Source of the DNA: Rhodoferax sp. OV413
GTDB lineage: Bacteria > Pseudomonadota > Gammaproteobacteria > Burkholderiales > Burkholderiaceae_C
NCBI RefSeq assembly: GCF_900104385.1
Contig: NZ_FNJA01000001.1
Span: 1,276,386-1,340,385, forward strand
Direction of reading: 5' to 3'
DNA: 64,000 nucleotides
Part shown: positions 1-64,000 of the stretch, piece after piece
Numbering within the stretch: position 1 is the first letter of the stretch
How the letters are laid out: each line of letters starts with the position of its first letter
Position numbers and translations under genes: made by a program
Notes under the pieces: generated by a model
The model's database searches: none
What the model saw: the letters and a program-made list of their open reading frames with translations, nothing else
What the model was told of the DNA's origin: nothing

Positions 1-149
1 CCACAGGCATTGGTGAAAAGGATGCAACTTGTCCTCCGGGAAGCAAGGCCCTGTCATCGGAGAGCGGATCTGAAAGCCGTACTCTGTGTTACAACCCTTT
101 GGGCCGCGTGCAATGGCGTGAAATTCCTGGACTGAGGACGGACCAATGA
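1..149 (+). CDS. C-terminal end of a PilY1-like pilus tip protein (5' partial)
   Basis: The frame starting at base 3 is open from the window edge to a TGA at 147-149. It encodes about 48 residues with two cysteines and ends in [16 protein letters not shown] Gly-Arg-x-x-Trp-Arg-Glu ending is typical of betaproteobacterial PilY1, the large type IV pilus tip adhesin/assembly factor, and pilY1 normally sits just before pilE in Burkholderiales minor-pilin operons. Its stop overlaps the pilE start as ATGA, implying translational coupling. The alternative frame starting at base 1 ends at 135 and looks less protein-like. The call rests on a short tail plus context. Confidence 0.55.
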
Positions 150-631
150 AGAACTTGAAGCGCCAGCAGGGCTTTACATTAATAGAGTTAATGATCACGG
201 TTGCCGTTATCGGCATATTGGCAGCGATCGCCTTTCCCAGCTATACAGAGCAGATAGCCCGCGGTCGCCGCACTGAGGCGCAAACGGTTTTGTTGAGCGG
301 CCAACAATGGATGGAGCGTTTTTACTCGGAAAACTATCGTTACGACCAGAATAGCGCGGGAACTGCGGTGACGGATACCAGTCAATTTCCCGCACGAGTA
401 GCCTCTACTCCTGCTGCAGCGTATTACGCCATCACAGTAAGCAATTCAGCATCCAGCCCCCGCACCAGCTATACCATTACAGCTACACGCAAAACCGGTA
501 CGAGCATGGCTGCGGATCGCTGCGGCGATATGACAGTGGACCACCTGGGGCGGCGCAGCATCGTGGCAGGCACGTACACAGCCAAGGCTGGATCCAACCT
601 CACCACGGCGATCGCCTACTGCTGGAAATAG
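146..631 (+). CDS. pilE: Type IV pilin (PilE family)
   Basis: 161 residues. A short basic leader ends at Gly9, and Phe10 would be the N-methylated first residue of mature pilin. GFTLIELM follows, with Glu14 at the essential +5 position, then a hydrophobic alpha-1 helix to about residue 32. Cys126 and Cys159 probably form the C-terminal disulfide D-loop. Leader cleavage by PilD and assembly into an inner-membrane-anchored fibre are established for the family. The start codon overlaps the upstream stop (ATGA), so this is the last gene of a pilY1-pilE operon. It could be either a minor or a major pilin; the length and operon position favour a PilE/ComP-like minor subunit. Confidence 0.85.
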
Positions 632-654
632 GGTCAGGCACTGTACCCGAGAGA

Positions 655-1275
655 ATGCGTATTGCCACCGTTGTATGGGCAGCTATCGGCTCATTGGTTA
701 TCCATACTGCAATCCTTGGGCTACTTTGGCCAACCACTCCACCGCAACGTATATCCGACAGTCCCTCAACATCCGTCATTCAAGCACGCTTGCTCACCGA
801 GACTAGCACCCAAAAGGAGGAGGAAGCACGAACCTCAGGGCAGCTTCAAGCAGCTGTCATTGCGCCAGAGCCACCTTTGGTCACTCCACGCAAAACAAAA
901 GCTCGATCCAATCACGATACGCCCAACCCGATAGCTGCAGCAACTTCGGCAGAGCAATCCATACCAACCGCTCCAAGCCGCGAAGGCTACTTGCCTATTG
1001 AAAAAGTAGACCAACCTGCAACACCGCTAGGTGACTGGGAGATAGATCCCGAAATGTTGCCACGCAATACCACTCTACGGGTAGCAATACAACTCTGGAT
1101 ATCCGCGCAAGGGACGATCGACTATTGGGATCTGCTAGACACATCCATATCAGACCCGGATTTAGTTCAAAAAGCTCTCGCCACAATCGAGCAGACCCGC
1201 TTACAGCCAGCCTTGCTAAACCATACCGCGGTGCCTAGCGTACGTAGGTTAGAGCTTGTCATTAGCCGCGAATAG
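655..1275 (+). CDS. TonB-like membrane-anchored hypothetical protein
   Basis: 206 residues. The N-terminus is one membrane segment (about residues 5-25, TVVWAAIGSLVIHTAILGLL), followed by a Pro/Thr/Glu-rich linker (about 26-125) and a small globular C-terminal domain with the beta-strand pattern of TonB C-termini (LRVAIQLWISAQGTIDYW, then RRLELVIS at the end). The topology is therefore TonB/TolA-like, spanning from inner membrane to periplasm. No exbB/exbD lies next to it. It follows pilE by 23 bp, so it may be read with the pilus genes. A GAGAG sequence precedes the ATG. Function is inferred only from fold-like topology. Confidence 0.6.
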   Translation: MRIATVVWAAIGSLVIHTAILGLLWPTTPPQRISDSPSTSVIQARLLTETSTQKEEEARTSGQLQAAVIAPEPPLVTPRKTKARSNHDTPNPIAAATSAEQSIPTAPSREGYLPIEKVDQPATPLGDWEIDPEMLPRNTTLRVAIQLWISAQGTIDYWDLLDTSISDPDLVQKALATIEQTRLQPALLNHTAVPSVRRLELVISRE

Positions 1276-1318
1276 TATTTGCCGATGCTCTCTTCGTCCA
1301 TATGTAGAAAATCATCCC

Positions 1319-2428
1319 GTGACTGACTTCGATCTCGATTTGATGCAGCAAGCGCTGGCCCAAGCAACCCAAGCCCGCCTGCTCGCCCCCCCCAACCCAG
1401 CTGTCGGCTGCGTTATCACCACCCGAGATGGGCAGATTCTGGGTACAGGTCACACCCAGCGCGTAGGTGGCCCGCACGCCGAAGTCATGGCGCTGCGCGA
1501 TGCCGCAGCCCGCGGCCACAGCGTGCAGGGCGCGACGGCCTATGTCACCTTGGAGCCCTGCTCCCACCACGGCCGTACCGGCCCATGCTGCGATGCGCTG
1601 ATTTCAGCCGGTATCCGCAGACTGGTCGCCTCCATCGCCGACCCTAACCCCGTCGTCGCCGGCAACGGTTTTGCCCGGCTGCGCGCCGCTGGCGTCGAGG
1701 TTGAAATCGGCCCCGGAGCCGCCGAGTCCCGCGAACTCAACCTCGGCTTCTTCAGTCGCATGGTACGTAAAACACCTTGGGTGCGGATGAAAATCGCTGC
1801 CTCGCTGGACGGCAGCACGGGCTTGGCCAATGGCGACAGCCAATGGATCACATCACCTGCAGCCCGAACGGATGGCCATGCTTCCCGGGCCCGCGCCTGT
1901 GCGGTGTTGACGGGCATCGGCACCATCCTCAAAGACAATCCCTCGCTGGACGCGCGCTTGGTCGATACGCCGCGGCAACCGCATCTGGTGGTACTGGACA
2001 GCCGGCTGGAGACTCCGCCTGACGCTCATATTTTTATAGCTGGTCGCGCAGTCTATATATGCGCTAGCGAGCAAAATGACATTAAAAAGGCAGCCTTGGA
2101 GGCGGCAGGAGCCACTGTGCTTTACCTGCCCGATGCGGCAGGCCGGGTCGATCTGGCGGCAATGCTGCGCGAACTAGCGCGGCGCGAGATCAACGAAGTG
2201 CATGTGGAAGCCGGCCACACCCTCAACGGCGCGCTGGTCCAGGCCGGTTTAGTGGATGAATTCTTGGTCTACCTGGCACCCATGCTGATAGGCCCGGGCC
2301 TGGATATGGCCAGCCTATTGCCGCTGGACCAGCTGTCCGACGCAGTGCCTTTGGAGTTCACATCGGTCAGCCAAGTCGGCCCCGATATCCGCATCGCCGC
2401 ACGCATTCCGGGCCGCGACCAGTTCTGA
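1319..2428 (+). CDS. ribD: RibD: diaminohydroxyphosphoribosylaminopyrimidine deaminase / aminouracil reductase
   Basis: Bifunctional riboflavin enzyme carrying out deamination and then NADPH reduction of the pyrimidine intermediate. From the GTG at 1319 it is 369 residues. The deaminase half carries the zinc site HAEVMAL (about 53-59) and PCSHHGRTGPCC (80-91). The reductase half runs from about 150 to the end. The frame is open upstream to an ATG at 1256, but that start would overlap the previous gene and add 21 non-conserved residues; the GTG puts DFDLDLMQQAL at the N-terminus, as in the family. Bases 2024-2072 carry an in-frame copy of the dispersed two-hairpin repeat. First gene of the riboflavin block. 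Confidence 0.93.
   Translation: MTDFDLDLMQQALAQATQARLLAPPNPAVGCVITTRDGQILGTGHTQRVGGPHAEVMALRDAAARGHSVQGATAYVTLEPCSHHGRTGPCCDALISAGIRRLVASIADPNPVVAGNGFARLRAAGVEVEIGPGAAESRELNLGFFSRMVRKTPWVRMKIAASLDGSTGLANGDSQWITSPAARTDGHASRARACAVLTGIGTILKDNPSLDARLVDTPRQPHLVVLDSRLETPPDAHIFIAGRAVYICASEQNDIKKAALEAAGATVLYLPDAAGRVDLAAMLRELARREINEVHVEAGHTLNGALVQAGLVDEFLVYLAPMLIGPGLDMASLLPLDQLSDAVPLEFTSVSQVGPDIRIAARIPGRDQF
2024..2072 (-). repeat. Two-hairpin dispersed repeat, copy A, inside ribD
   Basis: Read on the minus strand, the segment has the family layout: a first arm AGCGCA ... TGCGC, then AGCTAT-A5-TATGAGC as a degenerate second hairpin. It lies in frame inside the ribD reductase domain and is translated as about AHIFIAGRAVYICASEQ. 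The AT-rich codons contrast with the surrounding GC-rich gene. It is the most diverged of the clear copies in its second hairpin. Confidence 0.55.
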
Positions 2429-2489
2429 ACAACTGCGCGGAATTTTCCCCCGCGCCAAGATCCATCCGAAACCCTGCGAAAATAGCCGG

Positions 2490-3134
2490 ATGTTTACCGG
2501 AATCATCACCGGCGTGGGGCGCATCGTCGCCGTGCACGACCTGGGCAGCTCTTCATCGCATGGCAAACGTCTCACCCTAGAGACGCCCGCCGGGTATCTG
2601 GACGACGTGGGTTTGGGGGACAGCATCGCGCTCAACGGCGCCTGCATGACCGCCACCACTCTCAGCCCCAGCCAGCGCCAATTCACCATCGACATTTCCG
2701 CCGAGTCGCTCGACAAGACGACCGGTCTGGACACGCCAGGCCCCGTCAATCTGGAAAAGGCCTTGCGCGCCCACGACCGGCTGGGCGGCCACATCGTCTC
2801 CGGCCATGTGGACGGCATAGGCAGCGTGACCGAGTTCAGCCAGATCGGCGAAAGCTGGCTGCTGGTCATCCTGGCGCCGCCCAGCCTGGCCAAATACCTA
2901 GCCTACAAGGGCTCGATCACAGTCAACGGGGTCAGCCTCACCGTCAACCAGATTACCGACATGGCCGCGGGATGCGAGATGCGTATCAACCTGATACCGC
3001 ACACGGTGGACAACACCGCACTCGGCAACCTGCGCGTCGGCTCCAGCGTCAATCTGGAGATTGACCTGATCGCACGCTATGTGGAGCGCATGCTCCAGGC
3101 CGACCCGCAGCAACCTGTAAAGCCAGCACCATGA
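2490..3134 (+). CDS. ribE: Riboflavin synthase alpha subunit
   Basis: 214 residues, the usual length for the trimeric alpha-type riboflavin synthase, which dismutates two 6,7-dimethyl-8-ribityllumazine molecules into riboflavin. It starts with the hallmark MFTGIITGVG and contains two tandem lumazine-binding barrels (about 1-97 and 98-195), seen in the matching motifs LNGACMT and VNGVSLTVN. The TGA overlaps the ribB start (ATGA at 3131-3134). The gene is called ribC in E. coli nomenclature. No FMN riboswitch is recognisable in the 61 bp upstream. Confidence 0.95.
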   Translation: MFTGIITGVGRIVAVHDLGSSSSHGKRLTLETPAGYLDDVGLGDSIALNGACMTATTLSPSQRQFTIDISAESLDKTTGLDTPGPVNLEKALRAHDRLGGHIVSGHVDGIGSVTEFSQIGESWLLVILAPPSLAKYLAYKGSITVNGVSLTVNQITDMAAGCEMRINLIPHTVDNTALGNLRVGSSVNLEIDLIARYVERMLQADPQQPVKPAP

Positions 3135-4270
3135 CAGCACCCTCTCCCGTCGCCATCTCTCCGGTCGAAGACATCGTTGCCGACATACGCGCCGGCCGCA
3201 TGGTGATTCTGGTCGACGAAGAAGACCGCGAAAACGAAGGCGACCTGATCCTGGCAGCTGACCATGTAAGCGCCGAAGCCATCAACTTCATGGCCCGCCA
3301 TGCGCGCGGCTTGATCTGCCTGACCCTGTCGCGTGAAATGTGCGAACGCCTGCAGCTGCCGCCCATGGTGGCGCGCAACGGCACCAAACAAGGTACGGCA
3401 TTCACCATTTCCATCGAAGCCGCCGAGGGCGTCACTACCGGCATCTCCGCGGCCGACCGCGCCCGCACCGTGCAAGCCGCCGTGGCCCGCAATGCCAGCG
3501 CCAGCGATCTGGTGCAGCCCGGCCACATCTTCCCGCTGCAGGCCGTAGATGGTGGCGTGCTGATGCGCGCCGGCCATACCGAAGCCGGCTGTGACCTGTC
3601 CGTGATGGCCGGCTGCAGTCCCGCATCGGTGATCTGCGAAGTGATGAACGACGACGGCACCATGGCCCGCCTGCCGGACCTGCAGATCTTTGCCGCGCTG
3701 CACGGCCTGAAGATCGGCACCATTGCCGACCTGATCGAATACCGCAGCCGCAATGAATCCCTGATCGAGCAAGTCGGCAGCCGGCAGATTGAAACCGCCT
3801 TTGGCAGCTTCACCGCGCGAGCCTTCCGCGACAAGCCCAGCGGCGGCGTGCATCTGGCCTTGGTCAAAGGCAGCTGGGCCGCCGATGAATCGATTGCCGC
3901 GCGCGTGCACGAGCCGCTGTCGGTACTCGACGTATTGGAAGTGAACCGCAGCCTGCACTCCTGGAGCCTGGACGCCAGCCTGCGCCACATCGCAACTGAG
4001 GGCAAAGGCGTCGCCGTGCTGCTGAACTGCGGCGAAAGCGCCGCCGAGCTGCTGGCCCAGTTTGACGGCACCGCCCGCCCGGCCCAGGCCCCTGAACGCG
4101 GCCAGATGGACCTGCGCACCTACGGCATTGGCGCACAGATTCTGCTGGCCTGCGGCGTACACAAGATGCAACTCATGGGCAGCCCACGGCGCAGCCCCGG
4201 CCTGGTCGGCTACGGGCTGGAAACCACCGGCTACCTGGCGCCCCAAGAACCCGGCTCAGGTACCACCTAA
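3131..4270 (+). CDS. ribB: 3,4-dihydroxy-2-butanone-4-phosphate synthase with degenerate GTP cyclohydrolase II domain (RibBX type)
   Basis: 379 residues. Residues 1-205 are a complete DHBP synthase converting ribulose-5-phosphate, with the acidic metal loop [10 protein letters not shown] (29-38) and [11 protein letters not shown]. Residues from about 210 follow GTP cyclohydrolase II, but the zinc-binding cysteines are lost: where RibA has VHSECLTGD...LRCDCG, this protein reads [20 protein letters not shown] with no Cys. The C-terminal half is therefore probably not catalytic, so a separate ribA should exist elsewhere. Hybrids of this kind (RibBX) are known in Proteobacteria. Overlaps ribE by 4 bp. 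Confidence 0.9.
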
Positions 4271-4298
4271 GCCCCCAACAAGCACACAAGGAACCCAC

Positions 4299-4775
4299 AT
4301 GCTGGAAGCTGACAAAGGCGGCCTCGCGCCCCAGGATGCCCGCTGGAACGGCAGCAAGCTGCGTATCGCCATCGTGCAAGCCCGTTTCAACGAAGCCATC
4401 ACCAACGCCCTGGCCGACGCCTGTAAAGGCGAACTGGAAGCCCTGGGCGTGCTGGCCAGCAATATCGACCACGTGCAAGTCCCCGGCGCCCTCGAAGTAC
4501 CGTTGGCACTGCAAGCGCTGGCCGAAACCGAGCAATACGACGCCATGGTCGCCCTGGGCTGCATCATCCGCGGCGAGACCTACCACTTCGAACTGGTGGC
4601 CAACGAATCCGGTAGCGCCGTTACCCGTATCGGGCTGGACTACCAAATCCCGATTGCCAACGCAATCATCACCACCGAAAACCTGGCGCAAGCCGTGGCC
4701 CGCCAAACCGACAAGGGCGTTGATGCGGCCCGTGTTGCTGTGGAAATGGCCAACCTGCTGGAACAATTGGCATGA
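4299..4775 (+). CDS. ribH: 6,7-dimethyl-8-ribityllumazine synthase
   Basis: 158 residues, the usual length. It condenses the RibB product with the pyrimidine from RibD and forms the lumazine used by RibE. Visible motifs are VQARFNEAI near residue 27, [10 protein letters not shown] at 61-70 and [11 protein letters not shown] with catalytic His96. The frame is open far upstream, but ATG 4299 follows AAGGAACCC and gives the conserved N-terminus. Its TGA overlaps the nusB ATG by 4 bp, a coupling common in bacteria. Confidence 0.95.
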
Positions 4776-5329
4776 GCACCCCTGACAACACCACCCCACC
4801 CGCCTCTGCCACCAAGCGGCCGCGCCAATCGCGTAGCGGCCTCACCGACACCGGCGTGCGCAAAGCCGCCGCCAAGTCCGACCGCAGCCGTGCCCGTGAA
4901 TTCGCCCTGCAGGCGCTGTACCAGCACCTGGTGGGCCGCAACGACGCGGCGGCTATCGATGTATTCACCCGCGACCTGGCCGGTTTCCACAAGGCCGACT
5001 CGGTGCATTACGACGCGCTGCTGCACGGCTGCATCGAACAAGCGGCCGAGCTGGACGCGCTGATCCTGCCGCTGCTGGACCGCAAACTGGAAGAAATCTC
5101 GCCCGTCGAGCGCTCCGTCATGTGGATCGGCGTGTACGAGATGCGCAACTGCCTGGACGTGCCCTGGCGCGTGGTGCTGAACGAATGCATCGAGTTGGCC
5201 AAGGAATTTGGCGGCACCGACGGCCACAAATATGTGAACGGCATCTTGAACGGCCTGGCGCCCAGCTTGCGCGCCGCCGAGGTCCAGGCCGACAAGGCCG
5301 GCAAAGTTGGAAAAACCAATACCGACTAA
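4772..5329 (+). CDS. nusB: Transcription antitermination factor NusB
   Basis: 185 residues. NusB binds boxA RNA with NusE/S10 in rRNA antitermination. The all-helical core starts at about residue 36 ([14 protein letters not shown]) and ends near [15 protein letters not shown], a conserved NusB signature. The first 35 residues form a polar, basic extension that makes the protein longer than E. coli NusB, as is usual in Burkholderiales. It is coupled to ribH by ATGA. Confidence 0.93.
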
Positions 5330-5350
5330 TCCCGACTTAAGGCAGAACGC

Positions 5351-6535
5351 ATGCGGATATCCCGGCGGGCCCAGGCCATCGAGCCGTTTTACGTGATGGA
5401 AGTGGCCAAGGCCGCCTCCGAACTGGCCCAGAAAGTCGCCCATACCGACCAGCCGATGGTGTTCCTGAACATCGGCGAACCCGACTTCACAGCGCCCCCG
5501 CTGGTGCAGCAGGCCGCCACCCAGGCCATCCGCGACGGCGCCACCCAGTACACCCAGGCCACCGGCATGCTGGCCCTGCGCGAACGCATCAGCGCCTGGT
5601 ATGCGAGCCGCTTTGGCGTGCAGGTGGCCGCCAGCCGCATCGTGGTGACCGCCGGCGCCTCGGCCGCGCTGCAACTGGCCTGCCTGGCCTTGATAGACGC
5701 GGGCGACGAAATCTTGATGCCCGACCCCAGCTACCCCTGCAACCGGCATTTCGTATCGGCGGCCGATGGCAAAGCGGTGCTGCTGCCCGCCAGCGCCGCC
5801 GACCGCTACCAGCTGAGCGCAGCCCAGGTCGCCGCCGCCTGGACCGACAAGACCCGCGGCGTGCTGCTGGCATCGCCCTCCAACCCCACCGGTACCTCCA
5901 TCGCGCCCGACGAGCTACGCCGCATCCACAACGTGGTGCAGCAGCACTGCGGCATCACCCTGGTGGACGAAATCTACCTGGGCCTGAGCCACGATGACCG
6001 CTTTGGCCAGACCGCGCTAGCGCTGGACGACCAGATCATCAGCATCAACAGCTTCAGCAAATACTTCCACATGACCGGCTGGCGGCTTGGCTGGCTGGTC
6101 GTGCCCGAAGCCCTGGTCCCGGTCATCGAGCGGATTGCGCAAAACCTGTTCATCTGCCCCAGCACCGTGGCACAGCATGCGGCGCTGGCCTGCTTCGAAA
6201 ACGCCAGCATTGCAGAATTCGAACGCCGCCGGGCCGAGTTCAAAGCCCGGCGCGACTACTTTATTCCAGCCTTGAATGCGCTGGGATTTTTAGTACCCAA
6301 AATGCCCGATGGCGCATTCTATGCCTGGGCAGACTGCTCTCAAATATGCAGCAAACTAGGCATCAAGGACAGCTGGGATCTGGCCTATGAAATCATGCAC
6401 CGGGCCCACGTCGCCGTGACGCCGGGACGCGATTTCGGCAGCGCCGACACGCACAAATACCTGCGCTTCTCCACTGCCAGTTCGATGGACAACCTGCACA
6501 CGGCCATCGCCCGCTTGCGCGCCATGCTGGGCTGA
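5351..6535 (+). CDS. PLP-dependent class I/II aminotransferase
   Basis: 394 residues, fold type I. The PLP-lysine is Lys237 in SINSFSKYFHMTGWR. Other family marks are NIGEPDF (40-46), SNPTGT (177-182) and VDEIYL (205-210). The MTGWRLGW stretch is shared with alanine/aspartate-type aminotransferases. The substrate cannot be fixed from sequence; in related genomes this gene regularly sits between nusB and ybgC. It is read in line with nusB (21-bp gap) and ybgC (5-bp gap). Confidence 0.85.
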   Translation: MRISRRAQAIEPFYVMEVAKAASELAQKVAHTDQPMVFLNIGEPDFTAPPLVQQAATQAIRDGATQYTQATGMLALRERISAWYASRFGVQVAASRIVVTAGASAALQLACLALIDAGDEILMPDPSYPCNRHFVSAADGKAVLLPASAADRYQLSAAQVAAAWTDKTRGVLLASPSNPTGTSIAPDELRRIHNVVQQHCGITLVDEIYLGLSHDDRFGQTALALDDQIISINSFSKYFHMTGWRLGWLVVPEALVPVIERIAQNLFICPSTVAQHAALACFENASIAEFERRRAEFKARRDYFIPALNALGFLVPKMPDGAFYAWADCSQICSKLGIKDSWDLAYEIMHRAHVAVTPGRDFGSADTHKYLRFSTASSMDNLHTAIARLRAMLG

Positions 6536-6540
6536 ACACC

Positions 6541-6941
6541 ATGGAAGCCAACACCATCTTCACCCTGCCCGTCCGCGTCTACTGGGAAGACACCGACGCG
6601 GGCGGCATCGTCTTCTACGCCAACTATCTGAAGTTTTTTGAACGTGCCCGCACCGAATGGCTGCGCTCGCTGGGCATACAGCAGCGCGACCTGAAGGAAA
6701 CCAGCGGCGGCATGTTCGTGGTGGCCGAAACTACCGTGAAGTACCTGCGCTCGGCCCGGCTGGACGACCAACTTCTGGTTACCGCCCAACTGGAACAAAT
6801 CGGCCGCTCCACACTCACAATCAAGCAGCAAGCGCTGTGCGGTGACACCGTGCTGTGCGAAGGCAGTATCCGTATCTGCTGGGTACAGGCCGAGACCCTC
6901 AAGTCCAGCCGCATCCCGTCCAACCTTTTAGAAATTTTGCA

Positions 6942-6945
<4 letters not shown>
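6541..6945 (+). CDS. ybgC: Tol-Pal-associated acyl-CoA thioesterase YbgC
   Basis: 134 residues, a single hotdog domain. The 4HBT signature YWEDTDAGGIVFYANYLKF (about 14-32) contains the catalytic Asp. YbgC hydrolyses acyl-CoA and is the classical first gene of tol-pal operons. Its TGA overlaps the tolQ ATG (6942-6945). Confidence 0.9.
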
Positions 6946-7652
<707 letters not shown>

Positions 7653-7657
7653 GCGCC

Positions 7658-8077
7658 ATGCCAGGCATGGTTTCCCGGGGCCGCGGACGGCGCACCATCA
7701 ACGAGATCAACATGGTGCCCTTCATCGACGTGATGCTGGTGCTGCTGATCATCTTCATGGTGACCGCGCCCATGATCAGCCCCAGCGTGGTCGATCTGCC
7801 CAGCGTCGGCAAGGCCGGCAAGCAGCCCGACAAGGTGATACAGATCGTCATCGCCAAAGACGAGACGCTGGAACTCAAACTGCAAAGCAAAACCACCAAG
7901 CTCGGCAACCGCGATGTGGCCAGCGCCGTAAAAACCGCGCAGGGCGGCGACGCTGCCATGCCCGTGGTCATCAGCGCCGACCGCACGGTCAAATACGAGT
8001 CGGTGGTAAAGGTGATGGACACCTTGCAGCGCGCAGGCATACAGCGCGTCGGCCTGTCGGTCCAACTGGGCAACTAG
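7658..8077 (+). CDS. tolR: TolR, proton-channel subunit of the Tol system
   Basis: 139 residues, ExbD/TolR family. A basic cytoplasmic N-terminus is followed by one membrane helix starting at MVPFIDVMLVLLIIFMV. Asp24 is the conserved protonatable residue. The periplasmic domain fills about residues 45-139. It lies 5 bp after tolQ and 7 bp before tolA. Confidence 0.94.
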   Translation: MPGMVSRGRGRRTINEINMVPFIDVMLVLLIIFMVTAPMISPSVVDLPSVGKAGKQPDKVIQIVIAKDETLELKLQSKTTKLGNRDVASAVKTAQGGDAAMPVVISADRTVKYESVVKVMDTLQRAGIQRVGLSVQLGN

Positions 8078-8084
8078 AGCCACC

Positions 8085-9044
8085 ATGCACGCCGCACCCG
8101 ACAGCATCAGCCTCGCCCCACCCCAGCCGCCCGGCATGGTGCGGGCGTTCGGCCTGGCCCTGCTGGCGCACGCACTGCTGCTGGTCGCCCTGACCTGGAG
8201 CGTCAACTGGAAGCAGACCGAGAGCGCCACGGTAGAGGCCGAGATCTGGTCGTCCATTCCGCAGCAAGCCGCACCCAAAGCCGTGGAGGAGCCACCACCG
8301 CCGCCCCCACCGCCCGCGGAGGAAACCCGCCCGCCTCCCAAGCCGGTAGAAAAAGTCCAGCCGCCGCCCGCTCCCGAAGTCAAGGATGCCGACATCGCCC
8401 TCGAGCGCGCCAAGAAGAAACGCGAAGCCGAGAAGCTTGAACAAGCCCAACAAGAAAAGCTGGACAAAGCCAAGCGTGAGAAAGCCAAGATCGAAAAGGA
8501 CAAGCAGGACGCCCTGAAGGCCCAGAAAGCCGAGGAAGAAGCCGACAAGAAGCGCGCCGAAGACAAGCGCGCCAAAGAAAAAAAAGCCGCCCAGGACAAG
8601 CAGGCGGCTCTGGACGCCCAACGGGATGAAACCCGCCGCGACGAAACCCGCAAAGCCCAGGCCGAAGCCAAGGCGCTGGCCGCCCAGCGCGAAGCCAATC
8701 TGAAGCGCATGGCGGGTCTGGCAGGTGCCACCGGGGGTGCGAACGCGACCGGCAGCGCGCTGCAGTCCGCGGGCCCATCCAGCGGCTACGGCGGCCGGGT
8801 CACCGCCAAGGTCCGGCCGAATATCGTATTCCCGGACAGCATTGATGGCAACCCGATGGCAGATGTAGAGGTACGCTCCGCACCTGATGGCACCATTCTC
8901 AGCCGGAAACTGGTCAAATCCAGTGGCAACAAGGCCTGGGACGATGCCGTACTCAAGGCCATCGACAAAACCGAAACCATGCCGCGTGATACCGATGGCC
9001 GTGTGCCCTCGCCATTGACGATTGGCTTCAGACCCAAAGACTAA
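8085..9044 (+). CDS. tolA: TolA, periplasm-spanning Tol protein
   Basis: 319 residues. One N-terminal membrane helix (about 20-40, FGLALLAHALLLVALTW) is followed by a proline stretch (about 67-95), a long Lys/Ala/Glu/Asp helix (about 100-215) and a TonB-like C-terminal domain (about 235-319, RPNIVFPDSIDGNPMADVEV). This is the usual TolA architecture linking TolQR to the outer membrane. tolB and pal do not follow; the next gene is a metabolic hydrolase. Confidence 0.9.
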   Translation: MHAAPDSISLAPPQPPGMVRAFGLALLAHALLLVALTWSVNWKQTESATVEAEIWSSIPQQAAPKAVEEPPPPPPPPAEETRPPPKPVEKVQPPPAPEVKDADIALERAKKKREAEKLEQAQQEKLDKAKREKAKIEKDKQDALKAQKAEEEADKKRAEDKRAKEKKAAQDKQAALDAQRDETRRDETRKAQAEAKALAAQREANLKRMAGLAGATGGANATGSALQSAGPSSGYGGRVTAKVRPNIVFPDSIDGNPMADVEVRSAPDGTILSRKLVKSSGNKAWDDAVLKAIDKTETMPRDTDGRVPSPLTIGFRPKD

Positions 9045-9057
9045 CCTTAAGAAACCC

Positions 9058-9753
9058 ATGCAATACGTGATCGCGCCCCCTGCAGTTGTCTCCGTACCCG
9101 TAGTCGGCCAAGCCGCCCGCTTCCCGGTACACCGCATCTACTGTGTAGGCCGCAATTACGCCGAGCATGCCAAGGAAATGGGCTTTACCGGCCGCGAGCC
9201 GCCGTTCTTCTTCATGAAGCCGGCCGACGCCGTGGTGGCAGTGGAAGCCGGAAACACCGGCAGCGTGGCCTACCCGTCCCTGACCGGCAACCTGCACCAC
9301 GAGGTCGAGCTGGTGGTGGCCATCGGTACCGGCGGCAAAAATATCTCCGCCGCCAACGCCCACCAGCACATCTACGGCTTTGCCGTCGGCCTGGACATGA
9401 CGCGCCGCGACCTGCAAAACGAGATGAAGAAGCAAGGCCGACCCTGGTGCATAGGCAAGGGCTTCGAGCAGTCTGCCCCCATCGGCCCCATCACCCCCCT
9501 CGCCCAGGCCGCTGGCGTGGAGCAGGCCGAAATCGCCTTGCAGGTCAACGGCCAAGACCGCCAGCGCAGCACCGTAGCCCAACTGATCTGGAGCATTGCC
9601 GAAACCATCGAGCATCTGTCGGCCGCCTGGGAACTTCAGCCCGGTGACCTGATTTACTCGGGCACGCCCGAAGGCGTGGGCGCCGTGGTGCCGGGCGACA
9701 CCTTGGTGGGCAGCGTGGAGGGCCTGGTTCCCCTGTCGATCCGCATCGCCTGA
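9058..9753 (+). CDS. Fumarylacetoacetate hydrolase-fold protein
   Basis: 231 residues, FAH superfamily (the fold shared by acylpyruvases, oxaloacetate decarboxylases and HpaG-like enzymes). It carries VGRNYAEHAKEMG near the N-terminus, the metal-binding segment HHEVELVVAIG, and SGTPEGVGAVVPGD near the C-terminus. The HAKEMG form and the length resemble the FAHD1-like acylpyruvase/oxaloacetate decarboxylase group. ATG 9058 was chosen because the in-frame extension overlaps tolA. Confidence 0.82.
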   Translation: MQYVIAPPAVVSVPVVGQAARFPVHRIYCVGRNYAEHAKEMGFTGREPPFFFMKPADAVVAVEAGNTGSVAYPSLTGNLHHEVELVVAIGTGGKNISAANAHQHIYGFAVGLDMTRRDLQNEMKKQGRPWCIGKGFEQSAPIGPITPLAQAAGVEQAEIALQVNGQDRQRSTVAQLIWSIAETIEHLSAAWELQPGDLIYSGTPEGVGAVVPGDTLVGSVEGLVPLSIRIA

Positions 9754-9760
9754 ACCGCGT

Positions 9761-10309
9761 ATGAATTTGCGCACCCCCATCAAGCACTGCAGAAACTGCG
9801 GCGCAGCCGTGGTTTACCGGATACCGGATGACGGCGACACCAAGCTACGCGCCATCTGCCCCGCCTGCCAGACCGTGCACTACGAAAACCCGATCAACGT
9901 GGTAGGCACCGTGCCCTACTGGGGTGACCGGGTGCTGCTGTGCAAGCGCAATATCGAGCCGCGTTTTGGCAAATGGACACTGCCGGCCGGCTTCATGGAG
10001 CTGGGCGAAAGCCCGGCCGAAGGCGCGGCCCGCGAGACCGTCGAGGAAGCCGGTGCCCAGTTCGAAATGGAAGAACTATTCACCGTGATGAGCGTTCTGC
10101 ACGTGGGCCAGGTGCATTTGTACTACCGCGCCCGGCTGCTCAGCGAGGTGTTCGACCCGGGCTTTGAAACCATTGAGGCCCGGTTGTTCACCGAGGCTGA
10201 GATACCGTGGGACGAAATCGCCTTTCGCACTGTTTCGCAGACCCTTCAGCACTATTTTGCCGACCGCCGTACCGGCCAGTTTGCCCTGCACCACGCCAGC
10301 ATCGTCTAG
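9761..10309 (+). CDS. Nudix hydrolase with N-terminal zinc ribbon
   Basis: 182 residues. Two CxxC pairs in the first 36 residues (HCRNCG and ICPACQ) form a zinc ribbon. The Nudix fold follows, with its box running from GFMELGESPAEG to ARETVEEAG, which carries the catalytic REtvEE glutamates. The layout resembles NADH pyrophosphatase-type and ADP-sugar Nudix enzymes, but the NudC-specific SQPWPFPxS motif is absent, so the substrate is open. The stop codon overlaps the stop of the convergent lytic transglycosylase gene. Confidence 0.8.
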   Translation: MNLRTPIKHCRNCGAAVVYRIPDDGDTKLRAICPACQTVHYENPINVVGTVPYWGDRVLLCKRNIEPRFGKWTLPAGFMELGESPAEGAARETVEEAGAQFEMEELFTVMSVLHVGQVHLYYRARLLSEVFDPGFETIEARLFTEAEIPWDEIAFRTVSQTLQHYFADRRTGQFALHHASIV

Positions 10310-10935
10310 GCTGGAACTATCCAGTTCTTGCGCGCGGCCAGCACCGCATCGGGGTACGGCGCCTTGCCGCGCGAGCCGTTGTAGCGGCCCAGGCCCAAGA
10401 ACAGGTCGCCATTCTCGCGGTCCAGGTAGTGGCGCAGTATCACGCAGCCAAAGCGCAGATTGGTCTGCATATGGAACAGCTTGCCCGGATCGCCATCGCC
10501 CAGCACCCGGGTCCAGAACGGCATCACCTGGGTATAGCCGCGCGCACCCACGCTGCTGACGGCAAATTTACGGAAGTTGCTCTCGACCTGAATCAGGCCC
10601 AGCACCAGCGAAGTGTCCAGGCCCGCACGCTTGCTCTCGTACCAGACGGTTTCCAGGAATTCCTTGCGCACCGGCCAATCCGGCTTTTTGGGCCTCAGGC
10701 GGTCGCTCATGGCACCCAGCCAGCGCAAATACGCCAGCCGCGCTTCAGTAGAGGAAAACTCGGGTACCGGTGGCGCGGCGTTGTGCACCGCTGAACTCAG
10801 GGCGCCGCGCACTGCATCGGCCAGCGGCTCCTCTACTTGGCCGCCGGCATGCGAGTACTCTACTTTTGATAGCACCCCCAGCAAACCAGCTGTGCGCAGA
10901 AGGGCTTTTCTTCTTGTAAAACTGCGCACCTCCAC
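10306..10935 (-). CDS. Lytic transglycosylase, SLT domain
   Basis: About 209 residues from the GTG at 10935. It cleaves peptidoglycan glycan strands in the periplasm. The N-terminus has twin-arginine-like and hydrophobic signal features (RSFTRRKALLRTAGLLGVL). The SLT domain follows, with catalytic Glu in LIQVESNFR, then GARGYTQVMPF and RYNGS. A longer TTG start at 10983 would overlap proS by 44 bp and lacks support. The gene sits 4 bp behind proS. The signal-peptide stretch appears to contain a degenerate copy of the dispersed repeat. Confidence 0.82.
   Translation of the reverse strand: MEVRSFTRRKALLRTAGLLGVLSKVEYSHAGGQVEEPLADAVRGALSSAVHNAAPPVPEFSSTEARLAYLRWLGAMSDRLRPKKPDWPVRKEFLETVWYESKRAGLDTSLVLGLIQVESNFRKFAVSSVGARGYTQVMPFWTRVLGDGDPGKLFHMQTNLRFGCVILRHYLDRENGDLFLGLGRYNGSRGKAPYPDAVLAARKNWIVPA
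10860..10905 (-). repeat. Probable degenerate two-hairpin repeat, copy B, inside the lytic transglycosylase gene
   Basis: On the minus strand the segment reads GCCCTTCTGCGC ... GGTGCTATCAAAAGTAG. This matches the family start (GCCTCTAGCGC) and second hairpin (GCTAT-A-rich-GTAGC), but the first hairpin has lost its second GCGC arm. It overlaps the signal-peptide codons. Treat as tentative. Confidence 0.35.
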
Positions 10936-10939
10936 GGCA

Positions 10940-12697
10940 TCAGGCTCCGGTGCTGGCCCCAAGGCGGGACTGCACAAAGGCAAACACCTCGGCCACCGCC
11001 ACCTTGGTTGCGGTGGCGTCGCGGCGGTGCTGGTATTCCACCTGGCCGTCTTTCAGGCCCTTGTCGCCCACGGTCACGCGGTGCGGCACGCCGATCAGCT
11101 CCCAGTCGGCAAACATGGCGCCTGGGCGCTCGCCCCGGTCGTCCAGGATCACGTCCACGCCTGCCGCCAGCAGTTCAGCGTACAACGTGTCCGCCGCCGC
11201 CTTGACATCCGGGCTGCGGTCCGGGCTGATGGGGCAGACCACCACCGTGAACGGTGCCAACGCATCCGGCCAGATGATGCCGCGCGCATCGTGGTTCTGC
11301 TCGATCGCGGCAGCCGGCAAGCGGGTGATGCCGATACCGTAGCAGCCCATTTCCATGAACTGCGGCTTGCCGTTCACGTCCAGGAAGGTGGCGTTCATCG
11401 CCCGGCTGTACTTGGTGCCCAGGTAGAACACATGGCCGATCTCGATACCGCGTTCGATGGCCAGCACGCCTTTGCCATCGGGCGATGGATCGCCTTCGAC
11501 GATGTTGCGCAGATCGGCGATCAGGTCGGGCTCGGGCAAGTCCCGACCCCAGTTGGCGCCGGTGTAGTGGTAGTCGGCCTCGTTGGCACCGCAGACCCAG
11601 TCGGACATGACTGCGACTTCGCGGTCCACCACCAACTTGACCGGCAGCTTGGTCTGCACCGGGCCCAGGTAGCCGGGCAGGCAGCCAAAATGCGCGTCGA
11701 TTTCTTCAATCGTGGCGAAACGGAAGCCGTTTTCCAGGCCGGGCACCTTGCCGACCTTGATTTCGTTCATCGAGTGGTCGCCGCGCAGCAGCAGCAGCCA
11801 GACTTGCGTCTTGATGACCTCGCCCTTCTCATTGGTCTGCTCGGTCGCCAACACCAGCGACTTCACCGAACTCTGCAGCGGCAGCTTCAGGTAGTCGGCC
11901 ACATCGGCGCAGGTGCTTTTGCCGGGCGTCAAGGTCTTGACCAGGGCTTGGCTAGCGTCTTTGCGTGGAGCCTGGGGCGCCAGCGCCTCGGCTTTTTCCA
12001 TGTTCGCCGCATAGTCGCTGTCCGGGCAGTAGACGATGGCGTCTTCGCCGGTCGCCGCAATCACCTGGAACTCTTCGCTCAGGTCGCCGCCAATCGCGCC
12101 GCTGTCGGCCGCCACGGCACGGTAGGTTAAGCCAAAGCGGTCGAAAATCTTGCGATAGGCCTGGGCCATCACTTGGTAGCTGGCCTTGGCAGCATCCTGG
12201 TCGCGGTCGAAGCTGTAGGCGTCCTTCATGGTGAACTCACGGCCGCGCATCAGGCCGAAGCGCGGGCGGCGCTCGTCGCGGAACTTGGTCTGGATCTGGT
12301 ACAGGTTCTTCGGCAGTTGCTTGTAGCTGCGGAATTCCTGCCGGGCAATGTCAGTCACCACTTCTTCGCTGGTCGGCTGTACCACGTAGTCGCGCTCATG
12401 GCGGTCCTTGATGCGCAGCAGCTCAGGGCCCATCTTGTCAAAGCGGCCAGTTTCTTGCCACAGCTCGGCTGGCTGCACTACAGGCATGGCCACTTCGATA
12501 GCGCCAGCGCGGTTCATTTCTTCGCGCACGATGGCTTCGACCTTGCGGATCACGCGCAAGCCCATCGGCATATAACTATAGATGCCGGCGCCCAGCTTCT
12601 TGATCATGCCCGCCCGCGTCATGAGCTGGTGGCTGACCACCTCAGCATCGGATGGCGCTTCTTTGAGCGTGGAGATGAGGAACTGGGAGGCTTTCAT
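10940..12697 (-). CDS. proS: Prolyl-tRNA synthetase
   Basis: 585 residues, bacterial-type class II ProRS. It starts [19 protein letters not shown]. Class II motif 2 is around [17 protein letters not shown]. The insertion (editing, YbaK-like) domain occupies about 225-390 ([12 protein letters not shown] and similar), followed by GCYGIGITR (motif 3) and the anticodon-binding domain ([17 protein letters not shown]). It is divergent from rppH across about 100 bp. Confidence 0.95.
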
Positions 12698-12742
12698 GGG
12701 CTAATTTATGTACAAGTGGGTTCGGGAAACAGGCTGCGCCGC

Positions 12743-12770
12743 TTGATACACAGGCCACGCTGTGCATAAT
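12743..12770 (+). promoter_or_regulatory. Sigma-70-type promoter for rppH
   Basis: TTGATA at 12743-12748 and CATAAT at 12765-12770 are separated by 16 bp, ending 29 bp before the rppH ATG. The boxes match the consensus in 5 of 6 and 5 of 6 positions. Seen by eye only. Confidence 0.5.
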
Positions 12771-12799
12771 GGACTCAGTTTAAAAATTGGGGTTTGATT

Positions 12800-13429
12800 A
12801 TGCTTGACCGCGAAGGCTTTAGGCCTAACGTCGGCATCATCTTGCTCAACCAGAGAAATCAGGTATTTTGGGGCAAACGCATTCGTACCCATTCCTGGCA
12901 GTTTCCACAAGGTGGCATTGACCGTGGCGAAACGCCCGAGCAAGCCATGTTCCGGGAGCTGCACGAGGAAGTAGGACTACATCCTGAGCATGTACGCGTT
13001 GTGGCCCGCACCCGTGACTGGTTGCGCTACGAGGTGCCAGACCGCTTCATCCGCAGGGATGCACGCGGTCATTACAAGGGCCAGAAACAGATCTGGTACT
13101 TGCTGCAACTGGTCGGTCACGACTGGGATTTGAATCTGCGCGCCACCACCCACCCGGAGTTCGACGCCTGGCGTTGGAACGACTATTGGGTGCCGCTGGA
13201 CGTGGTGGTGGAATTCAAGCGCGGCGTCTATGAAATGGCGCTCACCGAATTGGCCCGCTTTCTGCCGCGCCAGGATTACCGCAACCGTTTCTTGCGCAGC
13301 AGCATGCGTGGGCGTGAGGGCGAGCATCTCGACGGAAATTGTGATGCCGCCCAGGGCGCGCATTTCGAGCTGCCGCCTGGTGCCACGTTTGACCCGGACC
13401 CTCAGCTCAGCCACCCTGCTGCAAATTGA
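12800..13429 (+). CDS. rppH: RNA pyrophosphohydrolase RppH (Nudix)
   Basis: 209 residues. It removes pyrophosphate from mRNA 5' ends to start RNase E decay. It starts [15 protein letters not shown], and the Nudix box [20 protein letters not shown] is intact near residues 38-57. The core ends at about 160 and a polar tail of about 45 residues follows, as in other Burkholderiales RppH. ATG 12800 is preferred over a TTG two codons upstream. It is divergent from proS. Confidence 0.93.
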
Positions 13430-13466
13430 GCATAGCGGGCGCCCTGTGCACTCGCCCTTAGCCCTG

Positions 13467-14630
13467 CTACCGCGACAAGACCAGATTGTCGCGGTGCACC
13501 ATCTCCGCTTCGGCCACGTAACCCAGCAGGTTTTCGATCTCGCTGGACGGCTTGCGGCACAGCAAGCGGGCTTCTGCGCTCGCGTAGTTCGCCAGGCCTC
13601 GGCCAATGGCCACGCCGGTGGCATCGCGGATGGCGATCACATCGCCGCGCGAAAAATCACCCTCAACCTGTGTCATGCCAATAGGCAGCAGGCTTTTGCC
13701 GCCATCGCGCACCTTGGCAGCGGCACCGGCATCTACGGTCACGGCGCCACGCAATTGCAGATGGTCGGCCATCCACTGTTTGCGGGCCTGGGTTTTCTGG
13801 GTTTGTGCCACCAGCAAGGTGCCGATAGCTTCACCGCGCGACAAGCGCACCAGGGCGTCGGGCTCACGGCCCCAGGCGATCACGGTGGACGCACCCGAGC
13901 CCGCAGCCCGCTTGGCGGCCAGGATCTTGGTGATCATGCCGCCGCGCCCCAGGCTAGAGCCCGCACCGCCGGCCATGGCTTCCAGTGCCGGATCGCCTGC
14001 ATGGGCTTCGTGCACAAAGGTCGCCGTCGCATCCTTGCGCGGGTCAGCAGTGAACAAGCCCTTCTGGTCGGTCAGGATCACCAGCGCATCTGCTTCGACC
14101 AAATTGGCCACCAGCGCACCTAGGGTGTCGTTATCACCAAACTTGATTTCGTCGTTGACGACGGTGTCGTTCTCGTTGATCACCGGCACCACGCCGTGCT
14201 GCAGGAGGGTCAGCAAGGTGGAGCGGGCGTTGAGGTAGCGTTCACGGTCGGCCAGGTCGGCATGGGTCAGCAAAACCTGGGCGCTGCCCAGGCCGTTTTC
14301 ACGCAGCTTGGTTTCGTACATCTGGGCCAGCCCCATTTGGCCCACGGCGGCTGCGGCCTGCAACTCGTGCACGGCGCGTGGCCGGGTGGTCCAGCCCAGG
14401 CGCTTCATGCCCTCGGCGATGGCGCCGCTGGACACCATGATGACCTCGCGGGGACGCAAAGCCTGGCTGGAATCCTCCAGACCTTTGACCAGTACCGCCA
14501 GCTGGCGGCACCATTCGCCGATGGCCTCTTCGTCCAGCCCTCGGCCCTCGTTGGTGACCAAGCTGGAGCCTACTTTGACCACGATGCGCCGGGCATCCCG
14601 CAATACCGTTGAAGCAAAAATTTGAGTCAT
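13467..14630 (-). CDS. proB: Glutamate 5-kinase
   Basis: 387 residues. It phosphorylates glutamate as the first step of proline synthesis. The N-terminal amino-acid-kinase domain contains VVKVGSSLV (about 18-26), NENDTV and GTGGM-like [11 protein letters not shown]-terminal PUA domain runs from about 285 ([11 protein letters not shown] onward). It follows obgE in the rplU-rpmA-obgE-proB order usual for betaproteobacteria. Two-hairpin repeat copy C lies between obgE and proB. Confidence 0.95.
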
Positions 14631-14633
14631 TTA

Positions 14634-14682
14634 GGCCTGTGGCGCTTATTCAATAAGCGCAAGCAGCTATTATTTATGTAGC
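14634..14682 (+). repeat. Two-hairpin dispersed repeat, copy C, between obgE and proB
   Basis: The first hairpin is a perfect palindrome, GCGCTTATT-C-AATAAGCGC (14642-14660). The second is GCTAT-TATTTAT-GTAGC (14666-14682). It lies 1 bp from the obgE stop and 4 bp from the proB start, so it would be transcribed in the obgE-proB message. Confidence 0.8.
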
Positions 14683-14683
14683 A

Positions 14684-16167
<1,484 letters not shown>

Positions 16168-16179
16168 GACCTGTGCCCG

Positions 16180-16491
16180 TTATGCTGCAATAGCGCCGAT
16201 TTGCAGTTCGGTGAACTGCTGACGGTGCCCTTGGCGTTTCATGTAGTGCTTACGACGGCGCATTTTGAAAATGCCCACTTTGTCGTGCTTGCCGTGAGCC
16301 ACTACCGTGACCGTAACCGTTGCGCCGGAAACCAAGGGGGTGCCGACCTTGATCTCGCTGCCGTTGCCGACTGCCAGAACTTGATCAAACACGATCTCTT
16401 GGCCTACGTCCGCAGCAATCTGTTCTACTTTAATTTTTTCACCGGAAGCAACACGATACTGTTTGCCACCGGTTTTTATGACCGCGTACAT
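16180..16491 (-). CDS. rplU: 50S ribosomal protein L21
   Basis: 103 residues from the internal ATG at 16491 ([14 protein letters not shown]), the universal L21 start. An in-frame ATG 15 bp upstream is not used in the family. The C-terminus carries the [17 protein letters not shown]-binding stretch. First gene of rplU-rpmA. Confidence 0.96.
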
Positions 16492-16539
16492 ACTTGACCT
16501 CTTCACTAATTCTGTAGACGAATTTCCACAGAGCCCTAG

Positions 16540-16548
16540 ATTCTAGCA
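16540..16548 (-). promoter_or_regulatory. Extended -10 promoter of rplU-rpmA
   Basis: On the minus strand TGCTAGAAT forms an extended -10 element about 49 bp upstream of the rplU start. The -35 region is weak. The divergent ispB side has a TATAAT at 16611-16616, 23 bp before its start codon. Confidence 0.4.
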
Positions 16549-16639
16549 TTGTCTTGCACGCACCGCCAGCCACTTGGTTTTAAGCCGGCAATGCGGGGTG
16601 GCGAACTTCTTATAATTACGCAACTACCTGCTATCTATT

Positions 16640-17623
16640 TTGTCCGCCAACTCTTCCCGCACCGCTGCCGCCCTCGCCCTCATTGCCGATGACATGCGCG
16701 AGGTAGACCTTGTTATTGCACAGCGACTGGCATCCGGCGTGCCCCTGGTCGGTACTGTGTCGCAATACATCATTTCCGCCGGCGGCAAACGCTTGCGACC
16801 CGCCATCTTATTGCTGATGTGTGGCGCATTGGGCTACCGCGACGCGCAGCGCTTCAATATGGCCGCCGTGGTGGAATTCATCCACACAGCCACCCTATTG
16901 CATGACGATGTAGTGGACGAATCCACGCTGCGCCGCGGCCGCGCCACAGCCAACGAAGCATTTGGCAACCCGGCCAGCGTCCTGGTGGGTGACTTCCTGT
17001 ACTCGCGTGCATTCCAGATGATGGTGGACGCCAAAGACATGCGCATCATGCAGATCCTGGCCGATGCGACCAATGTGATCGCTGAAGGCGAAGTCATGCA
17101 GCTGGTCAATATGCACGATGCGTCGCTCGATGAAGCCGCCTATCTGCGCGTGATCCGCTCCAAGACCGCCAAGCTGTTTGAAGCCAGCGCCCGGCTGGCT
17201 GCCATCCTGTCCCATAGTTCCCCCGAAATCGAGCAAGCCTGTGCCGACTACGGCCAAGCGCTGGGCACCGCCTTCCAGGTGATTGACGACGTGCTCGACT
17301 ACGACGGCGATGCCGCCGAAATGGGTAAAAACCTGGGCGACGACCTGCGCGAAGGCAAAGCCACCTTGCCCTTGATTGCCGCCATGCAGCGCGGTACCCC
17401 AGAGCAGTGCGCCTTGATCCGCAATGCGATTGAGAACGGTGAAACCGAGCGCCTGGACGACATCATTGCCATCGTCAAAAGCACCGGTGCTTTGGACGTG
17501 ACCCGACAGGCTGCGGCCGTGGAAGCGCGGCGCGCAGTGGCCGCCACGCAGCACTTCCAGCCCAATCCCTATACAGAGGGATTGCTACAATTGGCAGCCC
17601 AATTATTGGAGCGCCGTTCTTAA
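16640..17623 (+). CDS. ispB: Polyprenyl (octaprenyl) diphosphate synthase
   Basis: 327 residues from a TTG start. It makes the ubiquinone side chain by chain elongation. The first Asp-rich motif is DDVVD at 89-93 and the second is DDVLDYDGD near 218. GGKRLRP at 49-55 binds isopentenyl diphosphate. The TTG gives an N-terminus similar to homologues; the next ATG (residue 19) would cut into the conserved helix. It is divergent from rplU, with TATAAT at 16611-16616. Confidence 0.9.
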   Translation: MSANSSRTAAALALIADDMREVDLVIAQRLASGVPLVGTVSQYIISAGGKRLRPAILLLMCGALGYRDAQRFNMAAVVEFIHTATLLHDDVVDESTLRRGRATANEAFGNPASVLVGDFLYSRAFQMMVDAKDMRIMQILADATNVIAEGEVMQLVNMHDASLDEAAYLRVIRSKTAKLFEASARLAAILSHSSPEIEQACADYGQALGTAFQVIDDVLDYDGDAAEMGKNLGDDLREGKATLPLIAAMQRGTPEQCALIRNAIENGETERLDDIIAIVKSTGALDVTRQAAAVEARRAVAATQHFQPNPYTEGLLQLAAQLLERRS

Positions 17624-17639
17624 GCTAATGGCTTTCAAA

Positions 17640-17716
17640 CGGGGTGTAGCTTAGTCAGGTAAAGCGCTACGTTCGGGACGTAGAGACCGGAGGTTCGAAT
17701 CCTCTCACCCCGACCA
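17640..17716 (+). tRNA. tRNA-Pro (anticodon CGG)
   Basis: 77 nt including an encoded CCA. The acceptor stem is CGGGGTG/CACCCCG. The D-arm is GCTTAGTCAGGTAAAGC, the anticodon stem CTACG/CGTAG with loop TTCGGGA (anticodon CGG, reading CCG), and the T-arm GGAGG TTCGAAT CCTCT. It lies 16 bp after the ispB stop. Confidence 0.97.
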
Positions 17717-17759
17717 AATTTCGATGGTGAGCACTTCGTGTGCTGCCCTCCAAATGCGG

Positions 17760-18476
17760 TCACCCCCACCACCGAAACAGCAACGGCATCAGCACGGATG
17801 ACAGCACCGCCTGCATCCCCAGCGCGATACCCGCATACGCCCCGGCATCTGGATGTACTTGCAAGGCTCTGGCCGCGCCAATGCCGTGCGAGGCCGTGCC
17901 CAAGGCAAAGCCGCGTACCGCCCAGGAATCTATCTTCAGCAGATTGAACAGGTACTTGCCCGACAAGGCACCGACCAGCCCTGTCAGTACGGCAAACACG
18001 GCGGCCAATGCCGGCACCCCGCCCAAACGCTCAGCGATGCCCATGGCGACGGGCGCGGTGACAGACTTGGGTGCTAGCGAGCGCAGTACCTCGTCAGGCA
18101 GTCCCAGTGCCCAAGCGATGGCCACAGCGCTGGTGGCCGCAGCCAGGCCGCCCGCCAGTACGGCCAGAGTCAGTGCCACTCCCCGTTGGCGCACTTCGGC
18201 GCGCCGCAGCCACAGCGGCCAGGCTAGCGCCACCACCGCCGGCCCCAGCAGCACGTGCACAAACTGGGCTCCCGCAAAATAAGACGGATACGGCGTGTGG
18301 GTCCACACCAGCAAACCTCCCAGCACAACCACCGACCACAGCACCGGATTCGCCCAAGGCGCACGCTGGACCCTCTCGTACACCGCCTGGACGGCTACAT
18401 AAGTTAGTAAGGTGGCCGTCAAGCCAAATAGCGGCGTGGCCGACAGATAGACCCATAATTGCACAAAGTCAGTCAT
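17760..18476 (-). CDS. lrgB: LrgB/CidB-family membrane protein
   Basis: 238 residues, hydrophobic, with about six to seven membrane segments. The conserved region near the C-terminus reads GTASHGIGAARAL, typical of LrgB. The LrgA/LrgB pair is known as a holin/antiholin-like modulator of murein hydrolase activity, and also as a pyruvate or glycolate transporter in some organisms. It overlaps lrgA by 8 bp. It is downstream of the regulator gene on the same strand. Confidence 0.88.
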   Translation of the reverse strand: MTDFVQLWVYLSATPLFGLTATLLTYVAVQAVYERVQRAPWANPVLWSVVVLGGLLVWTHTPYPSYFAGAQFVHVLLGPAVVALAWPLWLRRAEVRQRGVALTLAVLAGGLAAATSAVAIAWALGLPDEVLRSLAPKSVTAPVAMGIAERLGGVPALAAVFAVLTGLVGALSGKYLFNLLKIDSWAVRGFALGTASHGIGAARALQVHPDAGAYAGIALGMQAVLSSVLMPLLFRWWG

Positions 18477-18834
18477 GCGGACCCTTCTGCAAGGCTTGCT
18501 TGCGCAGCAGCGCCTGCAGTACCCAGGCGGTTACCGCCAGGCCGATCCAGGTGGACAGCACAATCACCACCAGCAGCTGTAAGCCATACTGGGACACCAG
18601 TTGCAGATGGGTCACGACACCCACGCCGACCGGCACAAACAGCAGGGACAGATGGGCAAGCAGCAATTCAGCCATGGCCGACACAGGCTCGCGCACCCAA
18701 GTCCATCGCAAAGCAGGCAACAGCAGCACCAAGCCCACCACCGGGCCTGGAAACGGCAATCCGAACAGGCGCGTCACGCTCTCGCCCGCCGCCTGCAACA
18801 GCAGCAGAAATGCCAAGCCACGCAATGCCATCAT
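18469..18834 (-). CDS. lrgA: LrgA/CidA-family membrane protein
   Basis: 121 residues from the ATG at 18834, which follows a strong GGGGAGGA site by 6 nt; the frame is open further upstream only through a TTG. Four membrane helices are visible, with PFPGPVVGLVLLL near residue 27 and LLFVPVGVGVVTHL near 65 as in LrgA. It pairs with lrgB and lies 89 bp behind the VpsR-like regulator. Confidence 0.85.
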   Translation of the reverse strand: MMALRGLAFLLLLQAAGESVTRLFGLPFPGPVVGLVLLLPALRWTWVREPVSAMAELLLAHLSLLFVPVGVGVVTHLQLVSQYGLQLLVVIVLSTWIGLAVTAWVLQALLRKQALQKGPHD

Positions 18835-18923
18835 GGATATCCTCCCCGGGGTGTTGCCACAGTCCACCCAGCATAGCGGCAAAGCAGCGGCCCAAGACAG
18901 TGGGGGGTAACGGAAAGACGGCG

Positions 18924-20264
18924 CTATTCAGCGCACTGGACGATGCTGTGCTTGTCCATCAGGCGGTACAAGGTCATGCGGGATATACCCAGCTCGCGTG
19001 CGGCCAAGGTCACGTTGCGGCCTACGCGGGTCAGGGTCAGGCAGATCGCATCGCGCTCGGCCAGGGTACGGGCGGCATCCAGTCCCAGCACCTCGATTCT
19101 TTCTGCCGCCTGCAAGCCTAGGTCCGCAGGGCAGATCAGTCGCTGGTCGGCCATCACGACTGCGCGCCGCACCCGGTTGTGCAGTTCGCGCACATTGCCT
19201 GGCCAGTTGTGCGCCAGCATCGCCGCGATCGCTTGCCGACGGAAGCCTTCGACCCGGGTATTGCCCTCGCCGATGCAGCAGCGCAGAAAATGCTCGGCCA
19301 GCACCGGCACGTCCTCCATGCGGCTGCGCAGCGGCGGCACCTCGATGGGCAGCACGTTTAGCCGGTAATACAGGTCTTCGCGGAAACGCCCCTTGGCCAC
19401 GGCTTCAGCCAGGTCGACGTGGGACGCAGCCACCACCCGCACATCCACCGCCAAGCTGCGCACGGCGCCCACACGCGTGATGGTCTTTTCCTGCAGAAAG
19501 CGCAGCAGACTGGTTTGCAGCTCCAGCGGCAGGTCGCCAATTTCATCCAGAAAAATGGTGCCATTGTTGGCCGCTTCGATGAAGCCGTTGCGCTGGGACG
19601 AGGCCCCGGTAAAAGCGCCGCGCTCATGACCAAACAGCTCCGAATGGATCAACGAAGGCGAGATGGCGCCGCAATTGACCGCAATGAACGGCCCATCCGA
19701 CCGGCGTGAATAGCGGTGGATGGCTTGCGCCGCCAACTCCTTGCCACTGCCACTTTCCCCGGCTATCAACACCGGGGCGGCCGTGACAGCCACTTTGCGT
19801 ATCTGCTGGCGCAAATGCTTGATGGCCGAACCACGCCCCACCATGCCCAGCGCGCCCGCTTCATGCTCTTGGGCGTAATAGCGTTGTCGCAAGGTGGCGC
19901 GCCGCGCCGCATGCTCGAGGAACAGTGCCAGCGCCGGCCAATCCAGCGGCAAAGTCTGGTAACCAAAGAAGAAACCCAGTATCAGCTCCCGGAACTCCGA
20001 CTTCTCCAGGGCCTGGCTATCGCACACCGCCACCCACTCCGACCCCTTGGACGCTTTGACGCAAGCCTCCAACGCGCCGTCGGGCACGGGGTGCCCCGCC
20101 CCCAGCACCAGCAGGCTCACCGGAAAATGCCGATGGGACTGGATACGCCCGGCCGCCAATAGGTCGGAGACCTGTTCGACCTCCCAGCCTGCGGCACGCA
20201 GATGGGACGCAACCGCGCCTGCATCGTCACCCAGACCCACGCACAGGATGTTTCGAACCGCCAT
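18924..20264 (-). CDS. VpsR-like sigma-54 enhancer-binding regulator
   Basis: About 446 residues. The N-terminal 130 residues (MAVRNILCVGLGDD onward) are a receiver-like domain without an obvious phosphoacceptor pocket, as in VpsR. The AAA+ domain has Walker A GESGSGKE (about 169-176), an intact GAFTGA loop (216-221) that contacts sigma-54, and Walker B TIFLDEIGDL (236-245). A Fis-type helix-turn-helix is at the C-terminus (LAARELGISRMTLYRLM). A TTG at 20279 overlapping the upstream stop is an alternative start. It is co-directional with, and 11 bp behind, the outer-membrane protein gene. VpsR family members control biofilm matrix genes. Confidence 0.83.
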   Translation of the reverse strand: MAVRNILCVGLGDDAGAVASHLRAAGWEVEQVSDLLAAGRIQSHRHFPVSLLVLGAGHPVPDGALEACVKASKGSEWVAVCDSQALEKSEFRELILGFFFGYQTLPLDWPALALFLEHAARRATLRQRYYAQEHEAGALGMVGRGSAIKHLRQQIRKVAVTAAPVLIAGESGSGKELAAQAIHRYSRRSDGPFIAVNCGAISPSLIHSELFGHERGAFTGASSQRNGFIEAANNGTIFLDEIGDLPLELQTSLLRFLQEKTITRVGAVRSLAVDVRVVAASHVDLAEAVAKGRFREDLYYRLNVLPIEVPPLRSRMEDVPVLAEHFLRCCIGEGNTRVEGFRRQAIAAMLAHNWPGNVRELHNRVRRAVVMADQRLICPADLGLQAAERIEVLGLDAARTLAERDAICLTLTRVGRNVTLAARELGISRMTLYRLMDKHSIVQCAE

Positions 20265-20275
20265 GGTGAGACCTG

Positions 20276-21568
20276 TCAAAACGATACCGGAATCCTGACG
20301 GTCAGCGTCAAATTAGGTGTATCCGGGGTCAGGCCTGCAGCTACCGATACGTTCACCGTTGTCTTGGGGTCCACCCGGTACGAGTAGCCGAGCAGCAAGG
20401 ACGCCAGCTGCGTACGGACCGAACTTGCGACCGGCGCACCGTTTTGCCGGGTTCGGGCAATCGAGTTGAGGTCCACCCCCATGCTGAAGGTGGAGCGCTC
20501 GTTCAACGCCAGGCCCATACCGAAATTGACGCCCAGCACACCGCCAGGCTTGATGGTGCCAATCAATTCGCTTTGCCCCCCCAGGACCATGCGATGCACG
20601 TTGTCACGGCCAAAATTATGGGTGTAGCTAAAGCTACCGAAGAACACCGCGGGGTCCGATGGGAGCAGCCAGGTCAGGCCGGTTTGCAACGAATAAAAAC
20701 CCGAACCGGTGGGCAGCTCCAGCGGCAAACCGGTACCGGTGGTATTGCCGATGCAACGGGTCACGCAGTCGGTCACCACCTCAAAAGGATCTTTACCCGT
20801 GCGCGACTTGAAGCGCAGTGAGCCGATCATGAAGGGGAAATTGCCTTTGGGCTGGTTCAGCTGGTAGCGCGCTGCAAATTCGATATCACCCACCGACATG
20901 CCGCTGCTGTTGAAGGCCCGGTCGGATGCGGTCCCGGTAAATATCTCGCGGCTGACGGTAGAGTCCGAACGGTAGACATAAGGCACCTTGACCTCCGCCT
21001 CCAAACGGTTCGTCAGGCCCCAGCGTGCAGCGAGGGCTGCGGTCGTCACATTGCGCTTCACTTCGCGCACATCGATCAGGCCAATCAGCAGCGCCGGGAT
21101 CACGGTGTACCCCACCAAGGCCACGCGGTTGCTCGACGAGTAGCCGTACTGCACCGACGGCTCCAGCACATAGTGGCCAGGCGGCGTCAGAATGCCGGGC
21201 TGGTCGAACAGCTGGGCGACTTTGGGCGGCTGCACCTCCGCGCTAGGCGCCACACCCACGCGTATCGACTGGGTACCGTCAGCGCCATCAGCGGGCTGGT
21301 TACTCGCCATCGCCGGGTTCTCGGTACGCTCATTGGCTGGGGCTTCCTGGTTGGCCCCGCCCGGCTGTCGACCCGCCTGTTCAGCCACCTGCTGTCGCAA
21401 TGCCTCGATCTGTCGGCCCTGCTCGGCGACCAGCCGCTGCAGTGCCTCGATTCGCTGGTCCACCGTGCTGGACAGTGGTGTCTCCTGTGCATATGCGCTA
21501 GCACAGAGCAACGCTACGGAAGAACAGGCCAGTTGCAAGACGGGCCGATTCTGGCGGAAGACTCTCAT
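20276..21568 (-). CDS. Outer-membrane beta-barrel protein with N-terminal coiled coil (FapF-like)
   Basis: 430 residues from ATG 21568, which has AAGGAG 8 nt upstream. A signal peptide ends at about AYA-Q (27/28). Residues 34-64 form a coiled coil (VDQRIEALQRLVAEQGRQIE), then a polar linker to about 110, then an antiparallel beta barrel (VLEPSVQYGYSSSNR onward) ending in IPVSF with the C-terminal Phe used by the BAM machinery. This layout matches FapF, the trimeric amyloid-exporting pore of Pseudomonas, and the Phenol_MetA_deg-type barrel. The gene is divergent from the Gly-rich exported protein gene. Assignment rests on architecture and context. Confidence 0.65.
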   Translation of the reverse strand: MRVFRQNRPVLQLACSSVALLCASAYAQETPLSSTVDQRIEALQRLVAEQGRQIEALRQQVAEQAGRQPGGANQEAPANERTENPAMASNQPADGADGTQSIRVGVAPSAEVQPPKVAQLFDQPGILTPPGHYVLEPSVQYGYSSSNRVALVGYTVIPALLIGLIDVREVKRNVTTAALAARWGLTNRLEAEVKVPYVYRSDSTVSREIFTGTASDRAFNSSGMSVGDIEFAARYQLNQPKGNFPFMIGSLRFKSRTGKDPFEVVTDCVTRCIGNTTGTGLPLELPTGSGFYSLQTGLTWLLPSDPAVFFGSFSYTHNFGRDNVHRMVLGGQSELIGTIKPGGVLGVNFGMGLALNERSTFSMGVDLNSIARTRQNGAPVASSVRTQLASLLLGYSYRVDPKTTVNVSVAAGLTPDTPNLTLTVRIPVSF

Positions 21569-21823
21569 GGACTTGCTCCTTGTAGTCAAGGCATCGCCTT
21601 GCTTTTTCTTGTGTCCTGATTTTGTATTGCCACGTACAAATTGTGTACAAACTTCACCTTCAAATTGAAACTGTACGTAAACCACTTTAAATAATTGACT
21701 GTCACACAATTGAGGCAGTCTTTTTATCTGGTTTATCACCCATCCATTGAACAACCAACGCAAGTCCTGCCCTTGCTGGCAGCGCTTGTCGAGACGTTCC
21801 GCCCGCGGCTTGTGCCGTTAACC

Positions 21824-21843
21824 CTGTCTCACGCATGTGACAG
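21824..21843. promoter_or_regulatory. Candidate enhancer site (CTGTC-N-CAC-GCAT-GTG-ACAG)
   Basis: The near-perfect inverted repeat CTGTCTCACGCATGTGACAG lies about 240 bp upstream of the sigma-54-like promoter. Its TGT-N12-ACA form resembles, but is 2 bp longer than, the TGT-N10-ACA sites of NifA-type activators. It is the best candidate site for the VpsR-like activator. Confidence 0.4.
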
Positions 21844-22066
21844 CAGCCGCGAGCACATCCACATATGCATGCAAAAAAGGCCTGGAAACAGCCTGGTTTA
21901 CGCCGCTCGGTGCTGTAGCCCGCCACCTGGCCAGTCACGGAATCGTTACAAACCCGGCCTGCCGATCGCATCCACAAGCTTGCCAACGCCCCCATCCGCA
22001 TACAGATCTGCTCCAAAAACAGTGTTTACCCGCAGAAATCGCATACAAAACTAAAGAAAAAAATGT

Positions 22067-22083
22067 AGGCACACAAAATGCAA
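22067..22083 (+). promoter_or_regulatory. Sigma-54 (-24/-12) promoter
   Basis: AGGCACA-CAAA-ATGCA contains the invariant GG (22068-22069) and GC (22080-22081) exactly 10 bp apart. GGCAC and TGCA match the consensus TGGCACG-N4-TTGCA. Transcription would start near 22092, about 80 bp before the ATG of the Gly-rich protein gene. Confidence 0.6.
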
Positions 22084-22172
22084 ATGCTGATTTGGAGTTG
22101 TGGCGCCATGGCTCGGAGCTGTGCACCGTGACTCGATTTAGGACCTTTCTACTTTCAACGTTTGGAGGATTT

Positions 22173-23429
22173 ATGAAAACAACGCTTCTAGCTACCGCTC
22201 TCACTGCGATATTCGGGTTAAGCAATGTGGCACTGGCCAGCGACATCGACACGGATATCACGCAGCGGGCCCGCACCGGTGACAACACCAGCACAGTCAC
22301 CACGACCAACACGGATACGCGGACGGATTCCAGTACGAATACCAAAACCTATACGGACACGGATACCAAGACCATCACCAAAACCAACTCCAGCACCAAC
22401 TCCAAGAGCTATGCGAACAGCAGCACCAACTACCGTGACACAGGCGCTGCCCGCGCCACCGACCGGTCTGCTGCGCTGAACAACGGCTCCACAGGCACCT
22501 TTACCAATGCCTTCAATGTGGCCACCGCCACCGCCACCAGCAAGCTGGAAGGGTCTGTCTCCGGCAACCGCATCTACGGCATTGGCAACGACGCCTACAA
22601 CACCGGCAATGCCAATGGCGGAAGAGCCTATGGCGGCGACGGCGGCAATGCCAAGGGCGGCTATGCATCCGGCAAGGGCAATGGCGGCAGCGGTGGCGAA
22701 GGCTACGGCGACGATGGCGGCAACGGTGGCAGGGCCTCGGTGGGCAGCGTCAGCACCAAGGCCAGCAACGGCAGTGCATCTGCAGGCAAAGGCGGCAGCG
22801 GCTGGGGTGGCAATGCCAGCGGCGGCGACCGCTCGGGCCGGGCCATTGCCAACGGCGACAACGGCGGCAGCAGCGGCAGAGCCATTGCGAATGCCAACGG
22901 CACCGGCACCGGCTCTGGTAGCAATGGCGACGGCGACACCGGCACCGCTACCGGCACAGGCACGGGTACCGGCTCAGGCGGTACCAGCACGTCCGGTGCA
23001 GGCGGCGCAGGTGGTGCAGGCGGCACCGCATCGGCCAATGCAGGCGGCAGCACCCGTACGGCCGGAGCCGGCTCTGGTGGTGCAGGCGGTGCAGCTACCA
23101 ATGGCAGCGCAACCGGTGGTGCAGCCACTGGCGGCACGGCCACGGCAGGTGCCGGTGGCGCAGGCGGCGCAGGCACAGGTGGTGCCGGTGGCGCAGGCAA
23201 CGGCGGCGTCAACACTGCCCAAGGCGGCACAGGCGGCGCGGGCTCTGGCGGCGTAGGCGGCGCAGGCGGAACCAACTCGGTGAACGCAGGCACGTTCAAC
23301 ATGTCGAACACCATGACCAGCGTTGGCCAGTCGGCCGCCGGCATCATGGTGGCCAGCCAAAACAGCGGCATTGCTTCGCTCGTTCAGCAAAGTGTGAACG
23401 TACAAGCCAACCTGAACGTGGGTCAGTAA
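22173..23429 (+). CDS. Exported Gly/Asn/Thr/Ala-rich low-complexity protein, putative amyloid or adhesin subunit
   Basis: 418 residues from ATG 22173, which has GGAGG 4 nt upstream; the frame is open further upstream without a signal peptide. The signal peptide ends at ALA-S (22/23). Residues 24-75 are Thr/Asp/Asn/Ser-rich (TDTRTDSSTNTKTYTDTDTK). Residues about 130-365 are GGxG-type glycine repeats (GGAGGAGGTA and similar). The C-terminal 45 residues are free of Gly repeats and read SVGQSAAGIMVASQNSG then LVQQSVNVQANLNV, an N/Q amphipathic beta pattern like amyloid subunits. There are no cysteines. No characterised family is recognised with certainty; context suggests the main fibre subunit. 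Confidence 0.7.
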   Translation: MKTTLLATALTAIFGLSNVALASDIDTDITQRARTGDNTSTVTTTNTDTRTDSSTNTKTYTDTDTKTITKTNSSTNSKSYANSSTNYRDTGAARATDRSAALNNGSTGTFTNAFNVATATATSKLEGSVSGNRIYGIGNDAYNTGNANGGRAYGGDGGNAKGGYASGKGNGGSGGEGYGDDGGNGGRASVGSVSTKASNGSASAGKGGSGWGGNASGGDRSGRAIANGDNGGSSGRAIANANGTGTGSGSNGDGDTGTATGTGTGTGSGGTSTSGAGGAGGAGGTASANAGGSTRTAGAGSGGAGGAATNGSATGGAATGGTATAGAGGAGGAGTGGAGGAGNGGVNTAQGGTGGAGSGGVGGAGGTNSVNAGTFNMSNTMTSVGQSAAGIMVASQNSGIASLVQQSVNVQANLNVGQ

Positions 23430-23445
23430 CGCGTAGCCGGTAAGG

Positions 23446-23481
23446 CCATGCTGTCTGTGCCCCAGGGTGCAGACGGCATGG
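23446..23481 (+). promoter_or_regulatory. 36-nt intergenic stem-loop
   Basis: CCATGC / GCATGG form a perfect outer stem. An inner stem, GTCTGTGCCC / GGGTGCAGAC, adds about ten pairs with two G-U pairs and a 2-nt loop. It starts 17 bp after the stop of the Gly-rich protein gene and has no U-tract. It may protect the upstream mRNA or reduce read-through, giving more of the major subunit than of the downstream proteins. Confidence 0.55.
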
Positions 23482-23533
23482 CGGATACCGGTACACCCCA
23501 CCCACTCCACCGAGAGACCGAGGGGACAATGCC

Positions 23534-23887
23534 ATGCAATCAACAATATTCCGCTGGCCGGGCGGCTTGGCGCTGGCCTGCGCACTAGTGGCGCCGGCCC
23601 TGGCGCAAACCCAGGACACAGGCAGCACTGCGGCCCGTGCAGCCTTCAGCAAACCGGTAGCACTGGCCGAGCTGGGCAACTACCGCGGCGGCAGCCAGTT
23701 CGTCCACAACGACATCACACTGGCCGGCACCACGGCGGACAACTCCGCGCAGCAGGTGACCACCGGCAACAACGCCATCAGCTCCGGCGCCTTTGCCAAT
23801 ATGAGCGGCATACCGGTGGTGATCCAGAACTCTGGCGCCAACGTGCTGATACAGAACGCGGTCATCCTGCATCTGCAGATCGATTGA
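23534..23887 (+). CDS. Small exported protein with double-glycine motif
   Basis: 117 residues. The signal peptide ends at ALA-Q (24/25). A stretch AELGNYRGG (45-53) fits the C39-peptidase leader consensus: Glu -8, Leu -7, hydrophobic -4, Gly -2, Gly -1. The remaining 64 residues are N/Q/S-rich with beta-strand alternation (GIPVVIQNSGANVLIQNAVI). The QNSG element is shared with the C-terminus of the large Gly-rich protein. RBS GAGGGGAC lies just upstream. It could be a minor or nucleator fibre subunit; no characterised family is assigned. Confidence 0.7.
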   Translation: MQSTIFRWPGGLALACALVAPALAQTQDTGSTAARAAFSKPVALAELGNYRGGSQFVHNDITLAGTTADNSAQQVTTGNNAISSGAFANMSGIPVVIQNSGANVLIQNAVILHLQID

Positions 23888-23897
23888 CGGCGGCACC

Positions 23898-24578
23898 ATG
23901 CGCAGCCTGCTGCTTTCCTTAGCGCTACTCGCCGGCACCGGCGTAGCACCGGCGCAGACTGCGCATCTGCCGTCCATGGGCGCGGGCGACTTCCGCGTAC
24001 CGGTCACCAGCATCCGCGAAGCCCGCTGGGCCGGCACCCTGCTGCAGCAATACGATTTCAGCTGCGGCTCCGCAGCCCTCGCCACCCTGCTGACCCACCA
24101 CTATGGCTACCCGGTCAGCGAGCAAACCGTGTTCGAAGAAATGTACGCACAGGGCGACCAGCAAAAGATCCAGCGCGAAGGCTTCTCCTTGCTCGACATG
24201 AAGCGCCTGCTGGCCAAGCTCGGCTTCGAAGCCGACGGCTTTGAGCAGCCGCTGGAGAAACTCAACGAGGCCAATGTGCCCGCCATCGTGCTGATCAACG
24301 AGAAGGGCTACCACCATTTCGTGGTGGTCAAAGGCGTGCAACCCGACCGGGTGCTGATCGGCGACCCAGCGCAAGGCACGCGGGCCGTGGCGCGCCAGGC
24401 GTTTGACGCCAGCTGGCAAAACCGCGTGCTGTTCGTCGTGCACAACCGCATGGACACGGCCCGCTTCAACCTGCAGGCCGACTGGCGCGTAGCACAGCGC
24501 GCGCCCGTCAGCGATGGGCTGAACCGCATCGGTGCTGCGGGCATCACCCTGCCCCGCCTCGGGCCTGGAGACTTCTGA
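23898..24578 (+). CDS. Periplasmic C39-family cysteine peptidase (FapD-like)
   Basis: 226 residues. The signal peptide ends near APA-Q (19/20), so this is a stand-alone exported peptidase rather than the peptidase domain of an ABC exporter. C39 motifs are QQYDFSCGSAAL, with oxyanion Gln50/51 and nucleophile Cys56, then His140 in YHHFVVVKG and Asp156 in GDPAQG. C39 enzymes cleave after double-glycine leaders, and both neighbouring exported proteins carry such a motif. FapD of Pseudomonas Fap operons is the nearest functional parallel. It lies 10 bp behind the previous gene and overlaps the next (TGATG). Confidence 0.82.
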   Translation: MRSLLLSLALLAGTGVAPAQTAHLPSMGAGDFRVPVTSIREARWAGTLLQQYDFSCGSAALATLLTHHYGYPVSEQTVFEEMYAQGDQQKIQREGFSLLDMKRLLAKLGFEADGFEQPLEKLNEANVPAIVLINEKGYHHFVVVKGVQPDRVLIGDPAQGTRAVARQAFDASWQNRVLFVVHNRMDTARFNLQADWRVAQRAPVSDGLNRIGAAGITLPRLGPGDF

Positions 24579-25114
24579 TGCGCGCCCCTCGCCCCATGAT
24601 CTTGAGCAAGCGCGGACGCAACCTCTGCCTGTTCGCCATCCTGGCGATCCTGGCCTATTTTTCCGACCGAGCCGATGCAGGCCAACCTGCGGACAACAGC
24701 CTGTGGCGCACCGTCAGCAACAGCACCCTGGACAAACTGCGCGGCGGCTTTGACATTGGCGCGGGGCTGCAGGTCAGCTTCGGCATCACCCGCACCGTGT
24801 ACATCAATGGCGCACTGATCACAGAAACTACCCTGAGCCTGGGCGAGCTGTCCCAGCTGACGCCCGCACAGGCGGCGCAGCTCAATGGCCAGATCGCCGG
24901 ATTGAACCTGGTGCAGGTCGGCACGGGCAATAGCGTGCCCAACGCGGTGGCCAACCTGGGGGCGGGCACCGTCATCCAGAACACGCTGAACAACCAGCAG
25001 ATCAATGTGCAGACCTTGATCAACGCCAGCTCCAACGGCCTGGGCATAGTGCGCAGCATGAACGCCCAAGGCACTATCGACGATGCCCTGGCCCGCGCGA
25101 TTGCACCACGCTGA
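24578..25114 (+). CDS. Exported N/Q-rich protein with double-glycine motif
   Basis: 178 residues. The N-terminal signal is atypically long, with a basic region to residue 14 and a hydrophobic core (16-28) ending near ADA-G (34/35). NSTLDKLRGG (48-57) fits the C39 leader rule (Leu -7, Leu -4, Gly -2, Gly -1). The rest has beta-like N/Q segments, GTVIQNTLNNQQINVQTL being the clearest. The start overlaps the peptidase stop (TGATG). Position and composition suggest a FapE-like accessory or a second fibre component. MILSK (residue 7) is an alternative start. Confidence 0.68.
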   Translation: MRAPRPMILSKRGRNLCLFAILAILAYFSDRADAGQPADNSLWRTVSNSTLDKLRGGFDIGAGLQVSFGITRTVYINGALITETTLSLGELSQLTPAQAAQLNGQIAGLNLVQVGTGNSVPNAVANLGAGTVIQNTLNNQQINVQTLINASSNGLGIVRSMNAQGTIDDALARAIAPR

Positions 25115-25139
25115 AGGCAGCGGTATCGCAACGCCTACC

Positions 25140-25190
25140 GCTACTATTTATATAGCTGCTCGCGCATATTAAATAAGCGCCAGAGGCACT
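25140..25190 (-). repeat. Two-hairpin dispersed repeat, copy D
   Basis: On the minus strand GCCTCTGGCGC...ATGCGC is followed by GCTAT-ATAAATA-GTAGC. It lies between the last gene of the amyloid-like locus and the convergent LysR gene, where it could serve as a transcription boundary. Confidence 0.78.
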
Positions 25191-25213
25191 TTTTCTATAA
25201 ATTCCCCACCGCC

Positions 25214-26131
25214 TCAGGCCCCGCTGGCGCTGTGCGCGGCGCGCTCCACCAGATGGTCCACCATGCGCCGCACCGCCGGCTGCAGCCCATCCAGGTTCTG
25301 GAAGCACACGGCAAACTGGCGCTGGGCCCAGCTATCGGTCAACGGAATCACGTGTAGGCCCAGCAAGGCGGCAAATGGCCCGCCCACCTCCACCGGCACC
25401 ACGCTGACCCCCAGGTTCGCCGCCACCCCCCGAAAAGCCGCGTCGAAGTTGGACACCACCACCCGGTACGACACGGTGCGGTCGGCCCGCGCCGCCGCCC
25501 GTTGCAGCATGGTGTGCACCGCCGTGGAGGGCGGCAAACCCACGTACTCGTAATCCAGCGTCTGCTCGAAGCGCAGGGACTTGCGCTGCGCCAGCGGATG
25601 ATCAGGGTGCACGGCCAGCGCCAGCCGGTCTGTGCGGTAGGGCCGGTGCTGCAGCCCGTCCAGGTCCACGCTGTCCCAGCACACGCCCACCGACGCGCTG
25701 CCCTCGCGCACCAGGCGCACCAGGTCGCGCGACAGCCGCTCTTCGATATCCACCTTGATGTTGCGGTTGGCGGGCTCGCGCATGAACACCGCAATATCGT
25801 CCAGCAAGGACTCGGCAATCGCCGAGGCACTGGCAACCAGGCGCACATGGCCCTTCACCCCGCTGCCGAATGCCGCCACGTCGGTAGCGATGCGCTCCAT
25901 GGTGAACAGCACATTGCGCGCGTGCTCCAGTAGCGTCACGCCGGCCGCCGTGGGCTGCACGCCGCGCCGGCCGCGCATCAGCAAGGGCGTGCCCAGGTCG
26001 GCCTCCAGCTGGCTGATGCGCTTGCTCACCGCCGAGGGTTCGATGTGTTCGTGCTCGGCCGCGCGGGCCATGTTCTGGTGGTCGCACACCGCCACAAACA
26101 GGCGCAGGGTCTTCAGGTCAAGGTCACGCAT
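25214..26131 (-). CDS. LysR-family transcriptional regulator
   Basis: 305 residues. The N-terminal winged helix-turn-helix (about 1-62) includes MARAAEHEHIEPSAVSKRIS. The periplasmic-binding-like effector domain follows from about 90. It is divergent from the HMG-CoA-lyase-like gene, with a strong inverted repeat between them, so it probably controls that catabolic cluster. ATG 26131 gives the conserved MRDLDLKTLRLFV start. Confidence 0.9.
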   Translation of the reverse strand: MRDLDLKTLRLFVAVCDHQNMARAAEHEHIEPSAVSKRISQLEADLGTPLLMRGRRGVQPTAAGVTLLEHARNVLFTMERIATDVAAFGSGVKGHVRLVASASAIAESLLDDIAVFMREPANRNIKVDIEERLSRDLVRLVREGSASVGVCWDSVDLDGLQHRPYRTDRLALAVHPDHPLAQRKSLRFEQTLDYEYVGLPPSTAVHTMLQRAAARADRTVSYRVVVSNFDAAFRGVAANLGVSVVPVEVGGPFAALLGLHVIPLTDSWAQRQFAVCFQNLDGLQPAVRRMVDHLVERAAHSASGA

Positions 26132-26163
26132 GGCGCCATGATGGCATGTTTTTGACATTCCAG

Positions 26164-26186
26164 TTTGGACACTCCGGTGTTCCAAA
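26164..26186. promoter_or_regulatory. Candidate LysR operator
   Basis: TTTGGACAC (26164-26172) and GTGTTCCAAA (26177-26186) form an inverted repeat with one bulged base, in the 129-bp interval between the LysR gene and its divergent target. Confidence 0.5.
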
Positions 26187-26260
26187 ATGCCACTGGATAG
26201 TTTGAACGGCATGTCTAAAAATACCGCCAGAGCCAGCCTACTGGCGATTAGGAGACAACC

Positions 26261-27193
26261 ATGCCCACCTTCCCATCCAGCGCCGTGGTCCGCGAAGTCG
26301 GTCTGCGCGATGGCCTGCAAAGCATACAAACCATCCTGCCCACGCCCCTCAAGCAGGCATGGATACGCCAGGCCTACGCTGCCGGTCAGCGCGAGATCGA
26401 AGTCGGCTCCTTCGTGCCTGCCCGGCTGCTGCCGCAGCTGGCCGACACCGCCGAGCTGCTGGCCTACGCCCAGACCCTGCCCGGCCTGCGCGCCTCGGTA
26501 CTGGTGCCGAATCTGCGCGGCGCCGAGAGCGCCATCGCCCAGGCTGCGCACCTGATGATCGTGCCCTTGTCCGCCAGCCATATGCACAGCCAGGCCAACC
26601 TGCGCAAGACGCCCGACAAGGTGGTGGCCGAGGTGGCCCGCATCCGCGCGGCCCGCGATGCGGCGGGCAGCAAAACCCTGATCGAAGGCGGCGTGGGCAC
26701 GGCCTTTGGCTGCACCCTGCAAGGCCGGGTTGAGCCCGCCGAAGTGCTGCGCCTGATGCAGGCCTTGCTGGACGCCGGCGCCGACCGCGTGAGCATCGCC
26801 GACACCGTGGGCTATGCCGACCCGCGCCAGGTCAGCGAACTGTTCGAGCAGGCGCTGAAGATCGCCGGCGACCGCTTTTGCTGCGGCCACTTCCACGATA
26901 CCCGCGGCCTGGCGCTGGCCAATGTGTATGCCGCGCTGTCGCTGGGCGTGCAGCGCTTCGATGCCTCGCTGGCCGGCATCGGCGGCTGCCCGCACGCGCC
27001 CGGCGCCAGCGGCAATGCCGCCACCGAAGACCTGGCCTACATGCTGGCCAGCATGCGCGTGGACACCGGGATCAACCTGCAGCAACTGTTGAAACTGCGC
27101 GCCCAGGTCAGCGAATGGCTGGCCGGCGAAACCACCCACGGTGCGCTATGGCGCGCCGGCCTACCCAAAACCTTTCTGGAAACGACTGTATGA
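26261..27193 (+). CDS. HMG-CoA lyase-like enzyme (HMGL family)
   Basis: 310 residues, TIM barrel. The motifs are REVGLRDGLQ (11-20, catalytic Arg and metal Asp), GHFHDTRG (metal His pair) and the HMG-CoA lyase signature GGCPHAPGASGN with the conserved Cys. It cleaves 3-hydroxy-3-methylglutaryl-CoA or a similar 3-hydroxyacyl-CoA such as citramalyl-CoA. It overlaps the CoA-transferase gene by 4 bp. The usual leucine-pathway partners (isovaleryl-CoA dehydrogenase, methylcrotonyl-CoA carboxylase) are absent here, so a dicarboxylate route is plausible. Confidence 0.85.
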   Translation: MPTFPSSAVVREVGLRDGLQSIQTILPTPLKQAWIRQAYAAGQREIEVGSFVPARLLPQLADTAELLAYAQTLPGLRASVLVPNLRGAESAIAQAAHLMIVPLSASHMHSQANLRKTPDKVVAEVARIRAARDAAGSKTLIEGGVGTAFGCTLQGRVEPAEVLRLMQALLDAGADRVSIADTVGYADPRQVSELFEQALKIAGDRFCCGHFHDTRGLALANVYAALSLGVQRFDASLAGIGGCPHAPGASGNAATEDLAYMLASMRVDTGINLQQLLKLRAQVSEWLAGETTHGALWRAGLPKTFLETTV

Positions 27194-28323
27194 CCCCCCT
27201 CCCCCTCGCGGGCATCCGCGTCATCGAATTCACCCACATGGTGATGGGCCCGACCTGCGGCATGATCCTGGCCGACCTGGGCGCCGAGGTCATCAAGATC
27301 GAGCCCCCGGGCGGCGACAAGACCCGCAATCTGCCGGGCCTGGGCATAGGCTTCTTCCGCAGCTTCAACCGCAACAAGAAAAGCGTGGTGCTGGACATCA
27401 CCACGCCAGAGGGCCAGGCCACGGCCAAGGAGCTGGCGGCGCAATGCGATGTGGTGCTGGAGAACTTCCGCCCCGGCCTGATGAACAAGCTGGGCCTGAA
27501 CTACGCCAGCCTGTCGACCCTTAACCCGCGGCTGATCTATGCCTCGCACAAGGGCTTCTTGCCCGGCCCCTACGAGAACCGGCTGGCGCTGGACGAGGTG
27601 GTGCAGATGATGGGCGGCCTGTCGTACATGACCGGGCCCGAAGGCCGGCCGCTGCGCGCCGGCACCTCGGTCAACGACATCATGGGCGGCATGTTTGGCG
27701 CCATCGGCATCCTGGCCGCACTGCGCGAGCGCGACAGCACCGGCAAGGGCCAGGAGATACAGAGCGCCCTGTTCGAGAACTGCGTGTTCCTCAGCGCCCA
27801 GCACATGCAGCAGTTCCTGATGACCCAGGAGCCGCCGCCGCCCATGCCCTCACGCGTCTCGGCCTGGAGCGTCTACGACGTGTTCACCCTGGCCAACGGC
27901 GAGCAGCTGTTCATAGGCGCGGTCAGCGAAAAGCAATGGCTGACCCTGTGCGATGTGCTCGAACGCCCCGATCTGGCCCGCGAACCGGCCTTCCTGACCA
28001 ACGCCCAGCGCGTCGCCGTGCGCCCGGTCCTGCTGCAGCGGCTGGGCGAAATCTTGCAGCACCACGTTGCCGCCGAGCTGTCGCCCAAGCTGGAAGCGGC
28101 AGGCATTCCCTACGCGCCCATCATGCGGCCCGACCAGCTGGTCAACGACCCGCATCTCAAGGCCAGCGGCGGATTGGTACCTATGCAGACCGACGACGGC
28201 GGCAGCACCGAAGTGGTCTTGCTACCGCTGACCCTGGGTGGCCGCCGCCCCGGCGTGCGCATGCCGCTGGCGGCTATCGGCGAGCACACCAATGAAGTGC
28301 TGGGACAGCTACGCGGTCTATGA
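27190..28323 (+). CDS. CoA-transferase family III (CaiB/BaiF)
   Basis: 377 residues, full length. It starts PLAGIRVIEFTHMVMGPTCG and carries LGAEVIKIEPPGGD and GTSVNDIMGGMFGA, with the catalytic Asp that forms the acyl-CoA anhydride. It transfers CoA between organic acids. It is coupled to the HMGL gene (ATGA), suggesting that it activates the acid which the lyase then splits. Confidence 0.87.
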   Translation: MTPLPLAGIRVIEFTHMVMGPTCGMILADLGAEVIKIEPPGGDKTRNLPGLGIGFFRSFNRNKKSVVLDITTPEGQATAKELAAQCDVVLENFRPGLMNKLGLNYASLSTLNPRLIYASHKGFLPGPYENRLALDEVVQMMGGLSYMTGPEGRPLRAGTSVNDIMGGMFGAIGILAALRERDSTGKGQEIQSALFENCVFLSAQHMQQFLMTQEPPPPMPSRVSAWSVYDVFTLANGEQLFIGAVSEKQWLTLCDVLERPDLAREPAFLTNAQRVAVRPVLLQRLGEILQHHVAAELSPKLEAAGIPYAPIMRPDQLVNDPHLKASGGLVPMQTDDGGSTEVVLLPLTLGGRRPGVRMPLAAIGEHTNEVLGQLRGL

Positions 28324-28357
28324 GCACATAAAAACACATGACAAAGGAGACAAACCC

Positions 28358-29335
28358 ATGAACCCCACTCTGTCCCGCCGCGCCGCCCTGGCGCTGATCG
28401 CCTCGTCCTGCAGCCTGCCCACCTGGTCGCAAAGCGTGCCCGACAAGCCTTTGCGCGTGATTCTGCCCATAGGCGCAGGCTCGGGCGTGGATGCGATTGC
28501 ACGGGCCGCGGTGTCGGCCCTCACCAAGGCCCTTGGCGGCCAGGCGGTGGTGATCGAAAACCTACCGGGTGCCGGTGGCATCACGGGCGCATCGGCGCTG
28601 GCCAAGGCCGCGCCCGACGGCCTGACCATCGGCCTGGTATCCAACAACCATGTGATCAACCCCAGCGTGTTCAAGAAGCTGCCCTACGACACCCTGGGCG
28701 ACTTTACCCCCATCAGCGTGATGGGCTCAACGCCGTTCGTGCTGGTGGTGAACCCGGCCAAGGTGGCGGCCCACAACGTCAAGGAACTGGTGGCCCTGCT
28801 GAAAGCCAAGCCCGACGCCTACAACTACGCTTCCTCGGGCAATGGCACGGTGATCCACCTGGCTGGTGAGATGTTTGTCGACGAAGCCCAGGTGAAGATC
28901 CGCCACATCCCCTACAAGGGCACGGGCCCGATGGTGACCGACCTGATCGGCGGCCAGGTCGAGATGGGTGTTGTGGCCCTGCCCGCCGTACAGGCCCACC
29001 TGAAAAGCGGCGCGCTGCGGGCCATCGGCCTGTGCGGCAGCACGCGCACCCCGGCCGCCCCCGACATCCCGACGATTGCCGAGCAAGGCCTGCCCAACTA
29101 CAGCATAGAAGGCTGGTTTGCAGTGGTCGGCCCGGCCAAGCTGCCCGCCGACCAGGTCAAACGCATCCACGACGCCTTTGTGGCCGCCTACACCTCACCC
29201 GAGGTCAAGGAAGCCATGGCCAAGCAAGGCAATGTGATCAACCCCACGACACCCGAAGCCGCGGTCCAGTATTTCCGTACAGAGATGGCGCGCTATGCGG
29301 TGCTGGCCAAAAAATCTGGTATCACCCTGGACTGA
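28358..29335 (+). CDS. Tripartite tricarboxylate (Bug) periplasmic receptor
   Basis: 325 residues, TctC/Bug fold. The signal peptide has twin-arginine-like SRRAALALI and ends near SQS. Typical blocks are LPIGAGSGVDAIAR, NLPGAGGITGA and YASSGNGT. RBS AAGGAG lies 9 nt before the ATG. No TctA/TctB membrane genes are nearby, so this is an orphan receptor that presumably binds the acid processed by the two preceding enzymes. Confidence 0.88.
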   Translation: MNPTLSRRAALALIASSCSLPTWSQSVPDKPLRVILPIGAGSGVDAIARAAVSALTKALGGQAVVIENLPGAGGITGASALAKAAPDGLTIGLVSNNHVINPSVFKKLPYDTLGDFTPISVMGSTPFVLVVNPAKVAAHNVKELVALLKAKPDAYNYASSGNGTVIHLAGEMFVDEAQVKIRHIPYKGTGPMVTDLIGGQVEMGVVALPAVQAHLKSGALRAIGLCGSTRTPAAPDIPTIAEQGLPNYSIEGWFAVVGPAKLPADQVKRIHDAFVAAYTSPEVKEAMAKQGNVINPTTPEAAVQYFRTEMARYAVLAKKSGITLD

Positions 29336-29350
29336 ACTACAAGGACCACC

Positions 29351-29875
29351 ATGCCCATCTACAGCCTAGGCCCCCACATCCCCGACATTGCCGCCAGCGC
29401 CTTCGTGGCCGCGGAAGCCACCCTCGTCGGACAGGTCAGCCTGGGCGAGCACAGCAGCGTCTGGTTTGGCGCGGTGATCCGCGCCGACAACGAACCCATC
29501 CGCATAGGCGCATCCAGCAATGTGCAGGAAGGCGCGGTGCTGCACGCCGACCCCGGCTTCCCGCTGACCGTGGGCGAACGCGTCACCGTAGGCCACCAGG
29601 CCATGCTGCACGGCTGCACCATCGGCGATGGTGCGCTGATCGGCATCCAGGCCGTGGTACTGAATGGCGCCATCATCGGCCAGCACTGCCTGGTCGGCGC
29701 CGGCGCGGTGGTCACCGAGGGCAAGGTGTTCCCCGACCGCTCGCTGATTTTGGGTGCGCCGGCCAAGGTGGTGCGCACGCTGAGCGACGAAGACGTGGCG
29801 AATCTGGAACGCGGTGCCGCCGGTTACGTGCAGCGCGCGGCCACATTCCGCACCGAGCTGAAACGCCTTGCCTAG
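29351..29875 (+). CDS. Gamma-class carbonic anhydrase family protein
   Basis: 174 residues, left-handed beta-helix of hexapeptide repeats. Metal-binding histidines are visible in LHADPG, GHQAML and LHGCT. It is close to YrdA/PaaY-like proteins, whose carbonic anhydrase activity varies. It is the last gene of the LysR-controlled cluster, 15 bp after the Bug gene. Confidence 0.87.
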   Translation: MPIYSLGPHIPDIAASAFVAAEATLVGQVSLGEHSSVWFGAVIRADNEPIRIGASSNVQEGAVLHADPGFPLTVGERVTVGHQAMLHGCTIGDGALIGIQAVVLNGAIIGQHCLVGAGAVVTEGKVFPDRSLILGAPAKVVRTLSDEDVANLERGAAGYVQRAATFRTELKRLA

Positions 29876-29984
29876 CCAGCGCTGAAAACCTGCGCAGATA
29901 CAAAAATCAGCGCAGCAAGTTGCATTAAAACTGCGCACGCTTTGCGAAATGATTGCGCCATCTATTTCTTCAAGGACACACACC

Positions 29985-31061
29985 GTGGCAGACCTATTCG
30001 ACAACCCCATGGGCCTGATGGGCTTTGAATTCGTGGAATTCGCATCGCCCACCCCCGGCGTGCTGGAACCGGTGTTCGAACGCATGGGCTTCACCTTGGT
30101 GGCCAAGCACCGCTCCAAGGACGTGGTGCTGTACCGCCAGGGCGAGATCAACTTCATCGTCAACCGCGAACCCAAGAGCGTGGCTGGCTACTTTGCCGCC
30201 GAGCACGGCCCCAGCGCCTGCGGCATGGCCTTTCGGGTCAAGGATTCGCACCATGCCTACAAACGTGCGCTGGAACTCGGTGCCCAGCCGATCGAGCTCA
30301 ACCCCGGCCCGATGGAGCTGAACCTGCCGGCCATCAAAGGCATAGGCGGCGCGCCGCTGTACCTGATCGACCGGTTTGAGGACGGCAAATCCATCTACGA
30401 CATCGACTTCGACTTCATCGACGGCGTGGACCGGCATCCCGTAGGCCATGGCCTGCAGCTGATCGACCATCTGACGCACAACGTCTACCGCGGCCGCATG
30501 GCTTTCTGGGCCGGCTTCTACGAGCGCCTGTTCAACTTCCGCGAGATCCGCTTCTTCGATATCAAGGGCGAATACACCGGCCTGACCTCCAAGGCGCTGA
30601 CCGCACCGGACGGCAAGATCCGCATCCCGCTGAACGAGGAGTCGCGCCAGGGCGGCGGCCAGATCGAAGAGTATTTGATGAAGTTCAACGGCGAAGGCAT
30701 ACAGCACATCGCCTTGATCTGCGACGACTTGCTGGGCACGGTGGACAAACTGGCCCTGGCCGGCGTGCCGCTGATGACAGCCCCCAACGAGGTGTACTAC
30801 GAGATGCTCGACGGCCGCCTGCCCGGCCATGGCCAGCCGGTGGCCGAACTGCAGACCCGCGGCATCCTGATGGACGGCTCCACGGAGGGCGGCACGCCAC
30901 GCCTGCTGTTGCAAATCTTCTCGCAAACCCAGCTGGGCCCGGTGTTCTTCGAGTTCATCCAGCGCAAAGGCGACGAAGGCTTTGGCGAAGGCAACTTCAA
31001 GGCGCTGTTCGAATCCATCGAGCGCGACCAGGTGCAACGCGGCGTACTGCAAACCGCTTGA
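29985..31061 (+). CDS. hppD: 4-hydroxyphenylpyruvate dioxygenase
   Basis: 358 residues from the GTG at 29985, which has AAGGA 8 nt upstream and gives the conserved start [18 protein letters not shown]; the ATG at 29949 would add 12 residues with no RBS. It is a two-domain vicinal-oxygen-chelate fold. Metal ligands are seen in [20 protein letters not shown] and FFEFIQRKG. It converts 4-hydroxyphenylpyruvate to homogentisate, feeding hmgA downstream. Confidence 0.95.
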
Positions 31062-31098
31062 GCCCTGCGGTGGTAGCCGGTTTTTTTAAGCCAAACAA

Positions 31099-31146
31099 GC
31101 CTCTAGCGCAAACAAAACCTGCGCTGGTAGCTATTAAAAAAGTAGC
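31099..31146 (+). repeat. Two-hairpin dispersed repeat, copy E
   Basis: GCCTCTAGCGCA-N9-TGCGCTGGTA is followed by GCTAT-TAAAAAA-GTAGC. It lies between the convergent hppD and iclR genes, 38 bp after the hppD stop. Confidence 0.8.
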
Positions 31147-31152
31147 GCCTTA

Positions 31153-31986
31153 CTACGCTGCCACATAGCCCAGCCGCCGCGATATGTCGGCGGCGGCTTG
31201 GCGCACTGCCACGGCCATCGTCGAATCCCAGTCCGCGTCAAAATTATCCGCATGGCCCAGCGCTGTGATCACCAGGGCTACATGGCCCTCGTGGTCAAAA
31301 GCCGCCGCGCCAAAGGCGTTCACACTGGGCACCGGCCGGCCCAGCGCACGGGTCACGCCATGCGCTTGCACCTCCTCGCTGGCCGAGCGCAGCTCCCGGT
31401 CCAGATGCTGGGCACCCAGCAGGTCCGCCGGGCTGAACTGCCCCATCGGCCCGGCCAGGGCTTCTTCCAGGATTTTCCGCGGCAATGCGGCTGCGAATGC
31501 GCGGCCGGTGGCCGTGCCCAGCACCGACATCACGGTGCCGGCCCGCATGTTCACATGCAGCGGCTGGCGCGCTTCGATCATGCGCACCACGGTCGGCCCC
31601 ATATTGCCCCACAGGGCAATGATCACGCTTTGGTCAGTGCTGGCGGCCAGCCGCTCGGCCACCGGCACCGCCACCTTGATCGGGTCCAGCTGGTGCAGGC
31701 AGGTCAGCCCCAGCTGCAGCGCGGCCGGCCCCAGCGCGTAGCGGCCGGTGCCCAGGTCTTGCTCGATCAAGCCCAGCTTGCCAAAGCTGACCAGGTAGGG
31801 ATGCGCCCGTGCGGCCGGCAGGCCGGCCCCGGCAGCCAAGTCTTTCAAGGTCATCGCACTGGGATGCGCCGCCAGCGTCAACAGCAGGCGTCCACCCACC
31901 TCGACCGACTGCACAGCGCGCTGGGCCTTGGCGTCGGGTAGGTCCGCGGTGGTATCTGCAGGAGGTTTGGAAAGCGGTTTTTTCAT
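31153..31986 (-). CDS. IclR-family transcriptional regulator
   Basis: 277 residues. An N-terminal winged helix (about 25-85, LKDLAAGAGLPAARAHPYL) is followed by an IclR effector domain (about 100-270). It sits between hppD and the hmgA genes and is divergent from the Bug receptor gene. It therefore probably controls homogentisate degradation, like HmgR of Pseudomonas, which is also IclR-type. Confidence 0.88.
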   Translation of the reverse strand: MKKPLSKPPADTTADLPDAKAQRAVQSVEVGGRLLLTLAAHPSAMTLKDLAAGAGLPAARAHPYLVSFGKLGLIEQDLGTGRYALGPAALQLGLTCLHQLDPIKVAVPVAERLAASTDQSVIIALWGNMGPTVVRMIEARQPLHVNMRAGTVMSVLGTATGRAFAAALPRKILEEALAGPMGQFSPADLLGAQHLDRELRSASEEVQAHGVTRALGRPVPSVNAFGAAAFDHEGHVALVITALGHADNFDADWDSTMAVAVRQAAADISRRLGYVAA

Positions 31987-32067
31987 GCGTTGCTAAGAAA
32001 ACAAAGTGTGTGGCTGGGCGGCATTGTGATTGGATTTTGCAACGCCCCTATGCCGATACGCAAATGA

Positions 32068-32119
32068 CAAATGCATTTGACAAAGACAAATTTAAAAATA
32101 AAATTGCAAACTGATTTGC
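32068..32119. promoter_or_regulatory. Candidate IclR operators
   Basis: There are two inverted repeats: the perfect 12-bp palindrome CAAATGCATTTG (32068-32079) and GCAAA-CTGA-TTTGC (32106-32119). Both lie in the AT-rich divergent interval between iclR and the bug-hmgA-fahA-maiA genes. Confidence 0.5.
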
Positions 32120-32150
32120 TCTAAGCAAACTTTCAATCATTGGAGACACC

Positions 32151-33131
32151 ATGGCAAGCCTTTCCTTCGTATCCCGCGCCAGCCGCGCACTGGGCGCAGC
32201 AGCGCTGACTTTATGCACCCTGGGCGCTCTGGCACAGGACGGCAAACCCGTCGAATGGGTGCTCGGCTACGCGCCCGGAGGCGGCTCCGACGTGCTGGCC
32301 CGCTCACTGGCCGAAAGCATGGGCAAAAGCCTGGGCCAGCCGATCATCATCGTCAACAAACCCGGTGCCGCTACCAATATCGCAGCAGACTACGCAGCCA
32401 AGGCGCGCGATACCGAGCACACCATCCTCACAGCCGACTTCGCCACCCTGGCCGCCAACCCGGCCCTGTTCTCCAAACTGAGCTACAACGCCGAACGCGA
32501 CTTCGCACCCATCGGGCTGCTGGGCCGCTTCCCCATGATCCTGGTGGTCGCGCCCAATGTGCCGGCCAAGAACTGGAAGGAGTTCCTGGCCTGGGCGCAG
32601 TCCCATGCCGAAGGCACCAACTACGCATCGGCCGGCATGGGCAGCCCGCACCATCTGGCGGTGGAGATGCTGGGCGACGCGGCCAAGCTCAAACTGACCC
32701 ATGTGGCCTACCGCGGCGCAGCGCCTGCGGTGCAGGACGTGATCGGCGGCCAAGTGCCGTTCATGTTCATCGACTCGGCCGTCGGCTATCCGTTCATCGC
32801 CGCGGGCAAACTCAAGGCGATTGGCGTGGCCAGCCCCACACGCATCAAGACCATGGCCGAGATCCCTACCCTGGCCGAGCAAGGTCTGCCCAAGTTCGAG
32901 GCCTGGGCTTGGCAAGGCTTGGTAGCACCGGTGGCGGCTAAACCCGAGACCGTCGCCCGCTACAGCCGCGCACTGCAAGAGGCCCTGGCCAGTACGGCGA
33001 TCAAGGCCCGCTTCCAGGCGCTGGGCGTCGAAGCCACCCCTGGCACACCGGGCCAGATGACCGCCTATGTGACAGCAGAACGCGAACGCTGGGGCCGCCT
33101 GATCCGCGCCAACAGCATCAAACTGGACTAA
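32151..33131 (+). CDS. Second Bug-type periplasmic receptor
   Basis: 326 residues. The signal peptide ends near ALA-Q (25/26). Bug blocks are YAPGGGSDVLARSLAE, NKPGAATNIAAD and YASAGMGSPHHLAVEML. It is the first gene of the homogentisate operon (10 bp before hmgA). No membrane partners are present. It may bind an aromatic or carboxylic acid linked to the pathway, or act in sensing. Confidence 0.87.
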   Translation: MASLSFVSRASRALGAAALTLCTLGALAQDGKPVEWVLGYAPGGGSDVLARSLAESMGKSLGQPIIIVNKPGAATNIAADYAAKARDTEHTILTADFATLAANPALFSKLSYNAERDFAPIGLLGRFPMILVVAPNVPAKNWKEFLAWAQSHAEGTNYASAGMGSPHHLAVEMLGDAAKLKLTHVAYRGAAPAVQDVIGGQVPFMFIDSAVGYPFIAAGKLKAIGVASPTRIKTMAEIPTLAEQGLPKFEAWAWQGLVAPVAAKPETVARYSRALQEALASTAIKARFQALGVEATPGTPGQMTAYVTAERERWGRLIRANSIKLD

Positions 33132-33140
33132 GGAACCCTG

Positions 33141-34436
33141 ATGGAAACCGCTTTGCAGTACCAAGCCGGCTTCGGCAACAGCTTCGCCACCGAAGCCCTG
33201 GCCGGAGCCCTGCCGGTGGGCCGCAACTCGCCCCAGCGCTGCGCCTACGGCCTGTATGCCGAGCAGCTGACAGGCTCGGCATTTACCGCGCCGCGCGCCG
33301 AGAACCGCCGCTCCTGGCTGTACCGCATCCGCCCCTCGGCCATGCACACGCCGTTCCAGCCCCTGGCGGCCGCCGCCATGCGCAGCGACTTCGGCCCCAC
33401 CCCACCGAACCAGCTGCGCTGGAACCCGCTGCCCGTGCTGCAGCAGCCTACCGACTTTGTCGACGGCCTGGTCTGCATGGCGGGCAATGGCGACCCGCAT
33501 GCGCAGACCGGCAGCGCCATCTACCTGTATGCGGCCAACCGCTCCATGCAGCAACGGGTGTTCTACAGCGCCGACGGCGAGCTGCTGGTCGTGCTGCAGC
33601 AGGGCCGGCAGCGCTTCGTTACCGAACTCGGCGTGATCGAGGCCGAGCCGCAGGAAATCGTGGTGATTCCACGCGGCGTGCGTTTCAAAGTGGAGCTGCT
33701 GGACGCCGAGGCGCGTGGCTACATTTGCGAGAACTTTGGCGCCAACTTCCGCCTGCCGGACCTGGGCCCGATAGGCTCGAACGGCCTGGCGAATGCACGC
33801 GACTTTCTGACGCCGGTGGCCGCCTATGAAGACGTGGACCGCCCGCACGAACTGGTCGCCAAATTCATGGGCCAGCTATGGGCCGCGCAGATGGCGCATT
33901 CGCCGCTGGACGTGGTGGCCTGGCACGGCAATTACGCGCCCTACAAGTACGACCTGCGGCGCTTCAACGCCATAGGCTCGATCAGCTACGACCACCCGGA
34001 CCCATCGATCTTTCTGGTGCTGCATTCGGCCAGTGACACGCCGGGCGTCAGCAATATCGACTTCGTGATCTTTCCACCGCGCATCCTGGCGATGCAGGAC
34101 ACCTTCCGCCCGCCCTGGTTCCACCGCAACATTGCCAGCGAATTCATGGGCCTGGTGCACGGCGCCTACGACGCCAAGGCCGATGGCTTTGTGCCCGGCG
34201 GCAGCAGCCTGCACAACTGCATGACCGGCCACGGCCCGGATGCCGAGACCTTCGAGAAAGCCAGCACCGCCGACATCTCCCAGCCGCACGTGATCACCGA
34301 CACCATGGCCTTCATGTTCGAGACCCGTTGCGTGCTGCGCCCCACCCTGCAAGCCCTGGCCTCGCCGTCGCTGCAAACCGACTACCACCAATGCTGGCAA
34401 GGCCTGCAAAAACACTTTCACCCGGAACAGCTATGA
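33141..34436 (+). CDS. hmgA: Homogentisate 1,2-dioxygenase
   Basis: 431 residues, the usual length. It starts [16 protein letters not shown], the HGO hallmark. A cupin core with Fe ligands is present in the second half ([17 protein letters not shown] and [12 protein letters not shown]). It opens the homogentisate ring to maleylacetoacetate. The TGA overlaps the fahA ATG. Confidence 0.96.
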
Positions 34437-35707
34437 CGACCATCGACGCCACCCACGCCCCCACCTTGCAAAGCTGGGTCGCCTCCGCCAACGACCCGGC
34501 CAGCGACTTCCCACTGCAAAACCTGCCCTTCGGCCGCTTCCGGCTGGAGGAAGACGCCGACTGGCGCATAGGCGTGGCCATCGGCGACCAGGTGCTGGAC
34601 CTGCGCGCCGCCGGCCTGATCGACAGCCACGACATGAACCGGCTGATGCGCCTGCTGCCCGAAGCCCGGCGCAGCCTGCGCCATGCCATGGTCGAGGGTT
34701 TGCGCGAAGGCAGCCCACAGCAGGCCAAGTTCCAGGCTGCGCTGCATGCCCAGGCCAATGTCGAGCTGGGCCTGCCTTGCGAGATCGGCGACTACACCGA
34801 CTTCTACACCAGCATCCACCACGCCACCACCATCGGCAAGCAGCTGCGCCCCGACAACCCGCTGTTGCCCAACTACAAATGGGTGCCCATCGGCTACCAC
34901 GGCCGGGCCTCCAGCATCCAGCCCAGCGGCACCAGCTTCCACCGACCGAACGGCCAGACCAAGGCGCCCGACCAGGACGTGCCCAGCTTCGGCCCGTGCC
35001 GCCGGCTCGACTACGAGCTGGAACTCGGCCTGGTGGTGGGCCGCCCGAATCCGCTGGGCCAGCCGATCGCCATGGCCCAGGCCGAAGACCATGTGTTCGG
35101 CGTCGCCCTGTTCAACGACTGGAGCGCGCGCGATGTGCAGGGCTGGGAATACCAGCCGCTGGGCCCGTTCCTGTCGAAGAACTTCGCCAGCACGCTGTCG
35201 CCCTGGGTGGTGACGATGGATGCGCTGGCCCCGTTCCGCGCGCCGTTCAGCCGGCCCGAGGGCGATCCAGAACCCTTGAATTACCTGGTATCGCCCGCCA
35301 ATACTGCGCAGGGTGCTATCGATATTGAACTGGAGGTGTGGCTGCAGACGGCACAGATGCGGGCTGCCGGCCATGCGGGCGACAAGCTGTCGCAGTCCAA
35401 CTACCGCGACGCCTACTGGACCGTGGCCCAGCTGGTCGCACACCACACGGTGAACGGCTGCAATCTGCGCGCCGGTGATCTGTTTGGTACCGGCACGCTG
35501 TCGGGCCCCAAGCCCGAGCAAGGTGGTTCGCTGATGGAACTCAGCACCGGCGGTAAAAAGCCCTTCACGCTGAGCAGCGGCGAAACCCGCACCTACCTGG
35601 AAGACGGCGACACGGTGATCCTGCGCGGCTACTGCGTGCGCGAAGGCTTCCGGCGCATCGGCTTTGGCGAATGCCGGGGCACGGTGCTGCCGGCGGTGCA
35701 GATCTGA
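34433..35707 (+). CDS. fahA: Fumarylacetoacetase
   Basis: 424 residues. An N-terminal SH3-like domain (about 1-120) precedes the FAH catalytic domain: [44 protein letters not shown] and NDWSARD. It hydrolyses fumarylacetoacetate to fumarate and acetoacetate. It is coupled to hmgA by ATGA and 7 bp before maiA. Confidence 0.96.
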
Positions 35708-35714
35708 GGCTGCC

Positions 35715-36356
35715 ATGCTGGTCCTGCACACCTACTTCCGCAGCTCGGCGTCCTACCGGGTGCGGATTGCGCTGGAGCTAAAAGGCCTGGCCTACCAGTC
35801 CGTGCCGGTACACATGCTGCGCGACGGGGGTGAGCAACACGCGCCCGCCTTTGCCGCGCTGAACCCGGCCGAGCTGGTGCCGGTGCTGGTTGATGGCGAT
35901 GTCACCCTGAGCCAGTCGCTACCCATCATCGAGTACCTGGACGAGCTGCATCCGACACCGCCGCTGCTGCCGGCCGATGCGGCTGGCCGGGCCCGGGTGC
36001 GGGCCATCGCCCAGGCCATCGCCTGCGAAATCCATCCGCTGAACAATCTGCGCGTCATGCAGTACCTGGAGACCACGCTGGGGGTGGCGGTCGAGGCCAG
36101 GCGCACCTGGTACGCGCACTGGATCGCACTGGGCTTCAAGACGGTGGAGGCGATGCTGCAGCAGAGCAGTGGCGTGTACTGCCATGGCGATACGCCGACC
36201 CTGGCCGATTGCTGCCTGGTGCCACAGCTGTACAACGCCGAGCGCTTCCACGTGGCGCTGGATGCGTATCCGCTGGTGCGGCGTATAGGAGAGGCCTGCC
36301 GGCAGCTGCCGACCTTTCAACGCGCTGCACCGGAGGTGCAGGCCGACGCGGCTTAG
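35715..36356 (+). CDS. maiA: Maleylacetoacetate isomerase (zeta-class GST)
   Basis: 213 residues. The zeta-class GST signature [15 protein letters not shown] is at about 10-24 (family SSCSxRVRIAL). A thioredoxin-like domain to about 80 is followed by the helical domain. It isomerises maleylacetoacetate to fumarylacetoacetate with glutathione. In biochemical order it acts between HmgA and FahA, but it is encoded last. Its stop shares bases with the stop of the convergent MFS gene. Confidence 0.93.
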
Positions 36357-37594
36357 GCCGTGGCGAGCGCCGTGCGGCGCACCTTGCGCACATTGAAGGC
36401 GCTGGCGATCAGCACCGCCTGCACCAGGGCCAGGCCGACCAGCACACCCGCGTACTGGTGGTGGTCCATCAAGGTACCGAACACCAGGGGCGACAGCGCC
36501 TGGCCGATGTCCAGCCCCGAATACACCACGCCGTAGACGCGGCCGGTGGAATTGGCCGGTGTGGCGCGCTTGACGATCAGGTCACGCGACGGGCCACCGG
36601 TGCCGGCCGAAAAACCCATCAGGCCGAAGAACACCGGCACCGCCCAGGCTGGCACATCGGCCAGCGCCAGCACCAGGGCCAGCGACGCCGCCACGCCAAA
36701 ACCTATGCCGACGATACGTTCGCAACGCGTCGGGTCCGACGCCAGAAAGCCGCCCAGCACCATGCCACCCGAGCTGCAGACCATGTAGATGGTCAGGCAC
36801 ATGGCCACCATGGCCAGGGGCACGTTGTGCAGCTGGCGCGCGGCCTCGGGCGCAAAGGCCTGCACCACGCTCAGGGCAATGGCGTAGAAAAAGAAGAAGC
36901 CAAAGCACATCCATACCGCCGGGATGCGCATGAAGCCGAAGCTGCCGCCCTCCATCACCGGGGCGCCGGCTTTGGCCACCGGCATGGCGGGCAAGGCCAG
37001 CTTGTCGCGGTTGATCCACAGCACCGCCAGCACCGCAAACGCCAAGGTGCCGGCCGAGGCCAGCGCGGTGCGCCAGGAGAACGCCAGGGCAATTGGCACC
37101 AGCATGGCCGGCGCCAGCGCCCAGCCCAGGCTGCCGGTGATGCCGTGCACGCTGTACGCATGGCCCAAGCGCGGTGCGCTGATCTTGCGGTTCAGCAAGG
37201 TGTAGTCCACCGGGTGGAACACGCCGTTGCCAATGCCCGCCACCACCGAGAACGCCGCCAGCATCGCGTAGCTATGGCTAGCCGAAAAGCCAAACGCCGC
37301 CAAGCCCAGCAGCGCCAGGCCGCCGAACAGGATGGGCCGCGGGCCGAACTTGTCGACCACAAAGCCCGAGGCCATCTGCACCGCGCAGGAGACCACGAAG
37401 AAGATCGACATCAGAAAGCCGAGTTCGGCGTAGCTGGCGTTGAAGTCGTCCTTCAGCCAGGGGAACAGTGGCGCCAGCAGCAGCTGGCTGAAATGGCTGA
37501 TCATGTGTGCGCCGCCGACCAGGCCGATCACGCCGGCCTCCTGGCGCAGGCTGACGGGATTGGCAGTGGGGAGAGGGATGCTTGATGTGCTCAT
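36353..37594 (-). CDS. Major facilitator superfamily transporter
   Basis: 413 residues with 12 predicted helices. The loop-2/3 motif DKFGPRP (about 72-78) is the MFS signature. ATG 37594 gives [12 protein letters not shown]; an upstream in-frame start adds nine residues. The divergent AraC gene is 78 bp away, suggesting that it regulates this transporter. The substrate is unknown. Confidence 0.86.
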
Positions 37595-37672
37595 GCAGCT
37601 ATCGTAGTATCGGCCTGCCATTTCCGGAATACGGCAAAAAGACAGTTTTCAGCGAATTTCAGCCAAACCAGC

Positions 37673-38509
37673 ATGGTCCGCACATCCGTCCTCAAATTCA
37701 CCGAACTGGAGAGCGCCGACAACTTCGCGCCGACGCCGCAGCGCCCGCTGCGCTGCCGTGCGCGTTCGCTGCCGGTGGACACCCATTTCGAGCCGCACCA
37801 GCACGCCTGGTCGCAGCTGGCCTACTGCGACCGCGGCCTGATGCAGGTGACCGCCATCGACCACGGGCAGCACAGCAGCTTCATCGTGCCGCCCTCGCGC
37901 GCGGTGTGGATTCCGGCGAATCTGCCGCATGCCGTGACCCTGTTGGAGAACGCCCATCTGCGCACCCTGTACATGGACGTGTCGGCCACGCCGCCCGGCT
38001 GGACCGGCTGCCGCACCCTGGTGGTGTCGAGCTTTCTGCGCGAGTTGATCCATGCGCTGGAAGACACCCAGCCCGGGCCACGCGAGGACGCGCTAATCTT
38101 GCTGACCCTGCATGAGGTCACCTGCGCCGACACCCACAACCTGCGCATCGCCCTGCCGCAGGACAAACGGCTGCGCGCACTGTGCGACGCGGTGCTGCGC
38201 GAGCCGTCCCGGCAGGCCACGCTGGCCGAATGGGCCGCGGACTTCGGCGCCAGCGAGCGCACGGTAGCTCGGCTGTTCCGCGACGAGCTGGGCACCAGCT
38301 ATCTGCAATGGCGCCAGCAGGCGGTGCTGGCCCACGCCCTGCCCTTGCTGGCGCGTGGCGTGCCGGTGAGCCAGGTGGCAGCAGACTGCGGCTACGCCAG
38401 CGACAGCGCGTTTGCTGCCATGTTCAAAGCCGCCATGGGCCAGTCGCCCAGCCAGTTCCAGGGCGCGGCCCTGAAATTTATGAAAAACAAGGCTCCAGCG
38501 CAGTTTTAA
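37673..38509 (+). CDS. AraC-family regulator with cupin sensor domain
   Basis: 278 residues. An N-terminal cupin (about 35-110, HFEPHQHAWSQLAYC) precedes a C-terminal double helix-turn-helix (about 180-270, TLAEWAADFGASERTVARLF and VSQVAADCGYASDSAFAAMF). It resembles NimR-type regulators of adjacent MFS exporters. Repeat copy F begins inside the last codons and supplies the final residues and TAA. Confidence 0.88.
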   Translation: MVRTSVLKFTELESADNFAPTPQRPLRCRARSLPVDTHFEPHQHAWSQLAYCDRGLMQVTAIDHGQHSSFIVPPSRAVWIPANLPHAVTLLENAHLRTLYMDVSATPPGWTGCRTLVVSSFLRELIHALEDTQPGPREDALILLTLHEVTCADTHNLRIALPQDKRLRALCDAVLREPSRQATLAEWAADFGASERTVARLFRDELGTSYLQWRQQAVLAHALPLLARGVPVSQVAADCGYASDSAFAAMFKAAMGQSPSQFQGAALKFMKNKAPAQF

Positions 38510-38538
38510 TCTGTGCGAGTAGCTATCAAATCCATAGT
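38490..38538 (+). repeat. Two-hairpin dispersed repeat, copy F, overlapping the 3' end of the AraC gene
   Basis: GGCTCCAGCGCAG...CTGTGCGAGTA is followed by GCTAT-CAAATCC-ATAGT. The last seven sense codons and the TAA of the AraC gene lie inside it. Confidence 0.7.
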
Positions 38539-38550
38539 GAATCAGGCGTT

Positions 38551-38577
38551 AAAAAGCCCGCACGGAGCGGGCTTTTT
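38551..38577. terminator. Bidirectional rho-independent terminator
   Basis: The perfect 11-bp stem AAAAAGCCCGC / GCGGGCTTTTT has a 5-nt loop ACGGA, giving A- and T-tracts on both sides. It separates the convergent AraC and aspS genes and should stop both. Confidence 0.88.
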
Positions 38578-38595
38578 GCACAGGCGAAACCCGGA

Positions 38596-40404
38596 TCAGG
38601 CGACGGGGTTGCGCAAGCGGATGTGCAGTTCGCGCAGCTGCTTCTCGTCCACGGTCGAAGGCGCTTGCGTCAGCAAGTCCTGCGCGCGCTGGGTCTTGGG
38701 GAAGGCAATCACGTCGCGGATGGACTCGGCGCCGGTCATCAGCGTCACGATGCGGTCCAGGCCGAAAGCCAGGCCGCCGTGCGGGGGCGCGCCGTACTGC
38801 AGGGCGTCCAGCAGGAAGCCGAATTTGTCTTGGGCTTCTTCGGGCGTGATCTTCAGTGCGTCGAAAACCTTCTGCTGCACGTCGGCGCGGTGGATACGGA
38901 CCGAGCCGCCACCCATTTCCCAGCCGTTCAGCACCATGTCGTAGCCCTTGGAGATGCACTTCTCCGGCGCAGTGACCATCCAGTCTTCGTGGCCGTCTTT
39001 GGGCGCGGTAAACGGGTGGTGCGTGGCGGTGTAGCGCTGTGCGTCTTCGTCGAACTCGAACATCGGGAAGTCGACCACCCACATTGGGCGCCAGCCTTTT
39101 TCGAACAGGCCGTTCTTCTTGCCGAACTCGCTGTGGCCGATCTTGATACGCAGCGCACCGATCGCGTCGTTGACGATCTTGGCCTTGTCGGCGCCAAAGA
39201 AGATCAGGTCGCCATCTTGCGCGCCGGTGCGGGCCAGCACTTCGGCCAGGGCCTTGTCGTGGATGTTCTTGACGATCGGGCTTTGCAGGCCGTCGCGGCC
39301 CTTGGCCAGCTCGTTGACCTTGATGTAGGCCAGGCCCTTGGCACCATAGATCTTGACGAACTCGGTATAGCCGTCGATGTCGCTGCGGCTCAGGCCGCCG
39401 ACCTCCTTGGCGCCTCCGGGCACGCGCAGGCCGACCACGCGGCCGTTCTTCATCGTCGCGGCACCCGAGAACACCTTGAAGTCCACATCGGCCATCACGT
39501 CGGTGAGTTCGGTAAATTCGAGCTTGACGCGCAAATCGGGCTTGTCGGAGCCGTAGCGGTGCGCGGCTTCCTGGAAGGTCATGACCGGGAACTCGCCCAG
39601 GTCCACGCCCAGGGTGTTCTTGAACACGGTGATGATCATGCCCTGGAACATATCGCGGATTTCCTGTTCGGTAAGGAACGAGGTTTCGATATCGATCTGG
39701 GTGAATTCAGGCTGGCGGTCGGCGCGCAGGTCTTCGTCACGGAAGCACTTGGTGATCTGGTAGTAACGGTCGTAGCCGGCCACCATCAGCAGCTGCTTGA
39801 ACAGCTGCGGGCTTTGCGGCAGCGCGAAGAACATGCCTTCGTGCACGCGGCTGGGCACCAGGTAGTCGCGCGCGCCTTCGGGCGTGGACTTGCCGAGCAT
39901 CGGGGTTTCGATGTCGATGAAACCGTGCGTGTCCAGAAACTTGCGCACTTCCATGGCCACGCGGTAGCGCAGCATCAGGTTGTTTTGCATGTAGGGACGG
40001 CGCAGGTCCAGCACGCGGTGCGTCAGGCGGGTGGTTTCCGACAGGTTGTCATCGTCCAGCTGGAACGGGGGCGTGACCGAGGGGTTCAGCACCACCAGTT
40101 CGTGGCACAGAATTTCGATCTTGCCGCTTTTCAGGTTGTCGTTGACCGTGCCTTCGGGGCGCGCGCGCACCAGGCCCTTGATCTGCACGCAGAACTCGTT
40201 ACGCAGGGTCTCAGACACGGCGAACATCTCGGCGCGGTCCGGGTCGCACACCACTTGCACATAGCCTTCACGGTCGCGCAAGTCGACAAAAATCACGCCA
40301 CCGTGGTCACGGCGGCGGTTGACCCAACCGCAAAGGGTGACAGTCTGGCCCAGCAGGGCTTCGGTCACAAGACCGCAGTAGGTGGTACGCATTTGAGATT
40401 GCAT
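38596..40404 (-). CDS. aspS: Aspartyl-tRNA synthetase
   Basis: 602 residues, bacterial-type class IIb. The OB-fold anticodon domain ([19 protein letters not shown]) comes first. The catalytic core has [15 protein letters not shown] (motif 1), [18 protein letters not shown] (motif 2) and the GAD insertion, and AFGLDRIV (motif 3) is near the C-terminus. Last gene of a leftward block. Confidence 0.96.
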
Positions 40405-40489
40405 GGCTATCGATTTCTGGCGCCGCTAAGGGGCGCAAAGGTTAACAAAGACGGCGGTGCCGGTGCGGCCCGCCAATACACATAAGTTT

Positions 40490-41128
40490 TTAGGAGTTTT
40501 GAGGCAGCTTGGCGGGGTGCGGTGCAACACCGTTAGGCACCACCACGCCCATGGAGACGATGTACTTCAGCGCCTCGTCCACACTCATCCGCAGTTCCAC
40601 GCACTCGCTGGCGCGCAGCATGACGAAGTAGCCGCCGGTCGGGTTCGGCGTGGTCGGCACATAGACCGTCAGGTATTCGCCCTGCAGATAGTTGGCGGTA
40701 TCGCCACCGGGCACGCCGGTCACGAAAGCAATCGTCCAGACGCCTTCGCGCGGCCACTGCACCAGCACCGCTTTGCGGAAAGCATTGCCGTTTTCGGAAA
40801 ACAAGGTGTCGGACACCTGCTTCACGCCCGAGTAGATTGAGCTGACGATAGGAATACGGTGCAGCAGCAGATTCCACCAGTCAACCAGCTTGCGGCCCAC
40901 AAAATTGCTGGCCACCGCGCCCACGATCAGCAGCGAGCCAAAAGCCAGCAGCACGCCGAAACCGGGGAGGTGGAAACCCAGCAGCTTGTCGGGGTGCCAG
41001 CTGGACGGCAGGATCAACAGGGTTTGGTCCAGCGTACTGATCACCCATTCCAGCACCCAGACGGTGATGGCCACGGGGACAATCACCAACAGGCCGGACA
41101 ACAGCCATTTGCGGATAGCAGCCATCAT
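40490..41128 (-). CDS. DUF502 membrane protein
   Basis: 212 residues. Two N-terminal membrane helices (about 5-32 and 56-77) are followed by a soluble domain with IPIVSSIYSGVKQVSDTLFS and PNPTGGYFVML, which are DUF502 hallmarks. Function is unknown. It sits between FmdB and aspS, as in many betaproteobacteria. Confidence 0.87.
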   Translation of the reverse strand: MMAAIRKWLLSGLLVIVPVAITVWVLEWVISTLDQTLLILPSSWHPDKLLGFHLPGFGVLLAFGSLLIVGAVASNFVGRKLVDWWNLLLHRIPIVSSIYSGVKQVSDTLFSENGNAFRKAVLVQWPREGVWTIAFVTGVPGGDTANYLQGEYLTVYVPTTPNPTGGYFVMLRASECVELRMSVDEALKYIVSMGVVVPNGVAPHPAKLPQNS

Positions 41129-41131
41129 GAA

Positions 41132-41485
41132 TCAGGTCGCCGAGCCGGTGCCGCTGGAAGGAGCCGGCGCGGGCGCGGGGGCAGCTACGGCCGGCGCAGG
41201 CGCCGAGCTGCTGTCGGAAGACTTGGCAGCTCCGGCGTCGGTGGATGCGGCGGGCTTACCGTCGTCCACCTTGGGCGCGGGTGTGGTGGTAGCGGCTGCG
41301 CCACCGCCCTTGAAGTCGGTCACATACCAGCCCGAGCCCTTGAGCTGAAAACCGGCGGCGGTGACTTGTTTCTTGAATGCGGCGGCACCGCAAACGGGGC
41401 AGTCGGTCAGCGGCGCATCAGACATTTTCTGCAATACGTCTTTGCTGTGCCCGCAAGACTCGCATTTATAAGCGTAGATAGGCAT
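41132..41485 (-). CDS. FmdB-family zinc-ribbon protein with Ala/Pro-rich tail
   Basis: 117 residues from ATG 41485. The zinc ribbon is MPIYAYKCESCGHSKD followed by CPVCGA (FmdB/CxxC regulatory family). Residues after about 65 are a low-complexity Ala/Pro/Ser tail. The frame is open upstream but only overlaps non-coding and ubiB antisense sequence. Function is unclear; it is usually found before DUF502. Confidence 0.85.
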   Translation of the reverse strand: MPIYAYKCESCGHSKDVLQKMSDAPLTDCPVCGAAAFKKQVTAAGFQLKGSGWYVTDFKGGGAAATTTPAPKVDDGKPAASTDAGAAKSSDSSSAPAPAVAAPAPAPAPSSGTGSAT

Positions 41486-41556
41486 GGCGTGGAAGGCTCG
41501 GGTTGAAGTCGCAAAACCTACGATTATAGTTTGACCGGGTAAAAACCCGGTCGGCA

Positions 41557-43137
41557 CTAGAACAGGAACGGGGATAAGAAAAGCAGGCGCATCACCAGCA
41601 GCCCCAGGCCGAAACCAATCGCACCGAACACCAGGCCATGCAGCAGCCGGTTGGTACGCCGGTGTTCGAGCAGCAGCTCTTCCAGCAGCTTGCGCTGGTC
41701 GCCGCCACGGTCGGCCGCGCCCTGCTTCAAGAAATCGACCAGCAGGCGCGGCAGCTCGGGTAGCAGCTTGGCATAGCGTGGCGCCTCGTTTTTCAGCTGC
41801 TCGATGAAGGCCTTGGGGCCGATCTGCTCCAGCATCCACTTTTCCAGGAAGGGCTTGGCGGTGTTCCACAGGTCCAGCTCGGGGTCGAGTTCGCGGCCCA
41901 GGCCCTCGATATTCAGCAGGGTTTTCTGCAGCAGCACCAGCTGCGGCTGGATCTCGACCTGGAAGCGGCGCGAGGTCTGGAACAGGCGCATCAGGATGAT
42001 GCCAAGCGAGATTTCCTTCAGCGGACGGTCGAAAACCGGCTCGCAGCAGGCGCGGATGGCAGCTTCCAGCTCGTCGACGCGGGTATTCGCGGGCACCCAG
42101 CCGGATTCGATGTGCAGCTCGGCGACGCGCTTGTAGTCGCGCCGGAAGAAGGCGGTGAAGTTCTGCGCCAGATACTCTTTGTCGAACTCGGTCAGGGTGC
42201 CGACGATGCCGAAGTCCAGCGAGATGTAGCGGCCAAAGGTGGCCGGCTCCACAGACACCTGGATATTGCCCGGGTGCATGTCGGCATGGAAGAAGCCGTC
42301 GCGGAACACCTGGGTGAAGAAGATGGTCACACCGTCGCGGGCCAGCTTTTGAAAGTCAACGCCCGCGGCGCGCAGCCGCTCGGTCTGGCTGATGGGAATG
42401 CCGGTCATGCGTTCCATCACGATGACCTCGGTGGCACAGTAGTCCCAGAACATCTCGGGGATCAGCACCAGGTTCAGCCCGTCCATATTGCGCCGCAGCT
42501 GCGCCGCGCTGGAGGCTTCGCGCACCAGGTCCAGCTCGTCGTGCAGGTATTTATCGAACTCGGCCACCACCTCCATGGGCTTCAGACGCTTGCCATCGGC
42601 CGACAGGCCTTGCACCCACCCAGCCATGGTGCGCATCAACCCCAGGTCGCTCTCGATAGCCGGCAGCATGCCGGGGCGCAGCACCTTGACTGCCACGTCG
42701 CGCAGGCGGCCGTTGCGGTCTTTCAGTACCGCAAAGTGCACCTGGGCGATGGACGCGCTGGCCACCGGCGTGTGGTCAAAGCTCTCAAAGATGTCGCCCA
42801 CCGATTTGCGGAACGCGCGCTCGATGGTGGCGACCGCCACGGCCGATGGAAACGGCGGCACACGGTCCTGCAAACGGGCCAGCTCGTCGGCGATGTCGGG
42901 CGGCAGCAGGTCACGCCGGGTCGACAGCACCTGGCCGAACTTCACAAAGATCGGCCCTAGGCGCTCCAGCGCCTCGCGCAAGCGCACGCCGCGCGGCGCA
43001 TCCAGCTTGCGGCCTACCGACAGCACGCGGGCCAGCACCCCCAGCCAGGGTTTCTGGAAGCTGGTCAGTACCAGCTCATCCAGCCCGTAGCGCAGTACGA
43101 TCCAAACGATGTAGGCGCCGCGAAAAATCCGGCTCAT
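41557..43137 (-). CDS. ubiB: Ubiquinone biosynthesis protein UbiB (ADCK/ABC1 atypical kinase)
   Basis: 526 residues. The KxGQ motif is in [19 protein letters not shown], the Ala-rich nucleotide loop is ASASIAQVH, and HADMHPGN and DFGIVG form the catalytic region. Two C-terminal membrane helices are present (about 480-520). It overlaps ubiJ by 4 bp. It supports the ubiquinone-synthesis complex and lipid handling. Confidence 0.93.
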
Positions 43138-43676
43138 GCGGGTGCCTTGTCGGCACCGGGACGCTGGCCTACGAACTGGCGCAGGGTCGCCGCGGCGCTG
43201 CGGACCACATTGCCCACGGTATGGGCGGCCGTGTCGCCCACCAGCTTCGACAGGTCTTCTTCCAGATCCCAGCGCACGTGGTCGACCAGCCAATTGACCT
43301 CGGCCGCCAGCTGCACATCGCCCTCGATGCGCACACCCGGCTTATCGGCCCGCAGGGCTTGCTGGGCCAACGCCAAGGGCGAGGTTTCGGTGATGGTCAA
43401 GGTAAGGTCGGCGCGCATGCCGGGAGTGGCCCGGTCCAGCAGGCCGGCGGGTGTAGCCACCAGGGACATGTGGAAGCTGCGCCACTGCACCAGAACCACA
43501 CTGCCCTTTTGACGGACCAGGCGGGTCATGGCTTCAGGTTCTTGCTGCAGCACATGGTTGAGCAGCAGCACAACGCGGTTTTGCACCTCGTCCACAACCC
43601 AGGGTGGCGGCTGCAGCGTGGCGCTGGCGCGGTTGAAAAGGTCTTCGAGCAAAGAAAAGGGGGACTGTGTTGCCAT
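43134..43676 (-). CDS. ubiJ: UbiJ, SCP2-domain ubiquinone synthesis factor
   Basis: 180 residues. An SCP2 lipid-binding domain (about 35-140) is followed by a helical C-terminus ([26 protein letters not shown]) typical of UbiJ. UbiJ and UbiK scaffold the Ubi metabolon. The ubiE-tim44-ubiJ-ubiB order supports the call. Confidence 0.88.
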
Positions 43677-43736
43677 AGTCCCCCATTATCCGGGATAGTT
43701 TCTCGACCTCGGGACGCAAGCGTCCTTGACCAATCG

Positions 43737-44717
43737 CTATTGCAGGGCTTGGACCCCAGCGACCAGCCAGCCGCTGCCGCCGTTCTTCGGTTTGGTCATG
43801 TTCCAGACTTCGCGGAACGGGCTCGGGCCGGCGGATGGCTCTTCGCGGATCATTCCGGAGAACTCGACGCTGGCCATGTAGTCGTTGCCCAGGTCTTCAA
43901 TGCCCAGCAGCTTGGCTTCCAGCATCACCACGTCGGTCTTGTTGACCTGGCCGCCGGTATGGGTTTCGCGTTCGGTCAGTTGGGACTGGATCTCGCCCAG
44001 CATCGTGTCGGTCATCATCGCCCGCAGCGACGAAATGTCCGAACGGTCCCAGGCGGATTGCAGGGTGATGAAATTGTTCTTCGCGGCCTTCAGGAAGCCT
44101 TCGGAATCAAAGCCTGCGGGCACACCCCAGCTCTGCCCACCAGCCAGTGCCGAGCCGATCATCGAACCCGATGCGGCGCCATCCAAAGGCAGGGAATTGG
44201 TGCGCTCGAACGGACGGGCCGATGCGTCGTTGCCCACGTTTTCCACCCGGTAGGCGGGCGCTGTGGCCGGCGCCGCAGGGCTGGCCCCCTGGAAGGCGAA
44301 CGGGCTATTGCCGGACGCTGACGCGCCGGTATTCTTGCGCGACCGCATGAACCAGCTGAACAAGACCATACCCACCAACACCACCAGGGCAATCAGCATG
44401 AACTGGCCCATGGCCGCGCCCAAGCCCAAGGAGCTGGCCAACCAGGCCAGGCCCAGGCCTGCAGCCAGGCCGCCGAGCATCGCACCCCAGGGGCGCTTGG
44501 GCGCCGCCGCAGCGGGTGCGGCCGTCGCCGGCTTGGCGGCGGCGTTGTTGGCGTTTTGGGCCGGTGCAGCAGGTGCTGCGGGAGCCGCCTGGCGCTGGGT
44601 CACATTGCTGGACTGCTGCCCGATGGATTTACCTCCACCCATGCGGCGTGCCGCTTCGGCATCGAAGCCCGCGCCCAAGGCGATGGTGGCCGCCAAAACT
44701 ATTGCCCAGAATTTCAT
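43737..44717 (-). CDS. Tim44-domain membrane protein
   Basis: 326 residues. The signal peptide or anchor is at 1-22 (AEAA). A Gln/Ala/Pro-rich linker is followed by hydrophobic segments at about 78-120 (GAMLGGLAAGLGLAWLASSLG and MLIALVVLVGMVLFSW) and a C-terminal Tim44-like/TIM44-lipid domain (about 200-326, GFLKAAKNNFITLQSAWD). It is often found between ubiE and ubiJ in betaproteobacteria; its role is undefined. Confidence 0.85.
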   Translation of the reverse strand: MKFWAIVLAATIALGAGFDAEAARRMGGGKSIGQQSSNVTQRQAAPAAPAAPAQNANNAAAKPATAAPAAAAPKRPWGAMLGGLAAGLGLAWLASSLGLGAAMGQFMLIALVVLVGMVLFSWFMRSRKNTGASASGNSPFAFQGASPAAPATAPAYRVENVGNDASARPFERTNSLPLDGAASGSMIGSALAGGQSWGVPAGFDSEGFLKAAKNNFITLQSAWDRSDISSLRAMMTDTMLGEIQSQLTERETHTGGQVNKTDVVMLEAKLLGIEDLGNDYMASVEFSGMIREEPSAGPSPFREVWNMTKPKNGGSGWLVAGVQALQ

Positions 44718-44758
44718 GGTATCTCCGTGTATTTATAAAGTATTAGACGCCAGGACCA

Positions 44759-45490
44759 TCAGCACTTGATGCCAACGTGCAGCGCCACCATGCCACCGGT
44801 AAGGTTGTGGTAGTCCACATGGCCGAAGCCCGCGGCCTGCATCATGGTCTTCAGTTCCTTCTGGCCGGGGTGCATGCGGATCGACTCGGCCAGATAGCGG
44901 TAGCTGGCGTCGTCGCCTGCCACCAGCTTGCCCAGCTGCGGCAACACCTTGAACGAATACCAGTCGTAGGCCTTCTCCAGCGGCTGGGCGACCTTGGAAA
45001 ACTCCAGCACCAGCAGCTTGCCGCCAGGCTTGAGCACCCGGCACATCTCGGCCAGGGCCACATCCTTGTGGGTCATATTGCGCAGGCCAAAGGCCACGCT
45101 GACGCGGTCAAACGACGCGTCTTCAAACGGCAGCTTCTCGGCATCGCAGACCATAGTCGGCAGCACCACGCCGGCATCTAGCAGGCGATCGCGGCCCGTA
45201 CGCAGCATGGCTTCGTTGATGTCGGTATGCACCACGCGGCCACTGGCGCCGACCTTCTTGGCAAAGGCCATGGACAGGTCGCCGGTACCCCCGGCAATGT
45301 CCAGCACCTGGTGGCCTTCGCGGATATCGGCGACCAGCACGGTGTAGGCCTTCCAGGCGCGGTGCAGACCTGCCGACATCAGGTCGTTCATCAGATCGTA
45401 TTTGGAAGCGACCGAGTCGAACACACCGCGCACATGGCGGGCTTTATCGCTCTCGTCGACCGACTGGAAACCAAAATGGGTAGTGCTCAT
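44759..45490 (-). CDS. ubiE: UbiE, ubiquinone/menaquinone C-methyltransferase
   Basis: 243 residues. It starts [33 protein letters not shown], the UbiE signature. The SAM-binding motif is [12 protein letters not shown]. The C-terminus ([15 protein letters not shown]) is complete. It methylates the demethoxyquinone ring. Confidence 0.95.
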
Positions 45491-45565
45491 GTTTTTTATA
45501 CTAAGTCAGAAAGCTGACGCCGGGCACCGACAACCCTGCTCAGCCATGGGAGATTCAAAGAAAAA

Positions 45566-45615
45566 GGGCTTCTGGCGCACATTCCACCTGCGCCAGTAGC
45601 TATTTTATCTATAGC
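45566..45615 (+). repeat. Two-hairpin dispersed repeat, copy G
   Basis: CTGGCGCA-N9-TGCGCCAG (8-bp perfect stem) is followed by GCTAT-TTTATCT-ATAGC (5-bp perfect stem). It lies in the ubiE-DUF971 interval, 7 bp from the DUF971 stop. Confidence 0.82.
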
Positions 45616-45622
45616 AGGCAGC

Positions 45623-46036
45623 TTAGTGGCTACCGCAGCCGTGCGCGGCCTTGCCCGGCATGGGGGCGTCGCGGTCGACGCCGGCGGCCGCCAGGCGGGC
45701 TTCGTAGTCAGCCCACAACTTCTGCTCTTGCGAACCCAGGAAGTACAGGTAGTCCCAGGTGAAGATGCCGGTGCTGTGGCCGTCGGAGAACGTGGGCTGC
45801 ACGCCGTAGTTGCCTACCGGCTCCAGGCCCACCAGGGTGACTTCGCGCATGCCGGTCTGCAGGGTTTCCTGGCCCGGGCCGTGGCCTTGCACTTCGGCCG
45901 AAGGCGAATATACGCGCATCAACTCGAACGGAATGCGAAAGCTGGCGCCGTCCGAGAACGTGACTTCCAGCACCCGCGACTGGCCATGTACCGTGATGTC
46001 TTCCGGCGTCGGCGCGCCTTTGGTCAAGCCGGCCAT
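45623..46036 (-). CDS. DUF971 (GBBH-like) protein
   Basis: 137 residues. The GBBH-like N-terminal domain covers about 12-100 (LEVTFSDGASFRIPFELMRVYSPSAE, FSDGHSTGIFTWDYLY). The C-terminus is Gly/Cys/His-rich (HGCGSH). Related domains occur with Fe-S cluster (ApbC/Mrp) proteins. It overlaps the preceding oxidoreductase stop (TGATG). Confidence 0.87.
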   Translation of the reverse strand: MAGLTKGAPTPEDITVHGQSRVLEVTFSDGASFRIPFELMRVYSPSAEVQGHGPGQETLQTGMREVTLVGLEPVGNYGVQPTFSDGHSTGIFTWDYLYFLGSQEQKLWADYEARLAAAGVDRDAPMPGKAAHGCGSH

Positions 46037-49000
46037 CAGACCAACACCCGCTCAATACCACCGTTATTGGCTTGCGCCACATAGGTCGGCAGCCACTGGT
46101 CACCCAGGATCTGGTTCGCCATTTCGACCACGATGTAGTCGGCTTCCAGCAGGCCGTTCTGCAGGTCGTTGCCGTAGCGGCTCAGGCCTTGCAAGCAGCT
46201 GGGGCAGCTGGTCAGGATCTTCAGGTTGTCCTGCGGGCCCACCTGGCCGGACTCGCGCAGCGCGGTCTCGGACTTGCGCAGCTCTTCTTCCTTGCGGAAG
46301 CGGATTTGCGTGGAGATGTCGGGCCGGGTCACGCCCAGCGTACCGGACTCGCCGCAGCAGCGCTTGCTCTCGGTGACCTGGTCGCCCAGCAGCGCCTTCA
46401 CCGTCTTCATCGGCTCCTGCAGCTTCATCGGCGTATGGCAGGGATCGTGGTACAGATAAGTACCGCCATTGTTCAAGGTGATGCCCTTTTCCAGCAGGTA
46501 TTCGTGGATGTCGATGATGCGGCAACCGGGGAAGATCTTGTCGAACTCGTAGCCCTGCAGCTGGTCGTAGCAGGTGCCACAGCTGACCACCACGGTCTTG
46601 ATGTCCAGGTAGTTCAGCGTGTTCGCCACACGGTGGAACAGTACCCGGTTGTCGGTGATGATCTTGTCGGCCTTGTCGAACTGGCCGCTGCCCTTTTGCG
46701 GGTAGCCGCAGCACAGGTAGCCGGGTGGCAGCACGGTCTGCACGCCGGCGTGCCAGAGCATGGCCTGCGTCGCCAGGCCGACCTGGCTGAAGAGACGCTC
46801 GGAGCCGCAGCCGGGGAAGTAAAACACCGCTTCCGACTCGCTGGTGGTGGCCACCGGATTGCGGATGATCGGCACGTAGTCCTTGTCCTCGATATCCAGC
46901 AGCGCGCGCGCCGTCTTCTTCGGCAGATTGCCCGGCATCTTCTTGTTGATGAAGTGGATCACCTGCTCTTTGATCGGCGCGGTGCCCAGGCTGGCGCGCG
47001 GCGCGGCGGTCTGCTTCTTGGCCGCGGGGCGCAGCAGGTCGTTGGCCAGGCGCTGGACCTTGAAGCCCACGTCGACCATGGCTGAGCGTACGAACTTGAT
47101 GGTCTCGGGGTTGGTCGCGTTCAGGAAGAACATGGCCGCGGCATTGCCGGGGCGGAAGCTCTTTTTGCCCATCTTGCGCAGCAGGTTGCGCATGTTCATG
47201 GTCACGTCGCCGAAGTCGATCTTCACCGGGCACGGCGTCAGGCATTTGTGGCACACCGTGCAATGGTCGGCCACGTCCTCAAACTGCTCCCAATGCTTGA
47301 TGGACACACCACGGCGGGTCTGCTCTTCGTACAGAAAAGCCTCGACCAGCAGCGAGGTGGCCAGGATCTTGTTGCGCGGGCTGTACAGCAGGTTGGCGCG
47401 CGGCACGTGGGTGGCGCACACCGGCTTGCATTTGCCGCAGCGCAGGCAGTCCTTCATGCTGTCGGCAATGGCGCCGATATCGCTCTGCTGCATGATCAGC
47501 GACTCGTGCCCCATCAACCCGAAGCTCGGGGTGTAGGCATTGGTCAAATCAGCGTCTAGCGCAATTCCCGCCTGCGCATGCAGCTGCGAATTTCGTAGCA
47601 ACTTGCCTTTGTTGAAACGGCCTTCGGGGTCGATGCGTTGCTTGTAGTCGGTGAACGGCTGCATCTCGGCGTCGCTCAAAAACTCCAGCTTGGTGATGCC
47701 GATGCCGTGCTCGCCCGAGATCACGCCGTCCAGGCTGCGGGCCAGCGCCATGATGCGTTTCACCGCCTCGTGCGCGGTCTGCAGCATCTCGTAGTTGTCG
47801 CTGTTGACCGGCAGATTGGTGTGCACATTGCCGTCGCCGGCGTGCATGTGCAAGGCCACCCAGACCCGGCCCTTGAGCACCGTCTTGTGGATGGCGGTGC
47901 ACTCGTCCAGGATGCCCTTGAAGCCAGCGCCGGTGAAGATGTTTTGCAGCTGGGCGCGAATCTGCGTCTTCCAGCTGGCGCGCAGGCTGTGGTCCTGCAG
48001 CTGGGGGAACAGGGTTTCCACGCCGTCCAGCCAGCCCTGCCACAAGGCGCGGGTCTCGGCGACCAGGCTCTGGGCCTGCACCACACGCTCTTCCAACAGC
48101 TCGGGGGACGGCACATCACCGTCTTCGTCGCCCTTGCCCAGCGGCAAGTTGCCGCGGCTGAAGAACTCTTGCAGTGCGTCGCACAGCTCCAGCTTGTTCT
48201 TCAGGCTGAGCTCGATGTTGATGCGCTCGATGCCATCGGTGTACTCGGCCATGCGCGGCAGCGGGATCACCACGTCTTCATTGATCTTGAAGGCGTTAGT
48301 GTGGCGGCTGATGGCGGCGGTCTTCTTCCGGTCCAGCCAGAATTTCTTGCGCGCCTCGGGGCTGATGGCGATAAAGCCTTCGCCGCTGCGCGAATTGGCG
48401 ATGCGCACCACTTCACTGGTGGCGCGGGCCACGTCGTCGGCGTTGTCGCCTGCAATGTCGCCAAACAAGGCCATCTTGGGCAGGCCGCCGCGCTTGGACT
48501 TGGTGGTGTAGCCCACGGCCTTCAGGTAGCGGTCGTCCAGATGCTCGAGGCCCGCCAGCAACACGCCAGTGCGCTTTTGCTCGGCGAACATGAAGTCCTT
48601 GATCTCGACGATGCTGGGCACGGCATTCTTGGCGTCGCCAAAGAATTCCAGGCAGACAGTACGGGTGTGCGCCGGCATGCGGTGCACCACCCAGCGGCCG
48701 CTGGTGATCAGGCCGTCGCAGCCCTCTTTCTGGATGCCGGGCAGGCCGCTGAGGAACTTGTCGGTCACGTCCTTGCCCAGGCCTTCCTTGCGGAAGGTGC
48801 GGCCCGGGATGTCCAGGCGCTCGGTGCGGATCTTGGTCTTGCCGTCGGCTTCAAAGTACTGCAGCTCGAAGCTGGCCACTTCCACATCATGGATCTTGCC
48901 CAGGTTGTGGTTCAGGCGGGTGACTTCCAGCCACTGCGCGTCGGGCGTGACCATGCGCCAGGAGGCAAGGTTGTCCAGCGCCGTGCCCCAGAGCACGGCT

Positions 49001-49914
49001 TTCTTGCCGCCCGCATTCATGGCGATATTGCCGCCGATGCACGAAGCCTCGGCCGAAGTCGGATCGACCGCAAACACATAACCACCGCGCTCGGCTGCAT
49101 CGGCCACGCGCTGGGTCACCACGCCGGCTTCGCTGTAGATGGTGGCCACCGGGTGGTCGACGCCGGGCAGAGTCACCATCTCCACCTCGGTCATGGCTTC
49201 GAGCTTTTCGGTGTTGATGACCGCGCTGTTCCAGGTCAACGGGATCGCGCCGCCGGTGTAGCCGGTGCCGCCGCCGCGCGGGATGATGGTCAGGCCAAGT
49301 TCGATGCAGCCTTTGACCAGGCCGGCCATTTCGGCCTCGGTGTCGGGGGTCAGCACCACGAACGGGTATTCGACGCGCCAGTCGGTGGCGTCGGTCACAT
49401 GGCTGACGCGGCTCAGGCCGTCAAACTTGATGTTGTCCTTGGCGGTGAGCTTGCCCAGGACGCGCGCGGTCTTGCGGCGCAGATCCGCCACCTGGGTGAA
49501 AGTCTTGCCGAACTGGTCGACCGCGGCAGTGGCCGCCACCAGCAGCTCACCTACCAGCGCATCGCGTTCGCTATTGGCATCCGGCTTGCGGCGCTTGCCG
49601 ACTTCGTCCAGCCGGTGGTGCAAGGCATCCACCAGCTGCTTGCGGCGTTTCGGGTTGTCCAGCAGGTCATCCTGCAGATAGGGATTGCGTTGCACCACCC
49701 AGATATCGCCCAGCACCTCGTACAGCATGCGGGCCGAACGGCCGGTTCGGCGCTCCTGGCGCAATCCATTCAGAACATCCCAGGCGCGCGCGCCCAGTAG
49801 GCGGATGACGATCTCACGGTCGGAAAACGAGGTGTAGTTGTACGGAATTTCGCGCAGGCGCACGGCTTCAGGGGCCTGCGCCAGCAGGGTGGACAACGCG
49901 GTGGGAGCATTCAT
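46036..49914 (-). CDS. Large FAD/Fe-S D-2-hydroxyacid dehydrogenase with DUF3683
   Basis: 1292 residues from ATG 49914. The order is DUF3683 (about 15-130, [19 protein letters not shown]), then FAD_binding_4 (about 180-350, [17 protein letters not shown]), FAD-oxidase C-terminal domain ([24 protein letters not shown]), a two-cluster ferredoxin ([16 protein letters not shown] and [17 protein letters not shown]), and CCG cysteine-rich repeats (FPGCGSE, LCCGYP, HDPCHTP, RCCGESG). It resembles YdiJ-type D-2-hydroxyglutarate dehydrogenases but is longer. It feeds electrons to quinone at the membrane by inference. Confidence 0.85.
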
Positions 49915-50035
49915 GGAGAAATAACCTGGGGTGGGCAGCTGCGCCCATGGGCCTGGGAAGACAGATCGGGTAGCAATTTTAGGGCAGCGGACTTTCACCC
50001 CGCCGACAGCAGGTTGTCGGAAAGCGACGGCTCAA

Positions 50036-51265
50036 TTAAAACAAGACGCGGCTGCGGATGGTGCCTGGCACGTGGGCCAGCTTTTCCAAGGCCAAATCAG
50101 AGGACGCAGCGTCGATATCGATCACCACGTAGCCAATCTTCTCGTTGGTCTGCAAGAACTGGGCAGCGATATTGATCTGGTTGTCGGTAAACACCTGGTT
50201 CACCGCCGACAGCACGCCCGGCACGTTGTGGTGGATGTGCAGCAAACGGTGCTTGCCCGAATGGCTGGACAAAGCGACTTCGGGGAAGTTGACCGACGAG
50301 GTGGAGGTGCCGTTGTCGCTGTACTTGACCAGCTTTTCCGCCACTTCCAGGCCGATATTGGCCTGCGCCTCCATGGTGGAGCCGCCGACGTGTGGGGTCA
50401 AGATCACGTTGTCCAGACCGCGCAAGGGCGACTGGAATTCATCCTTGTTGCTGCGCGGCTCCTCGGGGAATACGTCGATGGCGGCACCCAGCAGTTTCTT
50501 GGCTTTCAGGGCTGCAGCCAGGGCTTCGATATCCACCACCGTGCCGCGGGCGGCGTTGATCAGGATGCCGCCCTGCTTCATGGCCGCGATCTCGGCCGGG
50601 CCGATCATCCACTGGGTAGCCGCGGTTTCGGGCACATGCAACGTGACGATGTCGCTCTGGCCCAGCAGGTCGTGCAAGTTGCCCACCTGGCGCGCGTTGC
50701 CCAGCGGCAGCTTGGTCACCACGTCATAGAAGCAAACCTGCATGCCCAACGCCTCGGCCAGCACCGACAACTGGGTGCCGATGGAGCCGTAGCCGACGAT
50801 GCCCAGGGTTTTGCCGCGGATCTCAAATGAATTCTCAGCCGACTTGAGCCAGCCGCCCCGATGCGCGACCGCGCTTTTCTCGGGGATGCCGCGCAGCAGC
50901 AAGATCGCCTCGGCCAGCACCAGCTCGGCGACCGAGCGGGTATTGGAAAACGGCGCGTTGAACACCGCAATGCCGCGTTCGCGGGCGGCTTCCAGGTCGA
51001 CCTGGTTGGTGCCGATGCAGAAGCAGCCTACGGCGACCAGCTTGCTGGCGTGGGCAAACACCTCCGCGGTCAGCTGGGTGCGCGAGCGGATGCCTATGAA
51101 ATGCGCGTCGGCGATCTTTTCCTTCAACTGCTCTTCGGGCAAAGCGCCAGGCAAGCTCTCGATCTGGGAGTAGCCGGCACTGCGCAGCACCTCCAGCGCG
51201 GAAGGGTGCACCCCCTCTAATAAGAGAAACTTGATCTTGCTTTTGTCCAGAGAAGTCTTGCGCAT
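50036..51265 (-). CDS. serA: D-3-phosphoglycerate dehydrogenase
   Basis: 409 residues, close to the 410-residue E. coli type. The NAD domain has VGYGSIGTQLS and the catalytic Arg is in NAARGTVVD. The His is in TPHVGGST, and the C-terminal ACT domain (HRLLHIHHNVPGVLSAVN) is the likely serine sensor. ATG 51265 gives MRKTSLDKSKIKFLLLEGVH; the longer frame is not conserved. First step of serine synthesis. Confidence 0.94.
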   Translation of the reverse strand: MRKTSLDKSKIKFLLLEGVHPSALEVLRSAGYSQIESLPGALPEEQLKEKIADAHFIGIRSRTQLTAEVFAHASKLVAVGCFCIGTNQVDLEAARERGIAVFNAPFSNTRSVAELVLAEAILLLRGIPEKSAVAHRGGWLKSAENSFEIRGKTLGIVGYGSIGTQLSVLAEALGMQVCFYDVVTKLPLGNARQVGNLHDLLGQSDIVTLHVPETAATQWMIGPAEIAAMKQGGILINAARGTVVDIEALAAALKAKKLLGAAIDVFPEEPRSNKDEFQSPLRGLDNVILTPHVGGSTMEAQANIGLEVAEKLVKYSDNGTSTSSVNFPEVALSSHSGKHRLLHIHHNVPGVLSAVNQVFTDNQINIAAQFLQTNEKIGYVVIDIDAASSDLALEKLAHVPGTIRSRVLF

Positions 51266-51459
51266 GCGGTGCCCGGCGTCAGAGGTGGAAAGGGGAAACA
51301 AGCTCCCCCAAGGGACGGCGATCCTAGCATGCTGCAACGCAGCAAACGGCACCCGCCAAGCACAGCATTGCTTACGTCAGGGGTTTAAGCACTCGCGCCC
51401 AAAACGCGGCGAAACGCATCAAAACGCATCCATACGAACGGGTTTTCCCGCTGGTGGAC

Positions 51460-51527
51460 TTGTCAGCTAAGCGACAAAATTTCACTGTTCTGTCATAGCG
51501 TCCACCTAGCATCAGCCCTTTTGTCAA
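51460..51527 (+). promoter_or_regulatory. Pho-box-like TGTCA elements upstream of ugpB
   Basis: TGTCA occurs at 51461, 51491 and 51522, about three helical turns apart. The middle one, CTGTCAT (51490-51496), is preceded at the Pho-box spacing of 11 bp by ATTTCAC (51479-51485). PhoB control of ugp is established in E. coli. Confidence 0.45.
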
Positions 51528-51547
51528 CCGTTCTCCCAGGAGTTTCC

Positions 51548-52861
51548 ATGCAAATCAACCGCTTGGCATTGGCTGCCGCCATCGCCGCAGCCACCGCCTT
51601 TTCTGCCCAGGCACAAACCGAGATCCAGTGGTGGCACTCCATGAATTCCGTCAACGGCGAATGGGTCAACGACCTGGCCAAGGACTTCAACGCCAGCCAG
51701 AAAGACTACAAGATCGTGCCAACCTACAAGGGCCAGTACGACGAATCGATGACCGCTGCGATTGCCGCCTTCCGCGCCGGCAATGCGCCGCACATCCTGC
51801 AGGTGTTTGAAGTGGGCACGGCCACCATGATGGCCAGCAAAAAAGCCATCATGCCGGTCGGCCAGATGATGAAGGACGCAGGCGAGAAGTTCGACCCCGC
51901 CGCCTACATCCCCGCCGTGGCCAGCTACTACACAGCGGCCAATGGCCAGATGATGAGCTTCCCGTTCAATAGCTCGACCACCGTGTTCTATTACAACAAG
52001 GACGCGTTCAAGGCTGCCGGCCTGGACCCCGAAAAGGCCCCCGGCACCTGGCCTGAAGTCGCCCTGGCCGCGGCCAAGCTGAAAGCCAGCGGCCACAAAT
52101 GCCCGTTGACCCTGGCCTGGCAAGGCTGGACCCAGCTGGAGAGCTTCTCCACCTGGCACAACGTCGAGTTCGCCACCAAGGCCAACGGCCTGGGCGGCAT
52201 GGACGCCCGCATGAAGATCAACTCGCCACTGCACGTGCGCCACATCGAAAACCTGGGCAACATGGCCAAGCAAGGCCTGTTCGTCTACAAGGGCCGGCAA
52301 AACATCCCCGAAGCCAGCTTTGTGTCGGGCGAGTGCGCCATGATCACCACCTCCAGCGGCTTCTACGGCAACGTGAAGAAGAACGCCAAGTTCGGCTTTG
52401 GCCTGGCCCCCCTGCCCTATTACCCCGACGTGCCCGGCGCGCCGCAGAACACCGTCATCGGCGGCGCCAGCCTGTGGGTTTTGGCTGGCAAGAAGCCCGA
52501 TGAATACAAGGGCATCGCCAAGTTCTTCAGCTACCTGTCGCGCCCCGAAGTGCAGTCGGCCAGCCACAAGCGCACCGGCTACCTGCCGGTGACCACCGCC
52601 TCCTTCACGCTGACCGACAAGTCGGGCTTCTACAAAGAGAACCCCGGCACCGACGTGGCGCCGAACCAGATGATCCGCAAGACCACCACCAACTCGCGCG
52701 GCATCCGCCTGGGCAACTACCTGCAAGTGCGCGCCATCGAGGACGAAGAACTGGAACAGGTCTGGGGCGGCAAGAAGTCGGCCAAGGAAGCCCTGGACGC
52801 CATCGTGCTGCGCGGCAACGAGCAGCTTGAGCGCTTCGAAAAAGCCAACAAGGGCGGTTAA
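51548..52861 (+). CDS. ugpB: UgpB, sn-glycerol-3-phosphate binding protein
   Basis: 437 residues from ATG 51548, with CAGGAG 5 nt upstream. The signal peptide ends at SAQA-Q (22/23). The mature protein starts [20 protein letters not shown], a UgpB hallmark, with solute-binding family 1 features throughout. It is the periplasmic receptor of the ugp ABC importer for glycerol-3-phosphate and glycerophosphodiesters. Confidence 0.93.
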
Positions 52862-52881
52862 GCCGGAGCCCATTAGTCACT

Positions 52882-53763
52882 ATGGAAAAACGCGTCGTCT
52901 TTCAATCGGGCTGGCTGCCCTGGGTCCTGATCACCCCGCAGGTCATCGTCATCACGGTGTTCTTCTTCTGGCCTGCGGGCCAGGCCATGCTGCAGTCTCT
53001 GCAGCAGTCGGACGCGTTTGGCACCTCGGTCGACTGGGTCGGGCTGGAGAACTTCCGCAACCTGTGGAACGACGCCAGCTACCTGGCCTCGTTCCAGACC
53101 ACGGCGGTGTTCTCCATCCTGGTGGCGGTGCTGGGCATCGCCTTGTCGCTGATGCTGGCGGTATTTGCCGACCGTGTCATCAAGGGCGCCAGCTTCTACA
53201 AGACCCTGTTGATCTGGCCGTATGCGGTAGCCCCGGCCGTGGCCGGTGTGCTGTGGCTATTCATGTTCTCGCCCAGCATCGGCATCGTGGCCTATTGGCT
53301 AGGCCTGCTGGGGTTGGACTGGAACCATTTGCTGAACAGCACCCACGCCATGGCCCTGGTGGTGATGGCCGCGGTGTGGAAGCAGCTGTCGTACAACTTT
53401 TTGTTCTTTCTGGCGGGTTTGCAGTCGATCCCCAAGTCACTGATCGAAGCCGCCGCGATGGACGGCGCCCGGCCCTGGCGGCGCTTCTGGACCATCCAGT
53501 TCCCATTGCTGACGCCGACCAGCTTCTTCCTGCTGGTGATCAACATCGTCTACGCGTTTTTTGACACCTTCGCCATCATCGATGCGACCACCAAGGGCGG
53601 GCCAGGCAAGGACACCGCCATCCTGGTCTACAAGGTGTATTACGACGGCTTCAAGGCCATGGACCTGGGCGGCTCGGCTGCGCAGTCGGTGGTGCTGATG
53701 GTGATCGTGGTCGCACTCACGGTAGTGCAATTCAAGTTTGTCGAAAAGAAAGTGAACTACTGA
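52882..53763 (+). CDS. ugpA: UgpA, permease subunit
   Basis: 293 residues with six membrane helices. The EAA loop is [20 protein letters not shown] (about 191-210). It pairs with UgpE. Read 20 bp after ugpB. Confidence 0.94.
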
Positions 53764-53775
53764 TGGCGGATATTT

Positions 53776-54627
53776 ATGGTTGAGCGCCGTTCCTTTGCGG
53801 GCATGCTGGCCCATGTGATTCTGATTCTGGGCGTGATCATCGTGGCCTTCCCGGTCTACATCACCTTCGTCGCCTCCACCCATACCGCGAGCGAGATGGT
53901 GCAGATGCCCATCCCCATGCTGCCGGGCTCGCACTTTGTCGACAACTACGTGGCTGCGCTGAAGGGCGGCACCGGTAGCGGCGGCTCCAGCGCGTCGGTG
54001 GGCCGCATGATGGTGGTCAGCCTGGTGACGGCGCTGACGATTGCCATCGGCAAGATCGCCATCTCGCTGCTGTCGGCGTTTGCGCTGGTGTACTTCCGCT
54101 TTCCGTTCAAGCAGTTCTTCTTCTGGGCGATCTTCATCACGCTGATGCTGCCGGTCGAAGTGCGCATCGGCCCCACCTACAAAGTGGTGGCCGACCTGGG
54201 CATGCTGGACAGCTATGCCGGCCTGACGATTCCGCTGATTGCTTCGGCCACCGCCACCTTTTTGTTCCGCCAGTTCTTCATGAGCGTGCCGGATGAGCTG
54301 GTGGAGGCCGCGCGCATGGACGGCGCCGGGCCGATGCGCTTCTTCTGGGACATCCTGCTGCCGCTGTCGCGCACCAGCATGGCGGCGCTGTTCGTGATCC
54401 AGTTCATCTACGGCTGGAACCAGTACCTGTGGCCACTGCTGGTCACCACCAGCGAAGACATGTACCCGGTGGTGATCGGTATCAAACGCATGATCTCCGG
54501 CGGCGACGGCCAGACCGAATGGAACCTGGTGATGGCCACCGCCATTCTGGCCATGCTGCCGCCCGCGCTGGTGGTGATGCTGATGCAGAAGTGGTTCGTC
54601 AAGGGCCTTGTCGATACCGAGAAGTAG
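53776..54627 (+). CDS. ugpE: UgpE, permease subunit
   Basis: 283 residues with six helices. The EAA loop is EAARMDGAGPMRFFWDILLP. Residues 73-77 have a short Gly/Ser insert (GTGSGGSSA). It lies 12 bp after ugpA. Confidence 0.94.
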   Translation: MVERRSFAGMLAHVILILGVIIVAFPVYITFVASTHTASEMVQMPIPMLPGSHFVDNYVAALKGGTGSGGSSASVGRMMVVSLVTALTIAIGKIAISLLSAFALVYFRFPFKQFFFWAIFITLMLPVEVRIGPTYKVVADLGMLDSYAGLTIPLIASATATFLFRQFFMSVPDELVEAARMDGAGPMRFFWDILLPLSRTSMAALFVIQFIYGWNQYLWPLLVTTSEDMYPVVIGIKRMISGGDGQTEWNLVMATAILAMLPPALVVMLMQKWFVKGLVDTEK

Positions 54628-54649
54628 ACCCGCAGATTTATAAAAAATA

Positions 54650-54698
54650 GGGCTCTGGCGCAGGTACTACTTGCGCCAGCAGCTATTAAAAAAGTAGC
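54650..54698 (+). repeat. Two-hairpin dispersed repeat, copy H, inside the ugp operon
   Basis: CTGGCGCA-N9-TGCGCCAG (8-bp perfect stem) is followed by GCTAT-TAAAAAA-GTAGC. It fills the ugpE-ugpC gap and ends 10 bp before the ugpC ATG, so it covers the place where the ugpC ribosome binding site should be; none is obvious. Confidence 0.82.
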
Positions 54699-54708
54699 AA
54701 CACAGTTT

Positions 54709-55737
<1,029 letters not shown>

Positions 55738-55813
55738 GCAGTCCGGGCGACGCTGCGCCCGCGCTGTGGCTATAGTTTGGGTTTGATCCATTGCATTTTT
55801 AAATTCACAACCC

Positions 55814-56563
55814 ATGCAAGTCACCGCACAACACTGGCCCTACCCGCGCTGGATCGCCCACCGCGGCGCGGGCAAACTGGCCCCTGAAAACACCTTGGCG
55901 GCGTTCCGCCTGGGCGCGCAGCATGGCTACCGCATGTTTGAATGCGACGTCAAACTCAGCGCCGACGGCGTGCCCTTCCTGCTGCACGACGACACTTTGG
56001 AACGCACCAGCACCGGCAAAGGCCTGGGCGGCGACCACGCCTGGGGCGCCCTGGCCCAGCTGGACGCCGGCAGCTGGCATTCGCGCAGCTACGCAGGCGA
56101 GACCCTGCCCACGCTGGACAACATCGCCGCCTTCTGCCTGCGCAACGGCCATTTTCTGAACATAGAGATTAAGCCAACCACCGGCTTGGAGCGACTGACC
56201 GGCGAAGCCGTGGCCCACCACGCATCCCGCCTGTGGCGCGGCCAGGCGGTACCGCCGCTGCTCAGTTCCTTCAGCACCGACGCCCTGCACGGCGCGCTGG
56301 CCGCCCAACCCGCCTTGCCGCGCGGCCTGCTACTCGACGAGCTGTGGGACGGCTGGCTTGAGGCCGCCCAACAGCTCGGCTGCGTGGCCGTCATCTGTAA
56401 CTACCGGCTGTGGAACAGCGACACCGTCGGCCAGGTCAAGGCTGCCGGCATGCGCAGCCTGAGCTACACCGTGAACGACGCCGAAGCCGCCCAGCACCTG
56501 ATCGCCCTGGAAACCGACGGCATCATCACTGACCGCGTCGACCTGTTCAGCCCTGCTGTCTGA
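55814..56563 (+). CDS. ugpQ: UgpQ, glycerophosphodiester phosphodiesterase
   Basis: 249 residues, GDPD TIM barrel. Catalytic blocks are HRGAGKLAPENTLAAF (residues 14-29), FECDVKLSADG and LHDDTLERTSTG. It hydrolyses imported glycerophosphodiesters to glycerol-3-phosphate and an alcohol. The 76 bp after ugpC contain no strong terminator, so it probably belongs to the operon. Confidence 0.93.
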   Translation: MQVTAQHWPYPRWIAHRGAGKLAPENTLAAFRLGAQHGYRMFECDVKLSADGVPFLLHDDTLERTSTGKGLGGDHAWGALAQLDAGSWHSRSYAGETLPTLDNIAAFCLRNGHFLNIEIKPTTGLERLTGEAVAHHASRLWRGQAVPPLLSSFSTDALHGALAAQPALPRGLLLDELWDGWLEAAQQLGCVAVICNYRLWNSDTVGQVKAAGMRSLSYTVNDAEAAQHLIALETDGIITDRVDLFSPAV

Positions 56564-56570
56564 TACCGGG

Positions 56571-56614
56571 CTTCTTACTCGCTTCTTACTCGCTTCTTGC
56601 CCGCTTCTTGCTTG
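56571..56614 (+). repeat. Four 11-bp tandem repeats (CTTCTTACTCG)
   Basis: The units are CTTCTTACTCG twice, then CTTCTTGCCCG and CTTCTTGCTTG. They occupy most of the gap between ugpQ and the diguanylate cyclase gene and end 10 bp before its ATG. The period equals one helical turn. Confidence 0.85.
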
Positions 56615-56624
56615 CCGGATCCGC

Positions 56625-57473
56625 ATGCCCAGCCGCTCCGCCCCCCGCCATAAACGCAGTGATGCCCCGGTGCTGACACCGCTGCTGCAGCGCTGTTCGC
56701 GGGCGGTGGTGCGGCTGGGTGTGTGGCGCACCACCTTGCTGTTCAGCGCCATTATCTCGCTGATGTCGCTGGGGCTGACCTGGCTGTATATCCGTCTGAT
56801 GGGTTACGGCGAAATGGGCGAGGCCTTCTATATCTCGCTGCTGGTGCCGCTGCCAATGACGCTGCTGCCCGGAGGCCTGATCTTCGCCCTGGTCGCAGCG
56901 CTGGAGCAGGCCCGGCACACAGCCCACACCTTAGCGATGACCGACAGCCTGACCAGCCTGCGCAACCGGCGCTACTTCATGCACACCGCGCAGCGCGAGC
57001 TGGACCTGGCCCAGCGCCACCAGCTGCCGCTGGCCCTACTGATCCTTGACATCGACCACTTCAAGCGCGTCAACGACCTGCACGGCCACGACATGGGCGA
57101 CCAGGTGTTGGTCGAAGTCGCCCGGCGCTGCGAAAAAGTGCTGCGCACCACCGATGTGCTGGCCCGCTGGGGCGGTGAGGAATTTGTGGTGCTCTTGCCC
57201 AACACGCCGCTGGAACAAGCCCACCAGCTGGCCGAGCGCATGCGCGAAAGCGTGGCCTACTCGGCCCAGGTGTATGCATCGGACGACGCAGTGCGGGTCA
57301 CCATCAGCATCGGGGTGGCCGCCACGACCACCGGCCAGGCCACCACGCTGGACGCGCTGGTGCAGGCCGCCGACCGGGCCTTGTTCGACGCCAAGCGGGC
57401 CGGCCGCAACCAGGTCTGGCTGGCGCCGCAACGCCATCCGGGGCTGGCCGCCGGGCCGGCCTTGGCAGGTTAG
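56625..57473 (+). CDS. Membrane diguanylate cyclase (GGDEF)
   Basis: 282 residues. Two membrane helices (about 35-57 and 68-90) precede a GGDEF domain starting LTSLRNRRYF. The active site is GGEEF and the inhibitory RxxD site is present five residues upstream (RTTD-VLARW-GGEEF). IDHFKRVND is the metal loop. It is probably active in making c-di-GMP and product-inhibited. It lacks a recognisable sensor domain apart from the membrane segment. Confidence 0.92.
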   Translation: MPSRSAPRHKRSDAPVLTPLLQRCSRAVVRLGVWRTTLLFSAIISLMSLGLTWLYIRLMGYGEMGEAFYISLLVPLPMTLLPGGLIFALVAALEQARHTAHTLAMTDSLTSLRNRRYFMHTAQRELDLAQRHQLPLALLILDIDHFKRVNDLHGHDMGDQVLVEVARRCEKVLRTTDVLARWGGEEFVVLLPNTPLEQAHQLAERMRESVAYSAQVYASDDAVRVTISIGVAATTTGQATTLDALVQAADRALFDAKRAGRNQVWLAPQRHPGLAAGPALAG

Positions 57474-57479
57474 AGGCAG

Positions 57480-57749
57480 TTAGCCGCGCACCATCCACCA
57501 CTGGCTGGAAGCGCAGGCCAGCACCAGGGCCGCGTAGGTCGCCATCTTGCCGTCGTGGCCAAAGAACCAGAGGCCACCCAGCAGCACCGCCAGGCAAACT
57601 ACAAAATTAATAGCAGCTTGCGCATACAAAGACTGCGCTGCAGGCTTTTTTCTCATAAATACGCGGGCGGCGAGCGCCGTCAGCACGGCCACGGCCAGCG
57701 CGGGCGCGGCGAAATTCAGCAGGTGAATCAGTAAATCTATAGGTCCCAT
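57480..57749 (-). CDS. Small three-helix membrane protein
   Basis: 89 residues with membrane helices at about 4-30, 44-62 and 68-85. No family is recognised. It ends 7 bp from the convergent diguanylate cyclase gene. Repeat copy I is translated within it (roughly KKPAAQSLYAQAAINFVV), so the gene has absorbed the repeat or grew from it. The next gene, hemA, is divergent. Confidence 0.6.
   Translation of the reverse strand: MGPIDLLIHLLNFAAPALAVAVLTALAARVFMRKKPAAQSLYAQAAINFVVCLAVLLGGLWFFGHDGKMATYAALVLACASSQWWMVRG
57598..57645 (-). repeat. Two-hairpin dispersed repeat, copy I, inside a small membrane protein gene
   Basis: On the minus strand GCCTGCAGCGCA-N9-TGCGCAAGCT is followed by GCTAT-TAATTTT-GTAGT. 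It is fully inside the coding sequence and keeps the frame. Confidence 0.7.
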
Positions 57750-57804
57750 AGAGGCAATTTTCAGTCTTTAGGACCAGGTGGACGGTTTTGCTTCACACAA
57801 ATTT

Positions 57805-57810
57805 TATAAT
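57805..57810 (+). promoter_or_regulatory. Consensus -10 box (TATAAT) directly before hemA
   Basis: A perfect TATAAT ends 6 bp before the hemA ATG. With usual spacing the transcript would start at or within 1-2 nt of the ATG. No Shine-Dalgarno sequence lies between. The -35 region is weak. Confidence 0.5.
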
Positions 57811-57816
57811 CGGCGG

Positions 57817-59085
57817 ATGGCAGTTTGGGCATTAGGCATTAACCACACCACCGCACCTCTGGATTTGCGCGGTCGGTTTGCGTTCGCCTTGGACCAGATC
57901 GGCCCGACCTTGCAAGGTTTGCGCTCGGCCCTGTCGGGGCCGGAAGCGGCCATCATTTCCACCTGCAACCGCACCGAAGTCTATTGTGCAGGCAGCCAGC
58001 AGGCGCTGGACCGCACCGTCGATTGGCTGGCGCACAGCGGCGGCGTATCGCCGGCCCTGCTGCGTTCGCACTCCTACACCTTGCAAGATGGCCCGGTCGC
58101 GCGCCACGCCTTCCGCGTCGCCAGCGGGCTGGATTCCATGGTGCTCGGCGAGCCGCAGATTTTGGGCCAGATGAAGGACGCGGTGCGCGTGGCCGAGCAG
58201 GCCGGCGCCCTGGGCACCACCCTGAACCAGCTGTTCCAACGCTCGTTCGCCGTGGCCAAAGAGGTGCGCACCTCGACCGAGATCGGCGCCCATTCCATCA
58301 GCATGGCGGCGGCCGCGGTGCGCCTGGCCAGCCAGCTGTTCGAAGACCTGGGCAAGGTGCGCATTCTGTTTGTCGGCGCTGGCGAGATGATCGAGCTGGC
58401 GGCCACCCACTTTGCGGCCAAGAACCCAAAATCCATCGCCATAGCCAACCGCACACTGGAGCGCGGCGAAAAGCTCGCCACCCGCTTCGGCGGCGAAGTC
58501 ATGCGCCTGGCCGACCTGCCCAGCCGCCTGCACGAATTCGACGCGGTAGTCAGCTGCACCGCCAGCACCCTGCCCATCATCGGCCTGGGCGCGGTTGAGC
58601 GAGCCCTGAAGATCCGCAAACACCGGCCCATGTTCATGGTCGACCTGGCCGTGCCGCGCGACATCGAGCCCGAAGTCAAGGCGCTGCAAGACGTCTACCT
58701 GTACACCGTGGACGACCTCGCCCATGTGGTGCAAAGCGGCCAGGCGAATCGCCAAGCCGCGGTGGCGCAGGCCGAGGTCATCATCGACGCCGGCGTGCAA
58801 AGCTTTCTGCACTGGATGGACCAGCGCGATCCGGTGCATGGCGTGGTGCCGCTGATCCAGCAGTTGAACGCCCAGGCTGACGAATGGCGCGCCACCGAAT
58901 TGGCCCGCGCGCGCCGCCTGCTGGCCAAGGGCGACGACATCGAAGCCGTGCTGGACATGCTCAGCAAAGGCCTGACGCAGAAGATGCTGCACGGCGCCAT
59001 GGCCGAGCTGCGTGCCGGCGACGCCGACACGCGCGAGCACACGGTGCAGGCCATCCACAAGCTGTTTTTGCGCAAAGAGCGTTAG
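57817..59085 (+). CDS. hemA: Glutamyl-tRNA reductase
   Basis: 422 residues from ATG 57817 ([19 protein letters not shown]). The active-site Cys is in STCNRTEVY and the NADPH domain in [12 protein letters not shown]-terminal dimerisation helix is complete. It commits glutamate to tetrapyrrole synthesis. The hemA-prfA-prmC order matches E. coli and most Proteobacteria. Confidence 0.95.
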
Positions 59086-59166
59086 CGACGCTGCTGTCTG
59101 CGCCCTCCCCGTTGCACGGGGAATTCCACCCCGACCCGGGGTCGTCACCTTTTGAATTTTCCTGCC

Positions 59167-60249
<1,083 letters not shown>

Positions 60250-60263
60250 ACCCCAAGGACCCC

Positions 60264-61268
60264 ATGGCACGCTCCATCAACAAAGGCCCCAAGCCCAGCG
60301 GCGGCTACGCCAAGGTCTCCAGCAAGTCGCTGAAAGACGCCCAAGAAAAAAGCGCCAAGCGCCTGGCGCCTCGGCCCGAACACCCGGGCCTGGGGAAAGC
60401 GGCGCGCGCCGCCAAACGCCCGCCGGCATCGGTGTACGGCGACGCAGCCAACAGCTTGCAGATCGCTCTGCTGGGCGCGCAAAAGCACGGCATCGACAAG
60501 CTGGACGCGCGCATGCTGCTGCTGCACGCACTGGGCAAAAATCCCTTGGATTCCGCCTGGCTGCTGGCCCACGGCCAGGACGCCCTGAGCCCCGCCCAGG
60601 CGGCCGCCTTTGGCAGCGCCTGCACCCGCCGCCGGGCCGGCGAGCCCGTGGCCTACATCACCGGCCACCGCGAGTTCTACGGCATGGATTTGCAGGTGGA
60701 CCCGCGCGTGCTGGTGCCCCGGCCGGACACCGAAATCCTGGTCGACTGGGCGCTGGAGTTGCTGACTGGGAAAACGGCGCCGCAGGTGCTGGACCTGGGC
60801 ACCGGCAGTGGCGCCATCGCCTTGGCAATCCAGAAAACCCGGCCGGATGCACGGGTCACGGCAGTGGACTTGAGCGCCGATGCCCTGGCCGTGGCGCAAG
60901 CCAATGCGGCGCGGCTGGCCTTGCCTGTGCAGTTCATCCAAAGCTCTTGGCTGGCGCAGGTGGAAGGCGTGTTCCAGCTGGTCGTTTCCAACCCGCCATA
61001 CATCGTGGACACCGACCCGCATCTGCCCGCGCTGGCCCACGAGCCGCGCAGCGCCTTGACGGCGGGCAGCGATGGGCTGGAGGACATCCGCCAAATCATC
61101 ACCCAGGCCGCACCGCAGCTGCAGGCCCAGGGCTGGCTGCTGCTGGAGCACGGCTATGACCAGGCTGCGTCGGTACGCGCCCTGCTGGAACAGGTGGGCT
61201 ACTCCCAGGTGCAGTCGCGGCAGGATCTGGCCGGGATAGAACGCTGCAGCGGCGGGCAGAAAATATGA
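60264..61268 (+). CDS. prmC: Release factor glutamine methyltransferase PrmC with basic N-terminal extension
   Basis: 334 residues. The core (about 62-334) matches PrmC: SAM motif VLDLGTGSGAIALA and catalytic NPPYI. It methylates the GGQ glutamine of RF1/RF2. The first 60 residues are Lys/Arg/Ala/Pro-rich and have no counterpart in the 277-residue E. coli protein. The ATG at 60264 has AAGGA 7 nt upstream, supporting this start. It lies 14 bp after prfA. Confidence 0.92.
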   Translation: MARSINKGPKPSGGYAKVSSKSLKDAQEKSAKRLAPRPEHPGLGKAARAAKRPPASVYGDAANSLQIALLGAQKHGIDKLDARMLLLHALGKNPLDSAWLLAHGQDALSPAQAAAFGSACTRRRAGEPVAYITGHREFYGMDLQVDPRVLVPRPDTEILVDWALELLTGKTAPQVLDLGTGSGAIALAIQKTRPDARVTAVDLSADALAVAQANAARLALPVQFIQSSWLAQVEGVFQLVVSNPPYIVDTDPHLPALAHEPRSALTAGSDGLEDIRQIITQAAPQLQAQGWLLLEHGYDQAASVRALLEQVGYSQVQSRQDLAGIERCSGGQKI

Positions 61269-61276
61269 GTGTTTTA

Positions 61277-61325
61277 GGCCTCTAGCGCTTATTGAATATG
61301 CGCAAGCAGCTACAATATATGTAGC
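61277..61325 (+). repeat. Two-hairpin dispersed repeat, copy J
   Basis: GGCCTCTAGCGCTTATT-GAATATGCGC is followed by GCTAC-AATATAT-GTAGC (perfect 5-bp stem). It starts 8 bp after the prmC stop, upstream of grxD. Confidence 0.82.
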
Positions 61326-61435
61326 AAATCAAGATATCGGGCATCCCTGGTCAAAACGGGGACACCCACAGGCGTACGCCCCGTCGCCGCACCCGAGGTG
61401 AAATAATGGGAGTTTGCTTTCCAAGGAGTCTCATG

Positions 61436-61762
61436 ATGAGCGACACACAACAACGCATCGATGCACTGGTCAAATCCAACGAAGTTCTGCTGTTCATGAA
61501 GGGCAATGCGAGCTTCCCGCAATGCGGTTTCTCTGGCCGTGCGATCCAGCTACTGAAGGCCAGCGGCGTGGATACCAAGACCATCAAGACCGTCAATGTG
61601 CTGGAAGACGACGAAATCCGCCAGGGCATCAAGGAATACAGCAATTGGCCGACGATTCCGCAGCTCTACGTCAAGGGCGAATTCGTTGGTGGCTCGGACA
61701 TCATGATGGACATGTACGAATCTGGTGAACTGCAACAGGTACTGGGCACCACGCCCACCTGA
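61436..61762 (+). CDS. grxD: Monothiol glutaredoxin (Grx4/GrxD family)
   Basis: 108 residues from ATG 61436, 7 nt after AAGGAG; an adjacent ATG at 61433 is also possible. The monothiol active site is CGFS in [29 protein letters not shown] forms the glutathione/Fe-S site. It acts in iron-sulfur cluster transfer. It is behind repeat J. Confidence 0.95.
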
Positions 61763-61910
61763 GCCTGCACGCTTTTGTGCACCGCGCTGTGGCGCCCAGC
61801 CCACAGCCCACAAATAGCTCCGCTTAGCGGCACTATTCCACGTCTCCTGCCATGGTGCGCTGGCACGGCTTATGCTGAAATGAAGCTGTGCCAGCAACCA
61901 GGAGAAATCG

Positions 61911-62906
61911 ATGGAATCCCGCAGCCTTGTACCGCATGCATCCTCGTTCCAATTGCCTGTCGCCAACGTGCGCAGCGTGTTCCAGCCGCACGACGTAGAG
62001 CGCAAGCTCGCCAAACTCCCCAGCCGAGAACACGAAAACCTGCGCAGCACCTACGAGCGCATGCTGGAGCGCGGACCCGACCGCTTTCAGGTCAAGCCAT
62101 CCGGCATCCCTGAGATGTCGGCGCTGTACCAAACCCTGCCCAACTTCACCGAAGTGCTGGACGACGTAAAACGCCACGTCGCCCTGAGCCAGGACAGTCG
62201 TGACGGTTTGGAGGTCACGCCGATTCTGCTGCTCGGCCTGCCTGGCATCGGCAAGACCCATTTCGCCAAGAAGCTGGCCGACCTGCTGGGTACCGGCATG
62301 AACCTGGTACCCATGAGCTCCATGACCGCAGGCTGGCTGCTGTCGGGCTCCTCATCCCAATGGAAAGGCGCCAAGCCTGGCAAGGTGTTCGAGGCACTGG
62401 TGGACGGGGAATACGCCAACCCGGTGATCGTGGTCGACGAGATCGACAAAGCCAGCGCCGATGCGCAATACGACCCGCTGGGCGCGCTCTACAGCCTGCT
62501 GGAGCACGATACGGCGCAGAACTTCATGGATGAGTTCGCCGAGGTGGCCATCGATGCGAGCCAGGTGATCTGGATCACCACGGCCAACGACGCACGCGGC
62601 ATCCCGGAGCCGATCCTGAACCGCATGAATGTGTTTGAGATCGAACCACCCTCGCCAGAAGCGGCACGGCAGATCGCCCGCAATCTCTACACGTCCATCC
62701 GTGCCGAGCATGGTTGGGGCGAACGCTTTGCACCAGATCTCCACAACGACCTGCAGGATGCCTTGTCGGAACTTGCACCTCGGGAAATGCGCCGGGCGCT
62801 GATGACCGGCTTTGGCAATGCCCGGCTCGACGGGCGCGACACCGTGCGGGTGGACGACCTGCCGCGCGCCACGCAGCACAAAGGCCGTATGGGCTTTATC
62901 CAGTAG
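61911..62906 (+). CDS. Lon-like AAA+ ATPase without protease domain
   Basis: 331 residues. Walker A is GLPGIGKTH (about 109-117), Walker B VIVVDEIDKAS, sensor 1 WITTAND, and the Arg finger is in PILNRMNVFEI. The core resembles the ATPase domain of Lon, but it ends after the small helical domain and has neither the Ser-Lys protease domain nor the Lon N-domain. It is probably a stand-alone unfoldase or remodelling factor. It is convergent, 12 bp from the protease gene. Partner unknown. Confidence 0.8.
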   Translation: MESRSLVPHASSFQLPVANVRSVFQPHDVERKLAKLPSREHENLRSTYERMLERGPDRFQVKPSGIPEMSALYQTLPNFTEVLDDVKRHVALSQDSRDGLEVTPILLLGLPGIGKTHFAKKLADLLGTGMNLVPMSSMTAGWLLSGSSSQWKGAKPGKVFEALVDGEYANPVIVVDEIDKASADAQYDPLGALYSLLEHDTAQNFMDEFAEVAIDASQVIWITTANDARGIPEPILNRMNVFEIEPPSPEAARQIARNLYTSIRAEHGWGERFAPDLHNDLQDALSELAPREMRRALMTGFGNARLDGRDTVRVDDLPRATQHKGRMGFIQ

Positions 62907-62918
62907 CCGGGAGCTGCT

Positions 62919-63728
62919 TCAGTTGGCTTTGTGTCGCTGCAAAAGCTGCTTCACAAAGTTGGCTGGGATCGCGTAGGTAATGCCGGTGGGCTGGCTGATG
63001 GCCGATTCCTTGGTGCCTTTGATAAACACCATGTTGATGATGCCCACCACCTCACCAGTATCTACATCGAACAAGGGGCCTCCGCTGTTGCCGGGATAGG
63101 CGGTTCCGTCCAGCTGGAAGATGTCGAAACTGCCGTCTCGGAGGCTGCGAATGGACTTCTCCGTGAGCTGCTGGCCCGTAGGGGCTGGCAACACAATCGG
63201 GGTGATGGACGACACCACAGCCCGGTGCGTCACCGGAGAAAACCCGAGCGCGCCGCCTATCGGAAAACCCATCAGCGCCAGCGACTGGCCTTCGCGCACC
63301 GCGTCCGAATCTTTCAAGCGGATACCGACCACGGGGTCACCGCTGAACCGCAGCAGAGCCAGGTCGTGTAAGCGATCTACTTCCAGCACCTGGGCCTGCC
63401 GCGGTTGCAAGCTGCCCTTCGCATCGCGCACCTGGACCACCAACTCTGAGCCAGAACTGTCTTCCGCAGCGCCGTACAGAACATGGGCATTGGTGACAAC
63501 AAAATTGGCGCCCAAGTTTTGGTCAGCGACAACGAACCCGGTCCCACGCATCGTGAAACGCGGGCTGTTCGTACTTTTGTAATAACCCACCACCGAAATG
63601 GAAGGCTTTACTTTGGTAATGGCATCTGCCAAATCCGCATTTGCCAGATTCACATGGCTGCCAATGAGCAAAGCAAAAACTGGTAGGAAAATATTCCAGG
63701 CAATATCTTTCAAGCTAGGCAATATCAT
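62919..63728 (-). CDS. Exported trypsin-like (HtrA-type) serine protease without PDZ
   Basis: 269 residues. The signal peptide ends near ANA-D (31/32). The catalytic triad is His in VTNAHVL, Asp in LHDLALLRF and Ser in GNSGGPLFD. The chain ends shortly after the protease fold (NFVKQLLQRHKAN), so there is no PDZ domain. It is likely a periplasmic peptidase. It lies behind a TPR protein gene on the same strand. Confidence 0.85.
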   Translation of the reverse strand: MILPSLKDIAWNIFLPVFALLIGSHVNLANADLADAITKVKPSISVVGYYKSTNSPRFTMRGTGFVVADQNLGANFVVTNAHVLYGAAEDSSGSELVVQVRDAKGSLQPRQAQVLEVDRLHDLALLRFSGDPVVGIRLKDSDAVREGQSLALMGFPIGGALGFSPVTHRAVVSSITPIVLPAPTGQQLTEKSIRSLRDGSFDIFQLDGTAYPGNSGGPLFDVDTGEVVGIINMVFIKGTKESAISQPTGITYAIPANFVKQLLQRHKAN

Positions 63729-63765
63729 TTTTACCGCCTTTCTGGAGCACCAGCTCCTTCAAATA

Positions 63766-64000
63766 TCACATTCCCTTGAGCACGGCATCTACTTCGGCAT
63801 GTTCAGAAAATTTATCGCCAAGCTTGGCAAGATCATCCAGCAATGGCTTGGCTTTGGTCTTGTCACCTGACTTCAAGTATATTTTTGCAATATTCAACTT
63901 GAATGTCATATTGGTAGGCTGCAGTGCAATCGCCTTATTTTGCCACTCCAGTGCTTTTGCATAATCCCCTTTTTCGGACAGGAGCATGGCCAAAGTATCC
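63766..64000 (-). CDS. C-terminal end of a TPR-repeat protein (5' end beyond the window)
   Basis: The minus-strand frame is open to the right edge, so at least 77 residues are seen: DTLAMLLSEKGDYAKALEWQ, then KAIALQPTNMTFKLNIAKIY and a further helical hairpin. These are TPR repeats. The LDTLAxLLxxxGDYxKAL...LxxLAKLGDKF ending resembles the C-terminus of the PEP-CTERM-system TPR protein PrsT, but the fragment is too short to be certain. Confidence 0.7.
   Translation of the reverse strand, partial: DTLAMLLSEKGDYAKALEWQNKAIALQPTNMTFKLNIAKIYLKSGDKTKAKPLLDDLAKLGDKFSEHAEVDAVLKGM

Follow-up and report, generated by a model that had tools for sequence, protein, structure and literature searches.

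The six genes analysed here probably encode a Fap-type fibre secretion machine that belongs to a separate branch and acts by the mechanism proposed below. They lie in a 64,000 nucleotide stretch of DNA from Rhodoferax sp. OV413 (the window), and the locus is apparently a widespread cousin of the Pseudomonas Fap export machine that has so far gone undescribed. A search of the main texts of open-licence PMC literature returned no description of the cassette and no FapD cut site; Supplementary Figure 18 of Rouse 2017, on FapE motifs, fell outside its scope. A paper about biofilm genes in Variovorax contributed nothing of relevance. A sequence-only reading had described a divergent six-gene locus, and all six genes were found to be open, at or close to the coordinates it gave. 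The gene of the FapF-like barrel is divergent from the row of large, small, D and E-like genes, and the stop codon of the peptidase gene overlaps the ATG of the gene for the 178-aa protein (ATGA at 24578). A summary of the features is shown in Table 1.

Table 1. Features of the locus (positions in the window)
Feature	Position	Strand	Remarks
Enhancer-binding activator, sigma-54 type	18924..20264	-	446 aa, ATG at 20264; translation and Pfam
FapF-like outer-membrane barrel	20276..21568	-	430 aa, ATG at 21568; NCBIfam and PDB matches
UAS-like palindrome	21700..21717	+	2 mismatches to TGTCACA-N4-TGTGACA
UAS-like palindrome TGTCTCA-CGCA-TGTGACA	21825..21842	+	1 mismatch to TGTCACA-N4-TGTGACA
Candidate sigma-54 (-24/-12) promoter AGGCACACAAAATGCA	22067..22082	+	90 bp 5' of the ATG of the Gly-rich gene
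Large exported Gly-rich protein	22173..23429	+	418 aa; candidate main fibre protein
C-module of the 418-aa protein, conserved, GQSAAGIMVASQNSG..LVQQSVNVQANL	23271..23426	+	
Small exported protein	23534..23887	+	117 aa; one QN-rich stretch
Double-glycine leader of the 117-aa protein, VALAELGNYRGG	23657..23692	+	residues 42-53
FapD-like C39 peptidase, stand-alone, Sec-exported (predicted)	23898..24578	+	226 aa
Exported protein in FapE position	24578..25114	+	178 aa
Double-glycine leader of the 178-aa protein	24713..24748	+	residues 46-57, ends LDKLRGG

Related loci were collected by way of the peptidase, so that its presence in each is given and that of the other genes is not. The core set, consisting of genes for the Gly-rich, small exported, FapD-like, second exported and FapF-like proteins, was complete in all 52 named relatives with full flanks (more than 20 kb in total), which bears out the co-occurrence of neighbours for which a survey had been suggested. 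An activator was present in 38 of these loci, and no strong activator was found within the other 14. In the branch the genes follow one another as large, small, D and E-like, and F may lie on either strand. The cassette was also found in Dyella and Luteibacter. Its small genes, accompanied by FapD and FapF, occur in Photobacterium and Vibrio, and in Croceicoccus, an alphaproteobacterium; the label 'betaproteobacterial', given to the branch by the sequence-only reading, is thus too narrow. A class-wide draw of 369 genomes contained the FapD of the present branch in 14 genomes besides the window's own, and a canonical-scoring FapF in 16. Some members belong to species that can be grown, among them Cupriavidus metallidurans CH34, where the cassette lies at about 67-73 kb of NC_007974.2, and this makes the branch accessible to experiment.

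The barrel matched the FapF model NF058560 over residues 14-429 (9.7e-47, 159.7 bits against a model cut-off of 700, which no genome among the 369, the canonical ones included, passes) and the FapF structure 5o67 in the PDB (E 2.1e-32). An ordinary solute porin was rejected on the strength of this FapF homology in NCBIfam and the PDB. The C-terminal residue is Phe, as had been read before. E111, R157, a basic residue at K401 and the second PTG of FapF are kept, while plug E98/Phe-Phe and the first PTG are not; the plug region reads F-[DE]-Q-P-G-x-L-T-P, in the place taken in canonical FapF by the end of the plug helix and Phe, and the branch has a conserved Cys pair (C268/C272). The motif L-x3-RG-[GRKAQTS] occurred in the N-terminal parts of 40 of 105 FapF members of the branch, compared with 3.75 in shuffles, and was not found in this linker of the window's own FapF. 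The kept second PTG would also suit an uptake channel of the COG4313 type for hydrophobic compounds, with the exported proteins as periplasmic or surface accessories, and passages of Rouse 2018 relate FapF to such channels (PMC6173800). This is extremely unlikely: the FapF match is nearly full-length, and in all 52 full-flank loci, each found via the peptidase, the barrel gene keeps company with genes for a FapD-like peptidase and exported QN proteins. According to the same passages, no C39 peptidase is on record beside COG4313 channels.

The peptidase matched the FapD model NF058616 of NCBIfam (7.1e-42, 143 bits, model cut-off 330), and Q50, C56, H140 and D156 were invariant among 16 aligned sequences. 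The parallel to Fap drawn earlier from a FapF-like pore and a FapD-like peptidase was thereby upheld. In the FapD tree, where the window's peptidase is represented by its relatives L014 and L015 and not by its own sequence, the present branch (support 100/99) is separate from Fap (99/89) and from Fil, in agreement with the distinct branch that had been supposed.

Double-glycine leaders have conserved positions at -12, -7, -4, -2 and -1. Both the 117-aa and the 178-aa protein carry such a leader, of the form L-x3-R-G-G. In the 117-aa protein L47, G52 and G53 were invariant in 35 aligned sequences (the window's and 34 of 79 relatives), and [LM]x3RGG was found in 89 of 103 unique family members; among the 14 without it, L171 and L172 retain GG without the R, and L075 and L082 are misses in which a larger repeat protein was picked instead of the family member. 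In the 178-aa family R[GA]G was found in 108 of 108 loci, as RAG in L153 only, and the leader end lay more than 120 residues in for 10 of 90 members with a called signal peptide. A short helix is predicted at residues 48-54 of the window's protein, in a model of moderate quality (pLDDT 69). Ninety-nine leaders of this family had L at -7 in 98, M or L at -4 in 77, V, A or L at -12 in 96 and F at +1 in 96. These windows had been picked for RGG followed by one of F, L, M, Y or A, and -3 to -1, and partly +1, are therefore given by the selection. Other exported-looking reading frames of 80 loci had the motif in 7 of 1683 cases. As far as sequence can tell, the 178-aa leaders fit the C39 substrate pattern (hydrophobic residues at -12, -7 and -4, Gly at -2 and -1), and the leaders of both proteins suggest what the FapD-like protease may cut.

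Bacteriocin-type leaders beside a C39 peptidase could also denote a secreted bacteriocin or toxin system, in which the peptidase would mature double-glycine antimicrobial peptides and the barrel let them out. Such a system is very unlikely here: the peptidase stands alone and is predicted to be Sec-exported, no ABC exporter is among the six proteins (flanking genes were read by eye only), the partner barrel is a relative of FapF, and the C-parts of the 117- and 178-aa proteins have a QN repeat in common, the former with one stretch distantly similar to the FapB repeat. For a Fap-type machine the leader motif provides exact candidate FapD cut sites and makes the question of the FapD substrate directly testable. 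That substrate was 'yet to be determined' in a passage of 2018 (PMC6173800), and in a review of December 2025 FapE and FapF are named as the proteins that FapD 'is thought to process' (PMC12822426).

A scoring matrix trained on the leaders of the 178-aa family alone had its best position at LxxxRG[RK] in 15 of 16 canonical FapE proteins, which came from the class-wide model search and included none from Pseudomonas itself. This site is a candidate FapD site. C39 sites known so far are GG or GA, and cleavage of FapE at G-[RK] would therefore be atypical. The LxxxRG site was not found in hand-picked FapB (7), FapC (10) and FapD (9) sequences; some best positions in FapB and FapC were leader-like without the RG (for example EDRVLAGASGV, P 0.04). 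Alignment of FapE with the 178-aa profile was limited to the leader and about 18 residues after it. The FapE model gave no match to protein P0006 of the window or elsewhere in its genome, a FapE search of plasmids gave none, and order-level searches aimed at Pseudomonas (9 and 4 genomes) returned none above the cut-off.

Against Pfam at E 1 the three exported proteins gave no match, and their only two NCBIfam matches were irrelevant (E 0.08 and 0.83). The FapB and FapC models NF058557 and NF058558 did not match them at E 1, and the three-repeat signature of FapB/C was not found in them by curated models. The view that the fibre proteins are not FapB/C is accordingly sustained as far as curated models go, but the 117-aa family has its one stretch distantly like a FapB repeat. 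Likewise, of the three proteins said to be N/Q/G-rich, the 418-aa one is strongly Gly-rich (42% Gly across residues 146-366) and the others, by eye, are not N/Q/G-rich overall. The 418-aa protein consists, in order, of a signal peptide, a Thr/Asn/Ser-rich stretch, an N-module, the Gly-rich middle and a C-module. Both modules are conserved, the N-module being detected in 74 of 80; the middle is variable (34-942 aa, median 267; median Gly 42%). The leader motif [LM]x3RGG was found in none of 94 members of this family.

This build, unlike that of the three-repeat FapC, and the lack of a match to the FapB/C models favour a silk-like Gly-rich surface adhesin or matrix layer that would be exported by a Fap-type machine and would not be amyloid, a reading we consider unlikely. 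QN-spaced units are of the kind that stacks in curli and Fap, and a QN-spaced stretch common to the C-modules of the Gly-rich and 117-aa proteins tells against it; yet the large C-module had no significant profile match to the FapB/C repeats (P 0.11). When the profile of the 178-aa family was set against that of the Gly-rich C-module, 3 of 100 column shuffles reached the real score, which gives no support for a relationship.

The activator has a VpsR-type N-terminal domain (PF20161, 2.5e-9), a sigma-54 activation domain (Sigma54_activat PF00158, 3.5e-70) with the intact GAFTGA loop read before, and a Fis-type HTH (HTH_8 PF02954, 3.1e-7). The regulator had been called different from that of Fap. 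This does not hold: five of six hand-picked regulators adjoining canonical Fap loci have a VpsR domain above the Pfam cut-off, and Fap of P. fluorescens is, in passages of PMC13101488, driven by BrfA, a c-di-GMP enhancer-binding protein. A sigma-54-type site lies 5' of the Gly-rich gene at 49 of 54 starts in relatives, compared with a null of 12%; similar sites exceeded the null at two other genes as well, lying 5' of the pore gene in 19 of 52 cases and of the 117-aa gene in 24 of 52. Of the sites of the palindrome TGTCACA-N4-TGTGACA, 41 lay close to where the operon starts, spread over 33 of 52 loci, and 2 lay elsewhere; none was found in the other 19 loci, and 14 canonical loci had only one. 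Counted in the window by itself, neither the sigma-54 pattern nor the palindrome was more frequent than expected by chance. VpsR domain, GAFTGA, putative sigma-54 promoter and upstream dyad appear to make up the features of a VpsR/BrfA-type regulon. Three features had escaped the sequence-only reading: the upstream palindrome, the sigma-54 promoter and the leaders of the double-glycine type.

The following mechanism is proposed. At high c-di-GMP the VpsR-type activator would bind the TGTCACA-N4-TGTGACA sites and open the sigma-54 promoter of the four-gene rightward operon, whose four products would all use Sec to cross the inner membrane. Once in the periplasm, the 117- and 178-aa proteins would be cut behind the double-glycine leader by the FapD-like C39 peptidase, and this cutting would license their export through the FapF-like pore together with the Gly-rich protein. 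Outside the cell the Gly-rich protein would be the main fibre protein, with the 117-aa protein as nucleator or minor subunit and the 178-aa FapE-like protein as anchor or tip. A bolder version, to which we give an even chance, holds that the FapD-type peptidases of Fap, Fil and the present branch read one bacteriocin-type leader behind a Sec signal peptide (hydrophobic at -7/-4, Gly at -2), partly also in the FapF linker. FapE, not an amyloid subunit, would then be the processed export licence, and the fibre of the present branch would be a silk-like Gly-rich protein with conserved end modules, not an amyloid of the FapC type. Part of a review (PMC12822426) pictures Fap as evolutionarily 'fixed'; that picture is to be qualified, since its survey demanded FapB/C repeats, which are absent here by curated models.

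Among known systems, curli (Csg) is similar in that QN-spaced repeats leave via a dedicated outer-membrane pore; no Csg family of Pfam or NCBIfam was matched by the six proteins. Double-glycine (C39/PCAT) bacteriocin export has the C39 sequence family and the leader positions in common with the present branch, but differs in that the peptidase here is predicted to be Sec-exported, free of an ABC transporter, with substrates predicted to travel via Sec. The Fil system (FilA-F, 'putative pilus' in NCBIfam) shares the superfamily of peptidase and pore (FilB 6e-36, FilC 4e-15), and its FilA/DUF6160-like proteins have a leader-like x-D-x-E-L-x-x-V-x-G site behind the signal peptide, but the present FapD falls in a separate clade. 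FilA/DUF6160 and FilD partners were found in L100. A Fil pilus system was ruled out, the six proteins having no match to DUF6160 or FilD (FadL-type) in Pfam and NCBIfam. The fap operon proper (fapABCDEF, Pseudomonas) was ruled out by the negative FapB/C/E models. The present branch differs from it in the absence of three-repeat FapB/FapC and of any FapA-like gene seen, in a gene order other than fap(A)BCDEF, in a leader ending in GG where canonical FapE has G-[RK], in a FapF with changed plug residues and first PTG and an additional Cys pair, and in a FapD clade of its own. It resembles Fap in its FapF-like pore, its Sec-exported (predicted) FapD-like C39 peptidase, its exported FapE-like protein with an LxxxRG leader and a VpsR-domain activator nearby.

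All six genes of the locus are open in the window, as the sequence-only reading had them (table). The barrel protein most likely starts at the ATG at 21568 rather than at the TTG of the open reading frame listing. The C39 peptidase and 178-aa genes share an ATGA overlap. By eye, Sec-signal-peptide-like N-termini are present in the window on all four rightward products and on the barrel; signal peptides in relatives were called by a simple hydrophobicity rule. Just past the activator (17760-18882, minus strand) lie two overlapping membrane-protein genes, by eye resembling an LrgA/LrgB-type pair.

Features of the locus in window coordinates
Feature	Position	Direction	Remark
Activator	18924-20264	leftward	open reading frame
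Barrel protein, FapF-like	20276-21568	leftward	open reading frame
TGTCACA-N4-TGTGACA-like sites, up to 2 mismatches	21700-21717; 21825-21842		only two in window; in 604-bp divergent intergenic region
Candidate sigma-54 site	22067-22082		AGGCACACAAAATGCA; upstream of BIG
Gly-rich protein, 418 aa (family BIG)	22173-23429	rightward	
117-aa protein (family S117)	23534-23887	rightward	
C39 peptidase	23898-24578	rightward	
178-aa protein (family S178)	24578-25114	rightward	

The barrel matches the NCBIfam FapF model over residues 14-429 (9.7e-47, 159.7 bits, cut-off 700) and, by phmmer, the solved FapF (5o67) over residues 115-428 (2.1e-32). The peptidase matches the NCBIfam FapD model (7.1e-42, 143 bits, cut-off 330) and Pfam C39 (1.2e-24). 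The proposed FapF-like and FapD-like nature of the two proteins is borne out by these searches. Residues Q50, C56, H140 and D156 of the peptidase, which we take to be the catalytic set, are invariant across 16 aligned sequences. The genome holds one FapF-model and one FapD-model match. Since none of the 369 genomes of the class-wide draw passes the FapF cut-off, model cut-offs alone do not set the locus apart from Fap.

A scan of named genomes with the FapD alignment gave at least 582 relatives. Among the best 80 of these, which were kept, S117 and FapD were found in 80, S178 in 78, BIG in 77, FapF in 71 and a strong activator in 51 (E cut-offs <1e-100 for the activator, 1e-12 for S178, 1e-15 for S117 and 1e-4 for the others). 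Because the loci were found through FapD, its presence is no evidence and only the other genes count. In the loci longer than 20 kb (full-flank loci) the five core genes are present in 52/52 and the activator in 38/52; the neighbours do co-occur in other genomes, as anticipated. Genera with the cassette among the best 80 include Rhodoferax, Polaromonas, Variovorax, Ralstonia, Cupriavidus, Paraburkholderia, Pandoraea, Massilia, Duganella, Dyella and Luteibacter. The megaplasmid record of Cupriavidus metallidurans CH34 shows all five core genes, and a plasmid record of Photobacterium sp. DA100 shows these and a linked activator, with a weak BIG match (1.5e-6). Plasmid records of Vibrio sp. SCSIO 43009 and the alphaproteobacterium Croceicoccus marinus also show relatives, neither locus matching the BIG model. 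The FapD-like gene of the Vibrio plasmid (relative locus L192:5414-6092) is broken or mis-sequenced, since it is split over two reading frames. On the 762-kb C. marinus plasmid an IS5-family transposase (L191:1714-2535) lies close upstream of the cassette, hinting at spread via mobile elements.

Of the 369 genomes in the even class-wide draw, 69 have a FapF-model match at E 1e-3, in many cases limited to a short stretch. The strong matches split into 17 at 307-456 bits (from 16 genomes) and 17 at 111-171 bits, the latter excluding the window's own match, which scores 159. In the checked high-group loci (L053, L054, L057) NCBIfam recognises FapC above its cut-off and FapB and FapE below theirs. 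For 14 of the 17 lower-group matches the FapD forms one clade with the window's relatives; of the other three, G213 has a FapD outside the clade, and the stretches fetched for G369 and G424 contain no FapD. In the window's own family the FapF model matches in 41/299 genomes; the 19 strong matches (window included) lie at 140-180 bits, with none in the canonical range. A FapD tree (78 rows) sets Fap (12 rows; 99/89), Fil (6 rows; 100/99) and the clade of the window's relatives, here called the branch (58 rows; 100/99), each on one side of a tree branch. Of the branch loci from the named scan, every third was used for this tree; the window's row was left out, with its relatives L014 (84% identical) and L015 (83%) included. 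A canonical Fap locus (L059) and a branch cassette (L067) occur together in genome G071, about 89 kb apart on one contig; therefore neither simply replaces the other. Further FapD/FapF pairs outside all three clades (L070:1274-4271 and L104) have exported neighbours with leader-like stretches ending TAGN, YAGG or EGTG.

Compared on FapF features taken from passages of Rouse 2017 (PMC5557850), branch FapF retains E111, R157 and the basic character of K401, and most of the rows shown also have the second PTG. Branch FapF differs from canonical FapF by mostly having RTG at the first PTG, and F-[DE]-Q-P-G-[VI]-L-T-P mostly replaces the canonical plug helix end and Phe. Between the two PTG sites, nearly all of 44 aligned branch FapF have a pair of Cys residues (C268 and C272 in the window), whereas the 13 canonical rows shown have none; from the sequences, a disulfide gate is possible.

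A -24/-12 sigma-54 site (own consensus and weights, threshold score 16.5) was found upstream of BIG at 49 of 54 starts in full-flank loci versus 12% in shuffles (mean score 18.3 vs 14.9). The excess is weaker before S117 (24/52, null 16%) and FapF (19/52, null 13%) and absent before FapD (8/52, null 13%). The window's site weighs by its position, because about two such bare patterns are expected per 64 kb. Upstream of the sigma-54 sites, GTCAC-N6-GTGAC occurs in 23 of 53 regions searched (shuffled maximum 3), the window's region being one of the 53 and not among the 23. TGTCACA-N4-TGTGACA with up to two mismatches has 41 sites at -450 to +300 of the BIG reading frame start, in 33/52 loci, versus 2 sites in the rest of the same loci (1.05 vs 0.0019 per kb); the pattern was derived from these upstream regions, with the remainder of the loci serving as control. 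Across 14 canonical loci there was a single occurrence. With three mismatches, its number in the window is within chance. A VpsR domain was found in the window's activator and in those of three other branch loci; it lies above the Pfam cut-off in 5/6 canonical Fap-locus activators (sixth weak, 0.0017) and is very strong in that of the Photobacterium locus (6e-48), the ten compared with the window's being hand-picked. In P. fluorescens PF07, according to passages of PMC13101488, fap is driven by BrfA, a c-di-GMP-sensing enhancer-binding protein. The activator of the present locus would bind the TGTCACA-N4-TGTGACA palindromes and c-di-GMP.

The Gly-rich protein consists of a Thr-rich stretch (residues 24-88), an N-module, a Gly-rich middle and a C-module. 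Both modules are conserved, the N-module being found in 74/80 relatives; the middle is 42% Gly in the window and 34-942 aa long in relatives. In profile comparisons, with P-values for single comparisons, the S117 C-module resembles the C-part of S178 (P 4e-7), the C-module of BIG (P 2e-4) and FapB (P 3e-4; whole S117 2e-4), each with 0/100 shuffles as high. S178 against the BIG C-module (3/100 shuffles as high) and the BIG C-module against FapB/C repeats (P 0.11) were not significant. In loci L082 (3758-8144) and L075 (5593-6504), one or two larger proteins carry clear 'NNAFQHAEGITQVQQNNGSNNAMQQ'-like repeats, in appearance halfway between those of S117 and of FapB/C.

In S178 a double-glycine leader sits between signal peptide and mature part. 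It reads R[GA]G followed by one of FLMYAI in 108/108 loci (99 unique), with RAG in L153 only. A stricter regional count gave 98/102 unique; of its misses, L097 and L182 were recovered by a later script and L076 (RGGI) by eye. Counted from the putative cut point (-1, last Gly), the 99 leader windows have L at -7 in 98, M or L at -4 in 77 and F at +1 in 96; positions -3 to -1 are fixed by window selection, as are the R-x-G-F columns of the S178 alignment (rows picked by R[GA]GF). From the nearest signal-peptide-like start to the end of the leader there are at most 80 residues in 76/90, 81-120 in 4/90 and more than 120 in 10/90, the last having a long insertion ahead of the leader; the rule called no signal peptide in 9/99. 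The leader is at residue 242 of the open frame in C. metallidurans and at residue 40 in Croceicoccus (LSEEVLARQRGG). An AlphaFold model of the 178-aa protein (pLDDT 69, moderate) has a short helix (48-54) right before the GG, then beta strands and a C-terminal helix. S117 shows [LM]x3RGG in 89/103 unique sequences, and L47, G52 and G53 are invariant in 35 sequences (window and 34/79 relatives) aligned regardless of the motif. Of the 14 misses, L171 and L172 retain GG without R, in L075 and L082 the larger repeat protein was picked instead, and the remainder have RGR, RGM, RAK or similar and come mostly from other orders of the class. BIG has the motif in 0/94 unique sequences. Within residues 19-120 in the 80 named loci, the motif occurs in 68/77 S117, 66/77 S178, 6/67 FapF and 7/1683 other exported-looking reading frames.

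A position matrix trained solely on S178 leaders was applied to other proteins. Its best match was an LxxxRG[RK]-type site in 11/11 hand-picked FapE and LxxxRGK in 2/8 FapF. The FapE of Aeromonas caviae reads ELADGELAHLRGR|YV. No best match with LxxxRG was found in hand-picked FapB (7), FapC (10) or FapD (9); several FapB and FapC best matches are leader-like without it (top EDRVLAGASGV, P 0.04). Among 16 FapE from 15 genomes of a class-wide FapE-model search, which include most hand-picked ones, the motif is the best match in 15 (shuffle P 0.003-0.013 in 12, 0.06-0.19 in three); in the sixteenth it is present and another position scores higher. A comparable site is present in four small FapA-like proteins (P 0.003-0.10). 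Aligned as profiles, S178 and FapE match across the leader and roughly 18 residues beyond it (P 2e-5, 0/100 column shuffles as high). In Fil-type proteins a leader-like site is the best position in 13/14, mostly not significant with this matrix (P 0.01-0.50). All three scanned Fil-type exported proteins match DUF6160, one slightly below cut-off, and the leader of Fil substrates may be part of what DUF6160 describes. In Fil-type loci L100 (2976-6685), L098 and L102 several exported proteins are encoded in tandem, and each shows a D-x-E-L-x-x-V-x-G-like site. The N-terminal parts of branch FapF carry L-x3-R-G-[GRKAQTS] in 40/105 unique sequences versus 3.75 expected from shuffles (largest 9), counts that are less than independent as the sequences are related; L074, L086, L170 and L188 are examples, and the window's own FapF lacks an L-x3-R-G site there. 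Such a site may let the peptidase free the coiled coil from the barrel.

In passages of Rouse 2017 (PMC5557850), FapC secretion needs the FapD active-site Cys, N-terminal peptides are missing from mass spectrometry for FapE alone, and the FapF linker is possibly cut, with GG and GA motifs mentioned. The FapD substrate is called undetermined in a passage of Rouse 2018 (PMC6173800), and a 2025 review (PMC12822426), in a passage citing 2013 and 2017 work, has FapD thought to process FapE and FapF. The leader offers a precise candidate site for these earlier hints. The existence of FapD/FapF relatives was already known, since unspecific matches led Dueholm 2013 (PMC3792158, in part) to infer larger families for both and Rouse 2018 gave, in a further passage, fapD-fapF pairs in five further phyla. 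No description of the cassette, its leaders or its promoter was found in the open-licence PMC literature searched; surveys requiring FapB/C repeats, as in passages of PMC12822426, probably miss it. FapB/C repeats, a FapE-model match and the Fap gene order were each sought at the locus and none was found, and for this reason it is not placed in the Fap family. Judged by its gene content (Sec export, a C39 peptidase in the periplasm, a dedicated pore, products with QN repeats), it appears to work like Fap, and its most fitting place is as a third branch of the FapD-FapF superfamily, alongside Fap and Fil.
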